Assembly (NCBI RefSeq): GCF_023702065.1
Contig: NZ_QFDM01000002.1
Coordinates: forward strand, 558,001-622,000
Source: Methanoculleus oceani
Lineage (GTDB): Archaea; Halobacteriota; Methanomicrobia; Methanomicrobiales; Methanoculleaceae
Direction: 5' to 3'
DNA length: 64,000 bases
Part shown: positions 1 through 64,000 of the stretch, in pieces
Numbering within the stretch: the first letter of the stretch is position 1
How the letters are laid out: each line of letters starts with the position of its first letter
The notes under the pieces: model-generated
What the model was told of the DNA's origin: nothing
Databases searched by the model: none
Seen by the model: the letters and a program-made list of their open reading frames with translations, nothing else
Translations under genes and position numbers: made by a program

Positions 1-683
1 GCTCTCAGGAGAACGGGAACCGGGGTGCCTCTTCCCTGCACCCCGAGCCCGACGTTTGCACACCCCTGTTTCGGGAAGAGCCATGCATACCCTCCCGGGG
101 CAACACGGTTCCCGAAGGAGAACCGGAGACGGTCGCCGAACTCCCCCTCCACCCGGCAGGTGATGGCGGGGGCGAGGACGGCGCAACGCTCCATCCCGGC
201 CGAGCGGCAGACCGGAGAGAGCGGGCCGTCCGCGGCGACCACGACACCCGCCTCGACCTCGCCCCTGCTGGTCGTGACCCGGCGGCCTTCCCGGCCGAGG
301 AATTTCGTCTCCACCGAGAGCACGGCGCCCTCACGAACGGCCGCATCCGCGAGGTGCCGGTCGAACGCATCCCTATCAACGGTGTAACCGGCAAGATCGA
401 ACTCGTACTCCCGGCCGCCGGGGGAGACGGCGACGGCACCCCGGATCCCCCGCCGGACGAGCCCGGGATCGACGGGGAAGAGTTCGTCGAGCCCGGGGGC
501 GTTCGGGAGCGCTTCGGCAAGCACCGCCGGATCGGCGTTGAACTCCCCGCAACAGACAGGAACGCCAACCTCTCTGCGCTTATCGATCAGGAGGACGTCC
601 AGCCCCGCCTCCGCCGCGTAGCGTGCGGCGGTGCTGCCGGCGGGGCCCGCACCGACGACGACCACGTCATACCGGTTCCGCAT
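1..683 (-). CDS. Geranylgeranyl reductase family flavoprotein (C-terminus off the window)
   Basis: The protein opens with a dinucleotide-binding Rossmann motif (VVVVGAGPAGSTAARYAA, residues about 6-23), then a cysteine pair followed by GEF near residue 46, the arrangement of the geranylgeranyl reductase family of FAD enzymes. In archaea such enzymes saturate the isoprenoid chains of membrane ether lipids; other members act on isoprenoid quinones or chlorophyll side chains, so the substrate is inferred. About 227 residues are visible and the gene runs off the left edge. The start is the ATG at 681-683; no strong Shine-Dalgarno precedes it. The antisense and +1 readings of this stretch are arginine/proline/serine-rich and were discarded. 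Confidence 0.85.
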   Translation of the reverse strand, partial: MRNRYDVVVVGAGPAGSTAARYAAEAGLDVLLIDKRREVGVPVCCGEFNADPAVLAEALPNAPGLDELFPVDPGLVRRGIRGAVAVSPGGREYEFDLAGYTVDRDAFDRHLADAAVREGAVLSVETKFLGREGRRVTTSRGEVEAGVVVAADGPLSPVCRSAGMERCAVLAPAITCRVEGEFGDRLRFSFGNRVAPGGYAWLFPKQGCANVGLGVQGRGTPVPVLLR

Positions 684-741
684 CAGTGCTTCCGTAAGGA
701 GGGGAAGGGTAAAAAGAGATGGGTGACGACGGCGGGCGGGG

Positions 742-987
742 TTACTCCCCGCCCCGTCTCCGCAACCGCTCGATCCTCTCCGCCACCCGCTCTCTCGCCT
801 CCGCCGTCGCCGCGACGTCCCGGCGGATCGCGACCTCCAGGATATCGCCCTCCCGGGCATCGGAGGGGAGGAGGGAGCGGGGGAGCGTAAAGCGGATCGA
901 CTCGTCCTCGCGGAGGAGGAGGACGGCGAGACCCTCCTCTACCCGGTCGAGGCTCGCCCGGAAGGCCGACTCATTCTGCATGGTCAC
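742..987 (-). CDS. DUF3006 domain protein
   Basis: A small acidic protein of 81 residues. The central pattern (VEEGLAVLLLREDESIRFTLPRSLLP followed by an acidic-glycine turn and a hydrophobic strand) matches the short beta-barrel DUF3006 family, and the tail is a charged helix. Its ATG overlaps the stop codon of the preceding metallo-hydrolase gene by four bases, so the two are co-translated. DUF3006 genes are commonly found beside ComEC-like beta-lactamase-fold genes, which fits this pairing. The biochemical role of the family is unknown. Confidence 0.8.
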   Translation of the reverse strand: MTMQNESAFRASLDRVEEGLAVLLLREDESIRFTLPRSLLPSDAREGDILEVAIRRDVAATAEARERVAERIERLRRRGGE

Positions 988-2252
988 CGCTCCAGGGTGC
1001 TGACGACCGTGCCGTTCGCGTCTGCGAGCGTGGCGAGGTCGCCGTCGTTGTTCCAGACCCCCGTTCCCCGGCCCCAGTAGAGGTCGGTCACGGTGTCGTT
1101 GCCCTCCCCGGAGTGAACGGTGACGTCTGCGCCCGGATCAAGGGTGAAGACCGGGAAGGTATAGGTGTTCCGCGTCCCCTCGTCGGTGACCGTCCAGCCG
1201 GTGAGGTTGACCGCTGTCGCATCCGCATTCGCGACGGTGATCCGCTCGTCCTGGACGTCAAGGTCGGCGATGTATACGCCGGAGGAGGGAGCGGTCGTGG
1301 GCGGCGGCGTGCTCAGGGTTGTTGCCGGCATGGTTGCCGGCGTCGTGGCCCCGGCCGTCACGGTGGCGGACGGTGCCCCGCCGGCCGCAACGGTAAGCGC
1401 CCGGCCGTCGGTGGCGACGATGACGGTCCCGTCAAGGTCGGTCCGGTAGATGCGCGAGCCGGTTGCCTCGATGCGTTCGACCGCCTCCTCGTGGGGATGG
1501 CCGTAGTCGTTCCCCTCACCGACCGGAATGACGCTGATCGCAGGGCTGACCGCGGCCAGGAAGTCCGCCGAGGATGCGTACCGGCTCGCGTGGTGGCCGA
1601 CCTTCAGGACGTCGGCGTCGAGGTCGAGCCCGGCCTCTATCATACTCTCTTCCGCCGGGTTTCCGGCATCGCTCGTGAAGAGGTAGGAGATGTCCCCGTA
1701 CGTCACCTTCAGGACGACCGAGTCCTCGTTTATGTCGCCGAGCGGCTGCGGGGTCGGGTTTAAGATCAGTATTTCGAGGTCGGGATCGAGGGCGATCGCC
1801 TGCCCGCGTTCCGCTGCCGTATACGGTATCCCCTGCTCCTCGACCAGGACGAGCAGGTTCTCGTAGGTCGCCGTGGGATGCGGCTGCGCGGCATCGACGA
1901 ACCGGCCGACCGGGTAGGCGGATACGACGTCGTAAAGGCCGCCGATATGGTCGGAGTGCGCGTGGGTCGCGACAACCACGTCGAGTCTCTCGACGTTCCT
2001 CTCCTCGAGGTACGCGATGACGCGCTCTCCCATTCCACGCTCGCCGGCGTCGATGAGCATGGTCTTGTCGCGGAACTCGATCAGGATCGAATCGCCCTGC
2101 CCGACGTCGATGAAGTGGACGACAAGATCGCCGGATAGATCGGAGCCGATCTCCGGCTGCCCGGTGAAGGCAGAACAGCCTGCGGTGATGATGCAGGCGA
2201 CGGTGCACGCACAGAGTGCGATGGTGATCAGGTATCCAGGTATGGACGACAT
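984..2252 (-). CDS. ComEC-like metallo-beta-lactamase-fold hydrolase with lamin-tail domain, secreted
   Basis: Residues 1-26 form a signal peptide ending in a lipobox-like IITAGC, so the protein is probably a lipoprotein on the outer face. Residues about 45-275 are a metallo-beta-lactamase domain of the ComEC/Rec2 type: HFIDVGQGDSILI, then the metal-binding THAHSDHIGG, DAG and GHHASR segments. A Thr/Pro/Ala-rich linker (about 290-325) leads to a lamin-tail domain (YIADLDVQDERITVANAD to the VWNNDGDLATL signature). The lamin-tail module often accompanies secreted nucleases and is likely a binding module. Substrate is unknown; a nucleic acid or nucleotide is plausible. A TATA-like CTTATAG (minus strand) lies near 2281-2288. 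Confidence 0.88.
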   Translation of the reverse strand: MSSIPGYLITIALCACTVACIITAGCSAFTGQPEIGSDLSGDLVVHFIDVGQGDSILIEFRDKTMLIDAGERGMGERVIAYLEERNVERLDVVVATHAHSDHIGGLYDVVSAYPVGRFVDAAQPHPTATYENLLVLVEEQGIPYTAAERGQAIALDPDLEILILNPTPQPLGDINEDSVVLKVTYGDISYLFTSDAGNPAEESMIEAGLDLDADVLKVGHHASRYASSADFLAAVSPAISVIPVGEGNDYGHPHEEAVERIEATGSRIYRTDLDGTVIVATDGRALTVAAGGAPSATVTAGATTPATMPATTLSTPPPTTAPSSGVYIADLDVQDERITVANADATAVNLTGWTVTDEGTRNTYTFPVFTLDPGADVTVHSGEGNDTVTDLYWGRGTGVWNNDGDLATLADANGTVVSTLER

Positions 2253-2447
2253 GCTGTCTCTACACAGTATCGGGTGCCAGGCTATAAGTGCCCTGGGGTT
2301 GGGCGGAGAGACCTCACGGGCAGCGTGTCTGCCGTCCCGGGCACCCGGCCGATAGGTCGACAGAGGGGGAGAGTCCCTGGCAGAAGGAACGCGCAGGAAT
2401 GGAAAGGGTGATATGCGTCGACCGGCACCTCTTTAATTGCAAGAACG

Positions 2448-3278
2448 ATGAAAGAAATATCCCCCCTCGAGATCTACAACGAGTTCCACGATGACCTTCA
2501 GGCTATCTTCCGGTCGAGACTGTTGACGCAGGTACTGATTGCCCTCGGTAGCGGGACCAAACCTCTCTCGACACTTCGTGAGATCACGGGGAGTTCGTCG
2601 CAGGCGCTTATCCCGAAGATCCGGCAGCTTGAGGCCCTGCATTACGTTGAATCGGTGCGGGGCGATTATGCGCTCACCCCCGTGGGCAGGCTCGTCGAAC
2701 CGGAGATTGAGCGGGTGGTAACGCTCATGGGAGTGCTCCAGCGTCATCGGGACTTCTGGATCGAACACGAGATCGAGGGCATACCCCCCGAATTCCTGAG
2801 TGAGATAAAGTACCTGTACAATGCGAAGGTGGTAAAAGATGTTGAGGAGGATATCTTCGCCGTGTATACAGCCTTTTCGACCATACTCAAGAAAGCATCG
2901 TGGATTCACGGCGTTTCGTCGATTATGAGCCCGATTCATGCAGATACGATTAAAGAAATAGTTATGGACGGCAAGCCAGTTGAACTCATCGTCTCCCGGG
3001 AACTCGCTCATCGGCTGGCCGCCGAACCGTATAATACAGTGCTGGAATCCCTAAAGGGGTATGCCAATTTCAGGATATACGTCTCCCCCTCGCCGATTCG
3101 CCTGGGAATGACGGTGACCGACGGGTACCTGTCGTTGGGCCTGTACAGGCGTAATACGGACATGTATGACGCCACTACAGATCTCGTCGGTGTCGACGCG
3201 GCGGCAGTCGCCTGGGGTGAACGGCTATTCCAGCACTATAAAACGGGCTCCAGAGGGCTGCAGATTCCCCCAGAATAA
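2448..3278 (+). CDS. Winged-helix transcriptional regulator with methanogen FilR1/DUF1724 output domain
   Basis: 276 residues. The N-terminal 95 residues are a winged helix (LLTQVLIALGSGTKPLSTLREITG, recognition helix SSQALIPKIRQLEALHYV, wing VRGDYALTPVGRLV). Residues about 115-260 match the output domain of the methanogen FilR1 family (DUF1724), with the closing segment LGLYRRNTDMYDATTDLVG. It stands alone between oppositely oriented and separately promoted genes, and a run of seven T residues directly follows the stop. Targets cannot be deduced from the sequence; many relatives act on neighbouring or unlinked genes in methanogens. Confidence 0.85.
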   Translation: MKEISPLEIYNEFHDDLQAIFRSRLLTQVLIALGSGTKPLSTLREITGSSSQALIPKIRQLEALHYVESVRGDYALTPVGRLVEPEIERVVTLMGVLQRHRDFWIEHEIEGIPPEFLSEIKYLYNAKVVKDVEEDIFAVYTAFSTILKKASWIHGVSSIMSPIHADTIKEIVMDGKPVELIVSRELAHRLAAEPYNTVLESLKGYANFRIYVSPSPIRLGMTVTDGYLSLGLYRRNTDMYDATTDLVGVDAAAVAWGERLFQHYKTGSRGLQIPPE

Positions 3279-3280
3279 CC

Positions 3281-3287
3281 TTTTTTT
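3281..3287 (+). terminator. T-run terminator after the FilR1-type regulator
   Basis: Seven consecutive T residues begin three bases after the stop codon. Archaeal RNA polymerase terminates at such U-runs without needing a hairpin. Confidence 0.6.
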
Positions 3288-3500
3288 GAGATTCAATCAT
3301 CCAGCGCCCGACAGAAACCATGTCCCGGCCGGTGCTGGAAGATCTTCCGGACTACGGCAACTCCCACTCAAGAACCGTTGATATCAGCTACATGCGGAGC
3401 CGGGCGGAGCATGATCGCTCCCGATAGCAGGAATATACCGCCCATACCCATGTAATTCCACCGGTCCACCTGAACGTGTTGCCCAGATTAATCGTACTGG

Positions 3501-3529
3501 TGAATCTTCTTCGACGCAATAAATGTTCA
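3501..3529 (+). promoter_or_regulatory. Promoter element, copy 1 (upstream of the UbiA gene)
   Basis: TGAATCTTC-T-TCGACG-C-AATAAATGT lies 50 bp ahead of the UbiA start codon. The same sequence with only a few changes recurs at 4612-4640, 48 bp ahead of the small Cys-rich gene. The AATAAATG part sits where a TATA box would give an almost leaderless transcript; the conserved part just upstream could be a BRE plus an operator. Confidence 0.65.
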
Positions 3530-3550
3530 CCACTCTTGTAATAACTATTT

Positions 3551-4462
3551 ATGTTCGGATTCGCCTATCGAACCAACCCAGTTCAACCAACCTATCGGGT
3601 TATCGTCAACCTCATCGCGTACAGCTCCCTGTACCTCTCCGTCGCAGGAGCGGCAATGGTATACATCTCGTGCCTCCTGCAGGACCTCCCCTTCGACCCG
3701 GTTGCCGCAGTAATACTGATACTTGTCACGTTTGCCGTTTACAACCTCAACCGCAAGACCGACGAGAGCGAGGACGCCATAAATCACACAGAACGCTATG
3801 CATTTACAAAGGAATATGGATCCATCATCTTCTCTTCTGCAGTCTGCGCCTACATCATCGCCCTCTGTCTCTCTGCTCTCCAGGGATTCGGCAGCCTGCT
3901 CGTCGCAGTCATCCCCCTGATCGCCGGGATCGTTTACAGCGTACCACTCTTTCCCGCCCGGCTTGGGTTCCGACGGTTAAAGGAGGTACCTTTCATGAAA
4001 AGCCTTATCGTGGCATTCTCCTGGGCCGTTCCCCCGGCCCTCCTGCCGATCTGCCATGCAGGCCTTCCCATGGGTGCCGCCACCGGCATCGTCGGCGTCT
4101 TCTTCTTTTTCCTGGTCTTCACGAACACGGTGATCTTTGATCTGCGTGACGTGAAGGGTGACGCAGCGTCGGGTGTCAGGACGATCCCGACAATCCTCGG
4201 CACCCGAAAGACGCTCCTTCTTCTTACGGGAGTAAACGTAAGCATCGGAGCCGCGCTGGTGTTCGCCAGCGGAGCCCTGCCGGGTTCCTGCGTAGCACTG
4301 GTGCTGGCTGCAGGCATAGTCTACGCTCAGGGATACATCCTGTGCTTTCATCAGCTCATGAAGGAAAAACTCCTCTTCGACCTGCTTGCCGATGGACAAT
4401 TCATCATGTTGGCCGTTGCTCTTTACCTGCTCACCCTCGCAGTGCCGTATCCCCTGATCTGA
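3551..4462 (+). CDS. UbiA-family membrane prenyltransferase
   Basis: 303 residues with about eight or nine hydrophobic segments. Two aspartate-rich motifs mark the UbiA family: YNLNRKTDESEDAINH (residues about 58-73) and DLRDVKGDAASG (about 197-208), which bind the Mg-diphosphate of a prenyl donor. The enzyme would transfer a polyprenyl chain to an acceptor inside the membrane. In methanogens this could be archaetidyl lipid synthesis, or a less-defined aromatic or haem-like acceptor; the acceptor cannot be assigned. It shares a promoter element with the next gene, which points to a joint function. Confidence 0.85.
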   Translation: MFGFAYRTNPVQPTYRVIVNLIAYSSLYLSVAGAAMVYISCLLQDLPFDPVAAVILILVTFAVYNLNRKTDESEDAINHTERYAFTKEYGSIIFSSAVCAYIIALCLSALQGFGSLLVAVIPLIAGIVYSVPLFPARLGFRRLKEVPFMKSLIVAFSWAVPPALLPICHAGLPMGAATGIVGVFFFFLVFTNTVIFDLRDVKGDAASGVRTIPTILGTRKTLLLLTGVNVSIGAALVFASGALPGSCVALVLAAGIVYAQGYILCFHQLMKEKLLFDLLADGQFIMLAVALYLLTLAVPYPLI

Positions 4463-4611
4463 TCCGGGAGGAGAACCAGACCAGGGATACTTTTTCGCAC
4501 CGCTCCGGCGCCCTGACTCCGCCTGCTTCGAGTTCCGACACGAGGGGAGGCTTCCGAATGCCCGCCGTGCAGAGTACCACCCTCCAGACTCCCCGGGTTT
4601 CATCTCCCCGA

Positions 4612-4640
4612 TGAATCTTCATCGACGTAATAAATGTCAT
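4612..4640 (+). promoter_or_regulatory. Promoter element, copy 2 (upstream of the Cys-rich gene)
   Basis: TGAATCTTC-A-TCGACG-T-AATAAATGT, almost identical to the copy at 3501-3529 and at the same distance from its start codon. A GGGGAG ribosome-binding site at 4647-4652 follows, seven bases before the GTG at 4660. Confidence 0.65.
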
Positions 4641-4659
4641 CCATCCGGGGAGTATCTAC

Positions 4660-4923
4660 GTGTACGACATGAATTTACAGGACAATATCAATCCGCTGAA
4701 GAGTAATACCAGCGCTCAGCACCTCGATGCACCTGACCGGGGCAGGTGTACCGCAGGCGATATTCCAACGAGCGGGTTGATACTACGAAAAGAGAGAAAA
4801 CCGCGGCAGTGCGAATGCACTTCGTGCATGTATTATGACCCCGAGCGCACCTACTGCAACTACATCCATGCTCCCGTGGACATTCTGTTCGTCTGTCCGC
4901 AGGTCCTCGACAACCGCAGGTGA
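4660..4923 (+). CDS. Small Cys-motif protein, function unknown
   Basis: 87 residues starting at GTG (4660) with a well-placed GGGGAG; an in-frame ATG at 4669 is an alternative. The N-terminal half looks disordered. The C-terminal half carries CECTSCMYYDPERTYC and a further cysteine near residue 80 (FVCPQVL), so up to five cysteines could bind zinc or an Fe-S cluster. The C-x-C-x2-C spacing resembles small metal-binding proteins, but I do not recognise a named family. The near-identical upstream element shared with the UbiA gene supports that it is a real gene. A run of six T residues (4950-4955) follows. Confidence 0.6.
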   Translation: MYDMNLQDNINPLKSNTSAQHLDAPDRGRCTAGDIPTSGLILRKERKPRQCECTSCMYYDPERTYCNYIHAPVDILFVCPQVLDNRR

Positions 4924-5150
4924 CCCCGGGTCTGCACGTTACAATCGTCTTTTTTCAGGCGTATTCCCGGTGGCCTCACCTCTCCCGGCCCTTCGCTCCA
5001 AGAGAGTAAGAGCGGCATACACCGGCATGATCGCGGCGGAGAAGGCAAGATCGAAGACGATACCGCACCGGATCCGGTGGTCAGACAGGTGGAGGGATCG
5101 GAGACCCCAATGTTTTTGTACCCCTCCTGCCATGGCGTAGCCTGATTGCC

Positions 5151-6047
5151 ATGCCAGGTGCAGACTACATCTACCCAAACGTCACGGAAGTAGCCCGGCG
5201 AGGCGGATTCCTCGAACGCTGGCACCTTGCAGAGCCGCTCGGGTGCGCATACATCGAGATCCCCGGCGACTTCGTCAAGAACGGTACGGAGGTGGAGCGA
5301 ACCGGGCAGGAGATCGGGTCGATGCTCAACCGGTCGTCCGTCGAGCACCTTTACGAGCAGGATACAGCCCTTCCGGGCTCCCTCAGTTACGTCCTGCACA
5401 CCGAACCGGCCATCCCCCGGAGGGATCGGCACGGCCGGCAGGTGACGGCGGAACTGCGGTGGCGCGACCCGGACTGGGTGACTGCTTTCGGGGATATGCT
5501 ACTTGAGATCGAAGACTTTCTGGGCATCCCACCGGAGATCATCGAGATCCATCCCGGCGACCGGAGGAACGCCCATGCCGATATCGTCACGGCGATGCAT
5601 ACCCTGATCGCCGCTCACTGGAACGCCTTCGGGGTGGAACCCCTGGTGCTGCTCGAGCACCATAAAGACCAGAGCATCTCCACGGCGAGCCAGATGCAGG
5701 CGTTCTGGGCGACGCTCAAGAGAATTCATCCCGAGATCGCCGGACTTGCCGGGATAGCGCTCGACCCCTGGCACCTCCACGCCGCCGCGAAAGAGGACTT
5801 CCCCGGAGCGCTCGACGAGGTCCCGCTCGATGCCCTGCGGGCCTTTCACATCCACAACGACCTTGCCCCCCCGTCGGTGACCGACGAGATGCCCTGGCGG
5901 CAGGTTTTTGGGGTTATCGGCAGCCTTCCCGGGAGACCCCGAATCAAACCCGTAGTCTACCAGAAGAGCAGGGTCCCGGGGGCGATCGCCTTCTGCGAAG
6001 CGATGCTCGCCGCGCCGAGGGTGGAGTACGCAGGGCCGCCGGCGTGA
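5151..6047 (+). CDS. TIM-barrel protein of the xylose-isomerase/AP-endonuclease type, function unknown
   Basis: 298 residues. Metal-ligand-like motifs fall in the order expected of a xylose-isomerase-like TIM barrel: EIHPGDRRNAHADI (about 137-150), LLEHHKDQSIS (about 167-177), LDPWHLHAAAKEDF (about 204-217) and FHIHNDLAPPS (about 233-243). Members of this fold include sugar isomerases, UvsE and endonuclease IV. No specific subfamily is recognised and there is no operon partner, so the substrate is unknown. Confidence 0.6.
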   Translation: MPGADYIYPNVTEVARRGGFLERWHLAEPLGCAYIEIPGDFVKNGTEVERTGQEIGSMLNRSSVEHLYEQDTALPGSLSYVLHTEPAIPRRDRHGRQVTAELRWRDPDWVTAFGDMLLEIEDFLGIPPEIIEIHPGDRRNAHADIVTAMHTLIAAHWNAFGVEPLVLLEHHKDQSISTASQMQAFWATLKRIHPEIAGLAGIALDPWHLHAAAKEDFPGALDEVPLDALRAFHIHNDLAPPSVTDEMPWRQVFGVIGSLPGRPRIKPVVYQKSRVPGAIAFCEAMLAAPRVEYAGPPA

Positions 6048-6119
6048 CAGGGGCGGCGAGGTCCCCGGGGGCCGGGCCCTCGCCAACATTCATAACCCTG
6101 AAACGCCAGAGGGTGCCGC

Positions 6120-7583
6120 ATGAAACCGATGGCTGCGCCCGACTTCCCCCCGGGTCTCGAATGGCTCAACATCGACCGCCCCCTCTCCGTCCGCGACCTC
6201 TCCGGGAGGATAGTGCTGCTCTCCTTTTCGACGTTCGCCTGTTCAAACTGCACGCGGCTGGTGCCGGAGATCCGGCAACTTGAGGAGAAGTTTCCGGATC
6301 TGGTGATCCTCGAGATTCATTCGCCCGGACTCGAATCCGGCGCAGTCGCCGGGAACTTCCGGGAGGCGGTCCACCGTGCCGGAGTGGAACACCCCGTCGC
6401 CATCGACCGCGACCACCTGCTCTGGCAGGCCTTCGGGGTCCGGGACTGGCCGACCTTCGTCCTCATCGACCCGGCGGGGAACGTGGTCGGGAAGACCGCC
6501 GGGGAGGGGCTCTACGGGAGGCTCCACCCGAAGATCGAGCGGATCGCAGGGGAGTTCGGGGAGCGCGGTCTGCTTGAAAAAGGACGGCTGCAGTCCCGGA
6601 CCGGCCCGGAGACGGCGCGGGAAGGAAGTCTGTATCGTCCCGGCAAGATCGCGGCGGACAACGCGGGTATGCGGCTGTTTATAAGCGATTCAGGCCACCA
6701 CCGGATCGTCGTCGCCGACAGGGACGGAAAGATCCTGGAGACGATCGGGACCGGGACTGCCGGAAACACCGACGGGTCGTTCGCTGAGGCGGCGTTCTAC
6801 CTGCCGGGGGGCCTCGCTTTCGACGAAGAGGCAGGCATCCTCTACGTTGCTGATACCGGGAACCACACCATCCGGATGGTCTCCTGGCCCGACCGGAGGG
6901 TTGCGACGGCCGCCGGGACGGGCCTCTCGGCACCCTCACCCGACGAGGGCGGACCGGGCACCGATGTGGCGCTGAACGCACCGCAGGATCTCGCGCTGCT
7001 GGACGGCTACCTCTACGTCGCGATGGCCGGGGCGAACCAGGTCTGGCGGATGGATCTCGCCACCCATGAGATAGAACCTTACGCCGGGTCGGGCCGGGAG
7101 GGCCTGGTCGACGGCCCGCTCGGAGAGGCCGCCTTCGCCGGGCCCGCCGGGATTGTCACCGACGGCGAGGCGCTCTACGTGGCCGACAGCGGGGCTTCGG
7201 CGATCCGCCGCATCAAGCGGGGAATGGTCGAGACCCGTATCGGGCATTCCCCGGACGACTTCGGCGATCTCGACACCATCGCCGGGATGGCGCGCATCCA
7301 CCAGCCGATGGGCATCGCCTCCCGGGAGGGGTCGCTCTACATCGCCGACACCTACAACCATAAGATCAAGCAGTTCGACCCGGAGACCGGGTGGGTCCTC
7401 ACCAGGGTCGGGAGCGGCGTTCGTGGCTACCGGGACGGGCTGTCGGGGGACGCAAAATTGAATGAGCCCAACGGCCTGGTCGACTTCGCAGGGCTCTGGT
7501 ACATCGCCGACACCGGCAACCATGCCGTCAGGGTCTATGACCCGGTCCGCCACGTGGTCTCGACCCTGGCGCTCTGGAAGTAG
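6120..7583 (+). CDS. Thioredoxin-fold / NHL-repeat protein (NHLRC2-like)
   Basis: 487 residues. Residues 1-150 are a thioredoxin-like domain with the active-site pair C41-S-N-C44 and the cis-proline region WPTFVLIDPAG. Residues about 175-485 contain NHL repeats with the recurring SDSGHHRIVV, YVADTGNHTIRMV, YVADSGASAIRRI, YIADTYNHKIKQF and YIADTGNHAVRVY strands, which build a beta-propeller. The same two-domain order occurs in animal NHLRC2 and bacterial homologues. No signal peptide is visible, so a cytoplasmic thiol-redox or scaffold role is likely; the partner is unknown. Confidence 0.85.
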   Translation: MKPMAAPDFPPGLEWLNIDRPLSVRDLSGRIVLLSFSTFACSNCTRLVPEIRQLEEKFPDLVILEIHSPGLESGAVAGNFREAVHRAGVEHPVAIDRDHLLWQAFGVRDWPTFVLIDPAGNVVGKTAGEGLYGRLHPKIERIAGEFGERGLLEKGRLQSRTGPETAREGSLYRPGKIAADNAGMRLFISDSGHHRIVVADRDGKILETIGTGTAGNTDGSFAEAAFYLPGGLAFDEEAGILYVADTGNHTIRMVSWPDRRVATAAGTGLSAPSPDEGGPGTDVALNAPQDLALLDGYLYVAMAGANQVWRMDLATHEIEPYAGSGREGLVDGPLGEAAFAGPAGIVTDGEALYVADSGASAIRRIKRGMVETRIGHSPDDFGDLDTIAGMARIHQPMGIASREGSLYIADTYNHKIKQFDPETGWVLTRVGSGVRGYRDGLSGDAKLNEPNGLVDFAGLWYIADTGNHAVRVYDPVRHVVSTLALWK

Positions 7584-7672
7584 GGGTGCCCGGAGCCCGG
7601 GCGCCGGAGACCAATACTTTATGTAGAGGCGGCGAGAGAGGAGGGGTGGAGTATACAGTCTCCAGGGGGACC

Positions 7673-8293
7673 ATGCGAGCGAATTGCGCACTATTCATAA
7701 CCGCTCTGGTTATCGGGGCGGCGGTTCTGATCTGCGGTTGCACGGCCCCGTCGGGGGATGAAACCCGGAACCAGACGGACGGCACGCCTGCCGGGACGCC
7801 GGTCGACGAGAGCCTGACGATCGGCGAGGTGCTGGCCAGGGACGGCAACTTTTCAACACTGATCCAGGCGTTCGAGGCCGCCGGACTGAAGGGGACGCTC
7901 GCCGGGCCGGGGCCCTACACACTCTTCGCACCCACGGATGAGGCGTTCGGCCGACTTCCGGATACCGTAATGGAAGAACTCTTCAATGATCCGAAGGGGA
8001 ATCTCGCCGAGATCCTGCTCTACCACATGGCCCCGGGCACCTACATGGCATCCGGGATCGCCACGAACGATACCATCGCGACCGTACAGGGCAGCCCGAT
8101 CGCCGTCGACGCTGCCGGCGAGACCGTGACGGTGAACGGTGCGGAGGTGGTCAGGGCCGATATGGTAGCGGCGAACGGCATCATTCATGCCATCGACGCG
8201 GTCATGCTCCCGCCCGACATCACCCTGACGGCGATGAACGATACCGCTGACATGACGACACAGACCGGCAATACGACGAACGTCACCGGCTGA
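7673..8293 (+). CDS. Fasciclin-domain lipoprotein
   Basis: The start is taken at the ATG at 7673, because it opens a clear signal peptide with lipobox LICGC (Cys about residue 23). A short Thr/Gly linker leads to one fasciclin (FAS1) domain: TIGEVLARDGNFSTLIQAFEAAG, the TLFAPTDEAF strand and the C-terminal NGIIHAIDAVMLPP signature. The tail is Thr/Asn-rich and probably glycosylated. FAS1 domains mediate adhesion on the cell surface. Four more single-domain fasciclin genes lie at 14.5-16.7 kb, but this is the only one with an export signal. Confidence 0.9.
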   Translation: MRANCALFITALVIGAAVLICGCTAPSGDETRNQTDGTPAGTPVDESLTIGEVLARDGNFSTLIQAFEAAGLKGTLAGPGPYTLFAPTDEAFGRLPDTVMEELFNDPKGNLAEILLYHMAPGTYMASGIATNDTIATVQGSPIAVDAAGETVTVNGAEVVRADMVAANGIIHAIDAVMLPPDITLTAMNDTADMTTQTGNTTNVTG

Positions 8294-8517
8294 GGCCTCT
8301 TCTCCTGACGGTGCGCCGTAGCGGATACGTTTTCTCCTCCGTTGAGGGGCTCCCATACGCCTCCCGAATCCGGACAGGCCGCCTGTGTGAACCCCGGTCG
8401 GGGGAGGTCATATTCCGTGCAGATCTCAAACGAAACCCTCAATAACAACAGTTTTCCCGCGGCCGCACAAACAGAGGAGTCACAACCGGGAGGACTCCCG
8501 AGTCCCCGAGATCGTCC

Positions 8518-11500
8518 ATGCCCCGCTTCAACCTCAGTCCGTCGCTTATCGGCCGGTTCTTCTACCACGACTGCGAACGCTACCTCCGCTACCACGCGAC
8601 CCCGGAGCAGGAGCGCGAGAAAGCCGGCATCCCGGCGGTCACGATCGCCCGGAGCCCGGTGACGCGAGCCCTCCTCGAAGCCGGCATCCGGTGGGAGGAG
8701 GAGGTTGTCAGGACAAAACTGGATGGGCGGGTGCGGCTCCCGGACGGGACGGGGCCCCTCTCCGGCCGTTCGTTCTCCATCGAGGAGAGTTTCAACCTCT
8801 TCCCCCGATTGTCCCCCGGCGAGGCGATCTACCAATCGACCATCCCGGTCTCGGTCCACTTCCTGAAGAGCTACGGCCTCGATCCCGAACAGCACCGATT
8901 CTCCCCCTGCCGCCCCGATCTCGTCAGGCTCGGTGAAGAGGGGTGCCTGCAGATCATCGACATCAAGGCGAGCGAGGACCTCAGCGTCAGCCACCGGATC
9001 CAGGCGACGCTGTATGCCCTGATCCTCGATCACGCTCTGGACCTGCTCGGTCTCGATCTTGGGGTCGACCGGAACCGGGCGGGGATCTGGCTCTACGGGG
9101 AGGACGAACCGGAACCCTTCGATCTGCACCTCAACATACGGGTGATCGAGAACTTCTTCCGCCACCGCCTCCCCGGTATCCTTGCCGGCCCGCCGGAGGA
9201 CGTGCCCTGGCACCTCACCTCGCGGTGCGAGTCCTGCGAGTTTTACTCCCACTGCCGCGCCGAGGCGGAAGCCTCCTCCTCGGTATCGCAGATCCCGGGC
9301 CTCTCGTCCGCCGGGCGGCGCTACCTGCGTGAGGCCCCGTGGGACGGCGGGTTCTCGATCAACGCGCTCTCCGACCTCACCGGATTCCTCCGTGACCCGG
9401 AGAGCGACCGCTGCCTCGACAACTGCGGGTCGCTCGCCGGCCAGGGCGACCGCCTGCGGGCGACCGTCCGGGCGCTCTCCACGGGGGAAGTCGTTTTGCT
9501 CGCCGCGACCTCGCTCGCACTCCCCGTCTACGAGGATATCACCGTCACCCTGACGCTCCAGAAGGACCCCGTCTCCGGCCGGATATACGCCCTCGGGTTC
9601 CGGCGGAGCAGGGGCAAAGCCGTCTACGGGACGCCCTCGCACGAAGCAATCTTCGTCGCGGCGGACCCCGGCGACTGCGCAGGGGTGCGCCGGGAGTTCG
9701 CCCGGGCTCTCGCCGCGGAACTCGAGGGCGTCGACGGATACAACCGGGGCCGCGACTGGGCCGAGCAGGAGTCGGTGCAGACCTACGTCTACGACACCTA
9801 CGAGGAGGAGCTCTTCACCCGGCTGCTCGAAGAGGCGATCGAGGACCCCGCGACGGCGGAGGATGCTCTCAGGCTGCGGTTCTACTACCAGGACCCCGGC
9901 ATCGCTCTCGGGTCAAGCCACCCGAGCGCGTCCGTCCCCTTCCCGCTCGTCGTCCTGACACGGGAGATCCGGCGGCTGCTCGCGCTTCCCGTCCCGTTCA
10001 CGCTCCGCCTGCCCGAGGTTCTCGCGGCAATCCCCTCCTCACGGTTCGCGTATCAACTCAGCCCAAACAGCCTCTTCTGGAGCGAGCACGGCAACGCCAT
10101 GAAAAGCGACGCCGTCATCATGGTGTGGCACGGGGCAAGGCCGGAGGCTGCAGACTGGGTCCGGCAGGAGGTTTCGCGCCGCCTGCTCGCCACAGGGAGC
10201 GTCCTCGACGGGCTCCGCGAACGGACGAAGGAGAGACTCGTGCGGTGGGCGGAGAAGTTCCGGTTCCCGAGCTCCTGGGACGCCGCGACGCCTGAGATAT
10301 CGCGTCTCCTCTTCATCGCGGAGTACGAGTCGACCATGGGCGCCCGGCGGGTGCAGGAACTGCGGAGCGGGCCGTGGGCGGTAAGGGTCCGGGACGGCGT
10401 CAGCATCCCTCTCAAGAAGAGCGAGGGTAACTTCTGGAAGGTGCTCGCACCCCTCGACCTCTCGCTCTTCGAGCAGTCGCAGGCGTTCAGTTACCTCCTC
10501 GTGCCGAACGGCGAGGCGGGCGAGGAGGCGGCGCGGGCGTTCGACGACCTCCGCTACCGGAGCAGCCCGAACCCCGGGAACAGCGGAGTCTGCTTTGCGA
10601 GGGTCCGCGACACCATCGTCGACCGGACGGCCGGGGAAGTCAGGGGGCTTGTGCTGGAGGTGACCTACCCCCGCGATCACGCACCTTTTGCCGAGGGCGA
10701 CCTCGCGGTGCTGCACCCCCGGTTCACCGATTTCACCGCACCGCGCTACGTCGACCGCCTCCTCGCCCTGGACGAGCAGCCGGAGAACGCGTTCATCCGC
10801 CTTCTCCGGGACCCGCGGGGGTTCGCCGCCCCGGTCTGTGAGCCCGGGGAGGTCGTCGCCGATGCAGAACGGCTCGCCCGCGATGCCGGGTTCACTCAAA
10901 GTCAGGCACGGGCGTTTTCCCATGTGATGACGAACCGCCTGACCCTGGTCTGGGGGCCGCCCGGAACCGGGAAGACGCATTTTCTCGCGACAACCATCCT
11001 CTCGCTCGTCAAAGCCCGGCGGGCGCACGGGGAGCGAATCCGGGTGGGGGTCGCGGCGTTCACCCACGCGGCCGTCGAGAACCTGCTCGTCAAGGTGCAG
11101 GACTCCGTCGATGGGTTCGGCCTTACCGCCGGTCTCCCAATCTACAAACTGAGGGATATCCGGACACCCGGTGGGGAACGGAGCCTCGAGGCGCTGCCTC
11201 ACGATCGGGCGGAGACCGTCGTCGGCTACCCCGCCCTCCTCCTCGGCGGGACGGTGCACGGTTTTGCGAGACTCGAGAAATCCCTCCCGTCCCTCGATAT
11301 CCTGATCGTCGACGAAGCGTCGCAAATGCGGGCGGCGGAACTCGCGATGGTGCTCCCGATGCTCGGGCAGGGCGGACGGCTCGTCCTCGCGGGGGACGAC
11401 CTTCAACTCCCGCCGGTCGTCCAGGGGGCGTATCCGGCACCGGTTGACGGCCTCCCCGGGCTTGAGGACTCCGTCTTCGCCTACCTCCGGCACCGCGACG

Positions 11501-12297
11501 ACCCCGGTCGCCCCGTCTACACCTGCCAGATCCAGGAAAACTGGCGGATGAACCGCACCCTCTCGGGGTTCGCAGCGGAGACGCTCTACGGCACCGGGTA
11601 TGCTCCCGCGACCGACGCGATCGCAGCGCAACGGATCGCCCTTGCGCCGGGTTTGCCGGATGAGGAGTGGATGGAGTGGATCCTCGATCCGGCATACCCG
11701 CTCGTGCTCTGTGTCCTTGATGGTGTCCGGACGACCGTGGAGAACCGGGTCGAGGCGGCGCTGGTCGCCCGATTGAGCGGAGCGCTCCGGGAGCGGCTCA
11801 TCGACCCCGGCTCAGGGGAACGGTATCCGGCGACGGAGAACGGGGATTTCCGATTCTGGCGGCACGGGCTCTTCATCGTCAGCCCGCACCATGCCCAGAT
11901 AGGCGCCATCAAAAACAGTCTCGCCGGCATGCGGGCCTGGGAATACCCGCCGTTCGTGGACACCGTCGATAAGATGCAGGGGCAGGAGGCGGAGGCGGTC
12001 ATCGTCAGTTACGGCGTAAGCGACGCCGAGACCGCTCTTGCCGAGGCCGAGTTCATCTACAGCAGAAATCGCCTGAACGTATCGCTGACCCGGAGCCGGG
12101 CGAAGTGCGTGGTCTTTCTGCCCCGGCCGCTGCTGGAACCGCCGCTTGATCTGGTGCAGAACGAGAAGGCGGCGGCGGGGCTTGTACACATGCTCGACCT
12201 CCAGGAGTTCTGCCGAACCCACGGGGATGCGCGGACATTCGACCTCGACGACGAGGCAGGCGTCCGGCTCACGGTGATGCGGGCGCGGGGGGAGTGA
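8518..12297 (+). CDS. Dna2-like fusion: Fe-S PD-(D/E)XK nuclease with superfamily 1 helicase
   Basis: 1259 residues. Residues about 1-260 form a RecB/Cas4-like nuclease with RPDLV, IIDIKAS and the QATLYALIL helix. A lone Cys at residue 19 plus C-x2-C-x5-C at about 237-246 form the four ligands expected for a 4Fe-4S cluster, as in Dna2 and AddB. The C-terminal third is an SF1 helicase of the Upf1/Dna2 type: Walker A GPPGTGKT (about 814-821), Walker B DEASQM (about 932) and the late motifs DTVDKMQGQEAEAVIVSYG and NRLNVSLTRSRAKC. It should process DNA ends or flaps. It is followed by two more DNA-repair genes, though without tight operon spacing. Confidence 0.9.
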   Translation: MPRFNLSPSLIGRFFYHDCERYLRYHATPEQEREKAGIPAVTIARSPVTRALLEAGIRWEEEVVRTKLDGRVRLPDGTGPLSGRSFSIEESFNLFPRLSPGEAIYQSTIPVSVHFLKSYGLDPEQHRFSPCRPDLVRLGEEGCLQIIDIKASEDLSVSHRIQATLYALILDHALDLLGLDLGVDRNRAGIWLYGEDEPEPFDLHLNIRVIENFFRHRLPGILAGPPEDVPWHLTSRCESCEFYSHCRAEAEASSSVSQIPGLSSAGRRYLREAPWDGGFSINALSDLTGFLRDPESDRCLDNCGSLAGQGDRLRATVRALSTGEVVLLAATSLALPVYEDITVTLTLQKDPVSGRIYALGFRRSRGKAVYGTPSHEAIFVAADPGDCAGVRREFARALAAELEGVDGYNRGRDWAEQESVQTYVYDTYEEELFTRLLEEAIEDPATAEDALRLRFYYQDPGIALGSSHPSASVPFPLVVLTREIRRLLALPVPFTLRLPEVLAAIPSSRFAYQLSPNSLFWSEHGNAMKSDAVIMVWHGARPEAADWVRQEVSRRLLATGSVLDGLRERTKERLVRWAEKFRFPSSWDAATPEISRLLFIAEYESTMGARRVQELRSGPWAVRVRDGVSIPLKKSEGNFWKVLAPLDLSLFEQSQAFSYLLVPNGEAGEEAARAFDDLRYRSSPNPGNSGVCFARVRDTIVDRTAGEVRGLVLEVTYPRDHAPFAEGDLAVLHPRFTDFTAPRYVDRLLALDEQPENAFIRLLRDPRGFAAPVCEPGEVVADAERLARDAGFTQSQARAFSHVMTNRLTLVWGPPGTGKTHFLATTILSLVKARRAHGERIRVGVAAFTHAAVENLLVKVQDSVDGFGLTAGLPIYKLRDIRTPGGERSLEALPHDRAETVVGYPALLLGGTVHGFARLEKSLPSLDILIVDEASQMRAAELAMVLPMLGQGGRLVLAGDDLQLPPVVQGAYPAPVDGLPGLEDSVFAYLRHRDDPGRPVYTCQIQENWRMNRTLSGFAAETLYGTGYAPATDAIAAQRIALAPGLPDEEWMEWILDPAYPLVLCVLDGVRTTVENRVEAALVARLSGALRERLIDPGSGERYPATENGDFRFWRHGLFIVSPHHAQIGAIKNSLAGMRAWEYPPFVDTVDKMQGQEAEAVIVSYGVSDAETALAEAEFIYSRNRLNVSLTRSRAKCVVFLPRPLLEPPLDLVQNEKAAAGLVHMLDLQEFCRTHGDARTFDLDDEAGVRLTVMRARGE

Positions 12298-12726
12298 GAG
12301 GTTAGGGGAGGCAGAGGTGCGCATGCTCCTGCCGCGGCCGGGCGCCATTGCGATCGCTTCCCAGACTAAAATTCAGCGCATATTCAAGTAACCGACATCG
12401 GGGACCAGCGCAGATATTTCTGGCACGATCTTTCCCTGCTATCCCGTTACACTGGACCGTGGGGATATCGCCATAGGGGGAAGGGGCTGACGGGGAGGGG
12501 GGAGCATCCCCCCTCCCCTGTCCCCACCCCCCTGCGTGGCGATACCAACTGGAAAGCCGTGCCCGAGTATGCGAAAACAGAACGCCGAGTATTTGATCCG
12601 ATTTGGGCCAGAGACTATTGTGACTGCACCATTCTTGCTCAGGTTTAACGAACGCGTTTACATCCAGAATATTCCTTTGTCGCCCCCGGCCCAACCTATT
12701 TCCTCCTGTCAGACAAATGCTATACT
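12298..12726. other. 429-bp gap with a long GC-rich inverted repeat, no credible gene
   Basis: The minus-strand open frame here (to about 12694) is rich in Trp/Gly/Pro/Arg and is interrupted conceptually by the hairpin at 12463-12546, so I do not call it a gene. Apart from the hairpin and the AT-richer 12595-12670 stretch leading to the next gene, nothing is recognisable. Confidence 0.5.
12463..12546. repeat. Long imperfect inverted repeat with a perfect 12-bp core stem
   Basis: The core is GGGGAGGGGGGA (12492-12503), loop GCA, then TCCCCCCTCCCC (12507-12518), a perfect 12-bp stem. The complementarity continues outward with small bulges to GGATATCGCCA (12463-12473) pairing with TGGCGATACC (12537-12546). 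The overall arm is about 40 bp. The length, symmetry and intergenic position suggest a dispersed MITE-like element or a strong RNA hairpin; the G-runs could also form a quadruplex. No target-site duplication is evident. Confidence 0.75.
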
Positions 12727-13611
12727 GTGATCGGCAGCCTCGATCCCGACCAGAACGACCGCGAACGCCGGCTCCTTGACGAGATCAGGGAGCAGGGGGC
12801 AACCCCGGAGACCACCCGCCTCTTCCAGGACCTCATCCTCTCCTACTACCGGACCTACGGCCGGGACCTCCCCTGGCGGCACACCACCGACGCCTACCGG
12901 ATCCTCGTCTCCGAGATCATGCTCCAGCAGACACAGGTGGAGCGGGCCGCCGCGAAATACCGTGAGTTTCTCGAACAGTTCCCGGACTTCGAGAGCCTTG
13001 CCCGTGCACCCAGGAGCGAGGTGCTCCTCGCCTGGCAGGGGATGGGCTACAACCGCCGGGCAATCGCGCTCCAGGAGACCGCACGGCGCGTCGTGGACGA
13101 GTTCGGCGGCGACCTCCCGGCCGACGTCGAGACGCTCGCGACCTTCCCCGGCATAGGGAAGGCGACCGCATCGGCGATCTGCGCATACGCGTTCAACATG
13201 CCGGTCGTCTACATCGAGACGAACATCCGGCGGATCTTCATCCACTTCTTCTTCCAGGACCGGGAGGACGTCCGGGACGACGAGATTCTCCCGCTCGTCG
13301 AACAGGCCCTTGAACGTGGAAACCCGCGGGAGTGGTACAGCGCGCTGATGGATTACGGTACGGTGTTAAAGAAGCGGACGGCGAACCCGAACCGGCGGAG
13401 CGCGTCCTATTCCCGGCAGAGCCGGTTCGAGGGGTCCGACCGGCAGGTCAGGGGACGGATACTCGCGCTCGTCCTCGAGGAGGGGACGGTCACGGAGGAG
13501 GAGGTGATCCTCCGGCTCTGCGAAGAACCCGGGCGGGTGAAGAGGATTCTCGGGGACCTCGCACGGGAAGGGTTCGTCGCCGAGAGCGAGGGTGCGTATA
13601 CCTGTAGGTAA
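12727..13611 (+). CDS. MutY-like HhH-GPD DNA glycosylase lacking Fe-S ligands
   Basis: 294 residues from a GTG start. The fold of A/G-specific adenine glycosylase is clear: LPWR (48-51), the helix VSEIMLQQTQ with catalytic-type Glu63, and the helix-hairpin-helix FPGIGKATASAI (140-151). Three features depart from MutY. The position of the catalytic Asp is Glu164 (YIETNI). The second tyrosine of GLGYY is Asn109. The C-terminal Fe-S cysteines are absent, replaced by a Ser/Arg-rich loop at about 218-235. No NUDIX-like 8-oxoguanine domain follows, only a short winged helix. It may repair a different lesion or be a structural paralogue. Confidence 0.75.
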   Translation: MIGSLDPDQNDRERRLLDEIREQGATPETTRLFQDLILSYYRTYGRDLPWRHTTDAYRILVSEIMLQQTQVERAAAKYREFLEQFPDFESLARAPRSEVLLAWQGMGYNRRAIALQETARRVVDEFGGDLPADVETLATFPGIGKATASAICAYAFNMPVVYIETNIRRIFIHFFFQDREDVRDDEILPLVEQALERGNPREWYSALMDYGTVLKKRTANPNRRSASYSRQSRFEGSDRQVRGRILALVLEEGTVTEEEVILRLCEEPGRVKRILGDLAREGFVAESEGAYTCR

Positions 13612-13645
13612 GGTTGATGCCCATACGGGATCACCCCGGAGAGGC

Positions 13646-14551
13646 ATGAAGATCGGCTACCCGTGCATCAACCGGAGCATCGGCTGCTCCTCGGGCCGCA
13701 CGTTTCGGCTCTCCTCCTACTCCGACGAACGGCTGGAGGAGACCGTCCGGGAGAACCTCCGCTGCCTTGAAGAGATCCTCCGCTATAACCTCAAAGAGTC
13801 CATCCTCTTCTTCCGGATCGGCTCCGGCCTCGTGCCGTTCGCATCGCACCCGGTCTGCACCGCCCCGTGGGAGGAGACCTTCGCGGAGCCGTTTCGCGAG
13901 ATCGGCCGGTTCGCCCACGAGCACGGGATGCGAGTCTCCATGCACCCCGACCAGTTCGTCGTCATCAACGCGAAAGACCCCGGTATCGTTGAGAAGAGCG
14001 TCGCCGAACTCCGTTACCACGCCGCCGTCCTCGACGCCATGCACCTTGATGGAAGCGCGAAAGTCCAGATCCACGTCGGCGGGGTCTACGGGGATAAGAA
14101 GGCGAGTATGGAGCGGTTCGCGAGCGTGTACTCCCGCCTCGACGAGGGCATCCTCCGCCGACTGGTCGTCGAGAACGACGACTCGCGCTACACCCTGGCC
14201 GATTGTCTCCGCATCCACGAGGAGACCGGCATCCCGGTGCTCTTCGACGTATTCCACCACCAACTCAACCCTTCGGGCATTGCGGTGGCCGGGGCGGTCG
14301 AACAGTCCGGCGCGACCTGGCGGCCCGGAGACGGCATCCCGATGACCGATTACAGCACCCCGATGCCGGGCGGGCGAAGAGGGAGGCATGCAGAGAGCCT
14401 TGATGCTGCCGACTTCGAGCAGTTCCTCGCCGAGACCGCGCCGACGGATATCGACATCATGCTCGAGATCAAGGATAAAGAGAAGAGCGCTCTTGCGGCC
14501 GTCGGGATCGTCCGCCGGGACGGGCGGTTTCTCCTGCCGGCAGAGCGGTAG
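13646..14551 (+). CDS. uvsE: UV damage endonuclease
   Basis: The start at 13646 has a GGAGAGG site six bases upstream and opens with the family N-terminus MKIGYPCINRSIGC. The TIM-barrel metal motifs of UvsE/UVDE follow: SILFFRIGSGLVPFASHP (about 50-67), HPDQFVVI (about 104-111), QIHVGGVYGDK, VVENDD and the closing DIDIMLEIKDKEKSAL. The enzyme nicks DNA 5' of UV photoproducts and some other lesions. It starts 34 bp after the MutY-like gene, so both are likely co-transcribed. The usual length is about 300 residues and this one has 301. Confidence 0.93.
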   Translation: MKIGYPCINRSIGCSSGRTFRLSSYSDERLEETVRENLRCLEEILRYNLKESILFFRIGSGLVPFASHPVCTAPWEETFAEPFREIGRFAHEHGMRVSMHPDQFVVINAKDPGIVEKSVAELRYHAAVLDAMHLDGSAKVQIHVGGVYGDKKASMERFASVYSRLDEGILRRLVVENDDSRYTLADCLRIHEETGIPVLFDVFHHQLNPSGIAVAGAVEQSGATWRPGDGIPMTDYSTPMPGGRRGRHAESLDAADFEQFLAETAPTDIDIMLEIKDKEKSALAAVGIVRRDGRFLLPAER

Positions 14552-14556
14552 CCCCC

Positions 14557-14982
14557 TCAGGGTGTAACGACGTCTATCGCCGGAGGAACGAGCGCCGAGC
14601 TGATTGCATGGCAGATGCCGTTCGTACAGAACGCGTCGGCCTCGACGATGGGGACGCTGTTGACGGTGATGCCCCGATCGGACGACCGTATGACGAGATC
14701 CGTTCCGAGGCTCGACCTGACGGCGGCGATACTCCGGAGGTCCTCCGAGGTCAGCAGCTCCGGCACGACATGGTAACTCGTGATGAGAAGGAGCTTGTCG
14801 GGGTCCTGCCTGATCTCATCCATCCGCTCCTTCGGGACCCTCGCAAACGCCTCGTCCGTCGGGACGAAGACCGTGAACGGCCCCCTCTCGCGGAGCATCG
14901 GCTCCATGCCCGCTATCCGGATCAGTTCGAGAAATACGGCGAGGTTCTCGGAGTCTTCCAGGGTTTCGATGATGTTCTTCAT
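14557..14982 (-). CDS. Single fasciclin-domain protein (array member 1)
   Basis: 141 residues and one FAS1 domain: MKNIIETLEDSENLAVFLELIRIAG, FTVFVPTDEAFARVP and the C-terminal motif AFCTNGICHAISSALVPP. There is no signal peptide. Two cysteines in CTNGIC flank the conserved NG and could form a disulfide or bind a metal. A TATA-like TATAAATAA (minus strand) lies at about 15017-15026. It is the last of four tandem paralogues, converging with uvsE. Confidence 0.88.
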   Translation of the reverse strand: MKNIIETLEDSENLAVFLELIRIAGMEPMLRERGPFTVFVPTDEAFARVPKERMDEIRQDPDKLLLITSYHVVPELLTSEDLRSIAAVRSSLGTDLVIRSSDRGITVNSVPIVEADAFCTNGICHAISSALVPPAIDVVTP

Positions 14983-15071
14983 ACTGTTCTCTCCACTCGC
15001 CCTACTCGTGTGCCGGGTTATTTATACGTTCTCCCGGAGCCCCGGCCGGGCGGCTCCGACCCTGTATTCGC

Positions 15072-15506
15072 CTATACTGCAGCCGTCCTGGCAACCGGAG
15101 GCAGGAGCAGCGCGTAAACCGCATGGCAGAGGCCGTTGGTGCACCACGCATCGGACTCCACCACCGGCACGTCGTTGACCAGCACCCCCTCCGGCGCAAC
15201 CTCCACCGTCAGGTCTTCCCCCTGGAGCGACCGCAGGGTCCGTATGCCCAGGAGGTCGATCATGGAATGCACCCCCGGGACGATATGGTAATTCAGGGTA
15301 TCAGCAAGCCTGTCGACGTTCTCCCGGATCGCGTCCAGTTCCGACCGGGGCACCGCCCGGAACGCATCGTCGTCCGGGACGAAGAGGGTATAGGGCCCTT
15401 CGGCGCTCAACCGCTCCTCCATGCCGGCTGCCTGTACAAGGTCAAGAAACGTGGCAAACGAGCCCGATTCCCGCAAGGTCGCGAGGATACTCTTCATGCG
15501 AACCAA
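15072..15506 (-). CDS. Single fasciclin-domain protein (array member 2)
   Basis: 144 residues and one FAS1 domain (MKSILATLRESGSFATFLDLVQ, YTLFVPDDDAFRAVP, AWCTNGLCHAVYALLLPP; start codon at M4, position 15497, is an alternative to 15506). No export signal. Like member 1 it has the CTNG-x-C pair. Its own promoter contains TATATATAATTAC read from the other strand at 15534-15546, 28 bp upstream. Confidence 0.88.
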   Translation of the reverse strand: MVRMKSILATLRESGSFATFLDLVQAAGMEERLSAEGPYTLFVPDDDAFRAVPRSELDAIRENVDRLADTLNYHIVPGVHSMIDLLGIRTLRSLQGEDLTVEVAPEGVLVNDVPVVESDAWCTNGLCHAVYALLLPPVARTAAV

Positions 15507-15533
15507 CTCCGGCGGGAGATGGAGGGGCGAGAG

Positions 15534-15546
15534 TATATATAATTAC
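15534..15546 (-). promoter_or_regulatory. TATA box of fasciclin member 2
   Basis: The 13-mer TATATATAATTAC (plus-strand reading) occurs identically at 16124-16136 and 41890-41902, always upstream of a minus-strand gene, consistent with a core promoter. Confidence 0.65.
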
Positions 15547-15648
15547 GGGTGGGCCCTACCGGCTTTGGGAGGCGTGCAGAGGCCGGTTTCCGTCATTCGC
15601 CCAATCCTCGCCGCCGGACGCACCCGGTGCATACGCACCTCTCCGGCC

Positions 15649-16083
15649 TCAGACCAGTCTTCTCACCCGCGCCTCGACCGCCCGCGGCATGAGCACCCTG
15701 TCGATGACGTGATAGATGCCGTTCGTGCATTCGACGTCGGGCTGGAGGACGGCGGCGTCATTCAGCCGCATCGCCTCCGGAGGCCCCGAGATATCCAGGT
15801 GGTCCCCCTGCAGGGTCCTGATCGCCTCCATCCGTGCCAGTTCGTGCGTGGTGAGTTTGCCCTGGATCACATGGTACAGGATCATATCCGCGAGCCTCTC
15901 CCGGTCGTCCGTGATGACGTCCACCATCTCTCCGGAGAATCCGGAATACGCCTCATTCGTAGGGAACAGTGCCGTATACTCCCCCTCTCCCCGGAGGGTC
16001 TCCGCCACCCCTCCGACCTGTATCAGCCTGATGGAGGTGCTCAGCCGGTCGTCTTCCCGGGCTGTCTCAAAGATACTCTTCAT
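15649..16083 (-). CDS. Single fasciclin-domain protein (array member 3)
   Basis: 144 residues with one FAS1 domain starting MKSIFETAREDDRLSTSIRLIQ. The C-terminal motif is VECTNGIYHVIDRVLMPR, keeping only the first Cys of the CTNG-x-C pair. No signal peptide. Separate promoter with the shared TATA 13-mer at 16124-16136. Confidence 0.88.
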   Translation of the reverse strand: MKSIFETAREDDRLSTSIRLIQVGGVAETLRGEGEYTALFPTNEAYSGFSGEMVDVITDDRERLADMILYHVIQGKLTTHELARMEAIRTLQGDHLDISGPPEAMRLNDAAVLQPDVECTNGIYHVIDRVLMPRAVEARVRRLV

Positions 16084-16123
16084 GGGTAATCCTCCGGATG
16101 AAGACCGGGATCATTCAGCCAGA

Positions 16124-16136
16124 TATATATAATTAC
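16124..16136 (-). promoter_or_regulatory. TATA box of fasciclin member 3
   Basis: Identical 13-mer to the one at 15534-15546, about 41 bp upstream of the start codon at 16083. Confidence 0.65.
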
Positions 16137-16281
16137 GGACATGATATTCCGAGGCCCCGGGGGCAGCGATCGGGGGAGATAGGTGCCGAATCTGTGTACC
16201 CTCTCCGGCCAAACAAGGGAAAACACCCCGCACCCTGCGGAAAAGAAAGGGATCTTCGGCCGGACCGCAGTCCGCCCGGGC

Positions 16282-16725
16282 TTACTCGCTCGCTGCGTAG
16301 GCCTCGAAGGCCTGCGAGAGCGTCACGAAGGGGATGCTATCGAGGACATGGATGATGCCGTTCTCCGCCTCCATGTCCCCCTCGAGCACGACGGCCTCGT
16401 CCACCTGCGTACCGCGCTCGGTCTTCCTGACTGCGATGACGTTCCCTTCCACGGTCTGCACGACATTCCTCGCGAGCAGCGCATCGAGCGTGCACTTATG
16501 CCCGCCGATCGTGAAGAAGTCGATGAGATGCGAGAGCATCTGCCTGTCGTTCAAGATCATCGCCCGGTTCGGCTCGGGGATCGCATCCCACGCCGAGTCG
16601 ACCGGGGCAAAGAACGTCATCGGCCCCTCGCCCTGCAGCGTCTTCTCCTCGCCGAGGGTCCGGATGATCTCGACGAGCCTGCCAAACCGCCCATCATTCT
16701 GTAACGCATCAAAGATCTTCGCCAT
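16282..16725 (-). CDS. Single fasciclin-domain protein (array member 4)
   Basis: 147 residues: MAKIFDALQNDGRFGRLVEIIRTLG, MTFFAPVDSAWDAIP and the C-terminal MEAENGIIHVLDSIP, the canonical FAS1 ending without cysteines. It is the most divergent member and the most like the exported FAS1 proteins, yet it has no signal peptide. An AT-rich promoter (TATATATGGATTATTATAAA, plus strand) lies at about 16768-16787. Confidence 0.87.
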   Translation of the reverse strand: MAKIFDALQNDGRFGRLVEIIRTLGEEKTLQGEGPMTFFAPVDSAWDAIPEPNRAMILNDRQMLSHLIDFFTIGGHKCTLDALLARNVVQTVEGNVIAVRKTERGTQVDEAVVLEGDMEAENGIIHVLDSIPFVTLSQAFEAYAASE

Positions 16726-16831
16726 ACCAGGTACCTCTCTGTAGGGGCCCTTCGTGGTATGTCATCGTATATATGGATTATTATAAATCAAGAATTATGG
16801 AAAACCGGAGAGGGGGATACGCGCCTCCACC

Positions 16832-16862
16832 CCGTGCGGCGAGGTCCGGCCCCGCCGCACGG
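16832..16862. repeat. GC-rich inverted repeat between the DUF447 and fasciclin genes
   Basis: CCGTGCGGCG (16832-16841) pairs perfectly with CGCCGCACGG (16853-16862) around an 11-nt loop. It follows the stop of the DUF447 gene in the transcribed direction and may stabilise or end that transcript. Confidence 0.5.
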
Positions 16863-16906
16863 CCTCTTCGGGACCGGGAATGCAGGCCGGGAGGCAAGAA
16901 AAACCG

Positions 16907-17476
16907 TCACTCGCGGGTCAGGTCGCCGATATACCCTTCAAGGAGTTCGAGCGCCTCCCACTCCCGGGAGCCGCCGCATTTCCGGGCGAGGCCGGTATGA
17001 TGCTCGATCAGCCGCTTAAGCCACGGGTCGCGGCTCCTGATATAGCGGGTGGCATGGACCGTAGCGTCCACGATGCTTGCAAAGCCCCGGTTCACCGGGT
17101 GCAGCCGCAGGTCGAGCACCTCCTCGTGGAAGGGGACGAGCCGGACGACGATCGCCTCGTCGCTCGACCGCTCCACGTCGGCGGCAAACGCGGCCCAGGC
17201 CTCCACGTCGCGGAGGCGGGAGACGACCATTCCGTCGATCTCTTCGGAGACGAAGGCCTCCTTGGGGAGGTCGTCGAAGGCGGTCCGGACGTAGATCACC
17301 GGGTCGAAGACGAAGTTCGCCACCACCCAGCGGTCCCGGGCGATGTTCCTCGCCGTATGGCTCCCCCGGAAGAGGACCATGTGCAGGGAGCCGCTCCGGT
17401 TGATGATCCCCATGGGGGCGGCGTTCTGGTCGGTGGTCGCGATCACCTCGTTGATCCCCTCGGTCAGCAGTCCCAT
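16907..17476 (-). CDS. DUF447 family protein (FMN-binding split-barrel type)
   Basis: The chosen ATG (17476) is eight bases after GGGAGG and opens with MGLLTEGINEVIATT, the typical start of the family; about 189 residues result. The segments APMGIINR, RNIARDRWVVANFVFDPVIYVRTAFDD and VNRGFASIVDATVHATRYI are characteristic. The fold is thought to be a flavin-reductase-like split barrel. It overlaps the CitG-like gene upstream by 13 bases. Recollection that this family and CitG-like genes occur in tetrahydromethanopterin clusters of methylotrophs suggests a role in C1-cofactor synthesis, but that is an inference. Confidence 0.82.
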   Translation of the reverse strand: MGLLTEGINEVIATTDQNAAPMGIINRSGSLHMVLFRGSHTARNIARDRWVVANFVFDPVIYVRTAFDDLPKEAFVSEEIDGMVVSRLRDVEAWAAFAADVERSSDEAIVVRLVPFHEEVLDLRLHPVNRGFASIVDATVHATRYIRSRDPWLKRLIEHHTGLARKCGGSREWEALELLEGYIGDLTRE

Positions 17477-18270
17477 TGCCATCCCTCCCCGAGCGCCACG
17501 TATATCCCGGCGATGGTGATGTCGGCGATCGAGCCCGGGTTGATGCCGGCGGAGACGCACTCGGCGTCGAAGGCACGGAGATCGCGCGCCCCGCCGAGCA
17601 CCTCGCCCGCACACTGCATCGTCCTCTCCGCTACCGCTTCCCCGTGCTTCTTCGCGATGAAGGTGTCCGGCACCGAAGCGAGGAGGTCGAGGAACGATGC
17701 GCCGACCGCTTCACGCCCGCTCCCGTGCGAATGCAGCAGGTCCGCGCACCGTCGGGTCAGAGCAAACCCGTTCGTCCATTCCCTGGCGACCATATCCCGG
17801 GGTGCCGAGTAGGCCATGATGTCGGCAAGCGTCATCCCCCGCTCCCGGATCGCGGCCGTCGATGCCGGGTCGTTCACGTCCAGGTCGTCGCTCTCGGCCA
17901 TCCGGACCCTCGTGAGGCCGAACGCCGCATAGAAATCGATCGCGTCCTCGACATCGGTGCCGGCGACGACTCTCCGTGCCCCGCCGATATCTCCCCCGAG
18001 GACGAGCGGGATGAGGAGGATGAACGCCCCGAAGTGGGTGTTCCCACCGGCATGGTCGTTCGTACGCAGGACCGCCTCCCGGATCAGGCTCCCGACCCGG
18101 CCGCCGGTCTTCTCGGCCGCATCGAAGACGGGTCCCGCGAGGATGGCCGAGGCGAGGAAATGCTCGAGGCGGGTGTCCGGATAGTCGTGGCACCGGTCCA
18201 CGTTCCCGGGTTTAGGATAGGCGCAGACCTCGAGCATCATCGCCATCTGTGCACGTTCAGCTCGATTCAT
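17464..18270 (-). CDS. CitG/MdcB-like triphosphoribosyl-dephospho-CoA synthase family protein
   Basis: About 268 residues from MNRAERAQMAMMLEVCAYPKPGNVDR, with the CitG-type motifs PKPGNVDR, GGNTHFGAFILLIPLV and SIADITIAGIYVALGEGWQ. An alternative ATG lies at 18288. CitG makes the phosphoribosyl-dephospho-CoA precursor of the citrate-lyase cofactor. Methanogens have no citrate lyase, so a related transfer reaction in cofactor synthesis is more likely. The start overlaps the end of the marker 9 gene by 14 bases. Confidence 0.83.
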   Translation of the reverse strand: MNRAERAQMAMMLEVCAYPKPGNVDRCHDYPDTRLEHFLASAILAGPVFDAAEKTGGRVGSLIREAVLRTNDHAGGNTHFGAFILLIPLVLGGDIGGARRVVAGTDVEDAIDFYAAFGLTRVRMAESDDLDVNDPASTAAIRERGMTLADIMAYSAPRDMVAREWTNGFALTRRCADLLHSHGSGREAVGASFLDLLASVPDTFIAKKHGEAVAERTMQCAGEVLGGARDLRAFDAECVSAGINPGSIADITIAGIYVALGEGWQWDC

Positions 18271-19396
18271 CGGCGGTTTCTTCTCCATCGAATACCCTGT
18301 GCAGGATCTTCTCGGAGAGGCGGTGCTTGCACCGCATGTACTCCCGCGCAGAGAGGCCTTTCTTCTCAAGCGTCATGTTCCGGAACATGCAGGGAGAACT
18401 CATCTTGCAGCACCAGGCGAGGCTCCCGAAACAGGTGTTCTTCCCGTCGTCGAGCGGAGTCCCCTTTACCGCCTCCTGCTTGGCTTTCAGGTAGTCGTTC
18501 CGCGAGAGCCCGATCTTCTCGAGGGTCGGAATGAGGGGGCAGGCCTTCACCGGCATGCAGCAGAAGGCGAGCGCCCGAATATCGCCGCCGCGGCAGAGCT
18601 GTTTCGGGGCGTTGTACCAGCCGCCTTCATCGGCGGACCGGGCGATGGCGGCATCGAGGCCGGCGAGCGTCCAGGAGTCAGACTGCCGGGCAAGCGAGAC
18701 GAGGTCGGCGCCATGGGAGAAGGCGTCCATCGCCTTATCAAAGGTGTTGATGGAGTTGTTTGCGATCAGTATCAGGGGAGAGGCGTTGCGGATCTGGCGG
18801 ACCTTGTTGTGCCCGAAGTCCATCAGGTCCACGTGGAGGATATCCGCCCCCGCCTTCCAGACGGTGCGGGCGAGATCGGCGTCGTTCGCGGCGACACCTG
18901 CCCGCATCTTCACCGAGACGGTCACGTCCGCCGCTTTTAAGGCCCGGACGATCTCCACGAGTTTTGCCGGATGTTTGAGGAGGTGCTCGCCGCAGCCTGC
19001 GTCAAGCATCGCGGGCTGCCGGCAGTGGGCGTCGATCTCGTAGACCACGCGGTTTTCAAACGCCCCGGCAACCTCGGCGTAGGCTGCAGGAGTGCTCCCG
19101 CGGAGGTTGATCCCCGCTACAACATCGCTCTGTTCCAGGGCATCGATCTCTTTTCCCAGTGCTTCCAGAGGATCGTCGTATAAAAACTCTTTCCGGCCCT
19201 CTCCCGCCATCCGCCGGCTCGCGTCGAGGGTGGGGCCGTCGATGGAGTAGCCGCCGATGAAGGCAGCCCCGATATGAGCCGCCCGCTCGAGGACGTAGGC
19301 AGCATCCACGATCCCGGCCATGGATGCGATTGCTACAGGTGTTTTCACGACCCGATCGTTTATGAGGAGTTCAAAACGATCATATGCTTCCATCAT
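18257..19396 (-). CDS. Methanogenesis marker protein 9
   Basis: 379 residues. The N-terminal 260 residues are a TIM barrel of the dihydroorotate-dehydrogenase/tRNA-dihydrouridine-synthase kind (VAIASMAGIVDAAYV, VVYEIDAHCRQPAMLDAGCGEHLL, VSVKMRAGV, ILHVDLMDFGHNKV). A Cys-rich tail follows: CRGGDIRALAFCCMPVKACPL and CFGSLAWCCKMSSPCMFR, suitable for Fe-S clusters. This matches the marker 9 family, found in essentially all methanogens and of unproven function. Its ATG overlaps the upstream nuclease gene by four bases. Confidence 0.88.
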   Translation of the reverse strand: MMEAYDRFELLINDRVVKTPVAIASMAGIVDAAYVLERAAHIGAAFIGGYSIDGPTLDASRRMAGEGRKEFLYDDPLEALGKEIDALEQSDVVAGINLRGSTPAAYAEVAGAFENRVVYEIDAHCRQPAMLDAGCGEHLLKHPAKLVEIVRALKAADVTVSVKMRAGVAANDADLARTVWKAGADILHVDLMDFGHNKVRQIRNASPLILIANNSINTFDKAMDAFSHGADLVSLARQSDSWTLAGLDAAIARSADEGGWYNAPKQLCRGGDIRALAFCCMPVKACPLIPTLEKIGLSRNDYLKAKQEAVKGTPLDDGKNTCFGSLAWCCKMSSPCMFRNMTLEKKGLSAREYMRCKHRLSEKILHRVFDGEETADESS

Positions 19397-19890
19397 ACTT
19401 CTCCATCTGTTGGTGGTGAGAGAGGATATTGATTTGTATCCAGGCCCGGGAGATCATACTCCTCACCGGAGCGGGAGAGCGTACAGCAGAGCCGGAAATC
19501 GTCGATAGAGATGCCGGGCACGTTCCCGTAATATCCAAGCACCGTATCCCAGGGCATGAGATATGCCTCCTTCGCCCTCCCCGCACCGAACCGGAACTCG
19601 ACGGCGAGGAATCCGCGTCGGCCGGTCTTTTTGATGAAATCGGTGATCGCGTCTATCTGGTGGACGTTGTTCTTGTCGGAGTGGAAGTGCTGGGAGAAGT
19701 AGATCTTCTTGCCCGATATCGACTTGCACTCGATGGCCAGGTAGTAGCGGGGGTCGAGGGAGTCCACGAGGACATCGACATACTGGGTATTGAATTTACT
19801 CTGCTTGAGCCGGTAGGCGAACCCGTGAACCCGCCGGTGGGCGAAGAATCGGTTGATGCAGTAGGTGATCTCCCGTTCGAAGTTTGCCAT
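19393..19890 (-). CDS. Hjc-like PD-(D/E)XK nuclease (Holliday-junction-resolvase type)
   Basis: The chosen start (19890) gives MANFEREITYCINRFF and about 165 residues. Nuclease residues follow in order: a Glu in the first helix, VDVLVDSLDPRYYLAIECKS (the PD-ECK core) and the VHQIDAITDFIKKTGRRGFLAVEFR strand/helix. The set is that of archaeal Hjc-like resolvases and related endonucleases. It is the first gene of an operon with the marker 9, CitG-like and DUF447 genes, an unusual setting for a DNA enzyme. The start lies 75 bp from the divergent cfbA, sharing an AT-rich promoter region. Confidence 0.75.
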   Translation of the reverse strand: MANFEREITYCINRFFAHRRVHGFAYRLKQSKFNTQYVDVLVDSLDPRYYLAIECKSISGKKIYFSQHFHSDKNNVHQIDAITDFIKKTGRRGFLAVEFRFGAGRAKEAYLMPWDTVLGYYGNVPGISIDDFRLCCTLSRSGEEYDLPGLDTNQYPLSPPTDGEV

Positions 19891-19965
19891 CACATAAGTT
19901 TTGGATCGGGGCCTTAAAAACAATCGGTAATTATTTTAATATAGTATCGTAGTACCTTGTAACAT
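19891..19965. promoter_or_regulatory. Divergent promoter between the Hjc-like operon and the cfb operon
   Basis: A 75-bp AT-rich gap containing TAATTATTTTAATATAG (about 19928-19944). It can host the TATA boxes of both operons, so they may be coordinated. Confidence 0.6.
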
Positions 19966-20373
19966 ATGGGTAGAAAAGGAATGTTACTGGTCGGGCACGG
20001 CAGCAAACTCCCTTACAATAAGGAACTGATCGAGACCACCGCAGGGATCATCGCCAAAAAGACAGACGAGTACCTCGTCAAACCCGGCTTCATGAGCCTC
20101 AACACCCCGACGGTAGAGGATCAACTCGAGGCGTTCCGGAAGGAGGATATCGAGATGCTGGTCGTCGTCCCGCTCTTCCTCGCGAAAGGCGTCCACATCA
20201 ACAAGGACATCCCCGAACTCCTCGGCCTTCCCGAGGGGGGCCGGCACGGCACGTTCCAGCTGAACGGTAAGACGGTGCCGCTCGTCTACGCAAGCCCCAT
20301 CGGCAGCGACCCGCTCCTTGCTGAACTGATGCTGAAGAACGCGTCCGACGCGATCGCCGAACTGAAATCCTGA
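19966..20373 (+). CDS. cfbA: Sirohydrochlorin nickelochelatase
   Basis: 135 residues, the short homodimeric CbiX form. The motifs MLLVGHGSKLPYN and VVVPLFLAKGVHINKDIP carry the two conserved His residues that bind the metal, and MSLNTPTVEDQLEAF is typical. CfbA inserts Ni2+ into sirohydrochlorin, the first dedicated step of coenzyme F430 biosynthesis; members may also make Co-sirohydrochlorin for cobamides. It opens a tight cluster: the next start is six bases after its stop. Confidence 0.93.
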   Translation: MGRKGMLLVGHGSKLPYNKELIETTAGIIAKKTDEYLVKPGFMSLNTPTVEDQLEAFRKEDIEMLVVVPLFLAKGVHINKDIPELLGLPEGGRHGTFQLNGKTVPLVYASPIGSDPLLAELMLKNASDAIAELKS

Positions 20374-20378
20374 AGGAT

Positions 20379-21533
20379 ATGCGAATCCTGGTGCTGGATA
20401 CCATCCACGGCGGGGCTGAGCTCGCCGGGGCACTCCGTGGTGCCGGCCACGAGGCAGACGAGGTGGACGTCTACCGCGGGAAGGCCGGCACCTCCATCGA
20501 GGAGGCACTCGTCCGCACCTACGATCTCGTCACCGCACCGGTCCACCTCGACCCCGACCACCCCCTCCTCCGGCGGCACGGGCCCGCGGTCTCGCACCAC
20601 GAGATGGTGCAGCGGGTCCTCGAGGAGCGGCTGCCTCATCCGTTCATCGAGATCACCGGGGCACGGGGAAAGACCACCACCGCCCATGCCCTCGCCTCGC
20701 TGCTCCCGGGCCCGGGCATCCTCCACACCTCGACCGGGACCTACCGCTACCCGGAGCGGGAACTGCTCTGGAAGAAGAGCATCACGCCCGCCTCCCTGAT
20801 AGCGGCGGCGCACGAGGCGGAGCGGATCGGGGGCTGGCTGGTCGCCGAGGAGTCGCTCGGGGTCACCGGCGCCGGGGACGTGGCGGTGCTGACCTCGACG
20901 GAGGACTACCCGATCGCGGCAGGGAAGAAGCAGGCGATAGCAGAGAAGTGCCGGCTGCTCTCCCGGGCAAGGAGGATCGTGCTCCCGCCCGGGATCGATC
21001 TGCCGGGAGCGACGGCCGCCGACGGGATGGTATCCTTCGAGGGGCAGACCTGCCGGTTCTCCGGGAACGGGATCTCCGGCGCCTTCGCTAACCCGCTCTG
21101 CACCCTTGCCGGATACCGGACGCCGCTCATGCTCGCGGCCGCGACCGCCTGCGTGCTCGGGGTCGATCCATCTCCCCTCGGGCGGTTCGCCGCCCTCCCC
21201 GGCCGGATGGCGGCCAGGCGGGAAGGGGACCTCCTGATCCTCGACAACGCAAACAGCGGGACGAATATAGCGACCACCGTTGAAGCCGCCCGCTACGCGA
21301 GGGAACTCTCGGGCAACGGCCCCCTGACCATAGTCATCGGCGAGGAGGCACGGGCGGTCTGCGAGGGGTTCTCGGCAGAGGACGTCCGGCGGACGGTCGC
21401 GGCCATCGAACCGGCGGCGACCGTCTACGTCGGGGAGGGGCATCCGGCGGCGACCATCGACGCGGGGCTCGCTATCGCCCGGAGCATCACCCCGGCGGGC
21501 GCGATCGTCCTCGCAGTAAAGACGTGGAGATAA
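20379..21533 (+). CDS. cfbE: Coenzyme F430 synthetase (Mur-ligase-like)
   Basis: 384 residues. The N-terminus (RILVLDTIHGG) and the ATP-binding loop ITGARGKTTTAHALA (about 90-104) are diagnostic, followed by VAVLTSTEDYPIAAGKKQA and the C-terminal domain (LILDNANSGTN, TIVIGEEARAVCEGFS). CfbE uses ATP to form the carbocyclic F ring from the 15,17^3-seco precursor, the last F430 step. It lies between cfbA and cfbD with gaps of only five and four bases. Confidence 0.92.
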   Translation: MRILVLDTIHGGAELAGALRGAGHEADEVDVYRGKAGTSIEEALVRTYDLVTAPVHLDPDHPLLRRHGPAVSHHEMVQRVLEERLPHPFIEITGARGKTTTAHALASLLPGPGILHTSTGTYRYPERELLWKKSITPASLIAAAHEAERIGGWLVAEESLGVTGAGDVAVLTSTEDYPIAAGKKQAIAEKCRLLSRARRIVLPPGIDLPGATAADGMVSFEGQTCRFSGNGISGAFANPLCTLAGYRTPLMLAAATACVLGVDPSPLGRFAALPGRMAARREGDLLILDNANSGTNIATTVEAARYARELSGNGPLTIVIGEEARAVCEGFSAEDVRRTVAAIEPAATVYVGEGHPAATIDAGLAIARSITPAGAIVLAVKTWR

Positions 21534-21537
21534 CCAT

Positions 21538-22602
21538 ATGGACTACATTCAACCGAGACCGAGTTCCATCGTTGCGGCGCTCTATACCGCCCGCGACCTG
21601 GGGGTGGACCTGGCGATCCTCCACGGCCCGTCAGGCTGTTCTTTCAAGCACGCCCGTCTCCTCGAAGAGGACGGCATGCGGGTTCTGACGACATCGCTCG
21701 CCGACAACGAGTTCATCTTCGGCGGGCACGACCCCCTCATGCGGGTGCTCCGCTACGCGGAGGAGACATTTCTCCCCCGGCGGGTGGCGGTCGTCGGGAC
21801 GTGCGTCTCGATGATCATCGGCGAAGACCTCCAGTCCGCGATCCAGGACGCAGGGATCGAGACGCCGGCGATCGCCGTGGACATCCACGCCGGGTTCCGG
21901 GAGAACATCGACGGTGTGATTGCGACGCTCGAGCCGGCGGCGGCCGCAGGCTGGATCAGCGCCGACGAACTGGAACGCCAGCGCTATCTTCTGGCGAAAG
22001 CAAACGAGGTGGAGCGGCTGCGGGGAGCGGCGTCCCGGAACTACATCGAGCCGTCCCGCGGCGATCTCAAGCACGTCGCGGCAGAACGCCTCGCGGAACT
22101 CGCGGACTCCGGCGCCACCGGGGTCGCGGTCATGAACGCGAAGAAAGAGACCGCCTATATGTTCGCCGACGAACTCCTCGCCCTCCACGATCTCTGTCCC
22201 GGGGGCAGGATCACCTACCTCGCGAACCTCGAAGACCGCGGCCTCCCGAAGGTGCGGGAGGACGCCGAGCGGATCCTCGCCGGGATGCGGGAGCGAGGGG
22301 TCGACCCCGGACTCCTCGGGGCGCTGGACGAGTACGGGGCAAACGGCCCCGCGATCGGGGAGCGGATCCGGGAGCTCGAACCGGACTTCGCCCTCCTCGT
22401 CGGGGTGCCGCACGCCGTCCCGCCGGAGTACACGGAAGGTATCGAGGTCTTCTCGGTCACGAACGGCCCCCGGCAGGTGGCGCCGCTCCGGGAGATGGGG
22501 CACCGGCACGTCATGGTCGAGATCGACCTGCACCCCAAGACCCTCGGCGTCCGGGATATCGTCGAGAGCGAGTTCGGGGCGGTCCTGCGGAGCATGCGAT
22601 GA
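21538..22602 (+). CDS. cfbD: Ni-sirohydrochlorin a,c-diamide reductive cyclase, catalytic subunit
   Basis: 354 residues, a short NifD/BchN-like protein. GPSGCSF holds Cys34 and VVGTCVSM holds Cys89, candidate ligands for the interfacial Fe-S cluster; [18 protein letters not shown] and the final [16 protein letters not shown] region complete the family pattern. It works with the NifH-like reductase CfbC, which is not encoded in this operon or elsewhere in the window, so cfbC must lie elsewhere in the genome. Its stop overlaps the cfbB start (ATGA). Confidence 0.93.
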
Positions 22603-23966
22603 AGTCGCTCCTCGTCGGCGGCGACCGGTCCGGAAGCGGGAAGACGAGCATCACCCTCGCGCTCTCGGCCCTCCTCTCGGCCACCGGGACCGTCCAGACC
22701 TTCAAGGTGGGGATGGACTACATCGACCCCTCTTACCTCGCGGGGGTGACCGGGCGGCCCTGCCGGAACCTGGACGGCTACGTGATGAGCCAAGAAGAGG
22801 TCCGGGCGGTCTTTGCGCACGGCTGCCGGGGAGCGGATATCGCCGTCGTCGAGGGAGTCCGGGGGCTTTTCGAGGGCGCGGAGGCGCTCACGGACCTCGG
22901 GAGCACGGCTGCGATCGCGAAACAGCTCGACCTGCCGGTCGTTCTCGTCATCAACGCCCGGAGCATCACCCGGAGCGCAGCGGCGATCGTGAAGGGCTTC
23001 CAGGCCTTCGACCCCGACGTCGACATCCGGGGGGTCATCTTGAACAACGTCACCGGCACGCGCCACCGGGAGAAGGCGGTCCGTGCGATCGAGCACTACT
23101 GCGGCATCCCTGTCGTCGGCTCCATCCCCCGGACGGCGGAGATGGAACTCGCCATGCGCCACCTCGGCCTCGTCCCCTACCGGGAGGGGCAGGGGCACGG
23201 GGAGTTCCTCGCGCGGATCGCGACGGTGAAGCGGATGATCGCCGGGCACCTCGACCTCGACGCCCTGCTCGCGCTCGCGAAAGAGGGCGAGCCGCCAGCG
23301 GAGGAGAGCTCCCTCTACGCGGCAGTCGATCCGGACGTCCGGATCGGCGTCGCGCTGGACGAGGCCTTCAACTTCTACTACGCCGACCTCTTCGATGTCC
23401 TCGCGTCGTGCGGGGCGAAGGTGGTCCCGTTCTCCCCGGTCCACGATTCCCTGCCGGAGGCCGACGGCTACGTCATCGGCGGCGGCTACCCGGAGCTCTT
23501 CGGCCCCGAACTCGAGGCGAACACCGCGATGCGGGAGGGGCTCCGCGAGGTCTCCCGGAACGGCACCCCGATCTACGCGGAGTGCGGGGGGCTCATCTAC
23601 CTCACCGACCGGATGGTCCTCGCCACGGGATTCATGGACGCGGATACGGAGAAGACCTACGAACTCGCCGGGGTGTTTTCGGGAGAGACCCGGATGCCGG
23701 CCCGCAGGATGCTCGGCTACGTGGTGGGGACGAGCGGGGCCAACAGCCCCATGGGCGAGGCGGCGTTCAAGGGGCACGAGTTCCACTACAGCAGCGTCCG
23801 CCTTGCCCCGGAGACCCGCTACGCCTACCGGCTGACCCGGGGGAGCGGGATCCGGGGGGGGTTCGACGGTGCGGTGCGGGACCGGACACTCGGGAGTTAC
23901 ACGCACCTCCACCCGGTGGCGAGCCGGGGGATGCTCGCCCACTTCGTGGACTGCTGCCGGGGCTGA
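22599..23966 (+). CDS. cfbB: Ni-sirohydrochlorin a,c-diamide synthase
   Basis: 455 residues from the ATG that overlaps the cfbD stop. The N-terminal half is a CbiA-type ATPase ([36 protein letters not shown]); the C-terminal half is a class I glutamine amidotransferase with the nucleophile in [12 protein letters not shown] and the catalytic His in the GHEFHYS and LGSYTHLH segments. CfbB amidates the a and c side chains of Ni-sirohydrochlorin with glutamine nitrogen. The long in-frame extension upstream to 21801 overlaps cfbD and is an artefact of high GC. Confidence 0.93.
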
Positions 23967-24001
23967 GGGGATCCCGGCAACACTTTTCTTCGCAACCCGC
24001 A

Positions 24002-24065
24002 GAGCCCCGGGGCTCCGCCAGGGAGGCCGCGGGGGCGGGGACCGGCACCCCGGGGCCGGTGCCGG
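24002..24065. repeat. Two GC-rich inverted repeats downstream of cfbB
   Basis: GAGCCCCGGGGCTC (24002-24015) is a perfect 14-bp palindrome. CCGGCACC (24042-24049) pairs with GGTGCCGG (24058-24065) over an 8-nt loop. They follow a T-rich CTTTTCTT (about 23983-23990), the more likely terminator; the hairpins may protect the 3' end or be unrelated. Confidence 0.45.
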
Positions 24066-24148
24066 CCGGCGCACCGTTTCCGGTCGTCGCGGAGGGTTCG
24101 GGGCACGAAACGCAAAACATACAAACAAATCGAGACTACACTGACTAC

Positions 24149-25018
24149 ATGATCATTTACCTTGACGGCAGATACGTCCCCGAGGAGGAGGCGAAGGTCT
24201 CGGTCTTCGACCACGGTCTCCTCTACGGCGACGGCGTTTTCGAGGGAATACGGGCTTACAACGGAAGGGTCTTCCGTCTCGACGAGCATCTCGCACGGCT
24301 CTACGACTCGGCAAAGACGATCGACCTCGCCGTCCCGATCACGCGGGAGGAGTTTGCCGAGGCGATCAAGGAGACCCTGCGGCGGAACGACTTAAAGGAC
24401 GCCTACATCCGCCCGATCGTGACGCGGGGCAAGGGCGACCTCGGCCTCGACCCCCGGAAGTGCGCGAAACCGACCGTCATCGTCATCGCCGTCACCTGGG
24501 GCGCGATGTACGGCGACCTCTACGAGAAGGGCCTCCGGGCGGTCTGCGTCTCGGTCAGGCGCACCCCGCCGGAGGCGATGCCGCCGAACGTCAAGAGCCT
24601 CAATTACCTGAACAACATCCTCGCGAAGATCGAGGCGAACTACCGCGGCGTGGACGAGGCGATCTTCTTCGACATCCACGGCAACATCTCCGAGGGCTCG
24701 GGCGACAACATCTTCGTCGTCAAGAACGGCGCCATCATCACCCCGCCGACCTTGAACAACCTGCGCGGCATCACCCGCCAGGTCGTGCTCGAGATCGCGC
24801 AGTCGATGGGGATCACCCTCCTCGAGCGGAACCTCGGCTACTACGACCTCTACGCGGCCGACGAGGTCTTCGTCACCGGGACCGCGGCCGAGGTCGGGCC
24901 GATCCGCGAGATCGACGGCCGGATCATCGGGAACGGCAAGCCCGGCCCCGTCACCCGGCAGCTGATGGCGGCTTTCAAGACCGCCACCCAGAGAGAGGGA
25001 AGCCCAATCTACAAGTGA
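24149..25018 (+). CDS. ilvE: Branched-chain amino acid aminotransferase
   Basis: 289 residues from [35 protein letters not shown], the class IV aminotransferase N-terminus. The PLP lysine is Lys149 in [27 protein letters not shown] and [13 protein letters not shown] are the phosphate-binding and active-site loops. It transfers the amino group between glutamate and the branched-chain 2-oxo acids. The in-frame stretch back to 23408 overlaps cfbB and is rejected. The final ATAACTTTTTTATC after the stop is a T-run terminator. Confidence 0.93.
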
Positions 25019-25081
25019 GCAGGCCGGGTTCCCGGGCAGGAAGCCCCGGTCTCCGGGCGGTCGGCCGGGATTCCCGCGACA

Positions 25082-25091
25082 TAACTTTTTT
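25082..25091 (+). terminator. T-run after ilvE
   Basis: The sequence ATAACTTTTTTATC lies between ilvE and tRNA-Glu. It can end the ilvE transcript, and its AT-rich context could also hold the tRNA promoter. Confidence 0.5.
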
Positions 25092-25128
25092 ATCTCCCGG
25101 CATCGAAGTTGTATAGCACATTGCATGG

Positions 25129-25201
25129 GCTGCTATAGTGTAGGGGCCAATCATGTCGGCCTTTCACGCCGACGACAGGGGTTCGAATCCCCTTAGCAGC
25201 A
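25129..25201 (+). tRNA. tRNA-Glu (anticodon TTC)
   Basis: The 5' GCTGCTA pairs with TAGCAGC at the 3' end (acceptor stem, seven pairs), with A as discriminator. The anticodon arm GTCGGC-CTTTCAC-GCCGAC presents UUC, and AGGGGTTCGAATCCCCT is a canonical T-arm. CCA is not encoded, as is common in archaea. It sits at the edge of an AT-rich stretch with a foreign-looking gene. Confidence 0.95.
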
Positions 25202-25314
25202 TATTGTTTTGAAGTTGAAACCCGATTCTTTACCGTCTTCGGTGACACAATCGGGGTTTGAACACTCCCCAGATTAGAGAGGAAAAACCTCATCTTCGTC
25301 AAAGTAATGGGATT

Positions 25315-26097
25315 TTATTTCTTTAGTCTTTTGTCACGGACAAACACGGCCTTTGCCGGGGAATTGGGTAACTCACGTTCATCAATCTTGAAAAGATCTG
25401 TTGCCTTAAAGAGATCCCCCAATTTCTTAAATCCATAATTCCTGGAGTCAAAATCCGGGACTTTATTCGTGATATTCTGGCCAACATTCGCCAGATTTGC
25501 CCAGCCATCTTCGCCAGACGAATCCTCAACCGCAGTTCTGAGAAGCTGAACGAACCGGGGATCTCCTTTCAGTTCATTTATATCTTTGATAGATTTTATT
25601 GAGGACGATGATTCGTCTGTCGGTTGAGCTGGGGATTCACTTTCACGGAGAATTTCGCTGTAAATAAATTTGTCACACGCTCTCATGAATGGTTCCGGCG
25701 TTTTCTGTTCACCAAAACCGAGCACAAAAAGACCCGCTTCACGAGCTCTTGAGGCTAAACGGGTGAAATCGCTATCACTGGACACTAAGCAAAAACCATC
25801 GAATTTTTGGGTATAGAGCAAATCCATTGCATCAATTATCATCGCGGAATCAGTGGAATTTTTCCCTTTTGTATATGCAAACTGATGTATGGGCTGGATT
25901 GCATACTCGAGGAGGACATCCTTCCACCCCGTAAGGTTCGATGTAGTCCAATCTCCATATACCCGCTTGACACTTGCTACCCCATATTTTGCGATTTCCT
26001 CAAGAAGCCCCTTGATGATGCTCGGCTGGGCATTATCAGCATCAATTAGAACTGCTAATTTCCTTTGGGGAGAGTATTGAGGGATACTATTTTCCAT
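25315..26097 (-). CDS. NYN-domain RNase with C-terminal OST-HTH/LOTUS domain
   Basis: 260 residues. The N-terminal NYN (PIN-like) domain shows the acidic residues LIDADNAQ, STDSAMIIDAMDLLY and LVSSDSDFTRLASRAREAG. A linker of Ser/Glu leads to a C-terminal OST-HTH/LOTUS-like domain (FVQLLRTAVEDSS, WANLANVGQNI, LGDLFKATDLFKID). Homologues are putative RNA-degrading or RNA-binding proteins; some bacterial LabA-like members are linked to phage defence. The gene is visibly AT-rich relative to its neighbours and lies next to a tRNA gene, so acquisition by transfer is likely. No recognisable integrase or att repeat was found. Confidence 0.82.
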   Translation of the reverse strand: MENSIPQYSPQRKLAVLIDADNAQPSIIKGLLEEIAKYGVASVKRVYGDWTTSNLTGWKDVLLEYAIQPIHQFAYTKGKNSTDSAMIIDAMDLLYTQKFDGFCLVSSDSDFTRLASRAREAGLFVLGFGEQKTPEPFMRACDKFIYSEILRESESPAQPTDESSSSIKSIKDINELKGDPRFVQLLRTAVEDSSGEDGWANLANVGQNITNKVPDFDSRNYGFKKLGDLFKATDLFKIDERELPNSPAKAVFVRDKRLKK

Positions 26098-26275
26098 GTT
26101 TTTTACTTAAAAACAAAACAAGAAAAAGTAATTGATTTAACTTTTTGAGTAGTTTCCCAGATCCTCACTACCTAATGGCCGGAACTGCTGCTACTTGATG
26201 AGTATCCAGTGCAGAACAGCAGCCCGCATTCGCTTCGAGAGATTGGCCGGCAACTCTCCCCCCGTTGCCAACCCC

Positions 26276-26959
26276 TCACCACACCCCGGGCACCAGCCGG
26301 TAGCGCGTCTTCTGCCGGTACTCCGAGTACCCGGGCAGTTCCCTCACTAAAACCTCTTCTTCGTTCCGGATCCGGAGAACGATGAGTGCGGGCACGGGGA
26401 GAAATACGAAGAACGCCCAGAAGGACCCGAGGGCGAGCGGCGTTGCAAGAAACATCAGGATCGTTCCCAGGTACATGGGATGGCGGACGACGGCGTAGGG
26501 GCCGGTCTCGATCACCTTCTGCCCCGCATCGACCTCCACCACCCGGGCCGCGTAACTGTTCTCCCGGATTGTCAGGAAGAATATGAAATACCCGAGGAGA
26601 ACCACTCCGTCGGCCGCGAGGACTACGGCGACCGGCAGGTCCGACCATCCGAACCGGTGATCGAGGCCCGGGATGACAAAGCCGACGATGATAATGATCG
26701 AAGAGAGCGCTATGATCGTCCTCTGCTCGCTCTCCTGCTCCCGCGTCTTCATGCGCCGTTCGAGGAGCTCCGGGTCGTGCTTCAGGAGATACAGGCCTAC
26801 AAAGGCTATGGGTATGAAGAGAACGCCCAGATAAAGCCACCCCTCCCAGTAATGGATCGAACCGGCAGGAACGAAGAGGAGCAGGGCTACGACAATGAGC
26901 CCCGCGATGAACCTGGCCAGAACTGCTCCCGCCAACCGGGCAGCGCTCCCCTCCGTCAT
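26276..26959 (-). CDS. Integral-membrane methyltransferase of the isoprenylcysteine carboxyl methyltransferase family
   Basis: The start MTEGSAARL (26959) gives 227 residues with about five transmembrane segments. The C-terminal cofactor-binding motif VIETGPYAVVRHPMYLGTIL and the ending LPGYSEYRQKTRYRLVPGVW are those of ICMT/PEMT-like membrane methyltransferases that use S-adenosylmethionine. The substrate may be a lipid or prenylated compound. A longer N-terminus is open but polar and unlikely. Confidence 0.85.
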   Translation of the reverse strand: MTEGSAARLAGAVLARFIAGLIVVALLLFVPAGSIHYWEGWLYLGVLFIPIAFVGLYLLKHDPELLERRMKTREQESEQRTIIALSSIIIIVGFVIPGLDHRFGWSDLPVAVVLAADGVVLLGYFIFFLTIRENSYAARVVEVDAGQKVIETGPYAVVRHPMYLGTILMFLATPLALGSFWAFFVFLPVPALIVLRIRNEEEVLVRELPGYSEYRQKTRYRLVPGVW

Positions 26960-27325
26960 AGATACATTACCCTGCTCTGTTCCTTCCGTGTGTCCTGTTT
27001 CGGATCTCTCTCGTTGCTTCCCAAGGTCTGCATGCCTTTGAAGCATCCCTCGATGCTATTATCCTCGGTTGCCTTACGTGTTTCCACCTTATTCCCGGTT
27101 CTGCAGCACTTCCCGATGTCGTTATCTCCGGTTGCCCCATGCATCTCCCCCTGGTTTCCGTATCCCTTCTCGTCTCTGTGTCGACAGCCGGTACCGCCGC
27201 AACCCCGGCCCGCGACCCCCGAGGCGGCCGGGGCTCAAAGCACTACTCAACCATATACTCCAGATACGAGGGTATACCCGGCCACTCTGCCGCCCCGCCC
27301 ACACCAACAACTTCAAATGGTCATA

Positions 27326-27350
27326 GTTCATAAAAATGAACATATGTTCA
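27326..27350. promoter_or_regulatory. Overlapping inverted repeats at the MNT gene start (probable operator)
   Basis: TGAACATATGTTCA (27337-27350) is a perfect 14-bp palindrome with the ATG at 27344 inside it. GTTCAT-AAAA-ATGAAC (27326-27341) is a second perfect inverted repeat sharing the middle half-site. Three GTTCA half-sites at the start codon suit autorepression by the HTH of the encoded protein. Confidence 0.65.
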
Positions 27351-27889
27351 ATGAGGCGAACGGTCTCTCCGGGACCTCATTCGTGCTCCTCCGGTTCCTG
27401 GGGAGGCACTATCGCGACGGATACTACGTCCGCGAGATCGCCCGGCTGCTCGGGCTCGGGGTGGGTTCGGTCAGTGAGACGCTTGTCAGCCTCGCGGATG
27501 CCGGTCTGGTGCACCGCGAGGAGCGGGGGCGCCTTGCGATCTACCGGGCGGCGATGGAGAGTCCGCTCCTCCGCGAGGTGAAGATCTGTGCCACGCTCAT
27601 CGAACTCAACCCGCTGGTCCTCCGCCTGCGGGGGGATGCGACGAGGGTGATCCTCTTCGGGAGTTCGGCGACCGGCGACGACACCCACGAGAGCGATATC
27701 GACCTCCTCATTGAGACGAGCGATGCCGGGACCGCGGCGGAGAGCGTCGCCGCACTTGGGGCCGGGCTCGACCGCGAGATCTCGCCGCTCATCCTTACGC
27801 CCGGCGGGTTCCGGGCTCTGAAGACCGCCGACCCGGCTCTCTACGAGCGCATTCTTGCCGGAAAAGTTCTGATCGAGGAATCGGAATGA
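27344..27889 (+). CDS. MNT-type nucleotidyltransferase antitoxin with N-terminal winged helix
   Basis: 181 residues from ATG 27344 (27317 is an in-frame alternative). The winged helix (about 5-70; YVREIARLLGLGVGSVSETLVSLADAGLV) is followed by a minimal nucleotidyltransferase domain with the motif LFGSSATGDDTHESDIDLLIE, the GSx10DxD signature. In HEPN/MNT type VII toxin-antitoxin systems such enzymes AMPylate and silence the HEPN RNase. It overlaps the HEPN gene by four bases. The palindrome across the start suggests autorepression. Confidence 0.85.
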   Translation: MFNEANGLSGTSFVLLRFLGRHYRDGYYVREIARLLGLGVGSVSETLVSLADAGLVHREERGRLAIYRAAMESPLLREVKICATLIELNPLVLRLRGDATRVILFGSSATGDDTHESDIDLLIETSDAGTAAESVAALGAGLDREISPLILTPGGFRALKTADPALYERILAGKVLIEESE

Positions 27890-28310
27890 AATACCGGTTT
27901 GAACAGTGCCTGCAGCGGGGAAAGATTGTCGCATCCCTAACGACCCCGAGCTGGTTGCGAAAGAGTTGCGTGAGGCCGGGGAGGATCTGGTCGCTGCAGA
28001 GCGAACTCTTGCGGAGGGAAATGCAAAATGGGCGATCATCCAGGGGTACTATGCACAGTTCCACGCCCTTCGCGCCCTCGTCTTCTCCAGGGGGTACCGC
28101 GAGAAGAGCCACTCCTGCCTCCGGTATGCCGTCGAGGCTCTCTATGTCGATGAGGGCCTTCTCCCGGCATCGGTACTCGAAGACTTCAGCTTCGCCATGC
28201 GCACGCGTGAAGGTGCGGACTACGGATGCGTTTACTCAGGGAGCGATGCCGGTGATGTGGTGGCATCGGCAGGTGCGATAGTAGATCGGGTCCGGACGAT
28301 GCTCGGCTGA
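27886..28310 (+). pseudogene. HEPN-domain toxin partner, apparently frameshifted
   Basis: Translation from the ATG at 27886, which overlaps the MNT stop, gives MKYRFEQCLQRGKIV. This matches the conserved N-terminus of HEPN proteins and then fails. The +1 frame resumes at RIPNDPELVAKELREAGEDL, exactly the continuation expected, and runs to a stop at 28310 with the helices WAIIQGYYAQFHALRALVFSRGYREKSH. One base appears missing near 27930. The Arg/His pair of the HEPN RNase motif is present in SRGYREKSH. A GTG at 27906 could start a shortened 134-residue protein. It may be a sequencing error, a decayed toxin or, less likely, a programmed shift. Confidence 0.75.
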
Positions 28311-28330
28311 GCGCGGGGGAGGGGGCCAAC

Positions 28331-28387
28331 TCTACCGTATCCGCCCTTCCTCTTCCCGGATCATCGCTTCAACCGCCATCCTCCAGG
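28331..28387 (-). repeat. Degenerate gene-tail repeat, copy 1
   Basis: The minus strand encodes WRMAVEAMIREEEGRIR followed by a stop, without any upstream reading frame that continues. A close copy lies at 29635-29684. The shared DNA includes CTCTTCCCGGATCATCG in near-identical form. Confidence 0.5.
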
Positions 28388-28601
28388 GAACCAAGTTTGG
28401 TCCGGAGATTCGTCGGTTTCACCGCATAATAGGAATGGATACTGATACCACGGAGCCCGACAAAACCCCTCCCCACATATGATTGCCATACGCCACCACT
28501 CGAGTACATAATGCATTCAATTGACTACAATAAACACCCAATTGGATATATTTAGCAATCAAAAGAGCACCTTTTTATAATCAACAGGCCCATCCTCATA
28601 C

Positions 28602-29198
28602 ATGCTTGAAGTCCTCATCACCTCGGAGACGAGAGTGAGACTGCTCACGCTGTTCCTTATGAATCCCGGCAAGGAGTATTACATACGCCAGATCGAGAGG
28701 CTTGTCGGGAAGAACTACGCGCTTGTCCGGAAGGAACTCGCAAGACTCGAATCGTTCGGACTATTGATGTCGGAGGTGAAGGGGAACCAGACATACTATT
28801 CTGTCGACCGGGATTTCTTCCTCTACCCCGAGTTGCAGAGACTGGTACTCAAGACCGAAGGGGTCGCTCAGACCCTGAAGGAGCGGCTCGGCGACATCGG
28901 AGATGTCGATTGCATATTCATCTACGGCTCGTTCGCGAAAGGAAGCGCAGGTGCAAAGAGCGATATCGACCTCTTCATCGTCGGGGATGTCGATGAAAAC
29001 CGGCTGATCCCCCTGCTCAACGAGAGTGAAAGGACTCTTCAAAGGGCGATCAATTACACGCTGGTAACAAAAGAAGAACTGCAGAGACGCGTCGCTGAGG
29101 CGGACCCGTTCATCACCAATGTCCTGAACGGGCCAAAGATTATGATCGAGGGCGAGGGATGCTATGGTAAAACGGCTGGAGATGGAAGGAAAGATTGA
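28602..29198 (+). CDS. MNT-type nucleotidyltransferase antitoxin with winged helix (second pair)
   Basis: 198 residues. A winged helix (KEYYIRQIERLVGKNYALVRKELARLESFGLL) precedes the nucleotidyltransferase motif IYGSFAKGSAGAKSDIDLFIVGD, then LTKEELQRRVAEADPFITNVLNGPKIMIEG. It is a different subfamily from the first MNT gene. TTTTTATAATC at about 28572-28582 is a TATA box 29 bp upstream, so the transcript is near-leaderless. The last 35 bases overlap the following HEPN gene. Confidence 0.88.
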   Translation: MLEVLITSETRVRLLTLFLMNPGKEYYIRQIERLVGKNYALVRKELARLESFGLLMSEVKGNQTYYSVDRDFFLYPELQRLVLKTEGVAQTLKERLGDIGDVDCIFIYGSFAKGSAGAKSDIDLFIVGDVDENRLIPLLNESERTLQRAINYTLVTKEELQRRVAEADPFITNVLNGPKIMIEGEGCYGKTAGDGRKD

Positions 29199-29592
29199 GA
29201 GGATACCCATCGATCGGAGAACGGTCAGGGAAGCGATCGATATCGCCGAACGAGACCTTCGTGCTGCCGAGATGAACCTTGCGATCAGCAATGAATGGGC
29301 ATACAATATCGCCTACAACGCGGTTTAGTCGGCAGGCAGAGCACTGATGTTTGCCGGAGGCTACCGCCCGAAGGGCGGTGAAGGGCACGTTTCCGTGAAG
29401 GAATTCCTGGGGTATCACCTCAATCAGGATGAGGTTGCCGTCTTCGACCGGATGCGGAGAAAGCGGCATATGGCCACGTACGATGTCAGCTCCATCGTCA
29501 CCCATACCGATGCAGAAAGCGCAATTGTTATGGCAAGAACCCTGGTGGACACGATAAAAGGGATTCTTGCAGATGATGGATTCTTATCGTAA
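29164..29592 (+). pseudogene. HEPN-domain toxin partner, interrupted by an in-frame amber codon
   Basis: Reading from the ATG at 29164 gives VREAIDIAERDLRAAEMNLA and EWAYNIAYNAV, the expected HEPN helices, then TAG at 29326-29328. The same frame continues as SAGRALMFAGGYRPKGGEGHVSVKEFL to a TAA at 29590-29592. The Arg-x6-His pair (RPKGGEGH) fits the HEPN RNase motif. The N-terminal 54-residue piece lacks the catalytic motif. TAG is used as an ordinary stop by neighbouring genes (for example uvsE), so read-through by pyrrolysine is not supported. Confidence 0.78.
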
Positions 29593-29634
29593 CGCGCTGT
29601 TGTGCGGGCAGGCACGGTGCGGAACGGCCGGTTC

Positions 29635-29684
29635 TACCGCCCCTCTTCTTCCCGGATCATCGTCTCGGCCGCCTCCTCTAGCGA
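29635..29684 (-). repeat. Degenerate gene-tail repeat, copy 2
   Basis: The minus strand encodes GWTSVRSLEEAAETMIREEEGR and a stop. It parallels copy 1, 1.3 kb away. The pattern recalls the C-terminus of a sugar-nucleotide epimerase, but this is speculative. Confidence 0.45.
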
Positions 29685-29751
29685 ACGTACGCTCGTCCAC
29701 CCAAAGAATTTAACCTATTGACAGTAGTCGGAACACAGTTCGGAGGGGGAC

Positions 29752-30390
29752 ATGGTAAAAGACAAGGTGGAATTCTGGTCGAGAACGTCGCCTACCTACG
29801 ACGCCTCGGTGGATACCACGCTCGGGGGGAACACCCGCCCGCTCATCAATGAACTGCTGAAGGAAGAGGAGAACCTCGGGGCAGTCGTCGAGTTCGGGTG
29901 CGGGACAGGCTACTTCACCAGGACGCTGGCGGAGAGAGCGCAGAGCGTGGTTGCGACGGATTTCTCCGACGACATGCTCCGGATAGCAGAAGAGCACGTG
30001 AAAGGGTGCAATAACGTCCGGTTCCGGAATGTCGACTGCCAGAACACCCCGTTTGCGGATGCGTCGTTCGATACGGTCTTCTCCGGATTCGTCATCCCCT
30101 GCGTGGACGACAAATCGCAGGCCCTGCGGGAGAGTTACCGGATCTTAAAGCCGGGTGGTAAATTGATCACCGCGAACCCCAACATACTGCTCCTGCCGCG
30201 AATCGGCCAGGCAACATTCCTCCTGCGAGCCCTGATCGCGTGGCGGGGGCATCTGCCCCCCGTGAGTTTCTGTTCCGTGCAGGATCTCATCGAAGGGACG
30301 GGTTTCACGCTGGAAGGCCTGCATGTGGTGCGGGACCCTGCCGTCGCGTCGAGTGCTCCCGTCGAGTACGCCATACTGGTAAAACCCTGA
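29752..30390 (+). CDS. SAM-dependent class I methyltransferase
   Basis: 212 residues with the Methyltransf_11 motifs: VVEFGCGTGYFTRTLA (motif I, about 45-60), VVATDFSDDMLRIAEEHV, NVDCQNTPFADASFDTV and LRESYRILKPGGKLITANP. Substrate unknown. No linked partner. Confidence 0.87.
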   Translation: MVKDKVEFWSRTSPTYDASVDTTLGGNTRPLINELLKEEENLGAVVEFGCGTGYFTRTLAERAQSVVATDFSDDMLRIAEEHVKGCNNVRFRNVDCQNTPFADASFDTVFSGFVIPCVDDKSQALRESYRILKPGGKLITANPNILLLPRIGQATFLLRALIAWRGHLPPVSFCSVQDLIEGTGFTLEGLHVVRDPAVASSAPVEYAILVKP

Positions 30391-30646
30391 TCGGTCCGGA
30401 CGTAAAAGCGGCTCCAATAGGGGTCGGGGCAGGGCGACAAGCCCTGTCGAACGCAACCGGGATCCGAGGCAGCCACGCTGCAGTGCTCCCGGACATTCCA
30501 GAGATCCAGGCAGGGGGATGCGCCGGTACCCATGGATACGCCGCCCATCCTCCAGCACGCCCGGGGAGTGTCCCGTGCAATCCAGAGGGGCGAGCCCCAC
30601 AGCAGCATACGCTCCCGGGGCCAGGAACCCCGGGTGAACTGGACGA

Positions 30647-31549
30647 TCACCGGGAAATGCAGCCCGCTTCCATCAGACGGGCGGCATTTCTCAACCCATA
30701 CGCATCCAGGACCGTAAACACACCTGCCATGAGCACGATCCCGGCGAGGAGGAAGATGAGGAGCTCGACCAGTTCCTCAGGCAGGGTAATGGCGAGAATC
30801 CCGAGAACCAGCGAACTTACGCCCAGCCCGAGTGTATACCAGAAGCCCTTCGTTAAATTCCTTCTCTCCCGAACCACCCGGAGCAGCGTGACAACCGCAC
30901 TGGAAAAGAACCAGATCGCGAGGACCAGCAGAATGAGGAGGAGGTAGAGTTCCCAGAGGATGAAGAGAACGACTCCTGCACCCGCCATCATACTCCCCTG
31001 GATGACGTTCTTGGCTGCATCCTCTCTCCGGTCACTCTGCTGGATGCCCTTAATAATCGCGAGGAGACCGATGAGGAGAACCAGGGAGGGCAGGATTATG
31101 GTGAAAAAGATCACCGTTTCGTAAAATGCCAGGAGGAGGAGGACGGCGCCAATAGCCAGCAGGACCACTCCCAGGCCCATCCGGAGTTTCCAGCTCACGC
31201 GTTGGTCTTCAAGGCGCTGCAGAGGATCGCTTCGTGTTGCGTCTTTGCCCGTTACAAAGATGGTCTCCATGGTCTCATGAAGCATGAGAACCAGGGGGGC
31301 GTCATCGATCAGGTGCATGAGGGGGTTCTTCTCGGGGTCGTATCGGTCCATGTGGACTCGGTACTCCGACACCGTCTCATGGGCGTGGTACTGGCCCTTC
31401 CGGTAACTGGCAATCGTATCGGGGCTGGGCACATTGATGGCCGACCGTTTCCAGTCCGGCTCAAGCGGCTCGGTCACCACAGCCTTCGGGACGACTACCT
31501 GAAAGACCCCCTGGTGCAGCGCATCGAGAAACGACTCAAGCGTGCTCAA
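30647..31549 (-). CDS. HdeD/DUF308-like membrane protein with N-terminal cytosolic domain
   Basis: 300 residues. Residues 1-125 are a soluble domain of unknown type (VVVPKAVVTEPLEPDW and a His/Glu-rich middle). Residues about 126-295 carry six hydrophobic segments, with repeats of the GL-V-L-AIG-LLL-A-Y and LLAGIVLMAGVF type seen in HdeD/DUF308 proteins. Role unknown, possibly envelope stress. A second HdeD-like gene without the soluble part is at 42063-42614. Confidence 0.7.
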   Translation of the reverse strand: MSTLESFLDALHQGVFQVVVPKAVVTEPLEPDWKRSAINVPSPDTIASYRKGQYHAHETVSEYRVHMDRYDPEKNPLMHLIDDAPLVLMLHETMETIFVTGKDATRSDPLQRLEDQRVSWKLRMGLGVVLLAIGAVLLLLAFYETVIFFTIILPSLVLLIGLLAIIKGIQQSDRREDAAKNVIQGSMMAGAGVVLFILWELYLLLILLVLAIWFFSSAVVTLLRVVRERRNLTKGFWYTLGLGVSSLVLGILAITLPEELVELLIFLLAGIVLMAGVFTVLDAYGLRNAARLMEAGCISR

Positions 31550-32026
31550 CTTCTCTCCTCCCCATCATCCGGCCCCGTCTCAGGATCTGCCGGTACCGAT
31601 TGGAGTTGTTCCCCTCCGGGATCGGCATTGCCACTACAGAGATCTGCAGATGCATCGATTTGCTGGCGACCGGGTTAATAACACTATCTCTGGACGTTGA
31701 GGATTATAGTTCTCGTCATGGAATCCTTGCGTTCAAGAGGCGGCGCACGGCCGGGGGCATTGAGGGATTAAGGGCTCAATGAAAGCGCGCCGGACTCATA
31801 CCCGCCTTCAGGAACCCGGGCAGATGCAAGGATTCGTTGCATGCAGGCGACTTCATGCGATTACTCCCGGGATCACGAACCTCTGCAGCCCGGAAGATAG
31901 CGTGGCCCCGGTGGAGACGAAGATCGCAAGAATGCCCGACAGCAGACCTGCGGTTCCGGCGTCCCGCATGAGCAACAGAATCCGTTGGGAGATCTCTTTA
32001 TATCCGGTTACAACGTCGAAGGGTCC
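31550..32026. other. 477-bp gap, no gene seen
   Basis: Short antisense-type frames only. The last 30 bases hold TTTATATC (31998-32005), which suits a near-leaderless promoter for the gene at 32027. Confidence 0.5.
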
Positions 32027-32494
32027 ATGCTCATGAAGGAATCTTTCGGAGACGATGATTGGAAAAACCTTGAAAGCCTGCCGTACGCAGTTTCCATAAC
32101 GGTAATGGCCGCAGCACCATCTCTCCTGGGTGCATGGGGCGAGACCAGAGCCATGATAGAAGAACCGCCCCGGCTGGCAGCGGCGAGCGGAAGCGAACTG
32201 GTCGGCCTCGTCTCTGCCGGTATGCAACCCAGAGCCAGGGATCTGATCAAAGAGCAGCAGAATCTGATGAAACAGGATCAGATGGGCTATAGAAGCAGGA
32301 CCATTGCGGCCTGCAAATCCGCCGCCACCGCTCTCGCTATGGTACCGCCGGACGAGGCCGAGGCCTATAAGAAGTGGTTATTGCAGATAGGCGAAAAGGT
32401 CGCTCAGGCAGCCAAAGAGCACGGTGTTGCTTTCAGCGATCCGGAAAAGGCCGCCCTCGGTGAGATCGCCGTTGCCCTTGGCCTCCAGGCATGA
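32027..32494 (+). CDS. Helical protein of unknown function
   Basis: 155 residues from ATG 32027 (32033 also possible), with a TATA-like TTTATATC 29 bp upstream. It is predicted mostly alpha-helical and has no membrane segment. Notable blocks are VSITVMAAAPSLLGAWGETRAM, MKQDQMGYRSRTIAACKSAATALAMV and YKKWLLQIGEKVAQAAKEHG. I do not recognise a family. It converges with the CoA-disulfide reductase gene and lies inside a region of stress-type genes. Confidence 0.7.
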   Translation: MLMKESFGDDDWKNLESLPYAVSITVMAAAPSLLGAWGETRAMIEEPPRLAAASGSELVGLVSAGMQPRARDLIKEQQNLMKQDQMGYRSRTIAACKSAATALAMVPPDEAEAYKKWLLQIGEKVAQAAKEHGVAFSDPEKAALGEIAVALGLQA

Positions 32495-32528
32495 GATAAA
32501 ATGAGAGCGAGCCGGTGCCGGCATCGCC

Positions 32529-34304
32529 TCAGCGTGCCGGGGCAACCATCGGCTTCTTTTCCTCCTTCGCTTCGACCGGTTCGACTGCTTTCCCCGGTTC
32601 CGCTCCCCCACCCGTACCAAAGAGGTAATTGTGCGCAAGCGAGAGCATCCCTCCGGATACGGTTTTAGCGTCGAACCCGTTCTGCACGAGGATCCGCGTT
32701 GCATAGTAGGCGCGCTGACTGGAACGGCAGAAGACATGGATCTCCCGGTCGCGGGGGAGTTCGTCGAGACGCTCGCGGAGTTGTCCCAGCGGGATGTTGA
32801 GCGCTCCCGGCACGCTCTCCACGGCGAGTTCCATCGGTTCGCGCACGTCCAGGAGGAATTCATTCCGGGCGGTATTCCAGTGGCTGAGCGGCATATCGCC
32901 CCTGAGAACGTCGGCTGCGACCATCCCCGCAAAGTTTACCGGATCTTTTGCGCTCCCGAACTGGGGCGCGTAGCAGAGCTCAGATTCCTCGAGATCGTAA
33001 ACGGTCGCGCCCATCTGGATCATAGCCGCAAGGACGCTTACCCGCTTGTCCACTCCGTCCTGGCCGAGCGCCTGCACGCTCAGCAGACGTCCGTCGGATC
33101 TCCGGAAGATGACCTTCATCGCGATCGGCCGGGCTTGCGGATAGTAGCCTGCGTGCGAATTCGGGTAAATGTAGATCTTTTCGTAGTCGGTATCGCCAAT
33201 TTCGTTCAGCGTCCTTTCGCTGGGACCCACCCATGCAACGGCGGCGCCGAAGAGCCCGATGATCGAGGTGCCCTGCGTGCCGCGGTATCGGGAGTCGCGC
33301 CCCGCGATGACATCGGCCGCGATGCGCCCCTGCCGGTTGGCCGGGCCCGCCAGCGGGATCAGGCTCCACTCGCCGGTGACGTAATCCTTCACCTCGACGG
33401 CGTCGCCGACGGCGAAGATATCGGGGTTGCTCGTCCGCATATGCTCGTCTACGCGGATCCCTCCAAGTTTGCCGATCGCAAGGCCGGCCATCTTTGCGAG
33501 AGTGGTCTCCGGGCGCACACCGATGGCGAGGATCACCACGTCGCCCACGTAGGTCTTGCCTGAATCGGTCTCCACGCTGATGGCGCCGTGCTCGGCCTGC
33601 TTGAACCCGACCACCCTGTCGCCGTGCATCACGTTGACCCCGTGGCTCCTCATAAAGGCCTCGACGACTCGGGCAAACTCCCGGTCGAGCGGCTTTAAGA
33701 CCTGATCAGGCTTCTGCAGCAGGGTCACTTCAAAGCCGCGCTGGACCAGGTTCTCCGCCATCTCGATACCGATGAACCCCCCGCCGACCACCACAGCCCG
33801 GGTTTTTGGTCTGAGGGTCTGGAATCCCGAGTACCGGTCCATGCCGGAGAGAAATGCAGTGCCCTTCTCGAGCCACTCGTGGATCTCCCGGGCGTCCGGT
33901 ACGGTCTTCACGTGGAAGATGCCCGGAAGGTCTATTCCCGGCAGCGGCGGGTGGACGGCAGCGGCTCCGGGCGACAACACCAGTTTGTCGTACGGATGCG
34001 TGGTGACCTCCCCGGTCACGAGATCCCGCAGGTCCACAGTCTTTTTGTCCGGCGAGACTGCGATGGCCTCGCAATTGGTGCGCACATCGACTGCGAAATG
34101 AGCACGGAAGAGCTCCTCGTTGGCCACGAGCAGGCTCGATTCTTTCTCGATCACGTCACCGACATGGTAGGGTAGCCCGCAGTTCGCGTACGAGACGTAC
34201 GGCCCGCGTTCCACCATGAGGATCTCGGCGTTTTCATCCAGCCTGCGCAGGCGCGCTGCACACGACGCCCCGCCGGCCACCCCACCTACGATAATGACTT
34301 TCAT
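32529..34304 (-). CDS. CoA-disulfide/persulfide reductase with C-terminal rhodanese domain
   Basis: 591 residues. An FAD-binding Rossmann motif (VIIVGGVAGGASCAARLRR), the single redox Cys42 in SYANCGLPYH, an NADH-binding VVGGGFIGIEMAENL and an FAD motif DIFAVGDAVEV define the pyridine-nucleotide disulfide reductase family; the lone Cys is typical of CoA-disulfide reductases. A rhodanese domain (about 470-560; VFCRSSQRAYYATRIL with active Cys) makes it resemble the CoADR-Rhd/NADH-dependent persulfide reductases. The tail ends EEKKPMVAPAR, also found on the DUF6325 protein at 38227. It is the last gene of the run with GH15, glucose dehydrogenase and the cyclase. Confidence 0.88.
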   Translation of the reverse strand: MKVIIVGGVAGGASCAARLRRLDENAEILMVERGPYVSYANCGLPYHVGDVIEKESSLLVANEELFRAHFAVDVRTNCEAIAVSPDKKTVDLRDLVTGEVTTHPYDKLVLSPGAAAVHPPLPGIDLPGIFHVKTVPDAREIHEWLEKGTAFLSGMDRYSGFQTLRPKTRAVVVGGGFIGIEMAENLVQRGFEVTLLQKPDQVLKPLDREFARVVEAFMRSHGVNVMHGDRVVGFKQAEHGAISVETDSGKTYVGDVVILAIGVRPETTLAKMAGLAIGKLGGIRVDEHMRTSNPDIFAVGDAVEVKDYVTGEWSLIPLAGPANRQGRIAADVIAGRDSRYRGTQGTSIIGLFGAAVAWVGPSERTLNEIGDTDYEKIYIYPNSHAGYYPQARPIAMKVIFRRSDGRLLSVQALGQDGVDKRVSVLAAMIQMGATVYDLEESELCYAPQFGSAKDPVNFAGMVAADVLRGDMPLSHWNTARNEFLLDVREPMELAVESVPGALNIPLGQLRERLDELPRDREIHVFCRSSQRAYYATRILVQNGFDAKTVSGGMLSLAHNYLFGTGGGAEPGKAVEPVEAKEEKKPMVAPAR

Positions 34305-34367
34305 TCAATCTCCTCCTTTTTGTGTCCTACCTCTCATCCGACACGACGTTTCCCATGCAGGGCCCTA

Positions 34368-35027
34368 TCACAGCATCTCCCCGGCCGACCGATCCATAGG
34401 GCGCACGAGCACCCGGGCCGGAGCACCGTCGCCTCCGAGGATCTTCAGCGGCAGGCAGACCAGGTCCACCTGGCCCGGCGGCACCTGCTTCAGATTCAGC
34501 CCCTCGATGATCCAGATACCGGCATTGAGCAGGGTCCGGTGAATCTTCACCCCGTCCGCATGGAAGCCGCCGACGGAGAGGTAGTCCACGCCAATCAACC
34601 GCACCTGCCGCTCGGCGAGATATTCGGCCGCTGCTTCCGAGATGTACACGAAGTCCTCAACGAATGCGTCGGTATCCCAGCAGTGCTCCGAGTTGTGGGT
34701 CTTGAAGAGGACCCGCTCGCTGCGCTGGATGGAATGCTCCGCCAGTTCGTCGGGTTGTATGGACGTGCGGTCACGGATGGGGATGACCCGTGCCGGACCG
34801 ATGCTTGCGTCCAGCGGGATGTCGCCGATCCCGGTGCCACCGCGGACAAAGTGTGCGGGGGCATCCATATGGGTGCCCGTATGTGCGCCCATCTCGAGGA
34901 GCGACACCGTGCTCGGGTCGCCCCGCTCCATGCTCAGGGCATGGCTGATTCTGACCGGCGGATCACCCGGCCAGGTGACCATGCCGGTTTTCAGCGTTAC
35001 CGAAACGTCGATCCAGCCTGAAGCCAT
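34368..35027 (-). CDS. Cyclase-fold metal-dependent hydrolase (kynurenine-formamidase-like)
   Basis: 219 residues. The motif EMGAHTGTHMDAPAHF (about 45-60) is the metal site of the cyclase family, and VRLIGVDYLSVGG with the closing LVCLPLKILGGDGAPARVLVRP are family hallmarks. Members hydrolyse N-formylkynurenine, isatin or other amides and lactones. No tryptophan-degradation gene is visible here. The adjacent glucose dehydrogenase makes a lactone, so a lactonase role is worth testing. Gaps to the neighbours are 44 and 63 bp. Confidence 0.85.
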   Translation of the reverse strand: MASGWIDVSVTLKTGMVTWPGDPPVRISHALSMERGDPSTVSLLEMGAHTGTHMDAPAHFVRGGTGIGDIPLDASIGPARVIPIRDRTSIQPDELAEHSIQRSERVLFKTHNSEHCWDTDAFVEDFVYISEAAAEYLAERQVRLIGVDYLSVGGFHADGVKIHRTLLNAGIWIIEGLNLKQVPPGQVDLVCLPLKILGGDGAPARVLVRPMDRSAGEML

Positions 35028-35071
35028 TATATCCTCCTCTCTAATGTGACGTGATGCAGAACTCCCCCGGG

Positions 35072-36121
35072 TCAGATCTCAGCGAACTGAACAATGACTT
35101 TGATGTCTCCGGGTTGTCGCACCAGGGCCTCCTTGAAATTCTCCGGTCTTTCCCGCCGTGTAATGAGGCGCGCCAGCCACGCTCGATCTGCACGGGCCAG
35201 TGCTCTGCTGGCCTTGTACCAGTGCCTCTTGTTGGCATTCACACTTCCAACGATGGCATTATTCTTCAGCACCGCCGCCGCCGCGGTGTCCGCCGTGACC
35301 GCCGCAGGTGCCGCGCCACCTCCACCGACGCCCGTGAGACAGATGACGCCGCCGGGTGCCACCTGGTGAATGGTCTGGGCGATGACCTGCCCGACACCGG
35401 TGCACTCGATGATGATGTCAGGTTCGAAGCCAACGTCCGAGACGGCTGTCGAGTGATACGTCGCACCGAGGGCCTTCACCAGATCGGGCTTGGGACCCGA
35501 TGTATTGCGATCAAAAACATGGACATCCAACCCTTCCTGCATACCGATGAGGGCCGCGAGAAGGCCGACGGGCCCTGCGCCGGTTATGAGCGCATTCTCC
35601 GGTTCCCAGAACGAGCGCTGGCCTACCGCCCTGGCCATCTCCCAGGCTTTTGCGACAACCGTCGTCGGTTCAAGCAGCACGCCGAGGATCCCCAGCGTGG
35701 GATCCACTTTCATCGCGTACCCGGGTTCGATCCTCCACCGCTCGGACATGAAACCGTCGACCTCTTTGATGCCACGCTCGGTGTACAGGCCGTTGCGGCA
35801 CATGTCCCACTCCCCAACCGCACAGTTGGCGCAGGGGACCGGGTCGGGGCGCCGGACAATTCCCACCACGAGATCCCCCACGTTAAACCCTGGCGCCGGT
35901 CCGGGATCGATCACGCGGCCGAGCGATTCGTGCCCGAGCACGAGCCGTAATTTCCCCGGAGGCGCCCAGCCGTATTTCCCTTCAACGATCTCGGCATCGG
36001 TTCCGCATACTCCGACGGCGATGGCTTCCACGAGCACCGAGCCGTTTCGGATATCCGGTTCGGGGATATCTTCCAATCGTGCGGTTCCTGCTTTCTTTGG
36101 TTCAACAGTGATTGCTTTCAT
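35072..36121 (-). CDS. Zinc-dependent glucose 1-dehydrogenase (MDR family)
   Basis: 349 residues. Catalytic zinc ligands appear in VGVCGTDAEI and LVLGHESLG, a second zinc lobe in PVPCANCAVGEWDMCRNGLYTERGIKEVDG, and cofactor binding in ALITGAGPVGLLAALIG. The run of features, including the C-terminal NANKRHWYKASRAL, matches archaeal glucose dehydrogenases of Haloferax and Thermoplasma. The reaction is glucose plus NAD(P)+ to glucono-1,5-lactone. Methanogens are not known to grow on glucose, so a maintenance or reductant-supply role is likely. Its start is 13 bp from the GH15 stop. Confidence 0.88.
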   Translation of the reverse strand: MKAITVEPKKAGTARLEDIPEPDIRNGSVLVEAIAVGVCGTDAEIVEGKYGWAPPGKLRLVLGHESLGRVIDPGPAPGFNVGDLVVGIVRRPDPVPCANCAVGEWDMCRNGLYTERGIKEVDGFMSERWRIEPGYAMKVDPTLGILGVLLEPTTVVAKAWEMARAVGQRSFWEPENALITGAGPVGLLAALIGMQEGLDVHVFDRNTSGPKPDLVKALGATYHSTAVSDVGFEPDIIIECTGVGQVIAQTIHQVAPGGVICLTGVGGGGAAPAAVTADTAAAAVLKNNAIVGSVNANKRHWYKASRALARADRAWLARLITRRERPENFKEALVRQPGDIKVIVQFAEI

Positions 36122-36134
36122 CTTCCCACCTCAG

Positions 36135-38045
36135 TCACACACTCATTGGTCTGATCTCCTCCCTGGCCCGGCCCCGGTACGTCCTGGCGGCTGCCTCCCA
36201 CTCTTCGAGATCGACTTCCCCGACGTTTGCGAAGTAGGCGAACGTCACCGCAGCGTGGATCACCCCGATATGCGAGAATGCCTGAGGGAAGTTGCCGATC
36301 TGCTCCCCCGTGGCCGGATCAATCTCCTCTGCGAACAGGCCCAGAGGACTGGCCTTCGCCAGCAGGTTCTCATATATCTCACGCGCCTCCTCGATCCGAT
36401 CGGCGAGAATCAGAGCACTGACCAACCAGAAGGTGCAGAGGATGAATGTCGCTTCCTTCCCGCGGAGGCCCTCGGGAGCGTCGATGTAGCGGTAGCAGAG
36501 GCCATCGACGACCAGGTCTTTCATCGTCGCGTCGAGCGTCGAGAGCATGCGAGGATCTTTGCCATCGATGAAGCCGATGATGGGAAGCATGAGATTGGCC
36601 GCATCGAGAAGATCATCCTCGTAGGACTGTTTGAAGGCGTTCAGCCTGTTGCTCCAGCCTTTTGTCAGTATCTCCTCGCGGATGGCGTCCCGCTCTTCCC
36701 GCCAGCGCTCGACATCGCCTTCAAGCTTGAGGCCCTCAAAGATCTCGATTGCGGCATCGAGCGCGTACCAGATCATCGCTTTTCCGTACACAAAGTGCCG
36801 GAGCCCTCCTCGAACTTCCCATATCCCGCTGTCCGGTTCGTGCCGGCGTTCGATGAGCCATTCGAGAACGTCACGGATTCGTCTTCCTTCCTCGGGAGGC
36901 TTCCAGAGGCCCGCCCGCCACGCGAAGCGGGCCGCACCCAATGCCTCCCCGACCACATCGAGCTGCAGCTGGTCCGCCGCACCGTTTCCGATACGGACGG
37001 GCCGTGAGTTTCGATATCCGCTCAGGTGGTCCAGAATCTCTTCGGTCGTCTGGCCATCGGGTGTAATCGGATAGAGAATCTTGATATCGTCCGGGTTCAC
37101 CGTGTTGTAGATCCAACTGGCATAACTCTCCACAAAGTCGTGATAGCCGGCAAGAAGCAACGAGAAGAGTGTAAGCGAGCCGTCGCGGACCCAGGTGAAT
37201 CGATAGTCCCAGTTCCTCTCGCCTCCCACCTCCTCCGGCAGTGAGGTCGTCGGCGCCGCGACGATGGCTCCTGACGGCGCATAGGTCATCAGCTGCAGGA
37301 CCAGAGCGCTTCGAACGACCATATCCCGATACGGTCCTCTGTAGGTGCACGTTTCTGCCCAATTCCTCCAGTAGTTCAGGGTCGACTGCAACGCGGCGGA
37401 GATGGAGGCCAGAGGACTCTTGTCCAGATCGTTTGCCAGGGTGAAGTAGAACTGCTCGCCCGGACGGACGACGAATGTCTGCGAGAGCGACATATCGGTC
37501 TCGTCCTTGAGCCACCCCTGAGGTCCGGTGATCACGAACGGACCTATCTCCGCTTCGTTCCCGTTCAGCTCGATCGCCGGGGCGTCGCGGGCATAGTTGG
37601 GCCGTGGCCGGCAGATGCTCGTCATCTCGACAGCGCCCTCGAGCCCCCTCACTATCCTGATCAGCTTCCCCGGCGGACCGCCTTCCACGTCCTGTTCGGA
37701 CCAGGTCATGTCCATGAAGTCGAGCAGGGCAACCTTCCCCTGCGAACACTCGAAGATCGTCTCCAGTATGTTGGTGTCCTTCAAGTATCGATGGCGGCTC
37801 GAAAAATCGTAGGTTGGCCGGGTGACCCAATTCCCACCGCGACCAGGATCTAAGATTCCTGCAAATAACGACGGTGAGTCGAACCTGGGCCAACAGAGCC
37901 AATCGATCGAGCCAGCGCTGTTCACGAGCGCTGCCGCATGCCTGTTGCCAATCAGCCCATAGTCTTCGAGGGGCCAAAATCCGCCTTCCGGTTGTGACGC
38001 CACGCTAATTCCTTCCCCCTTCACGTGAAACATATCTCTTGCCAT
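36135..38045 (-). CDS. GH15 glycoside hydrolase (glucoamylase or trehalase type)
   Basis: About 636 residues from MARDMFHVKGEG (38045; 38033 is an alternative). The GH15 N-terminal pattern (LEDYGLIGNRHAAALVNSAGSIDWLCWPRFDSPSLFAGIL), the segment NWDYRFTWVRDGSLTLFSLLL and the C-terminal GLFAEEIDPATGEQIGNFPQAFSHIGVI, with the acidic catalytic residues, are clear. The family hydrolyses alpha-glucans or trehalose from the non-reducing end with inversion. No signal peptide, so it acts on internal storage sugar or trehalose. It heads the run to glucose dehydrogenase. Confidence 0.9.
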   Translation of the reverse strand: MARDMFHVKGEGISVASQPEGGFWPLEDYGLIGNRHAAALVNSAGSIDWLCWPRFDSPSLFAGILDPGRGGNWVTRPTYDFSSRHRYLKDTNILETIFECSQGKVALLDFMDMTWSEQDVEGGPPGKLIRIVRGLEGAVEMTSICRPRPNYARDAPAIELNGNEAEIGPFVITGPQGWLKDETDMSLSQTFVVRPGEQFYFTLANDLDKSPLASISAALQSTLNYWRNWAETCTYRGPYRDMVVRSALVLQLMTYAPSGAIVAAPTTSLPEEVGGERNWDYRFTWVRDGSLTLFSLLLAGYHDFVESYASWIYNTVNPDDIKILYPITPDGQTTEEILDHLSGYRNSRPVRIGNGAADQLQLDVVGEALGAARFAWRAGLWKPPEEGRRIRDVLEWLIERRHEPDSGIWEVRGGLRHFVYGKAMIWYALDAAIEIFEGLKLEGDVERWREERDAIREEILTKGWSNRLNAFKQSYEDDLLDAANLMLPIIGFIDGKDPRMLSTLDATMKDLVVDGLCYRYIDAPEGLRGKEATFILCTFWLVSALILADRIEEAREIYENLLAKASPLGLFAEEIDPATGEQIGNFPQAFSHIGVIHAAVTFAYFANVGEVDLEEWEAAARTYRGRAREEIRPMSV

Positions 38046-38226
38046 GTTTTCCAGGATGTACCCGACAGCAAACTCCACGCCCTGCGGTACCTTCCCGGCT
38101 CTCCGGCAATGAGGTTGCTCGGGCCGACTTGCGTAAGACCGCTGAAAGCATGTCCCATCAGTCCGGCATATGTATTGGAGACAGGATACCCCGATGAAAA
38201 AGAGAGCAGTCGGGACTGACCCACTC

Positions 38227-38787
38227 TCAGCGTGCCGGTGCCGCCATCGGCTTCTTCTCCGCCGTTTCAGCAGCCTCGACCGCTTCACGAAGCGCCGCTC
38301 CGGCCAGCACGAGGGCTTCCGGCGTGACTATACCATCGGCAATGAGGTGGCCGTTGGCATCCCGGAGCGCCTGCTTGAGGTCCTTTGCCCAGAGGTGCTC
38401 GATGAGGAAGATCGCGGCGGCGCTGTCGTTCGGGATGGTATCCGCAATTTTGCGGACATTCTCCTCGGTCATCCCGAAGGTCCGCTGGGCGGCCGCCATG
38501 GTGCCGGCCTCCCAGCCGGCCTGTACACCTTCCTCCCCGCCGGCTCCAAGGCCGATGAGCGCTCCGACAGCGGCGCCGAAGCGCTGCCGCTCAGTATCGT
38601 CGAGCTGCGTGGCCTCCATGGCGCTGACGTCGCCGTTCGCATCCTTCCACACGAACCGGAGATCGATCAGCCTGACGACACCCGCTTCCATCGCCGACCC
38701 GAGCGCCTGCCGGATCTGGCCGTGGAAGTCCGGGTTTTTGAATCCGATGACCAGGAGCTGCATCGGTCCATACATAACTTCAGCCAT
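38227..38787 (-). CDS. DUF1269/DUF6325-like protein
   Basis: 186 residues. The opening VMYGPMQLLVIGFKNPDFHGQIRQALGSAMEAGVVRLIDLRFVWKDANGDV and the later IPNDSAAAIFLIEHLWAKDLKQALRDANGHLIADG are shared with the protein at 51406-51855. The middle contains a Gly-rich turn (GAAVGALIGLGAGG) as in the DUF1269 membrane-associated family. Its C-terminus AVEAAETAEKKPMAAPAR resembles the tail of the CoA-disulfide reductase 4 kb downstream. Role unknown, probably stress-related. Confidence 0.75.
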   Translation of the reverse strand: MAEVMYGPMQLLVIGFKNPDFHGQIRQALGSAMEAGVVRLIDLRFVWKDANGDVSAMEATQLDDTERQRFGAAVGALIGLGAGGEEGVQAGWEAGTMAAAQRTFGMTEENVRKIADTIPNDSAAAIFLIEHLWAKDLKQALRDANGHLIADGIVTPEALVLAGAALREAVEAAETAEKKPMAAPAR

Positions 38788-39121
38788 TTTCTATTCCCCC
38801 TTGACTAAATGCATAGGTTGCCTGCCCGCAGCCCGTGATTGCCCTCGTGCTGCAATACAATTGCATCGGTAGAACGCCTTTACCTGTACTCGTTGCGTCT
38901 CTCCGGAAGTGCGCAGACCGGCGGCGGGTCAGGAGCCTGATGGGCAACACAGTATAAAAATATGGGCATATATTTTGGGTGAGCCCGAATATCCGGACAC
39001 TCTCCGGTATAAGAGCCGTTCCTCCCCAACCGGGCTCCGTGCCCTCCGGCACCCTGCTCTGCTACCGCGACGGGCCTGTTGATTGCCCTTCGCTCAGGTA
39101 TTCTCCCCCGGCAGCCGGATC
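38788..39121. other. 334-bp gap with AT-rich promoter-like stretch
   Basis: The segment 38951-38980 (AGTATAAAAATATGGGCATATATTTT) is strongly AT-rich and partly palindromic; it could serve as a promoter in either direction. No gene seen. Confidence 0.45.
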
Positions 39122-39658
39122 TCAATGCGCCATCTGGTCGATCGCCGCCGTAACGGCGAGAACGAGCGCGTCATCGTATCCCGGTTCCACCTCCACGCCG
39201 TAGGTGTCCCGGATCCGGAACCATTTTTTGGAGGCCTCCGCAACCCGCTCCCGCCGCCCGGCCTCGATATGGTACTCGTGGTCGAGGATATTCCCCTGCA
39301 CCTCCCAGTCCCCCTGCCCCGGGACGGTTACCGTCCACCGGTCACGGAGCGGCGCGATCAGGGCCTTCTTGATGGTCGCCGCCGTACCGCCTGCGCCCTT
39401 CTCGATCTCCATGGTATCCTTGATACGGAGCATCCTCTCCTGGATCTTGTAGAGGTCCTGCCCCTCCTTGCTCTGGATGATCAGGGTGTTTCGCACGCGG
39501 AGCGCTTTTCCGTCCACCTTGAACGCCCGCTCTCCCGCTGCGTCCTCGATCCAGTAGTCATCCCCGATATCGATGAGCCGCTCTTTCATCTTGTACCTGT
39601 GCGTGCCGCCGGCCTCTTCACGAGCCCGCGGACCGCCTTCCGCTCTTCTTCGCATCAT
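39122..39658 (-). CDS. LURP-one-related (DUF567) protein
   Basis: 178 residues, of which the part from MKERLIDIGDDYWIED onward matches LURP-one family proteins with the Tubby-C-like beta-barrel: AFKVDGKALRVRNTLIIQSKEGQDLYKIQERMLRIKDTMEI. The charged N-terminal 20 residues may be an extension or a start mis-assignment (alternative ATG at about 39589). The biochemical role in prokaryotes is unknown; a phospholipid-binding role is suspected for this fold. Confidence 0.82.
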   Translation of the reverse strand: MMRRRAEGGPRAREEAGGTHRYKMKERLIDIGDDYWIEDAAGERAFKVDGKALRVRNTLIIQSKEGQDLYKIQERMLRIKDTMEIEKGAGGTAATIKKALIAPLRDRWTVTVPGQGDWEVQGNILDHEYHIEAGRRERVAEASKKWFRIRDTYGVEVEPGYDDALVLAVTAAIDQMAH

Positions 39659-40051
39659 GGTATCACCCTTGAATATCTCAGGCTGCCGTCACCCCACCCG
39701 TATTCCGGATGCCTGTATGGCTCTCCAGCGAGATCACACGGTCCCGGTGATCGGATGAGAGTCACCGGAGCAAACGGCTGCCTGCGCCAATAATATTACA
39801 AGATTATTATAATTTCGCAGAAATACTGGCCCACGGTTCCGGGTGCCGGGACCGGCAGATCCCATCCGAACGAACAGGAAAGAACCATTCGATCTACAGC
39901 GTGCTCTTGATGTCACAGCAGACGACCGTATCGCTTTTGCTGCGGCCCTGCTTCCCGTGCCGGGAAACCCTCCTGCTCTCCCTCCAGTACAGGTGCGAAT
40001 TGTGCACGAACGCCTCCTGGCAGGGCGGCGTTTCCCCTGTGGACAGTGCCC
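39659..40051. other. 393-bp gap, no convincing gene
   Basis: AT-rich AATAATATTACAAGATTATTATAATT at 39789-39814 with internal inverted symmetry is the only notable feature; it may be promoter sequence of the LURP-one gene. Confidence 0.45.
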
Positions 40052-40732
40052 TCACCGCCCTTCCTTTTCCAGAGACCGCATGGGGGTTCTCAGGAAGAAC
40101 AGAGGTTGGAGAATGAAGTAGATCGCCGCGGAGATGTATATTGCGATTGCCACCCGGGGCAGGAACAGTGCGAGCAGCACCCCGATTCCATCGAGCACGA
40201 TGCCGTATCGCCGCCGGTGCTCCAGGCCCCGAAGATCCGTGTCTGCAAAGCCGTCGATGAGGAGGTCCGGACGCCGGATAAGGTAGTCCATGATCCGATC
40301 CAGCATGAGCGACGCGAGGAACAGGTCCAACCCATAGATGAACACCGCCAGACGGGAGCCTGGCCCGATGAGGTGCGTGGCCATCAGGCTCGTGGAGAAC
40401 GGAAGCAGAGAGACGAAGAAGAGCATCACGAGCGTCATGCGGACTGTAACGCCGTCTTCGTGTGCTGTCATCCGGGTGATGGATGTGTGCGTGATCCAGA
40501 ACCCGCCGATAAATGCGAAACTGATGATGTAGGCGAGGAAGTCGGGCCACGCTTCGAGAAGCGCCCACAGCAGGTCTTCGGTGGCTTCCGGCACGGGAAT
40601 TTCGAGGACGAGCAGGGTGATGACGATCGCGAAGACTCCGTCGGCAAACGCACTCAGCCGGTCGGTAGGAAGAATGTCGGTCAGGCGATCTCGACGGGAC
40701 GTCTTCGGAATCTCATCGCGGGCAGCCATCAT
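40052..40732 (-). CDS. TMEM175-family (DUF1211) membrane protein, putative potassium channel
   Basis: 226 residues with six hydrophobic segments. The signature RLSAFADGVFAIVITLLVLEI (residues about 25-45) is the first-helix motif of prokaryotic TMEM175 channels, normally RxxxFSDG; here Ala replaces Ser. Archaeal and bacterial TMEM175 proteins form tetrameric K+ channels. A structural or channel function in ion balance is likely. Confidence 0.85.
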   Translation of the reverse strand: MMAARDEIPKTSRRDRLTDILPTDRLSAFADGVFAIVITLLVLEIPVPEATEDLLWALLEAWPDFLAYIISFAFIGGFWITHTSITRMTAHEDGVTVRMTLVMLFFVSLLPFSTSLMATHLIGPGSRLAVFIYGLDLFLASLMLDRIMDYLIRRPDLLIDGFADTDLRGLEHRRRYGIVLDGIGVLLALFLPRVAIAIYISAAIYFILQPLFFLRTPMRSLEKEGR

Positions 40733-40864
40733 TCCTCACCTTCACGCCGGCATGAATACACGAAGTCCTCTCCACACCATCGCCGTGAGGCCCGTCTCCC
40801 GTGAACGGTCTATGACGCATTTCACGTCGATCGAATGGAATCCCTTCATATCCACAAGTGGCGT

Positions 40865-41248
40865 TCACCGCTCCTTCAGGGCTCCTCCCAGTACCCCTCC
40901 CAGATAGCCGACGAAGCCCAGAACCGGGAAGAGCATCAGCGTGATGAGCAGCGTCGATCCGAGGAAGCGAAGAAGGGCGAGATCGCCCGGGGCGGCCTCG
41001 ATGCCCAGCACTGCAATGACCGCTGCCAGGGCAAGTGCATCCAGGAGGCCCGTAAACACGCCTGCTTTTCCTCCAATTTGCCTGGATTTTCTTCCTCCTC
41101 CCCCGGCAACCCAGCCCGCAACAATACCTCCGACAAACGCACCGCCGATCGCTATCACGTACGTGATGACGAGCGCGACAATGAGTCCGACGATCACTCC
41201 GATCCAGAACGTCCGTGGATCTTCTTTACGCATGTATCGTTCCTCCAT
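40865..41248 (-). CDS. Small glycine-rich membrane protein (DUF5518-like)
   Basis: 127 residues (ATG at 41248; the internal ATG at 41233 is an alternative). Three or four hydrophobic segments rich in Gly/Ala/Leu: TFWIGVIVGLIVALVITYV, FVGGIVAGWVAGGGG and the C-terminal LITLMLFPVLGFVGYLGGVLGGAL. The pattern fits the archaeal DUF5518 group. No function is known. Confidence 0.6.
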   Translation of the reverse strand: MEERYMRKEDPRTFWIGVIVGLIVALVITYVIAIGGAFVGGIVAGWVAGGGGRKSRQIGGKAGVFTGLLDALALAAVIAVLGIEAAPGDLALLRFLGSTLLITLMLFPVLGFVGYLGGVLGGALKER

Positions 41249-41419
41249 GTTCCCGCAACGGTATCCGGTTGGATGCCGCTACGGGGCAAGAACATGAACG
41301 TTCGCATTAGAAAGATGCGGTCATGCTATGTGCGTCCGGCGGGTATGGGAATCGACCGCCCCTTCCGATACCCGTCAGATCTCTCCTCACGTATCCTGCT
41401 GCAGCAGTCTTCGCGGCGC

Positions 41420-41839
41420 TCACTGCGCCGTGCAGTTCAGGTCATCGTAAAGGCTCTGCTGCTCGGCCCGGACGGCCTGTATCTGCGGACGGATGGTCTG
41501 TATGGCTTCAATGACGGTCACATCGTCGGGAAGGTCCTCTACAGCCTGATTGAGGTTTTCATAGGCCGCGTTGAGATCGTCGACCCGGACGTTGGCGAGC
41601 TGGCCTGCAGACTCCCTGACACCCTCCATGGCGGACTGGACCTGGTCTCGTCCATCCCGGATATCTCCTACAGAAGTCCTCAGACTGGTGTTCTCCATAC
41701 TCTCAAGCGCTGCTCCGAGTTCTGTGAGGTCCTGGCAGAGCTGCGTCTCCGCCTCTTCCTCGGACGGCTGGACGCATCCGGCGCCGGCACAGGCCAGGAT
41801 GAGGACCAGCAAGATCAAGAATACTCCCGTTTTCTTCAT
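41420..41839 (-). CDS. Small secreted lipoprotein with helical body
   Basis: The start at 41839 (MKKTGVFLILLV) has GGAG six bases upstream; the ATG six bases earlier has no proper spacing. A lipobox (ACAGAGC) gives a lipidated N-terminal cysteine. The remaining 115 residues are acidic and helical, with a coiled-coil character (LTELGAALESMENTS, AYENLNQAVEDLPDD). The TATA box at 41890-41902 is identical to those of two fasciclin genes. Confidence 0.75.
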   Translation of the reverse strand: MKKTGVFLILLVLILACAGAGCVQPSEEEAETQLCQDLTELGAALESMENTSLRTSVGDIRDGRDQVQSAMEGVRESAGQLANVRVDDLNAAYENLNQAVEDLPDDVTVIEAIQTIRPQIQAVRAEQQSLYDDLNCTAQ

Positions 41840-41889
41840 ACCCATCTCCTGAGCAGAATAACTGCCCGGAGCCGAATGATAGCATGAAT

Positions 41890-41902
41890 TATATATAATT
41901 AC
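41890..41902 (-). promoter_or_regulatory. TATA box of the small lipoprotein gene
   Basis: Third copy of the 13-mer TATATATAATTAC, 51 bp upstream of the chosen start. Confidence 0.6.
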
Positions 41903-42062
41903 CTCAATGCATTGCGGCGAACAGGGTGTTACACAACGACGCTCTCATATCCCTTCATCCCGGAGAAAACAGCGGCAGGATACATTTTTACAGGCAAAGA
42001 GAAGGGGAGGTCGTGCCTGCACATCCGGAACACTGATCCGGCTCCTCCCCGGATCGCTTCCA

Positions 42063-42614
42063 TCACCCCGGCATCCGAAGAGCAAGGATGATCGCCGCGA
42101 TGCCGCCGACAATGGCGAGCCCCGCAAGGAGCAGCACCAGGCCGACAGCGGCGACGAGCGGGTTTGCGATCAGGATCAGCCCGAAGATGATGCTTAAGAT
42201 GCCGAGGATCCCCGTACCCCACCCGGCACCGGAGAACCCCTGCACCATGTAGACCGCCCCGATGATGAGCCCCTCCACGCCGATGATGATGGCAAAGACG
42301 GTCGGGATGAGAATTGCGCTGTAGAGAGGATAGGCGAGCACGAGGATTCCTGCAACGATGCCGAGGATACTGACCAGCAGTTTCCAGCCCCGGCCGGTTT
42401 TGTCCGTAAACAGGCTGATGAACACGACGATACCGTTGAACAACCAGTAGAAGCCGAGGAGGATGATAAGGAACTCCAACGTCGGGATCGGGTAGATGAA
42501 GAAGAGAACGCCAAAGAGGACCGCAATAATGCCGAGCAGCAGCACGAGCCAGCGGGGCGGAGCCAGAGCAGCGCCGGTCTCGGGAGAGCCGGCACCGAAC
42601 TGCATGTTAACCAT
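42063..42614 (-). CDS. HdeD/DUF308 membrane protein
   Basis: About 183 residues from MVNMQFGAG (42614). Six hydrophobic segments with the pattern LVLLLGIIAVLFGVLFFIYPIPTLEFLIILLGFYWLFNGI followed by repeats AGILVLAYPLYSA and GLILIANPL. This is the standard HdeD layout, related to acid-resistance proteins in bacteria. Paralogous membrane part occurs at 30647-31549. Confidence 0.85.
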   Translation of the reverse strand: MVNMQFGAGSPETGAALAPPRWLVLLLGIIAVLFGVLFFIYPIPTLEFLIILLGFYWLFNGIVVFISLFTDKTGRGWKLLVSILGIVAGILVLAYPLYSAILIPTVFAIIIGVEGLIIGAVYMVQGFSGAGWGTGILGILSIIFGLILIANPLVAAVGLVLLLAGLAIVGGIAAIILALRMPG

Positions 42615-42739
42615 AACAACACCGTGCGGAGGGCTCGCTACCACCTTATATAGGTATCTCCCCTCATCTGCCCGGCCCGGTCCGGCGGAGTACTGCCCGC
42701 ATCCGCCGGGCCGGCCGTCTTTCCGGGCCGGTGCACCTG

Positions 42740-45493
42740 TTATCTGGCAGCAGGCCCCTCTACCGGTCGGGGAGGAGATCCCTCCTTCCGGTAGACGAGC
42801 CTCCGCGCTTCCTCCCCCAGTACCTGTTCAGGGCCCATATACCCGAACAACTGGATGATCCGGGCAACGAGCCCCGTCCACCCGGTCTGGTGGCTGGCAC
42901 CGATCCCGGCCCCGTTATCCCCGTGGAAGTACTCGTAGAAGAGGAGGTGGTCGCGCCAGTGGGGGTCGTCCTGGAACTTCCGGGCGTAGCCGAAGACCGG
43001 GCGGCGGCCGCTCTCATCGCGGAGGAATACCCCGGTCAGGCGCCGTGCAATCTCCTCGCTCACCTGGTAGAGGTTCATCCGGTTCCCCGATCCGGTCGGG
43101 CATTCTACTGTAAAGTCGTTCCCGTAGTACGCGTACAGGTTTAACAGCGCCCGGATCAGCATGATGTTCATCGGGAACCATATCGGCCCCCGCCAGTTGG
43201 AGTTCCCCCCGAACATGCTCGAATCGGAGTCCGCCGGCAGGTACTGCACCCTGTGCTCCTGCCCATTCTGGATGAAGATATAGGGGTCGTGCAGGTGTGC
43301 ACGGGAGAGGGACCGGATCCCGTAGTCGCTCAGGAACTCGTTCTCGTCCAGCATTCGCGAAAGAACCCTTCGCAGCCTCTCCTCGGTGAGCAGCGAAAGG
43401 TGGAGTCGTCCTCCGACGCCGGGCTGGCCGATGTTGGAGACGGTGGACGCCATACGCGTATGGTACTGGTTGAACCATCGTGCCCGCTCTATGAAGTCCG
43501 GCATCTGATCTATCATCTCCCGGGTGAAGACCGTGCTGGCAGCGAGAGGCAGCAGCCCCACCAGGGACCGCACCTTCAGCCGTGTCGCGCTCCCATCGGG
43601 CAGGCGAAGGAGGTCGTAGTAGAAACCGTCCTCCTCGTCCCACATCCCCTCCTGGTTCTCACCCAGGCTGTTCATCGCCGATGCGATCCAGACGAAATGC
43701 TCGTAGAATTTGGTCGCCATCTCTTCATAGACCGGATCGTGGACCGCGAGTTCGGCGGCAATATCCAGCATGGTCTGAGCGAAAAGGGCCATCCATGCCG
43801 TCCCGTCGGCCTGCTCCAGGTATCCCCCCGTGGGCAGGGGTGCACTGCGGTCGAAGACCCCGATGTTGTCGAGGCCGAGGAACCCCCCTTCAAAGACGTT
43901 CTGGCCGGTGCGGTCCTTGCGGTTCACCCACCAGGTGAAGTTCATCAGCAGTTTCTGAAACATCCTCCCCAGGAACTCCACGTCCCCCGCGCCGAGAAGT
44001 TCCTTCTCCGTGCGGTATATGAACAGGGCGGCCCAGGCATGCACGGGAGGGTTGACGTCGCTGAAGTTCCATTCATAGGCCGGGATCTGGCCGTTCGGGT
44101 GCAGGTAACGCTCGCGGAGCATCAGGTCGAGCTGGTTTTTGGCAAAGTCCGGGTCCACCATGGCAAGGGCAACGGTATGGAATGCCAGGTCCCATGCCGC
44201 ATACCACGGGTACTCCCACTTGTCGGGCATGGATATGATGTCGGCGTTCACCATGTGGAACCACGAGTTATTCCGAATGGAGGACCGCTGGCCTGAACCG
44301 TGCCCCTCCAGCCAGCGGTCGACCTCATAGAGATAGTACTGCTTCGTCCAGAGCATGCCGGCAAGCGCCTGGCGCATCACGTTCGCCGCATCGGGGCCGA
44401 CCGACGGAGGGGTGATGTTGTCGTAGAATGCGTCCGCCTCTTGCTTTCGCTGTGAGAGCAGATTCTCAAAGGGGCTCCCGAAGAGAGGGCTTTCCCCGGA
44501 GGGCGGGGTTTGGTTCAGCCGCAGCCGTACCGTTTGCACTTCTCCCGGACCGAGAGTTAACCGATAGTGCGCAGAAGCCTTGGTCCCGGAACCTTCCGGG
44601 TTCACGGCATCGGTGCGTCCCTCGACGATGGAGTTATTGATACCATCTTTCACGAACGGCGAGGAGTTCGGCGTCCCGAAGAGGCGCTCCGTGTTGGTCT
44701 CGTTCTCGGTGAAGAGAAGAGGGACCTCACCTTCGCAGTAGAGATACCGGTCACCCAGCGCCGGATGGCTGGCCGCGATCACGCCGGTCCCTGGCGGGCC
44801 CTCCGTCTTTTGAAGGGTTGGTTTCTCCACACCATTTCCCTGCCACCAGGTGTTGCGGAACCAGAGGGTGGGCAGCAGATGGAGGGACGCCTCCTGTGGG
44901 CCGCGATTATGCACGGTGATCTGCACCAGGATGTCCTCGGGAGACTCCTTGGCATATTCCACGAAGACGTCGAAATACCGGTCGTCGGCAAAGATGCCGG
45001 TGTCGATGAGCTCGTACTCCAGGTCGTACCGGTTCCGGTGCTGGTTTGTGGCAACGAGGTCGTTGTACGGGAATGCTGCCTGCGGATACTTGTAGAGGTA
45101 CTTCATGTAGGAGTGCGACGGGGTGTTGTCGAGGTAGTAGTAGTACTCCTTCACGTCCTCGCCGTGGTTCCCCTCGGCATTGGTCAGACCAAAGAGCCGT
45201 TCTTTGAGGATGGGATCGGCACCGTTCCAGAGGGCAAGCGCAAAGCAGAGGAGCTGGGTATCGTCGGAGATGCCGGCAATCCCGTCTTCCCCCCACCGGT
45301 AGGCGCGGGACCGTGCCTGATCGTGCGTGAAGTAGGCCCAGGAATTGCCGTCCCCCCCATAGTCCTCCCTCACCGTTCCCCATTGCCGTTCGCTCAGGTA
45401 GGGCCCCCACCGGCGCCAGGGCACGCCGTTGTTACGGATCTCGAGCAGCCGCTGTCCCTCAGGTACATTGGCCACAAACGTCACAGGTGTCAT
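42740..45493 (-). CDS. GH63-type glycoside hydrolase (MGH1-like glucosidase)
   Basis: 917 residues. The catalytic (alpha/alpha)6 barrel spans about 385-880 with WEYPWYAAWDLAFHTVALA (catalytic Asp), GQIPAYEWNFSDVNPPVHAWA and FGGNSNWRGPIWFPMNIMLI and DNGAGIGASHQTGWTGLVA. The N-terminal 350 residues are a beta-sandwich (RRWGPYLSERQWGTVREDYG, YYYYLDNTPSHSYMKYLYKYPQ). Related bacterial enzymes hydrolyse glucosylglycerate or mannosylglycerate. Since methanogens use such solutes as osmolytes, this is a plausible substrate. No export signal. Confidence 0.86.
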   Translation of the reverse strand: MTPVTFVANVPEGQRLLEIRNNGVPWRRWGPYLSERQWGTVREDYGGDGNSWAYFTHDQARSRAYRWGEDGIAGISDDTQLLCFALALWNGADPILKERLFGLTNAEGNHGEDVKEYYYYLDNTPSHSYMKYLYKYPQAAFPYNDLVATNQHRNRYDLEYELIDTGIFADDRYFDVFVEYAKESPEDILVQITVHNRGPQEASLHLLPTLWFRNTWWQGNGVEKPTLQKTEGPPGTGVIAASHPALGDRYLYCEGEVPLLFTENETNTERLFGTPNSSPFVKDGINNSIVEGRTDAVNPEGSGTKASAHYRLTLGPGEVQTVRLRLNQTPPSGESPLFGSPFENLLSQRKQEADAFYDNITPPSVGPDAANVMRQALAGMLWTKQYYLYEVDRWLEGHGSGQRSSIRNNSWFHMVNADIISMPDKWEYPWYAAWDLAFHTVALAMVDPDFAKNQLDLMLRERYLHPNGQIPAYEWNFSDVNPPVHAWAALFIYRTEKELLGAGDVEFLGRMFQKLLMNFTWWVNRKDRTGQNVFEGGFLGLDNIGVFDRSAPLPTGGYLEQADGTAWMALFAQTMLDIAAELAVHDPVYEEMATKFYEHFVWIASAMNSLGENQEGMWDEEDGFYYDLLRLPDGSATRLKVRSLVGLLPLAASTVFTREMIDQMPDFIERARWFNQYHTRMASTVSNIGQPGVGGRLHLSLLTEERLRRVLSRMLDENEFLSDYGIRSLSRAHLHDPYIFIQNGQEHRVQYLPADSDSSMFGGNSNWRGPIWFPMNIMLIRALLNLYAYYGNDFTVECPTGSGNRMNLYQVSEEIARRLTGVFLRDESGRRPVFGYARKFQDDPHWRDHLLFYEYFHGDNGAGIGASHQTGWTGLVARIIQLFGYMGPEQVLGEEARRLVYRKEGSPPRPVEGPAAR

Positions 45494-45827
45494 GCGTGGG
45501 CCAGACCATCCGGTACATAATATATTTTTCGAAGAATCAAATTTCGAGTTGCCCCGATGGCACTATACAGCGTTGGATCTCCCGTTTTCGTGAGACCCGG
45601 CGGTTCCAGCTCATGACCCACGGCCCGTCCGGGAATGCCGGATGAGGAAGCAGGGCAGGAGGACACCTTAACCGGTACGGCAGGCGGACCGCAAGAAGCC
45701 TTTGCCGCTGCCGCCGGACCGGCCCCCTGTTTTCCCGTACGAAGGGTACACTACCCGGCAAAATGCCGGACGATTACATTTATATACACCGGGTCCGTCT
45801 GATGCACTCGATTCGAGGGCTGATAGA
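45494..45827. other. 334-bp gap with promoter of the MFS gene
   Basis: TTTATATACA at 45779-45788 sits about 48 bp upstream of the MFS start. No gene seen. Confidence 0.5.
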
Positions 45828-47300
45828 ATGGAGAGTGAACCAGATCCGGCTCCCCGGACATCAACGGCAACCCCACAGGGCGTGCTCCTGCCGCTTGCGC
45901 TGGCCCAGTTCATCTGCAGTTACGCTGCTTCGAATATGAACGTGGCCATAACCAACATCGCCACCGACCTGGGGACGACGGTCAGCGGCGTCCAGACGAC
46001 CATCGCCGTTTTTACGCTCACCATGGCAGCCCTCATGATCCCCGGCAGCAAGTTGACAGATATCCTGGGCCGCACGTACCTCTTCAGGCGAGGCCTCCTC
46101 GTCTACGGGGTGGGAGCACTGATAGCGGCAGCGGCGCCGGGGCTCGGGATCCTGATCCTCGGCTATTCGCTCCTCGAAGGCATCGGGACCGCGCTGCTGA
46201 TCCCGCCCGTGTATATCCTCGCAACCGTCTTCTTTCCCGACCTCACCTCACGCGCCCGCGCCTTCGGTGCGATCAGTGCGGCGGGCGGCGTGGGGGCGGC
46301 AGCAGGTCCCCTGGTCGGCGGGATCATCACCACCGCGATCAGCTGGCGGGCAGCCTTTGTCGTGCAGGCTCTTGTTGTCGGAATAATCATCATCCAGAGC
46401 CGGAAGATCGTTGATCCGGGAGTGCAGGGCGAGAAACCCGCTTTCGACATCGTCGGAACTATCCTCTCGGCGGCGGGACTCTTCTTTGTGGTGGTCGGCA
46501 TCCTGCAGGCCTCGACGTACGGCTGGTTTAAGGCCAGCCAGGATTTCGTCATCGGCAATACGGTCGTGATCCCGGAAGGCGGCATCTCGCCGGTATGGGT
46601 TTTCGTGCTTATCGGAGCGATTTTACTGATCTGGTTCTTCTGGCATATCCGATCCATGGAACGGGCAGGCAAGGAGCCTCTGTTGCACACCAGGATGTTT
46701 AAGAACCGCACATCAAACCTCGGCCTCATCACGCAGAACATCCAGTGGCTGGTCCTCTTAGGCCTCTCCTTTGTGGTCTCCGTCTATGTGCAGACCGTGC
46801 GGGGCTACAACGCGATCGAGACCGGTCTGATCCTTACGCCGGCCACGATCGGTATTTTGCTCTCCTCGATGGCCGCGGGCAGGCTGGCGCGGAAGTATTC
46901 CCAGGCAACGCTGATCCGGGCGGGGTTTATCGTGACGGTAGCCGGCGTCTTCCTCCTGCTGTTGCTGGTACGAGAAACATCCCCCGTCCTTACGTTCGTG
47001 CCGGGCCTCTTTCTGGTCGGTCTGGGCGTAGGGGTCATGCTGACATCCTCGGTCACCGTCGTGCAGTCCAGCTTTCCTGAAGAGGATCAGGGGGAGATCT
47101 CGGGCCTGTCACGCAGTGTCTCGAACCTGGGCTCCTCGCTCGGCGTGGCCATTGCAGGAACCGTCATCGTCTCCAGCCTGGTCATCGGGAATTTGGGCTA
47201 CGCGCTCGCCCTGGTGGTTCTGGTGGTGTTTGCGGGTATAGGCCTCGTAGCCGCGTTCATGCTGCCCGCCACCCCGGTGCCCGAGGCCCCGGAGCCCTGA
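45828..47300 (+). CDS. MFS drug-resistance-type transporter (DHA2/EmrB-like)
   Basis: 490 residues from the ATG at 45828; the longer open frame upstream has no hydrophobic character. About 14 transmembrane segments, with the MFS loop GSKLTDILGRTYLFRRGLLVYGVGAL and the family motif AISAAGGVGAAAGPLVGGII (motif C). Typical of 14-TM proton-drug antiporters. The substrate cannot be deduced. Confidence 0.88.
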   Translation: MESEPDPAPRTSTATPQGVLLPLALAQFICSYAASNMNVAITNIATDLGTTVSGVQTTIAVFTLTMAALMIPGSKLTDILGRTYLFRRGLLVYGVGALIAAAAPGLGILILGYSLLEGIGTALLIPPVYILATVFFPDLTSRARAFGAISAAGGVGAAAGPLVGGIITTAISWRAAFVVQALVVGIIIIQSRKIVDPGVQGEKPAFDIVGTILSAAGLFFVVVGILQASTYGWFKASQDFVIGNTVVIPEGGISPVWVFVLIGAILLIWFFWHIRSMERAGKEPLLHTRMFKNRTSNLGLITQNIQWLVLLGLSFVVSVYVQTVRGYNAIETGLILTPATIGILLSSMAAGRLARKYSQATLIRAGFIVTVAGVFLLLLLVRETSPVLTFVPGLFLVGLGVGVMLTSSVTVVQSSFPEEDQGEISGLSRSVSNLGSSLGVAIAGTVIVSSLVIGNLGYALALVVLVVFAGIGLVAAFMLPATPVPEAPEP

Positions 47301-47489
47301 CCCGACCTCGCCTGATTGGCTATCCGAGAGGGGCATGGCAGGGTGGGTTCGTCGGAGCCCTCCGTTTTTGCCGGCCGTAGCCCATTGTAGGGACTCGCAA
47401 AAATAAGGGCTCTTACAGTCAATCCCCGGGCGGACCTGCAGATAGTGCGGGAGATCATCAACCCTTCATCGGGCGCGATTACCGAGGGA

Positions 47490-48890
47490 TCATCTCTTCA
47501 GTCCACTCCCTCCGCCCGGACGTCCGCGGGACCGGAAGTAGGCCTCGATCTGCTCGAGAGACAGCCCTTTCGTCTCCGGCACGAGCTTGAAGACGAAGAG
47601 CCACGCGAGGAGGGCTACCAGGGCGTAGAGGAGGAAGACCCCCGACTCCCCGATGAGATCCACCAGCGAGAGAAACGTCGCTGCAATGATGAAGTTCGCG
47701 GCCCAGTTCGTAACCGTCGCGAGGCTCATGGCCAGTCCCCGCACGCTGAGCGGGTAGATCTCGGCGATAAGCAGCCAGAAGATCGGCCCGAGGCCCAGCG
47801 CAAAGGAGGCGACATAGATGATGAGGCTCACCGCGGTGATCTGCCCCAGCGAGACGGCCGCCCCTCCGGCGCCGCTGTTCTCGAGGGCGAACCCGATCCC
47901 GAGGATCAGCATGGCGATGCCCATGCCGGCAAGGCTCCAGAGGAGGAGCGGGCGGCGTCCCGCCCGGTCGACGAGCCAGATGGCGATGAGGGTCACCAGG
48001 ACGTTCACGATGCCGATCCCGACCGTCGCGGCGATCGAGGCGGTCGCCTCCGCGAGGCCGGCAAACTGGAAGATGGTCGGGGCGTAGTAGATGACGGTGT
48101 TGATCCCGGTTGCCTGCTGGAGGATCGCGAGGCCCACCCCCAGAAGCAGCGGGAGCCGAACAGCAGGCGCGATCAGGTCCGACCACGTGCCCGCCCCTTC
48201 CGTGCGCACGCCCCTCTCGATCTCATCGAGTTCTTCCGATACGTCGGCGGTGCCGCGGATCTTCTGCAGGACTTTTGCGGCGGCGTCGCGGCGGTTCACA
48301 AACATCAGCCACCGGGGGCTCCGGGGCATCAGGAACATGCCGATAAAGAGAACGGTGCCCGGTATCACTCCCGCGAGGAACATCGCCCGCCAGTCGCCGG
48401 CCGCCGCAAAGTAGTAGTTCACGCCGTAGGCGATCAGGATGCCGACCGTTATCAGGAGCTGGTTGAGCGAGACGAGTGCGCCCCGAATACTCTCAGGCGC
48501 AATCTCGGAGATGTAGAGAGGAGCGACGAACGAGGCCACCCCGATGGCGATCCCGATCAGGATCCTGCCGACGATGAATATGGAGAAGAGAGGGGAAAGG
48601 ACGACCACGAACGTGCCCACGATGAAGATCAGCGATGCGGCCAGGATGGAACTGCGGCGCCCCACCCTGTCCGAGAGAGGCCCCCCGAAGAGCGCCCCGA
48701 TGATCGCACCCATCAGCACGGCGCTCACCGCCACCTCGGTCGTGACGCTTGTAAGGCTGAACTCCTCGTTGATGAAGAGGATCGCCCCGGAGATGACGCC
48801 GGTATCAAACCCGAAGAGGATCCCGGCAACGGCGGCAATTGCGGCGACGACGAGGACGAGCCCTGTGATCCGGTCGGGTTCAGGCGCCAT
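47490..48890 (-). CDS. MFS sugar porter
   Basis: 466 residues with 12 transmembrane helices. The signatures of the GLUT/XylE group are complete: LFGFDTGVISGAILF, GPLSDRVGRRSSI, PLYISEIAPESIRGALVSLNQLLITVGILIAYGVNY, ILQQATGINTVIYYAP, DRAGRRPLLL and the ending VPETKGLSLEQIEAYF. The quinone of residues used for hexose binding (QQ..GINTV) is present. Such a transporter is unusual in a methanogen and fits the glycosidase and glucose dehydrogenase genes nearby. Transport of a compatible solute or its sugar is possible. Confidence 0.9.
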   Translation of the reverse strand: MAPEPDRITGLVLVVAAIAAVAGILFGFDTGVISGAILFINEEFSLTSVTTEVAVSAVLMGAIIGALFGGPLSDRVGRRSSILAASLIFIVGTFVVVLSPLFSIFIVGRILIGIAIGVASFVAPLYISEIAPESIRGALVSLNQLLITVGILIAYGVNYYFAAAGDWRAMFLAGVIPGTVLFIGMFLMPRSPRWLMFVNRRDAAAKVLQKIRGTADVSEELDEIERGVRTEGAGTWSDLIAPAVRLPLLLGVGLAILQQATGINTVIYYAPTIFQFAGLAEATASIAATVGIGIVNVLVTLIAIWLVDRAGRRPLLLWSLAGMGIAMLILGIGFALENSGAGGAAVSLGQITAVSLIIYVASFALGLGPIFWLLIAEIYPLSVRGLAMSLATVTNWAANFIIAATFLSLVDLIGESGVFLLYALVALLAWLFVFKLVPETKGLSLEQIEAYFRSRGRPGGGSGLKR

Positions 48891-49317
48891 AGGGATCCTC
48901 CCCTCGGCTGTGGGTCCGCGACATACGGGGTTTCTGCTGAACCCGATATGTGGGGCCGGGATGAGAGGGGTTCAGCATCGGGTCGTCGAGAGGGATGAGG
49001 ACGGACCCCGCCCCCGGGAGAAGCGGGGTTTCGTGAAACAACAGGGATGCTCCGTCATCGGAGACTGCCGGAGATTGCATCGCATCCAGTTGCAATTCAG
49101 GTACTTAAACCTGCGCCACCCCATAGGGGGCTGCGTTCCCGCAAAGCCGGAGACGGTGCATACGCTGCCCCGCGGTGCAGGGGGCGCCGTGCTCCCGGAC
49201 ACGTGCGGTGATGATACGCTCCGGAGCAAGGTTCATATACCGGAGTGCGCATCCTGTGGCATGCCGGAATTGCAAGAACTCCGGGGCTCGTCCCTCCCCC
49301 GGCGTCCGGGTGGAACA
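48891..49317. other. 427-bp gap with two TATA-like sites
   Basis: GTACTTAAACC (about 49101-49111) and TTCATATACCGG (about 49231-49242) are candidate promoters; no gene seen. The small plus-strand frames here are shadows of the divergent sugar porter region. Confidence 0.45.
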
Positions 49318-49857
49318 ATGGATAGATCTAAGGCGATTGATGGAATCCGGAAAGGGTTTCGGGCAATCGCCATCGCGTTCGTTTTCGCCACCCTGATCCC
49401 CGTACTCCTCGGCCTTCTCTTCTCCGTCCCGACCGGGAGAGTCTTTTCTCTGATCGTCTCCACCCTCCTTCTCCAGGCAAATGCCGCCTTTGTCGGCCTG
49501 GGGCTCGGCCTGAATCCCGTGTTCATTCTGGTCGTCATGATATTCGTGGAGCTCGGGATCGTCCTCGCCATCTACGAGATCCTGGATGTATTTGCCGAGC
49601 AGTCGGAGAGAGTCCGGCGTTTCACGAAGAGCACGGAAGAGAAGATGGCCAGGTACCCTATTCTACATAAGTACGGCGCAGTCACGCTCATCGTCCTCCC
49701 CGCGCTCCCGGTGATCGGCCTTTACTCCAGCGTCGTCATCGGGTGGCTTCTGCGCTGGAACAAACTCCAGTCGCTCTTCTTCGTCACGCTGGGATGGATT
49801 CTCGTCACCGGCTTCCTCCTGCTCGTGGCGCTCGGGTTCGTCCGGGTGGTCTTCTGA
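49318..49857 (+). CDS. Small multidrug-export family membrane protein
   Basis: 179 residues with about five hydrophobic segments (AIAIAFVFATLIPVLLGLLF, TLLLQANAAFVGLGLGLNPVFILVVMIFVELGIVLAIYEIL, YGAVTLIVLPALPVIGLYSSVVIGWLL). Matches the small multi-drug export family (COG2426 type); actual transport activity is unproven for the family. It begins near GTCCGGGTGGAACAATG and is followed after 15 bp by cardiolipin synthase. Confidence 0.8.
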   Translation: MDRSKAIDGIRKGFRAIAIAFVFATLIPVLLGLLFSVPTGRVFSLIVSTLLLQANAAFVGLGLGLNPVFILVVMIFVELGIVLAIYEILDVFAEQSERVRRFTKSTEEKMARYPILHKYGAVTLIVLPALPVIGLYSSVVIGWLLRWNKLQSLFFVTLGWILVTGFLLLVALGFVRVVF

Positions 49858-49872
49858 TGCGAGCGGGATAGC

Positions 49873-51321
49873 ATGTCCGGGGTCGTCGGTATGGACTGGT
49901 CGTTTGTTGTGGGCATCATCTACCTCCTCAACACCATCTTTGCGGTCGTCGTCATCTTCTTTGAGCGGAGAAACCCTACTGCGACCCTGGCCTGGCTGAT
50001 GGTGCTCTTCTTCCTGCCGCTGATCGGGTTCGTGCTGTACCTGTTCCTCGGCCAGAACTACACCAGGCAGCGATTGTTTACCCTCAAAGAGAAGGACGAC
50101 GCCACCCTCGGGTCGATCTTCGAGGAGCAGCACCGGAGACTTCTCGAAGGGCAGTACTGGCTCTCCAATCCGGAAGCGGAACAGTACCGCGACGTAATTC
50201 TCGCACTTCTCCGGAGCAACCGTGCGCTCCTGACACAGGACAACCGGATCGAGATCTACACGGACGGAAAAGAGAAGTTCGAGGCCCTGTTCGCCGCAAT
50301 CAGGAACGCAAGCCACCACATCCACCTGGAATACTTCATCGTCAACAACGACGAACTCGGGCGGGAGGTCGTGCACGCGCTCGCCGCGAAGGCAAAAGAA
50401 GGCCTTGAGGTCCGGCTGCTCTTCGACGCCCTGGGAGCCCGGGCCGGGGGCGGGTCGCGGGCGGCATTCCGGGAACTGACGGATGCAGGCGGTTATATAG
50501 GCGTCTTCTTCCCCTCGATCTATCGGGTCAACTACCGCAACCACAGAAAGATCGCGGTCATCGACGGCAGGATCGGCTTCATCGGCGGGTTCAACATCGG
50601 GGACGAGTACCTGGGCAAAGGCCCCCTCGGCTACTGGCGGGATACTGCCGTGAAGATCACGGGACAGGCAGTGAAGATGTTGCAACTCCGGTTCTTCCTC
50701 GACTGGAACTTCACGACCAACGAGTACCTGAGAGCCGACCCGGTCTACTTTCCCGAACAGGACGGCGGCGGCACCACTGCCGTCCAGATCGTCTCCGGCG
50801 GCCCGGACACCCGCCGTAGCCCGATAAAGGAGGGCTACATCAAGTTGATCAACGCCGCCCGGGAGTCCGTCTACCTCCAGACCCCCTACTTCATCCCCGA
50901 CGACAGCATCTCGGATGCCCTGCGCCTCGCGGCCCTCTCCGGCGTCGATGTCCGCCTGATGATCCCCTGCAAGCCGGACCATCCCTTCGTCTACTGGGCG
51001 ACCCTCTCCTTCGCCGCCGACCTGCTCGATAGCGGCGTACGGGTCTACACCTACGACAACGGCTTCATCCACGCCAAGACCATCGTTGTGGACGGGAAGG
51101 CGGGATCGGTCGGGAGCGCGAACTGGGACGTGCGGAGCTTCCGGCTGAACTTCGAGGCAAACGCCTTCTTCTACGATGCGGCCGTCGGGGCGGAGGTGAA
51201 GAAGCGCTTTCTACAGGATCTTGCCCTGAGCACCGAGATCACACAGGAGTGGTATCGCGAGCGGTCCCGCCGGATCCGGATCAAGGAGTCGATATCACGG
51301 CTCTTCTCGCCCCTCGGATGA
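49873..51321 (+). CDS. cls: Cardiolipin synthase (phospholipase D superfamily)
   Basis: 482 residues. Two N-terminal transmembrane helices (VVGIIYLLNTIFAVVVIFF and LAWLMVLFFLPLIGFVLYLFLG) precede two HKD motifs: NHRKIAVIDG (about 217-226) and HAKTIVVDG (about 397-405). This is the standard ClsA architecture. In archaea such enzymes join two polar lipids to form cardiolipin-type lipids. It lies 15 bp after the small export-family gene. Confidence 0.92.
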   Translation: MSGVVGMDWSFVVGIIYLLNTIFAVVVIFFERRNPTATLAWLMVLFFLPLIGFVLYLFLGQNYTRQRLFTLKEKDDATLGSIFEEQHRRLLEGQYWLSNPEAEQYRDVILALLRSNRALLTQDNRIEIYTDGKEKFEALFAAIRNASHHIHLEYFIVNNDELGREVVHALAAKAKEGLEVRLLFDALGARAGGGSRAAFRELTDAGGYIGVFFPSIYRVNYRNHRKIAVIDGRIGFIGGFNIGDEYLGKGPLGYWRDTAVKITGQAVKMLQLRFFLDWNFTTNEYLRADPVYFPEQDGGGTTAVQIVSGGPDTRRSPIKEGYIKLINAARESVYLQTPYFIPDDSISDALRLAALSGVDVRLMIPCKPDHPFVYWATLSFAADLLDSGVRVYTYDNGFIHAKTIVVDGKAGSVGSANWDVRSFRLNFEANAFFYDAAVGAEVKKRFLQDLALSTEITQEWYRERSRRIRIKESISRLFSPLG

Positions 51322-51405
51322 GGGTGCGCGGATGCGATACACACAGATGTCATGCAGCAGGTTGAGTTATATAGTCGAACCGGCATCCTGCTCTCGAGGT
51401 GCGTT

Positions 51406-51855
51406 ATGTCTCTTGGTCCGGTAGAATACATGGTCATCGAGTTTCCGGGAAACCAGTTCAAAGGTGAGATCATCCCGGCGTTGCGTGAAGTGATCGACGC
51501 GGGCGTCATCCGAATCATCGACCAGGTCTTCGTGAGGAAAGACGATCGGGGCAACGTCAGCGTGATGGAACTCAAGGATCTCCAGAAGGATGCGGCAGAA
51601 GCGTTCGCCCCGCTCGCACGGGATGCCAGCACGCTCTTCGCTGAAGAGGATATCGAGAAGGTCAGCGGGATCATGGAGAACAACAGTTCCGTGGCGCTGC
51701 TCCTCTTCGAGCACGTATGGGCGACGAGGTTCCGCGACGCCGTCCTGAACGCCAACGGACGGGTGATCGCGGGCGAACGTATCGAAAAAGAGAGGGTGGA
51801 TGCCGCGCTGGCATGGAAGCCCGAAGAGCAGGAAGCACTGGAGGTGGCACCATGA
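51406..51855 (+). CDS. DUF6325-family protein
   Basis: 149 residues from the ATG at 51406, which follows a TATATAG box (about 51369). It aligns along its length with the protein at 38227-38787: PVEYMVIEFPGNQFKGEIIPALREVIDAGVIRIIDQVFVRKDDRGNVSVMEL and VALLLFEHVWATRFRDAVLNANGRVIAG. The stop overlaps the start of the SHOCT gene (ATGA). The family is widespread beside SHOCT genes in bacteria; function unknown. Confidence 0.85.
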   Translation: MSLGPVEYMVIEFPGNQFKGEIIPALREVIDAGVIRIIDQVFVRKDDRGNVSVMELKDLQKDAAEAFAPLARDASTLFAEEDIEKVSGIMENNSSVALLLFEHVWATRFRDAVLNANGRVIAGERIEKERVDAALAWKPEEQEALEVAP

Positions 51856-52175
51856 GAGGCGGCCGCCCGGGCCTTATCGGCACCGTAGCCCGTACTGCAG
51901 TGGTCGCGGGAACGGCCACCGCTACTTCCCACGCTGTCAATAAGCGGATACAGCAGAAAGAGATGCAGAAAGCAACGCAAGCGCAGCAGGCGGCACCATA
52001 CGAAGAGCAGGTGCAGGCGGCGTCATACGAGGAGCAGGTGCAGGCGCCTGCCGGAACAGGCATAACCCAGGAGGAGAAGATGGCTCAACTCAGGGAACTC
52101 GCCGAGTTGAAGCAGATGGGCGCCCTGACGGAGGAAGAGTTCCAGCAGGAGAAGCAGAAGATCCTTGCTCAGTAG
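51852..52175 (+). CDS. SHOCT-domain protein
   Basis: 107 residues from the ATG overlapping the previous stop. A short hydrophobic N-terminus (GLIGTVARTAVVAGTATATSHAV) precedes a Gln-rich segment with an 11-residue repeat (PYEEQVQAA/SYEEQVQAP) and a C-terminal SHOCT module (MAQLRELAELKQMGALTEEEFQQEKQKIL). SHOCT domains are small oligomerisation modules on regulatory or membrane-linked proteins. Confidence 0.9.
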   Translation: MRGGRPGLIGTVARTAVVAGTATATSHAVNKRIQQKEMQKATQAQQAAPYEEQVQAASYEEQVQAPAGTGITQEEKMAQLRELAELKQMGALTEEEFQQEKQKILAQ

Positions 52176-52680
52176 GATTGCGAGGTTCACTTTTTTCGGG
52201 TACGGAGGCTGGCTCCCGGAATGCCCGGTGGAGTGCGAAGGGCCGTCTGTCGGCGGGACGGCCGGAACCAGCGCCGCGGTTGAGCCCACGGGGCGACTGC
52301 CAGAGAGTATGATGCCCATCGGGGATTCTCCAGGGCCACATCACCCGTACTCTCCAGCCCCTCCCCTGCATTCCTCCGTGTGCCGGGACGGGTGAGGCAG
52401 GTGCAGTCACCCTTATATATCCCTCCATCCATCACGCCGCGGCGTGGGACCAGCAATACCGTGGATAATTTCATCCGGCATCGCCTGCAGGACAGATCAT
52501 CTCATTTAAAAACCGTCACGAGAGATGCGCATACCCGGCGCAGAGAAGATTCCCGGGAAACAGTGATCTCACCGTTCATCAATCGCTGAAGGCCGCACAC
52601 GGGCTCGTGGTCGCATGCACAGGGCCCTCCTATCTTACAGGATAGGAACAGCGGGCAGCAATCGAATGAAGGTGAAGTGT
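52176..52680. other. 505-bp gap with T-run and two AT-rich sites, no gene
   Basis: A T-run terminator (CTTTTTTC, about 52190-52197) follows the SHOCT gene. TTATATATCC (52412-52421) and CATTTAAAAACC (52502-52513) are promoter-like; one of them probably serves the surface propeller gene. Confidence 0.5.
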
Positions 52681-54045
52681 ATGAAACGTGTAGCACTGAG
52701 GGCGATGATCGCCGCCATCGTCGCCATTATTTTTGTGACGGGATTCGCTTCGGCACAGATACCTCCTGTGGATCCCATGCAACCGCCAGTGGTCGAACCT
52801 CCGCAACCGCCTACGCCAACGCCTACGCGACCGCCGGTAGGCGTACTTCCGGAGCCGCCGGTAGTCGAACCTCCGCAGGTGCCAACGGCCGGGCCCACGC
52901 AACCGCCTGCACCAACGCCGACAATTGAAACCACGCAGGTGCCAATGCCAACGCTTATGCCAACGACCGAACCAGCGCAACCGCAAACGCCGACGATCGT
53001 GCCTGTACAACCGCAACCACCGGCAATCGCACCTGTGCAAACGCCAGCGACGCTGCCTCAGGAGAACGCTTCGACAGGTGCCGGGGTGCAGGTTTCAAGC
53101 GGCCCGGGGGATAAGCTGTTCCCAGCGATATCAGGGAACTATATCGTCTGGGTTGACGACAGTTCGGCCTCGGTGCAGCTCTACGACAGCACATCGGGAA
53201 ACACTTCAACCATATCCGATGCAGCGTCGATTCCTCTCGAGTTGCCGTACGAACTTGCCACCGACGGGAACAGCGTCGTGTGGACGGGCGAAAGTCCGCA
53301 GGCAGAAGGGGATATTCTGTTCATCTACGACATCGCCTCAGGAAATCTGCAACAGGTGACGGACGGTTCAGGGGCGCCCGGATTCCCGGGTGTCTCACAA
53401 AACTACGTTGTCTGGATAGATGGAGACGAATTGGGCGACGTATATATCTATGATATTACAAGCGGGAACATCTCGACCGTGACCGCCGATCCCTATCTGC
53501 AGCTCTGGGCCGACATTGGTGGAAACACGATAATCTGGGGGGATAATGAAACCGAGGAAGGAGACCTTGACATCGCGGTACTGACCCTTGAGCAGCCAAG
53601 AACAAGGCTTCTGGGCGATTCGGGTGACGATGGTTTTCCTGATGTCTCGAGTGACGGCAACTACGTCGCCTGGATCAACGCCCGCGGTAATCAGACCGCC
53701 GTGTACCTCTATGACGTACTGGCAGAGAACATGACGCAGATAACCAGTGAATCCGCAAATCCTGATGCGGTCGCGGTCGACGGGAACCACGTGGTCTACT
53801 CGGACTGGCGGAACGGAAACCTTGACATCTACCTGTACGACATCAGCACCGGAGTCGAAACGCCGGTCACCCAGGACCCGTATCAACAGACCTACCCGGA
53901 CATCTCCGAAGGAACGATCGTCTGGATGGGCAACAACACCGGCCCGTGGGAGATCTATACCGCGGAGGTGCCTGGGGGTCCGTCGCCTGCTCCGGTACAG
54001 ACTTCTCTAGTACAACTTAACCCGGTACCGGCAGGAGCAATATAG
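52681..54045 (+). CDS. Exported surface protein: proline-rich stalk plus beta-propeller
   Basis: 454 residues from MKRVALRAM (GGTGA just upstream). A cleaved signal peptide ends FVTGFASAQ. Residues about 25-135 are a Pro/Thr/Gln stalk with repeats of the VVEPPQ-PPTPTPT kind, very probably glycosylated or extended. Residues about 145-440 are a TolB/WD-like beta-propeller (ISGNYIVWVDDSSASVQLYDS, GNYVAWINARGNQTAVYLYDV, GNHVVYSDWRNGNLDIYLYDI) with acidic pockets. The tail lacks a clear sorting motif. Surface attachment or adhesion role is likely. Confidence 0.83.
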   Translation: MKRVALRAMIAAIVAIIFVTGFASAQIPPVDPMQPPVVEPPQPPTPTPTRPPVGVLPEPPVVEPPQVPTAGPTQPPAPTPTIETTQVPMPTLMPTTEPAQPQTPTIVPVQPQPPAIAPVQTPATLPQENASTGAGVQVSSGPGDKLFPAISGNYIVWVDDSSASVQLYDSTSGNTSTISDAASIPLELPYELATDGNSVVWTGESPQAEGDILFIYDIASGNLQQVTDGSGAPGFPGVSQNYVVWIDGDELGDVYIYDITSGNISTVTADPYLQLWADIGGNTIIWGDNETEEGDLDIAVLTLEQPRTRLLGDSGDDGFPDVSSDGNYVAWINARGNQTAVYLYDVLAENMTQITSESANPDAVAVDGNHVVYSDWRNGNLDIYLYDISTGVETPVTQDPYQQTYPDISEGTIVWMGNNTGPWEIYTAEVPGGPSPAPVQTSLVQLNPVPAGAI

Positions 54046-54150
54046 TAAATTCGATGATCTGTGCGTACCGAAAATCCCAAGAAAACCTCTTTTTCAGAGC
54101 AGTCCCAGGCATTACGTCTTTGTAATGCTATATTCCGAGAATCAGCACAG

Positions 54151-54855
54151 TTAGTCCAACTGCTCCCGGATCTGCAACCGATACCATTCGATGATCTTCT
54201 GGATGGTATCATAACCCGTCCCCCTCAGGCGATACGACACCGCAGACTGGCTGGTGCCGATCCGGTCCCCGATCTCCTTCTGCGTGAGCCCCTCGAGTGT
54301 CAGCATCACGGCTTCGGCCTGTCTCTTCGTATAGCCGTCGATCATCCTGTCCAGAACGTCGCAGAAGATCGACAGCGTCGTGTTGAAGTCCTCCCAGGGG
54401 GTTGTTACGATGATACCGCGCCCGGCTTTCTTCATGGCATCCAGTTCGAGGCCGGAGAGCCGGAATGCCTCGCCGTCCCCCTCTCCGGCCAAACCGTCCC
54501 CCGGCAGGTAGCGGACGGTTCCAATCCCGACCGCGATTCGTGCATCCAGCCGGAGAGCGCTGTTGTCGCGATCGAACCCGGCGATGAACTTGAGGCGCAG
54601 GAGGACCGCATCTTTGAGCGCCTCCCCGGGGTTTGAAGAGACGCCCTGAAAACTGTCTCCGCGGAATATCGAGAACGGCGCTACGTAGTCTTTCCCGATC
54701 TCCGCCAGCGTCTCCTTCAGGCGGCGCATGCACTCTTCACCGTATGCGTTTTTGATCTCCCGGGAACGGACCAGATCCCCCGTGAGGACCGCGTAAACTC
54801 TTCTCTCCGTCATGGCGCCATCGTCGCCTTCTCTGCATGGTTCCTTGTCGGCCAT
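54151..54855 (-). CDS. SatD-family protein with C-terminal sigma-4-like HTH
   Basis: 234 residues from ATG 54855 (MTERRVYAVLTGDL at 54813 is a credible alternative). The N-terminal part (YAVLTGDLVRSREI, YVAPFSIFRGDSFQG, ARIAVGIGTVRYLPG) matches the SatD family; the C-terminal 60 residues (KRQAEAVMLTLEGLTQKEIGDRIGTSQSAVSYRLRGTGYDTI) form a helix-turn-helix. In bacteria SatD is next to DUF3307 genes, as here. Three repeats spaced by 29 bp lie just upstream of its start, suggesting autoregulation. Confidence 0.82.
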   Translation of the reverse strand: MADKEPCREGDDGAMTERRVYAVLTGDLVRSREIKNAYGEECMRRLKETLAEIGKDYVAPFSIFRGDSFQGVSSNPGEALKDAVLLRLKFIAGFDRDNSALRLDARIAVGIGTVRYLPGDGLAGEGDGEAFRLSGLELDAMKKAGRGIIVTTPWEDFNTTLSIFCDVLDRMIDGYTKRQAEAVMLTLEGLTQKEIGDRIGTSQSAVSYRLRGTGYDTIQKIIEWYRLQIREQLD

Positions 54856-54872
54856 CAGATATGAAGATATCT

Positions 54873-54937
54873 ACTCATAATAAGAAATTATCAGTATATT
54901 AACTCATACATTACCAGAATGAGCAATTATACTCATA
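54873..54937. promoter_or_regulatory. Three ACTCATA repeats at exact 29-bp intervals (iteron-like operator)
   Basis: ACTCATA occurs at 54873-54879, 54902-54908 and 54931-54937, each embedded in WACTCATAHA. Intervals are exactly 29 bp twice. An inverted repeat AGATAT-GAAG-ATATCT (54858-54873) overlaps the first copy. The cluster is in the 157-bp gap upstream of the SatD gene, suited to binding of several regulator molecules on one face region of the DNA. Confidence 0.65.
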
Positions 54938-55012
54938 CAAGATCCGTATTCATAGTCCGGGCATGCACCCCCGGCAACCCCACGATTGAGATTGGAGCCG
55001 GAGGGTCCAGGT

Positions 55013-55876
55013 CTAAAGTTTTGACAGGTACTGGACGAACTGCTCGATCCCGCCCTGGCACACCAGGTAACCGACGGCCGCCCCGATAAGGACCGCGATC
55101 GCGAAGCTCACCATCGTTCCCACGATGATGTACTCGGATCGCTTCGCGTCGTTGATCCTGAAAAGCCCTTTTGCTGCTATGAGGAACCCGATAGCCGTGT
55201 ACTCGTTCACCAGGATAAACGTCACGATCAGGACCCGCTCGACGTATCCGATCAAACGGCCGGCATGATCCAATCCATCCTCTTCCGAAGCGGCTATATC
55301 TTTCCGCCAGGACCGGGTTACGCTCCCGACCAGGATCCCGCCGGGCCGGAGGACCAGGAGATACGCGACGATGACGACCCAGATCCGGATAACCCCGCCC
55401 GGGCTGTCGGACGGATAGGGGACCGGAGTCTGTGAAAGCAGCGCCAGAACGATGAAGAGAACGGCCAGGTGGGCGATAAAAAGCCACCCTACAGGTTCAG
55501 GCATTGCGCCCTCATCATCCGGATCTCGCACGCGGGCCGTCCTCTTTCGAAGGCTCGCTATCAGGTCGGGCAGTACGCCGTCGATGACGAAATGCGCTGC
55601 CGTAACAAGGACAAAGGCGTACAGGAGGGTGCTCCGGAACTGAGGAAGGAACTCCGGGAGTGACGACGGATCTCTCAGAACAAACATGACGTTCCAGAGA
55701 TTGACAAAGAGAAACGTCAGTAAACCGGCTGCGAAGGCATGGCAAACCAGGTGCCCGGAGCGCCAGCTGTTCCCGGACCGATCCTTTGCCGGAAATGCGG
55801 GCCGGAGAACGAACTCCACCAGCAAGTACGCGAGAAAGATGCGAAGGAACAGTTCGATGCCGTGGGAGATTTCCAT
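55013..55876 (-). CDS. DUF3307 membrane protein, partner of SatD
   Basis: The start MEISHGIELFLRIF (55876) gives 287 residues; the longer open frame to 55948 lacks support. Six to eight hydrophobic segments; GHLVCHAFAAGLLTFLF and HFVIDGVLPDLIASLRKR are the DUF3307 core with the conserved His and Asp. The C-terminal ERVLIVTFILVNEYTAIGFLIAAKGLFRINDAKRSEYIIVGTMVSF is typical. The gene lies upstream of the SatD-like regulator on the same strand, a pairing known from bacteria; function unproven. Confidence 0.82.
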   Translation of the reverse strand: MEISHGIELFLRIFLAYLLVEFVLRPAFPAKDRSGNSWRSGHLVCHAFAAGLLTFLFVNLWNVMFVLRDPSSLPEFLPQFRSTLLYAFVLVTAAHFVIDGVLPDLIASLRKRTARVRDPDDEGAMPEPVGWLFIAHLAVLFIVLALLSQTPVPYPSDSPGGVIRIWVVIVAYLLVLRPGGILVGSVTRSWRKDIAASEEDGLDHAGRLIGYVERVLIVTFILVNEYTAIGFLIAAKGLFRINDAKRSEYIIVGTMVSFAIAVLIGAAVGYLVCQGGIEQFVQYLSKL

Positions 55877-56161
55877 TGGAGACAGGTAACTATTCTTCTG
55901 AACTCCTACATTACTTCTCCTATTTGCTCTGAAGGGAGACCGACTCATTTAAGAGATTATTGTGATTGAAACTCCCGGGAAATCCATTCATCCGGAATAC
56001 TCATCCAGGGGAAGGCTACCCATCATGAGGGGCGCGCCGGAAAGGGCTCGTCACTCCCGGAGAGTGCCGGGGACCTTATGGGTTTGGCGCTACGCACATT
56101 GTGCCTGCCAATCGAAAACGCAACTGAATTTCCACGAGGCCCCCAGAACCGCCCGCAGCCC

Positions 56162-57253
56162 TTACATCCCCACCGATTCCGCCACCCGCATCAGTTCGTC
56201 CCGGCCGAGCATGCCGCACGTGATCCGGTACGAGTAACCGCCAGCACTCCAGCGGAGCTGATCCCTCCCGTCGGCAGAGACATACCCGGCCTCCCGGCCC
56301 CCAGAGAGGGGCACCGATTCAGGCGTGCCGGGAAGGACTGCCTCCGCCCGGTACGGGTCATAGAGCCGCTGCACGAACTCCAGTTCGTCGCTGCCGTTCG
56401 TGAACCGGAGTGTGGTGTAGGCGCCGGGGAGATGCGTCCCATCCGCGAAGACGTACCCCTCCGGGAGGTAGGACGGCATCGCCGCACCATAGCGCCGGAC
56501 GTCGTCGGTGCTCCATAAAAAGAGCGGTGTGATCGCAGCCGTCGGCATCGGCCGGACCTCGACGCCTGTCGGTGGATCGAAGGCGAAGAGGTCGTCCGGG
56601 AGCCCGGTGTTCGCCGAGGGATCGGTGTATTCGGCAGAGAGGATCAGGTTCCCGTCTTTGCCATACATCTCCACGCTGAGAAGGAGCCAGGTTTCGGCGT
56701 CGATCCATGCCGTGAACCGGTGCACCGCCTCCCGGTAGCGGGTGGGCGCTTCAAAGAGTCTTGATCCGCCCGCAACCTCAAGGAGATAGGCGGTGCGCCC
56801 ACAGACAGTCTCGGTGCCCAGGTACGAGGCATTCCGCTCCGCAAGCGACTCCGCGACCGTCTCCATATACCCCCGGACCCCCTCCGCCCAGCCGGGGTAC
56901 TGCGGCTCGGAGAAGGCGGCTTTCATATACGGCCCCGCGACCGTCAGCGCCGTCCGGGTTACCGGGTCGTAGCGCCACTTCCGGGTGCCGTTCGAGACGA
57001 CGATGGTTCCCGCGAGGTCCGCGGGTTCGAGGTATTCCAGCCGGTAGTTCTCGGGGCCTTTCCGGAGCAGCCTGACGGTGACGTTCTCGGAACCGGCCGT
57101 TATCGCTACGGTGGCGGAGAAGTCCGTCGCCTGCTCTTCCGCGGCGACGAACCGGGCGGCGATCTCGTCCGCCGGCGGCGGATCCGCGGCGGTGCCGAGG
57201 CACCCGGCGGTGCAGGCGAGGGCGAGGAGGAGCGCGATTGCTAAATACTTCAT
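56162..57253 (-). CDS. LolA-like lipoprotein with DUF4367-type domain
   Basis: 363 residues. A lipobox (CTAGCLG) shows lipidation. Residues about 25-235 follow the outer-membrane-lipoprotein-sorting/LolA fold (ATDFSATVAITAGSENVTVRLLRKGPENYRLEYLEPADLAGTIVVSNG, DDLFAFDPPTGVEV); residues about 260-360 match DUF4367 (RRYGAAMPSYLPEGYVFADGTHLPG, YSYRITCGMLGRDELMRVAESV). Such archaeal proteins are surface lipoproteins of unknown role. ATG overlaps the stop of the preceding membrane gene by four bases. Confidence 0.83.
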   Translation of the reverse strand: MKYLAIALLLALACTAGCLGTAADPPPADEIAARFVAAEEQATDFSATVAITAGSENVTVRLLRKGPENYRLEYLEPADLAGTIVVSNGTRKWRYDPVTRTALTVAGPYMKAAFSEPQYPGWAEGVRGYMETVAESLAERNASYLGTETVCGRTAYLLEVAGGSRLFEAPTRYREAVHRFTAWIDAETWLLLSVEMYGKDGNLILSAEYTDPSANTGLPDDLFAFDPPTGVEVRPMPTAAITPLFLWSTDDVRRYGAAMPSYLPEGYVFADGTHLPGAYTTLRFTNGSDELEFVQRLYDPYRAEAVLPGTPESVPLSGGREAGYVSADGRDQLRWSAGGYSYRITCGMLGRDELMRVAESVGM

Positions 57254-57792
57254 TTACAGGCCACCCCCGCCACGACGAGGAGCAGCCCGACGAGCGGCAT
57301 GAGGAGGAGAGTATACAAGACCATGGCAATCGCCATGAAACCCGGCACAGGCGTCCCGGGAACAAGAGTGCAGAACGCGTTAGCGGCCAGGATGAGGGGC
57401 AGCACGCTGACAAGGGCGGAGACGGCGATCGGCATCCGCACCCCGTTCCGGCAGTCGTCCGGGAAAGAGTAGAAGAACAATGCTGCCGCCGGAGGAAGCA
57501 GGAATAGGAATACATGGTTCCCGATATCGGGAACCGTCACGACCCACCGGGTGATTCCCGTCCAGAGCGCAAGAGCGGTGCAGACGGCCGCGAACGGGAT
57601 GCCCCAGAACCACCGGGGCGACTCCCGCCGCATCGCCCGCAGGAACTGAACCGACCCGGCGAGCGAGACGAGTGAGAGCAGGATAATCACACTCCCGGAA
57701 CCGATGGCGCCGCGGGATGCGAGCGTCACCGGCATGACCGCCCAGAGGAAGAAGAAGACCGCGCTCGCGGCGATGAGCGGGCCGGTCTTCAT
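57250..57792 (-). CDS. Six-TM membrane protein, function unknown
   Basis: 180 residues from MKTGPLIAASAVFFFLWAVM, with about six hydrophobic segments and no recognised family motif. Its start overlaps the stop of the propeller gene, and its stop overlaps the start of the LolA-like gene, each by four bases, so it is an integral part of this operon. It might anchor or assemble the exported proteins. Confidence 0.75.
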   Translation of the reverse strand: MKTGPLIAASAVFFFLWAVMPVTLASRGAIGSGSVIILLSLVSLAGSVQFLRAMRRESPRWFWGIPFAAVCTALALWTGITRWVVTVPDIGNHVFLFLLPPAAALFFYSFPDDCRNGVRMPIAVSALVSVLPLILAANAFCTLVPGTPVPGFMAIAMVLYTLLLMPLVGLLLVVAGVACK

Positions 57793-59420
57793 CCCCGCTT
57801 CCCCCCGCGGCGCAGGAGCCCGATACCGCAGGCGGCCGTCGCCGCGAGCGCCCCGAATCCCGGGGCGTGGGCGGGCGCCGTCCACCCGTTCTCCCCGAAC
57901 GACCGGGTCGTGCCGGCGAGGATATAGCCGCCGTCGGCCGTCGCAGCGAGGGCCGAGATGTCGTCGGTCGCATCACCGCCGAACGAACGGGCAGCGGTGA
58001 CATTCCCCGTATGGTCCAGGAGCACCAGCCACCCGTCGTGCGGCCCGCCGGCGTAGACCGTGCCGGTAAAGGCATACCGGCCCGGAGACGGCGCGACCGC
58101 CGACGTGACCAGGAGGGGGCCGCCGGGAATCCCCGGCATCACGGTCCAGGCGACATTCCCGGTCCCGCCGATCATGATGAGGCAGAGGCCAGGGAGATCG
58201 CTTCCGGGGCGGAACGCCCCGCCGGCGACGAGGTAGCCGACGGCACCTCCGCCGGGCACTTCAAGAAGAATCGCGCCGGTGCCGCCGTCCATCCCGTCAA
58301 GCGTCTTCGTCCAGAGAACCTCCCCCGACGGATCGGTCTGGAATACCCGGACCGGCACGGTCCCGGAACGTGCCGCTTCCCAGGGTTTTCTCACCGCGAC
58401 AAGGTAGCCGCCGTCGATCGGGGTCGATATGACGCTGTCCACGAGCCCGGAACCGTTGCCACCGATGATCCGGTTCCACTCCTCGAACCCATCGCGGTCG
58501 ACCTTGACCAGCCAGGCGTTGTCGGTCCCGGACGTCCTCTTCCCGCCGAGGATGAACCCGCCGTCAGCGGTCAGGTCGACCGTCGAGAAGAGCCCGTCCC
58601 CCGGGAACGTCCGGCTCCAGACCTCCCGGCCGTCCGGCGCGACCTTGAAGAGCCAGGCGCTGCGCGTATCCTTCTCCGGCGTCCAGCCGGTGCTCCCGGC
58701 GACGACGTAGTTTCCATCATCGGTCGCGACCACGGCACGCGCGCTGTCCCAGTCAGGCCCGCCGTAGGTCTTCCTCCAGACCTCATTGCCGTCGGCGTCC
58801 GTCCTGAGCAGCAGGGCATCCCGGAACCCTGTGTTCGCGGCGATCAGGTATCCCCCGTCGTCCACCTGGAGCACTGACGCGACGTCCGCACTATCCCCGG
58901 CGGGGCAGGTCCGGTTCCAGACCTCGTTCCCCTGCCCGTCCGTCCTGATCAGCCAGATGGAGAGGTCATACCAGGTTGCCTGCGTGCCCGTGGGCGTGGC
59001 GGCAAACGCCTCCGCCATGGCCCCCGAGATCCCGGCGAGGACAGCGTTCTCCTCATTGGTCAGGGTCGGGCTCCGGCCCACCGCCGGGTCGAACGCGATC
59101 CGGGTAACCGCACTCTCGATCTCGCGCACCACCGGGTATTTCCGCCAGATCTCACGGAGGGACTCCTTCAGCGCCTCCTTCTCTTCAGCGGAGCGGGGGG
59201 AACAGTCGATGTAGTCGAGCAGGTTCTCCCGCTCGTCATCGGTCCCGACGAGCATGACGTAGTAGGGTGTCGCCTGTTTCACCGCGTCGTCGATCTCGAT
59301 CCGGCCGACGGGCGCCTTCACCGGGCTCCCGGCCGGGCGGGGGGTTTCGGCAGCCGCCGCGGTGAGGACGAACAGGCCGGAGAGGAGGAGGATGCAGAGG
59401 ATGGCTCGTAGATGTTTCAT
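57789..59420 (-). CDS. Exported beta-propeller protein with PGF-CTERM-like anchor
   Basis: The start at 59420 gives a signal peptide (MKHLRAILCILLLSGLFVLTAAAAE); the upstream GTG is less likely. A helical segment (ENLLDYIDCSPRSAEEKEALKESL) leads to tandem repeats of the DGGYLIAANTGFRDALLLRTDADGNEVWRKTYGG kind, which form a propeller. The C-terminus APGFGALAATAACGIGLLRRGGKRG has the PGF, hydrophobic span and basic tail of an archaeosortase sorting signal. The upstream gene stop overlaps the frame at 59432-59434, close to the start. Confidence 0.8.
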   Translation of the reverse strand: MKHLRAILCILLLSGLFVLTAAAAETPRPAGSPVKAPVGRIEIDDAVKQATPYYVMLVGTDDERENLLDYIDCSPRSAEEKEALKESLREIWRKYPVVREIESAVTRIAFDPAVGRSPTLTNEENAVLAGISGAMAEAFAATPTGTQATWYDLSIWLIRTDGQGNEVWNRTCPAGDSADVASVLQVDDGGYLIAANTGFRDALLLRTDADGNEVWRKTYGGPDWDSARAVVATDDGNYVVAGSTGWTPEKDTRSAWLFKVAPDGREVWSRTFPGDGLFSTVDLTADGGFILGGKRTSGTDNAWLVKVDRDGFEEWNRIIGGNGSGLVDSVISTPIDGGYLVAVRKPWEAARSGTVPVRVFQTDPSGEVLWTKTLDGMDGGTGAILLEVPGGGAVGYLVAGGAFRPGSDLPGLCLIMIGGTGNVAWTVMPGIPGGPLLVTSAVAPSPGRYAFTGTVYAGGPHDGWLVLLDHTGNVTAARSFGGDATDDISALAATADGGYILAGTTRSFGENGWTAPAHAPGFGALAATAACGIGLLRRGGKRG

Positions 59421-59431
59421 GGGATCGGCTT

Positions 59432-60184
59432 TCACCCCTTATGCCTCCTCCCCGCACGGACGGCCGAGAGCCCGCCCGAGAGCGCGAGGATGCCCATCCA
59501 GGCGGAGAACCCGGGCGCGGTTTGGGCCTGGGGCGGCTCCGGCTCCAGTTCCAGGTCGAGCCTGTTGGTGGTATTCTCAAAGGAGATTTCCCGGTGCAGG
59601 GGGAGGTAGCCGTCCTTTTCGACCGATACGTTCTGTCCGTAGCCGAACGCGTTCGCTATCAGGTAACCGCCGTCGCCGGCGGTCTCTGTCGTCACGGGGT
59701 ACGGTGCGCCGAACAGCGGGAGGGTGGACTCGAACCTCACCGTTGCGCCCGGAACCGGGTGGCCGTCGGTGTCCCTCACCGTCCCGATCACATAGATCCG
59801 CGGCGGCGGGGGGATGTCGACGTTGACGTAGATCCGCAATGCCGCCTCGGTAGTCTTCCCCAGGTTGTCGATCAGGGTCACGGTGATCGTCTCGTTCCCC
59901 TCCGCGACCGGGACGGTGCAGGCGAAATTGGTCGCGTTCCCGCACGAGACCGTACCTGCGCTGCTCTCGACCACCACGTCCCGTATCCCGTTCGAGGCCT
60001 CGGCCCTGCCGGTGACCGTAACCTCGGGCGGGACGAGATCGCTCCATATCGTATCGTACTGCTTTGGGGAGGTGACGGAGAGGAACGTCGAGGTCTCGAC
60101 CGGTTCCTCCCCGGCGCTCGCCGGGGCTGCGGCCGCAGAAAGCAGCACGAGGATGCAGAGGATCGTCAGAATATTTCGTGTCAT
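59432..60184 (-). CDS. Exported protein with carboxypeptidase-regulatory-like domain and PGF-CTERM-like anchor
   Basis: 250 residues from the ATG at 60184, preceded by AAGGAG and a TATAAAC box. Signal peptide (ILTILCILVLLSAAAAPASAG); an Ig-like module (SDLVPPEVTVTGRAEASNG to GNETITVTLIDNLGKT); a carboxypeptidase-regulatory beta-sandwich (VIGTVRDTDGHPVPGATVRFEST, DGGYLIANAFGYGQNVSVEKDGYLPL). The C-terminus APGFSAWMGILALSGGLSAVRAGRRHKG is a sorting signal. A surface protein exposed to solvent. Confidence 0.82.
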   Translation of the reverse strand: MTRNILTILCILVLLSAAAAPASAGEEPVETSTFLSVTSPKQYDTIWSDLVPPEVTVTGRAEASNGIRDVVVESSAGTVSCGNATNFACTVPVAEGNETITVTLIDNLGKTTEAALRIYVNVDIPPPPRIYVIGTVRDTDGHPVPGATVRFESTLPLFGAPYPVTTETAGDGGYLIANAFGYGQNVSVEKDGYLPLHREISFENTTNRLDLELEPEPPQAQTAPGFSAWMGILALSGGLSAVRAGRRHKG

Positions 60185-60218
60185 AGTCCGGCTCCTTGAA
60201 AGAGCGATGGGGAGGGAT

Positions 60219-60245
60219 CGTTTATACCCTTTCTGTGCCGTCCGT
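60219..60245 (-). promoter_or_regulatory. Promoter element, inner copy, for the gene at 59432-60184
   Basis: On the minus strand: ACGGACGGCACAGAAA then GGGTATAAACG. The TATA part lies about 37 bp upstream of the start at 60184. It is embedded in the 3' end of the upstream coding region. The copy at 61068-61095 shares the same 16-base stretch with one change and then a TATATAAT. Confidence 0.65.
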
Positions 60246-60947
60246 TTCCGCGTACACAACCCTCTCCGCCAGGGCGATCTCCCGGGGGGCAAAGACGACC
60301 AGCGCCCGGGGGTCCTCGTCGATGGCGGTCGGCGTCCGGTTTTCGTCCGGCGGGTCCCTCGGGTAGATCTCGATGGTGTTCCAGACCTCCGTCGTGGCAA
60401 AGGAGATGAACTCCAGCGGCCGGAGCGTCCCGTTCTCGATGGCGTAGATGTTTTTGTAGGTGTCGTCGTAGGTCCTGTTCTGCTCGTGGTAAAAGACCTT
60501 CAGGCTCATTCCCTTTTTGCCGTAGAAGATCTCGTCGAACGGGATGTCATCGGCAGCGGCGAGGCTCGCCAGCGGGTGCGCGTGAGGAGGGCGGTAATCG
60601 AGCCGCTGGGACGAGAGGTAGGCGCTCCCGTTTCTGAGGACGAAGGCGGAGTGGACCCAGGGTTCATCCTCCATATCGGCAAAGAAACTGAACTGGATGC
60701 AGGTAAACGAGCCGTTCGCGTCGAAATCCATGACGAGCAGCGGCGACCTCGCCGTCCGGTTGTCGAACGGGATCTGCTCTTCCATCGCCTCCCAGGTCTC
60801 GATGAGCGGGGGGTTGTATTGTTCCACCGGGAGGACCGGGACGGCCTCGTAGTGTATCGTCTCGTAGCCGGGTGGGACATAGGAGGCACGCCAGAGGACG
60901 AACACCACCACGATAACGATGCCGAGCGCGAGCCACCGGTCTCTCAT
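60222..60947 (-). CDS. Membrane-anchored extracellular protein, function unknown
   Basis: 241 residues with a single N-terminal transmembrane anchor (LALGIVIVVVFVLWRASYVP). The rest is a mixed alpha/beta domain with many acidic and aromatic residues (YETIHYEAVPVLPVEQYNPPL, LVMDFDANGSFTCIQFSFFADMEDEP). No family recognised. It is the first gene of the envelope cluster, 37 bp before the next start. Its last codons coincide with the inner copy of the promoter element. Confidence 0.72.
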   Translation of the reverse strand: MRDRWLALGIVIVVVFVLWRASYVPPGYETIHYEAVPVLPVEQYNPPLIETWEAMEEQIPFDNRTARSPLLVMDFDANGSFTCIQFSFFADMEDEPWVHSAFVLRNGSAYLSSQRLDYRPPHAHPLASLAAADDIPFDEIFYGKKGMSLKVFYHEQNRTYDDTYKNIYAIENGTLRPLEFISFATTEVWNTIEIYPRDPPDENRTPTAIDEDPRALVVFAPREIALAERVVYAETDGTERV

Positions 60948-61067
60948 GCGGCGACGCTCCCGGCAATGAGGCGGCCGCCGTCCGCCGTGCCGATCGAGAC
61001 GGCGACGATTCGCCGCCGTCCTGTTACAGACGGTTGCTCCTCCACCATAGTGGGAGCTGGGACGCGA

Positions 61068-61095
61068 GATTATATACGATTTCTGTGCCGACCGT
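61068..61095 (-). promoter_or_regulatory. Promoter element, outer copy, for the gene at 60222-60947
   Basis: On the minus strand: ACGGTCGGCACAGAAATCG then TATATAATC. It matches the inner copy at 60219-60245 over ACGG-x-CGGCACAGAAA and lies in the 235-bp region facing the winged-helix regulator gene. Confidence 0.65.
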
Positions 61096-61182
61096 CTATT
61101 CTAAAGCCCTGGATTGTACCCGGGCAGGGAAGGCCGCCGACAAAACGCAAAGGTCAAGGTTCCGCACTCCGATTGCTGTAGT

Positions 61183-61959
61183 ATGCGACGCCGGACGGCT
61201 GTTGTACTCCTGATCATTCTTCTCTCCGCCCTCCCTTCCTGCGCAGCCGCCGGGTACACGGTCATGCCGGCCGGCGACTACGTACCCGACCGTCCGCCAC
61301 AGGATATGACACCTATCGAGTGGTGGCAGGTCCCGCCCCAGATCCTGATCTGCAGTCTTCTCATGGATACATCCCCTGAACTCCTGATCGTCGTCAACAT
61401 CCTGTTCCTGTTGAACGTCTGGCTCTTCTTCGGCTACCGTCGTATTGCAAAACGCGCCGCACTCGAACACGAGACACGGACGGCGATCTACGACCACGTT
61501 CGCGCCCACCCGGGCATCCGCCTCGGCACCCTCGCTCAAGACCTCGGAATAAACCGGGGGACCCTGAGGTACCACCTCGGGAGGCTGCAGGAGTTCGGGA
61601 TGATCGCCACCGCCGCCGTCGAAGGGCGGACGGGATACTTCGAGAACCGGCAGAAGTACTCGGTTCTCGAAGAGAAGGTGCTCATCCACCTCCGGAACCC
61701 CAACACCCGGGAGCTCCTCGCCATCCTGCTGGAGAGCCCGGAGGCGTCGCGGAGGGAACTTGCGGAACGGCTCGGGATCACCGCCTCGTCGGTCTCGTGG
61801 CATCTGCGAAGGCTGAGGGCCGACGGGATCGTGCTTCAGGAGAAGATAGGGGGAGACGTCCGGTATTCCCTGTCGGGGGAGGCGGCGGGGTTTGTCGGGG
61901 AGCGGGTGGGGGTGCGGAGGGGTGATCCGGGAGAAGGGGCTGTATTGAGAGGTGTTTAA
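61183..61959 (+). CDS. Membrane-anchored regulator with two winged-helix domains
   Basis: 258 residues from ATG 61183. A signal peptide-like N-terminus (TAVVLLIILLSALPSCAAAG), a second hydrophobic segment (LLIVVNILFLLNVWLFFGYR) and then two winged-helix domains: TAIYDHVRAHPGIRLGTLAQDLGINRGTLRYHLGRLQEFGMI and LLAILLESPEASRRELAERLGITASSVSWHLRRLRADGIV. This layout places the DNA-binding part inside the cell and a short loop outside. It faces the envelope cluster divergently and is its best candidate regulator. Confidence 0.82.
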   Translation: MRRRTAVVLLIILLSALPSCAAAGYTVMPAGDYVPDRPPQDMTPIEWWQVPPQILICSLLMDTSPELLIVVNILFLLNVWLFFGYRRIAKRAALEHETRTAIYDHVRAHPGIRLGTLAQDLGINRGTLRYHLGRLQEFGMIATAAVEGRTGYFENRQKYSVLEEKVLIHLRNPNTRELLAILLESPEASRRELAERLGITASSVSWHLRRLRADGIVLQEKIGGDVRYSLSGEAAGFVGERVGVRRGDPGEGAVLRGV

Positions 61960-62036
61960 TCCGGCACCTCCCACAAACCAACCCACAACAGATAAGACCC
62001 ACCCCATGAATAACCCTTAACCAGGCTGTGATTGTA

Positions 62037-62597
62037 ATGAAAACCATCTACATCCGTACCGAACGCCTGGACCTGATCCCGGCAACGCTCGAGATCCTCG
62101 AGAGCGACCGGGACGACCGTCAAAAACTCGCCCGCCTCCTCTCCGCCGCCGTCCCGGGATCGTGGCCGCCGCCGCTCCTCGACGACGAAACGCTCGGGGC
62201 GTTCATCCAGATGGTCTCTGAGAAAGGCGATCCGCTCTTCGCCGCCTGGTACTGGGTGCGCGACGACCCGAGAGATGGGGAACGGGTCCTCGTCGGCAGC
62301 GGGGGGGTCGCCTCGTCGCCCGTCCCCGGCACGGTGCTCATCGGCTACTCGGTGCTCGAGGAGTTCCAGTGCCGCGGGTATGCAACCGAGGCGGTCCGCC
62401 ACCTCATCCCCGCGATCTTCTCCCTCCCCGGCGTCCGGCGGATCGTCGCGACGACCTACCCGGACCTCTTCGGGTCCATCCGGGTGCTCGAGAAGAACGG
62501 GTTCGTCCATGCCGGCGAGGCTCCCGCCGGCGAGGGGTTCGAGGAGGGAACCGTCGTCTACGTGCGCGAAAAGCCCGAAGCCCCCTTCCGATCCTGA
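62037..62597 (+). CDS. GNAT-family N-acetyltransferase (RimJ/RimL-like)
   Basis: 186 residues from MKTIYIRTERLDLIPATLE; a GTG nine bases earlier is an alternative. The acetyl-CoA motif lies around IGYSVLEEFQCRGYATEAVRHLIPAIFS, followed by RRIVATTYPDLFGSIRVLEKNGFVHAGE. The pattern is that of RimJ/RimL-type acetyltransferases; the substrate is unknown. Confidence 0.87.
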   Translation: MKTIYIRTERLDLIPATLEILESDRDDRQKLARLLSAAVPGSWPPPLLDDETLGAFIQMVSEKGDPLFAAWYWVRDDPRDGERVLVGSGGVASSPVPGTVLIGYSVLEEFQCRGYATEAVRHLIPAIFSLPGVRRIVATTYPDLFGSIRVLEKNGFVHAGEAPAGEGFEEGTVVYVREKPEAPFRS

Positions 62598-62715
62598 AGG
62601 CGGAACCATCCGCACCATCCGGACGGCGGCAGGGAGCAAAGGGTTGGTGGCTGCTCACCATATCCTGCCGGTAATGAGCACCGGCTACAGCGCCCTGCAA
62701 TCGAAGAACCGCTTC

Positions 62716-63570
62716 TCAGCCCCCGGTCCCGTAGAGGTACCTCCCGCTGATATCGAGGATGTAATCGCCCCGGTAGAACGGGTACTTCCCGACCAGGTGC
62801 TGTTTTAAGGTCTCTACGTCGCTGCTTGCGGCGAGCGCCGACTTTGCGTCCTCGAGATACCCCGCCATATCCGCGAGGGCCTGCATGTTCGCCGGCAGCC
62901 CGTGGCCAGGAAGGACGACGTCGTACTCCTTCTCCTGGAACCGGCGGAGGTGGGCGAGCCAGGGGTCCATCTCCTTCTGCTGCAGGAAGACGTGGACCCG
63001 GTTGTAGACGAGGTCCTGGGCGATGAGCACGCGGTTCTCCGGGAGTTCGATGACGAGATTGACGCCGGCCTCGGCCCCGTCGGCCTTCTCGTAGGCAAGC
63101 GTCACGCCGTCGACGGTCTCGGTCCCGGGCCGGACGATATGCTCCGGCACCACCACCGTCTCCGTGATCGCGTCGCCGAAGGTCGGCGCGTATGCCTGGA
63201 TCATGGCCTCCCCGCCCCCGCGGATCTGGTCTGTGACCTCGCTTAATGCGTAGATCGCGGCGTCCCTGAAGTATTCGCACCCGAACCAGTGGTCAGGGTG
63301 GCTGTGCGTGACGATGACGCGGTCGATCGGCTTGTCCAGGCTGTCGGCGTACCTGCGGAACTCCTCTGCGTGAGGACGGAGAAACTGCGTGTCGACGACG
63401 ATCAATCTGTTCTCCGTCTCGAGGATATGGGAGTTTACGAAGACTGCCGCCTCGGGCGCCTCGTAGGTGTGTATCCTCAGGTTCTCCAGCGGGATAACGG
63501 TCATAACCCCGATCTCAGGCAGGGATCCTGAGCGTTTCCGGGGCACCATCTCTGCGGTCTGGGGGTTCAT
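62716..63570 (-). CDS. Metallo-beta-lactamase-fold hydrolase
   Basis: Start chosen at 63570 (MNPQTAEM) because a TATATAG box lies about 28 bp upstream; ATGs at 63549 and 63504 are alternatives, so up to 22 N-terminal residues are uncertain. The metal site VIVTHSHPDHWFGCEYF, the DLVYNRVHVFL region and VVLPGHGLPAN (second His) are clear. The family includes glyoxalase II-like and quinolone-degrading hydrolases; the substrate is unknown. Confidence 0.85.
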   Translation of the reverse strand: MNPQTAEMVPRKRSGSLPEIGVMTVIPLENLRIHTYEAPEAAVFVNSHILETENRLIVVDTQFLRPHAEEFRRYADSLDKPIDRVIVTHSHPDHWFGCEYFRDAAIYALSEVTDQIRGGGEAMIQAYAPTFGDAITETVVVPEHIVRPGTETVDGVTLAYEKADGAEAGVNLVIELPENRVLIAQDLVYNRVHVFLQQKEMDPWLAHLRRFQEKEYDVVLPGHGLPANMQALADMAGYLEDAKSALAASSDVETLKQHLVGKYPFYRGDYILDISGRYLYGTGG

Positions 63571-63866
63571 AGCACCGCCCACTGGAAACTCTCTCTATAT
63601 GTAACCAGAGGGTGGCCGGGAGAGCGAGGAAGACTCGCGGGATTCTCCGGACCAACCCCTGAAATCCGCCGGACCTCACCTTCCGGGACCCGGACGGCGG
63701 CGCACCGGCCGGCACGATTCCGGCACGCGCTATCAGGCCCCATAACAAGGAATGAACCCCGGCACTCCGGTGCTCCGGCAGGACGGGGTCCTGCACAGGA
63801 ACCTATATGAAGTGTTCATACCCTGTGAGCCTGCCGATACTGCAGAACAGTGAGGCAGGAGTAACC

Positions 63867-64000
63867 ATGGCATGGAGAAGATCTTCGCGTGAACTCTGGA
63901 GCGAATTCGACGAGATGCTCGGGGATATGCAGAAACAATTTGGCGAGGTGATGGAGCGCCTCTCAGGAGCCACGCAGCAGGTACCCCTGATTGGCGGAAC
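63867..64000 (+). CDS. Probable Hsp20/alpha-crystallin-type chaperone N-terminus (truncated by the window)
   Basis: The ATG at 63867 begins MAWRRSSRELWSEFDEMLGDM and continues with amphipathic helices to the last base of the window. This matches the N-terminal arm of archaeal small heat-shock proteins, but the alpha-crystallin domain lies beyond the edge. AGGCAGGAG at about 63853-63861 is a ribosome-binding site and CTATATG (about 63803) is TATA-like. Confidence 0.55.
   Translation, partial: MAWRRSSRELWSEFDEMLGDMQKQFGEVMERLSGATQQVPLIGG

Follow-up and report, generated by a model that had tools for sequence, protein, structure and literature searches.

The AT-rich gap in front of the satD-like gene of Methanoculleus oceani carries the 7-mer ACTCATA at positions 54873, 54902 and 54931 of the forward strand, separated by two exact steps of 29 bp, and the question raised by this locus is what so regular an arrangement is for. 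Positions are those of the window, by which we mean the whole 64,000-nucleotide stretch of DNA analysed. An earlier sequence-only reading had recorded the three identical 7-mers with their two identical steps, the AT-rich setting before a gene for a helix-turn-helix-containing SatD-like protein and an adjoining DUF3307-like gene, and all of this is borne out. On its own the 7-mer is not rare, with 4 occurrences in the window vs 2.87 expected. Only two 7-mers in the window, ACTCATA and GCAGGCG, are present in three copies evenly stepped by 15–60 bp; the three copies of GCAGGCG, at 27-bp steps (window position 51986), are situated inside predicted coding sequence.

In each case ACTCATA forms the right-hand arm of a 20-bp imperfect dyad, TATGAGT-N6-ACTCATA, and what had been seen previously were half-units. 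The features referred to below are as follows.

54860..54879, no strand: dyad 1, nearest satD, TATGAAGATATCTACTCATA, with 2 mismatches to TATGAGT-N6-ACTCATA
54889..54908, no strand: dyad 2, TATCAGTATATTAACTCATA, with 1 mismatch to TATGAGT-N6-ACTCATA
54918..54937, no strand: dyad 3, AATGAGCAATTATACTCATA, with 2 mismatches to TATGAGT-N6-ACTCATA
54151..54813, minus strand: satD-like gene, probable start at 54813, open reading frame open to 54855
54394..54813, minus strand: SatD residues 1–140, cyclase/GGDEF-type palm with Asp13 and Asp53, from model, fold and profile matches
54181..54330, minus strand: SatD residues 162–211, sigma70-region-4-like helix-turn-helix
54232..54234, minus strand: codon of residue 194 (Tyr), which shows the strongest covariation with arm positions 4–6
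55013..55876, minus strand: gene for a DUF3307-like membrane protein, upstream of the array here and downstream of satD in most other lineages

When the window is scanned for three dyads at a spacing of 29 bp the array ranks first with a score of 57.0, followed by an overlapping neighbour (41.8), and the best unrelated place scores 36.9. The dyads occupy the AT-rich gap 5' of the minus-strand satD-like gene, and the array ends about 46 bp from the satD Met codon, both here and in relatives; we take the start to be 54813 more likely than 54855 because seven of nine other full-length family matches have a TGA between the two. As the array is downstream of the DUF3307 gene and upstream of satD, it can control satD but not obviously DUF3307, and the three-dyad scan reveals no second array before the DUF3307 gene in the window. 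A scan of positions 54700–56200 for promoters and terminators found none with the bacterial-type models used, the host being an archaeon.

We propose that this stretch is the operator array of satD, bound by dimers of SatD and most likely shutting off the gene's own transcript, and on the sequence comparisons that follow we consider this very likely. Within the family, satD is matched in 12 of 40 genomes. Ten of the matches are full-length; L011, a remnant of 53 residues, and L012, a weak match, were left out of the dyad comparison. All ten full-length orthologues are preceded by dyads at exactly 29-bp steps, two of them in L009, four in L005 and L010, and three in the other seven. In L011, from a genome of the same genus (G027), only the 53-residue C-terminal satD piece aligns and no array was found, and it is apparently a lost copy.

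The sequence-only reading had suggested looking for the repeat before satD in relatives, and the outcome is positive across archaea and bacteria once the repeat is taken as a dyad array. The averaged motif-free autocorrelation of the 240–260 bases upstream of satD peaks at lag 29, in nine loci of the family and 26 from other archaea as well as in 80 named archaeal and bacterial loci. These named loci are the best 80 of 261 candidates retrieved with the peptide pattern [FY]xIxRGDSFQ, so that conservation of that motif among them is by construction, and L047–L054 largely duplicate genomes of the family set. With dyad spacings of 22–40 bp scanned, 57 of the 80 loci score best at 29 (20/29 in archaea and 37/51 in bacteria), the mean dyad score being 41.8 at 29 vs 27.8–30.1 at other spacings. 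As controls we took, for each of the same loci, the AT-richest of eight randomly drawn windows (mean AT 0.63 vs 0.68), not all of them upstream regions; these are flat at 27.7–29.3 with no peak, and 29 is best in 4 of 80.

A profile search yielded 69 further Bacteroidota loci, and these show a second register, the best spacing being 28 in 36 loci and 29 in 18 (mean scores of 42.1 and 34.7 respectively, vs 28.2–30.2 elsewhere). Over 170 satD loci, a set purged only of near-exact protein repeats (177 reduced to 170) in which close relatives remain, the best three-dyad spacing in the range 22–40 bp is 29 in 89 and 28 in 38, together 127. A stricter cut at the 99th percentile of scores at other spacings (37.9, the highest such score being 48.4), with roughly 3 chance passes expected among the 170 when two spacings are allowed, leaves a three-dyad array in 108 loci, 72 at 29 and 36 at 28. 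In the palm of the protein, alignment column 124 is Leu with a spacing of 29 in 69 loci and Phe with 28 in 30 (n=108), and may mark a clade or a packing surface.

Several observations count against an operator. A spacing other than 28 or 29 is preferred in 43 of the 170 loci, and 62 have no three-dyad array above the cut; 18 of the latter have a two-dyad array at 29, and among the other 44 are nine that share a recognition helix of another sequence, SRQA[IV]GDSL. In several Bacteroidales with Lys194 (e.g. L068–L070, L076, L083, L088 and L090) the dyad scan found no array, and upstream of satD in L039 and L100 (Methanogenium, apparently one genome) an 18-bp tandem repeat replaces the 29-bp array. 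Another Methanogenium locus, L104, has a lag of 47 in addition to 29. Among 13 loci from a plasmid collection, L201, L204, L205, L207 and L209 are without a clear array in the 20-bp format and a Segatella plasmid locus (L200) has a weak array at 28. Dyads of the form AACC...GGTT and of odd length, which fall outside the design of the dyad scan, are present in L209 and L201.

Throughout, it is the dyad form and the 28/29-bp register that are conserved, and not the letters ACTCATA. The arms drift by clade, from TATGAG in the genus of the window to TATAAG in Methanosarcina-like archaea, Brocadia and Salegentibacter, and to TATAAC, TATCGG, TATTAC and more in other clades. This drift follows residue 194 of the SatD recognition helix. 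Position 6 of the arm is C in 18 of 19 loci with Lys or Arg at residue 194 vs 2 of 89 with other residues; with Tyr194 there is G at position 4 in 10 of 12 loci, with Gln194 the arm is TATAAG in 32 of 43, and with Glu194 it is TATCGG or TATCTG in 10 of 12. The two-dyad Lys loci L095, L105, L117 and L131 also have C at position 6, as, by eye, do five plasmid Lys loci (Salinivibrio, Vibrio, Natronosalvus, Pseudoalteromonas and Agrobacterium), and two haloarchaeal Glu loci have, again by eye, CG at positions 4–5. By mutual information with arm positions 4–6, residue 194 is clearly the first of 198 columns (2.05 vs 1.35). For a phylogenetic-pair test we used 54 disjoint nearest pairs from a tree built without the recognition helix: pairs with the same residue 194 have the same arm in 26 cases and a different arm in 12, and those with different residues have the same arm in 1 and a different arm in 15 (p 2.3e-5 over the 54 pairs). 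In this test residue 194 is the first of 190 columns only narrowly, and shared ancestry contributes, since the runner-up columns are close (p 5.0e-5 and 1.4e-4). Because the arms follow recognition-helix residue 194, SatD itself is very probably the binder of the dyads. The earlier suggestion of a SatD operator thus gains support from the satD-wide array and from this covariation, with the correction that the particular letters are not what is conserved.

The array is also confined to the satD locus in the genomes tested. Allowing up to 2 mismatches to TATGAGT-N6-ACTCATA, the only sites in the 2.46-Mb genome are the three dyads of the window, and at up to 3 mismatches there are 17 further sites, a total of 20 vs 30 for a reversed-pattern control. 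A strict tandem pattern of TATAAG-type dyads finds matches in 12 of 13 other genomes, with 0 control matches, and every match falls in a satD-DUF3307 locus (coordinates compared by hand), either upstream of satD or as a second site just before DUF3307 (L063 and L067); the pattern is narrow, and weaker targets elsewhere could escape it. The second sites in L063 and L067 consist of an extra dyad pair just 5' of DUF3307, and in L084 the dyad pair is present twice, 144 bp apart.

A plausible model is that a SatD dimer would sit on each 20-bp dyad through its C-terminal sigma70-region-4-like helix-turn-helix, with the two recognition helices reading arm positions 4–6 on both sides, about 11 bp or one helical turn apart. 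Dimers would line up, perhaps cooperatively, on two or more dyads with the protein setting the register at 29 bp, or 28 in some lineages. Such constancy of the register, exactly 29 (or 28) bp over arms of changing sequence, implies that SatD forms a defined higher-order assembly on DNA, and as 29 bp is about 2.8 turns, successive dimers would be rotated, suggesting a helical assembly. Bound SatD would then most likely silence the transcript of its own gene, DUF3307 being part of that transcript in most lineages, and a nucleotide ligand of the palm may modulate the silencing.

SatD might instead bind the array and activate its own transcription, which we consider unlikely. With the array ending some 46 bp before the Met codon, both in the window and in relatives, an activator could also be placed there. 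Against activation, of the 54 Bacteroidota loci that have 28 or 29 as their best spacing, 20 carry a last dyad ending 4–6 bp from the aligned SatD start (the start codons behind this figure were not fixed one by one), a position better suited to blocking transcription than to recruitment. A different regulator, encoded by the host and controlling satD through the dyads, is a rather improbable alternative. Sequence alone cannot tell which protein occupies them, but arrays of this 28/29-bp design stand before satD in archaea as well as in several phyla of bacteria, their arms track the satD recognition helix, and in the genomes tested none was found away from the satD locus. The description of the repeats as iteron-like is not supported. 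Even spacing and the presence of satD-DUF3307 on plasmids would suit a role in replication or partition, as iterons or a centromere-like array, but the units before satD are dyads, unlike the direct repeats that accompany an initiator gene, the scanned neighbours include no recognised gene for initiation or partition, and the array accompanies satD on large chromosomal contigs of unrelated organisms, all of which makes such a role very improbable. A chance repeat, as the expected frequency of the 7-mer and the AT-rich spacer might suggest, can be dismissed given the exact register in 10/10 family loci and the sharp peaks at 29 and 28 elsewhere with flat controls.

Turning to the putative repressor itself, the window protein scores 24.5 bits against the Pfam SatD family (PF16264), below the gathering cut-off of 29, and is therefore called SatD-like. 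Its relative L101, found from the window-led alignment (tblastn E 7e-34), scores 37.0 bits, above the cut-off, and 76 of the 80 members of set A3 match SatD at E <= 0.1. The structural model (pLDDT 91.2) contains a class III cyclase/GGDEF-type palm, with VIA Z scores of 11.3 to 5mbg (rmsd 4.1, 154 aligned) and to 4zvg (rmsd 2.6, 131 aligned) and 11.2 to GTP cyclohydrolase III (2qv6); several GGDEF entries score the same as 5mbg. The best Foldseek match has an E of 2.2e-5, and the best PDB match by sequence profile is the cyclase 3mr7 (E 1.1e-4). Asp13 and Asp53, which align with the cyclase Asp residues, are kept in 69 of 69 proteins of a set not selected on that motif. Residues 118 and 122, matched by eye to the helix carrying the transition-state Asn and Arg, vary, and the canonical transition-state residues of class III cyclases look absent, again by eye. 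A diguanylate cyclase of the GGDEF type was considered and rejected, as the GG(D/E)EF signature is absent and the SatD hairpin reads RGDSF. It seems likelier that the palm senses or otherwise uses a nucleotide than that it makes a cyclic mononucleotide. Searches of PHROGs give helix-turn-helix matches for SatD, and PADLOC gives weak matches only, those of SatD being mainly over the helix-turn-helix half (e.g. L109 to a CARF model, E 0.00045). In L055 and L108 SatD extends into a long C-terminal part that is TPR-repeat-like by eye.

The neighbouring protein of the window scores 22.0 bits to DUF3307 (PF11750), below the cut-off of 23, and all 66 members of set A4 match DUF3307 at E <= 0.05, with L109 scoring 85.3. 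Its model (pLDDT 89) is a multi-helix membrane protein with no clear fold match (best Foldseek E 0.42, best VIA Z 6.6). The PADLOC 2TM effector model matches it weakly (E 0.063), and two homologues match phrog_2470, 'membrane protein', in PHROGs. A conserved His/Asp of DUF3307 is, we presume, a possible membrane-hydrolase feature. A DUF3307-like gene lies beside satD in 74 of the 80 named loci. It is downstream on the same strand in 67 of these, overlapping in 28, within 35 nt in 25, at 36–200 nt in 13 and further away in one, and upstream in seven Methanoculleus-like loci. In two genomes of the same order (G412 and G319) DUF3307 is divergent from satD with the array between the two genes. Across 392 genomes of the phylum, in counts worked out by hand from listings, a strong SatD match (E < 1e-10) is present in 33, of which 30 have a DUF3307 match. 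Near full-length DUF3307 is present in 28 genomes, 23 of them with strong SatD; a near full-length copy adjoins a weak SatD match in G313 and G361, and has no SatD match beside it in G056, G352 and G397. In genomes such as G341 (C173:2370-2714, beside SatD at 1681-2277) many DUF3307 matches cover the C-terminal half only, as short open frames of ~120 residues adjoining SatD, which suggests that a compact version of the partner exists in some genomes.

The gene pair is also found on plasmids. The mobilizable plasmid pEC34A (L201, NC_019077.1, 3,770 bp) carries a SatD-like gene followed by DUF3307 as its only evident cargo, and Klebsiella records of the same size exist. On a Sphingomonas insulae plasmid (L205, 1701-5654) the two genes have an annotated Pycsar effector and an adenylate/guanylate cyclase as immediate neighbours, and in Pseudomonas fragi and Agrobacterium plasmid satD-DUF3307 is near toxin-antitoxin genes. 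Phage records contain no match to SatD or DUF3307 of L101.

In the open-access literature consulted we found no description of a SatD operator, and nothing joining SatD with DUF3307, or SatD with a cyclase and a helix-turn-helix. Autoregulatory tandem operators are a known kind; what is unusual here is the span of both domains, the fixed register and the readable code. Comparisons across both prokaryotic domains give a family known mainly by name a domain architecture, a likely target on DNA and a recognition code that can be tested.

More tentatively, and at somewhat less than even likelihood, SatD and DUF3307 may constitute an undescribed mobile guard module shared by archaea and bacteria, similar to toxin-antitoxin systems or Panoptes, in which the sensor is its own transcription factor. 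SatD would repress the operon through the phased array and restrain DUF3307, directly or through a nucleotide, and loss or inhibition of SatD, for example by a virus, would both raise and release the effector. The partner co-occurrence, the plasmid and defence neighbours and a report on satD in S. pyogenes keep this suggestion at that strength; PADLOC and the phage records lend it no support.

Among known systems, the autoregulated toxin-antitoxin operons of the AbiE type, as far as the available text describes them (PMC7319586), resemble satD in having several inverted repeats before the regulator gene. As in toxin-antitoxin operons, the regulator gene is usually first and the partner second (67/74 loci, reversed in the window's group), and the pair occurs on plasmids and near defence or toxin-antitoxin genes. 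Unlike AbiE-type operons, SatD has a cyclase/GGDEF-type palm, its DUF3307 partner is a membrane protein, and the 28/29-bp register of its array stays fixed in archaea and bacteria alike. Panoptes, in the accessible portions of two reports (PMC12657218, PMC12657230), consists of mCpol (OptS) and 2TM-beta (OptE), the toxic effector being released once the product of the palm enzyme is lost. SatD-DUF3307 likewise comprises two genes, for a palm-type nucleotide protein and a membrane protein, but SatD has in addition a DNA-binding helix-turn-helix and an operator array, and DUF3307 is larger than the Panoptes effector, multi-helix and without a clear fold match. SatD shares the palm fold and the two metal-binding Asp residues with class III nucleotidyl cyclases, including Pycsar PycC (7r65), and differs from them in its fused helix-turn-helix and in that the canonical transition-state residues are not recognised by eye. 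SatD of the S. mutans sat operon belongs to the same named family, a comparison made by description from the text available (PMC11323703, PMC10326533), from which the window protein departs in its score below the cut-off. In S. pyogenes, according to the accessible part of one report (PMC11323703), satD is accessory (178/249 genomes) yet essential. A guard role would offer a possible answer to this puzzle, such behaviour being what one expects of a regulator that keeps a harmful partner under control.
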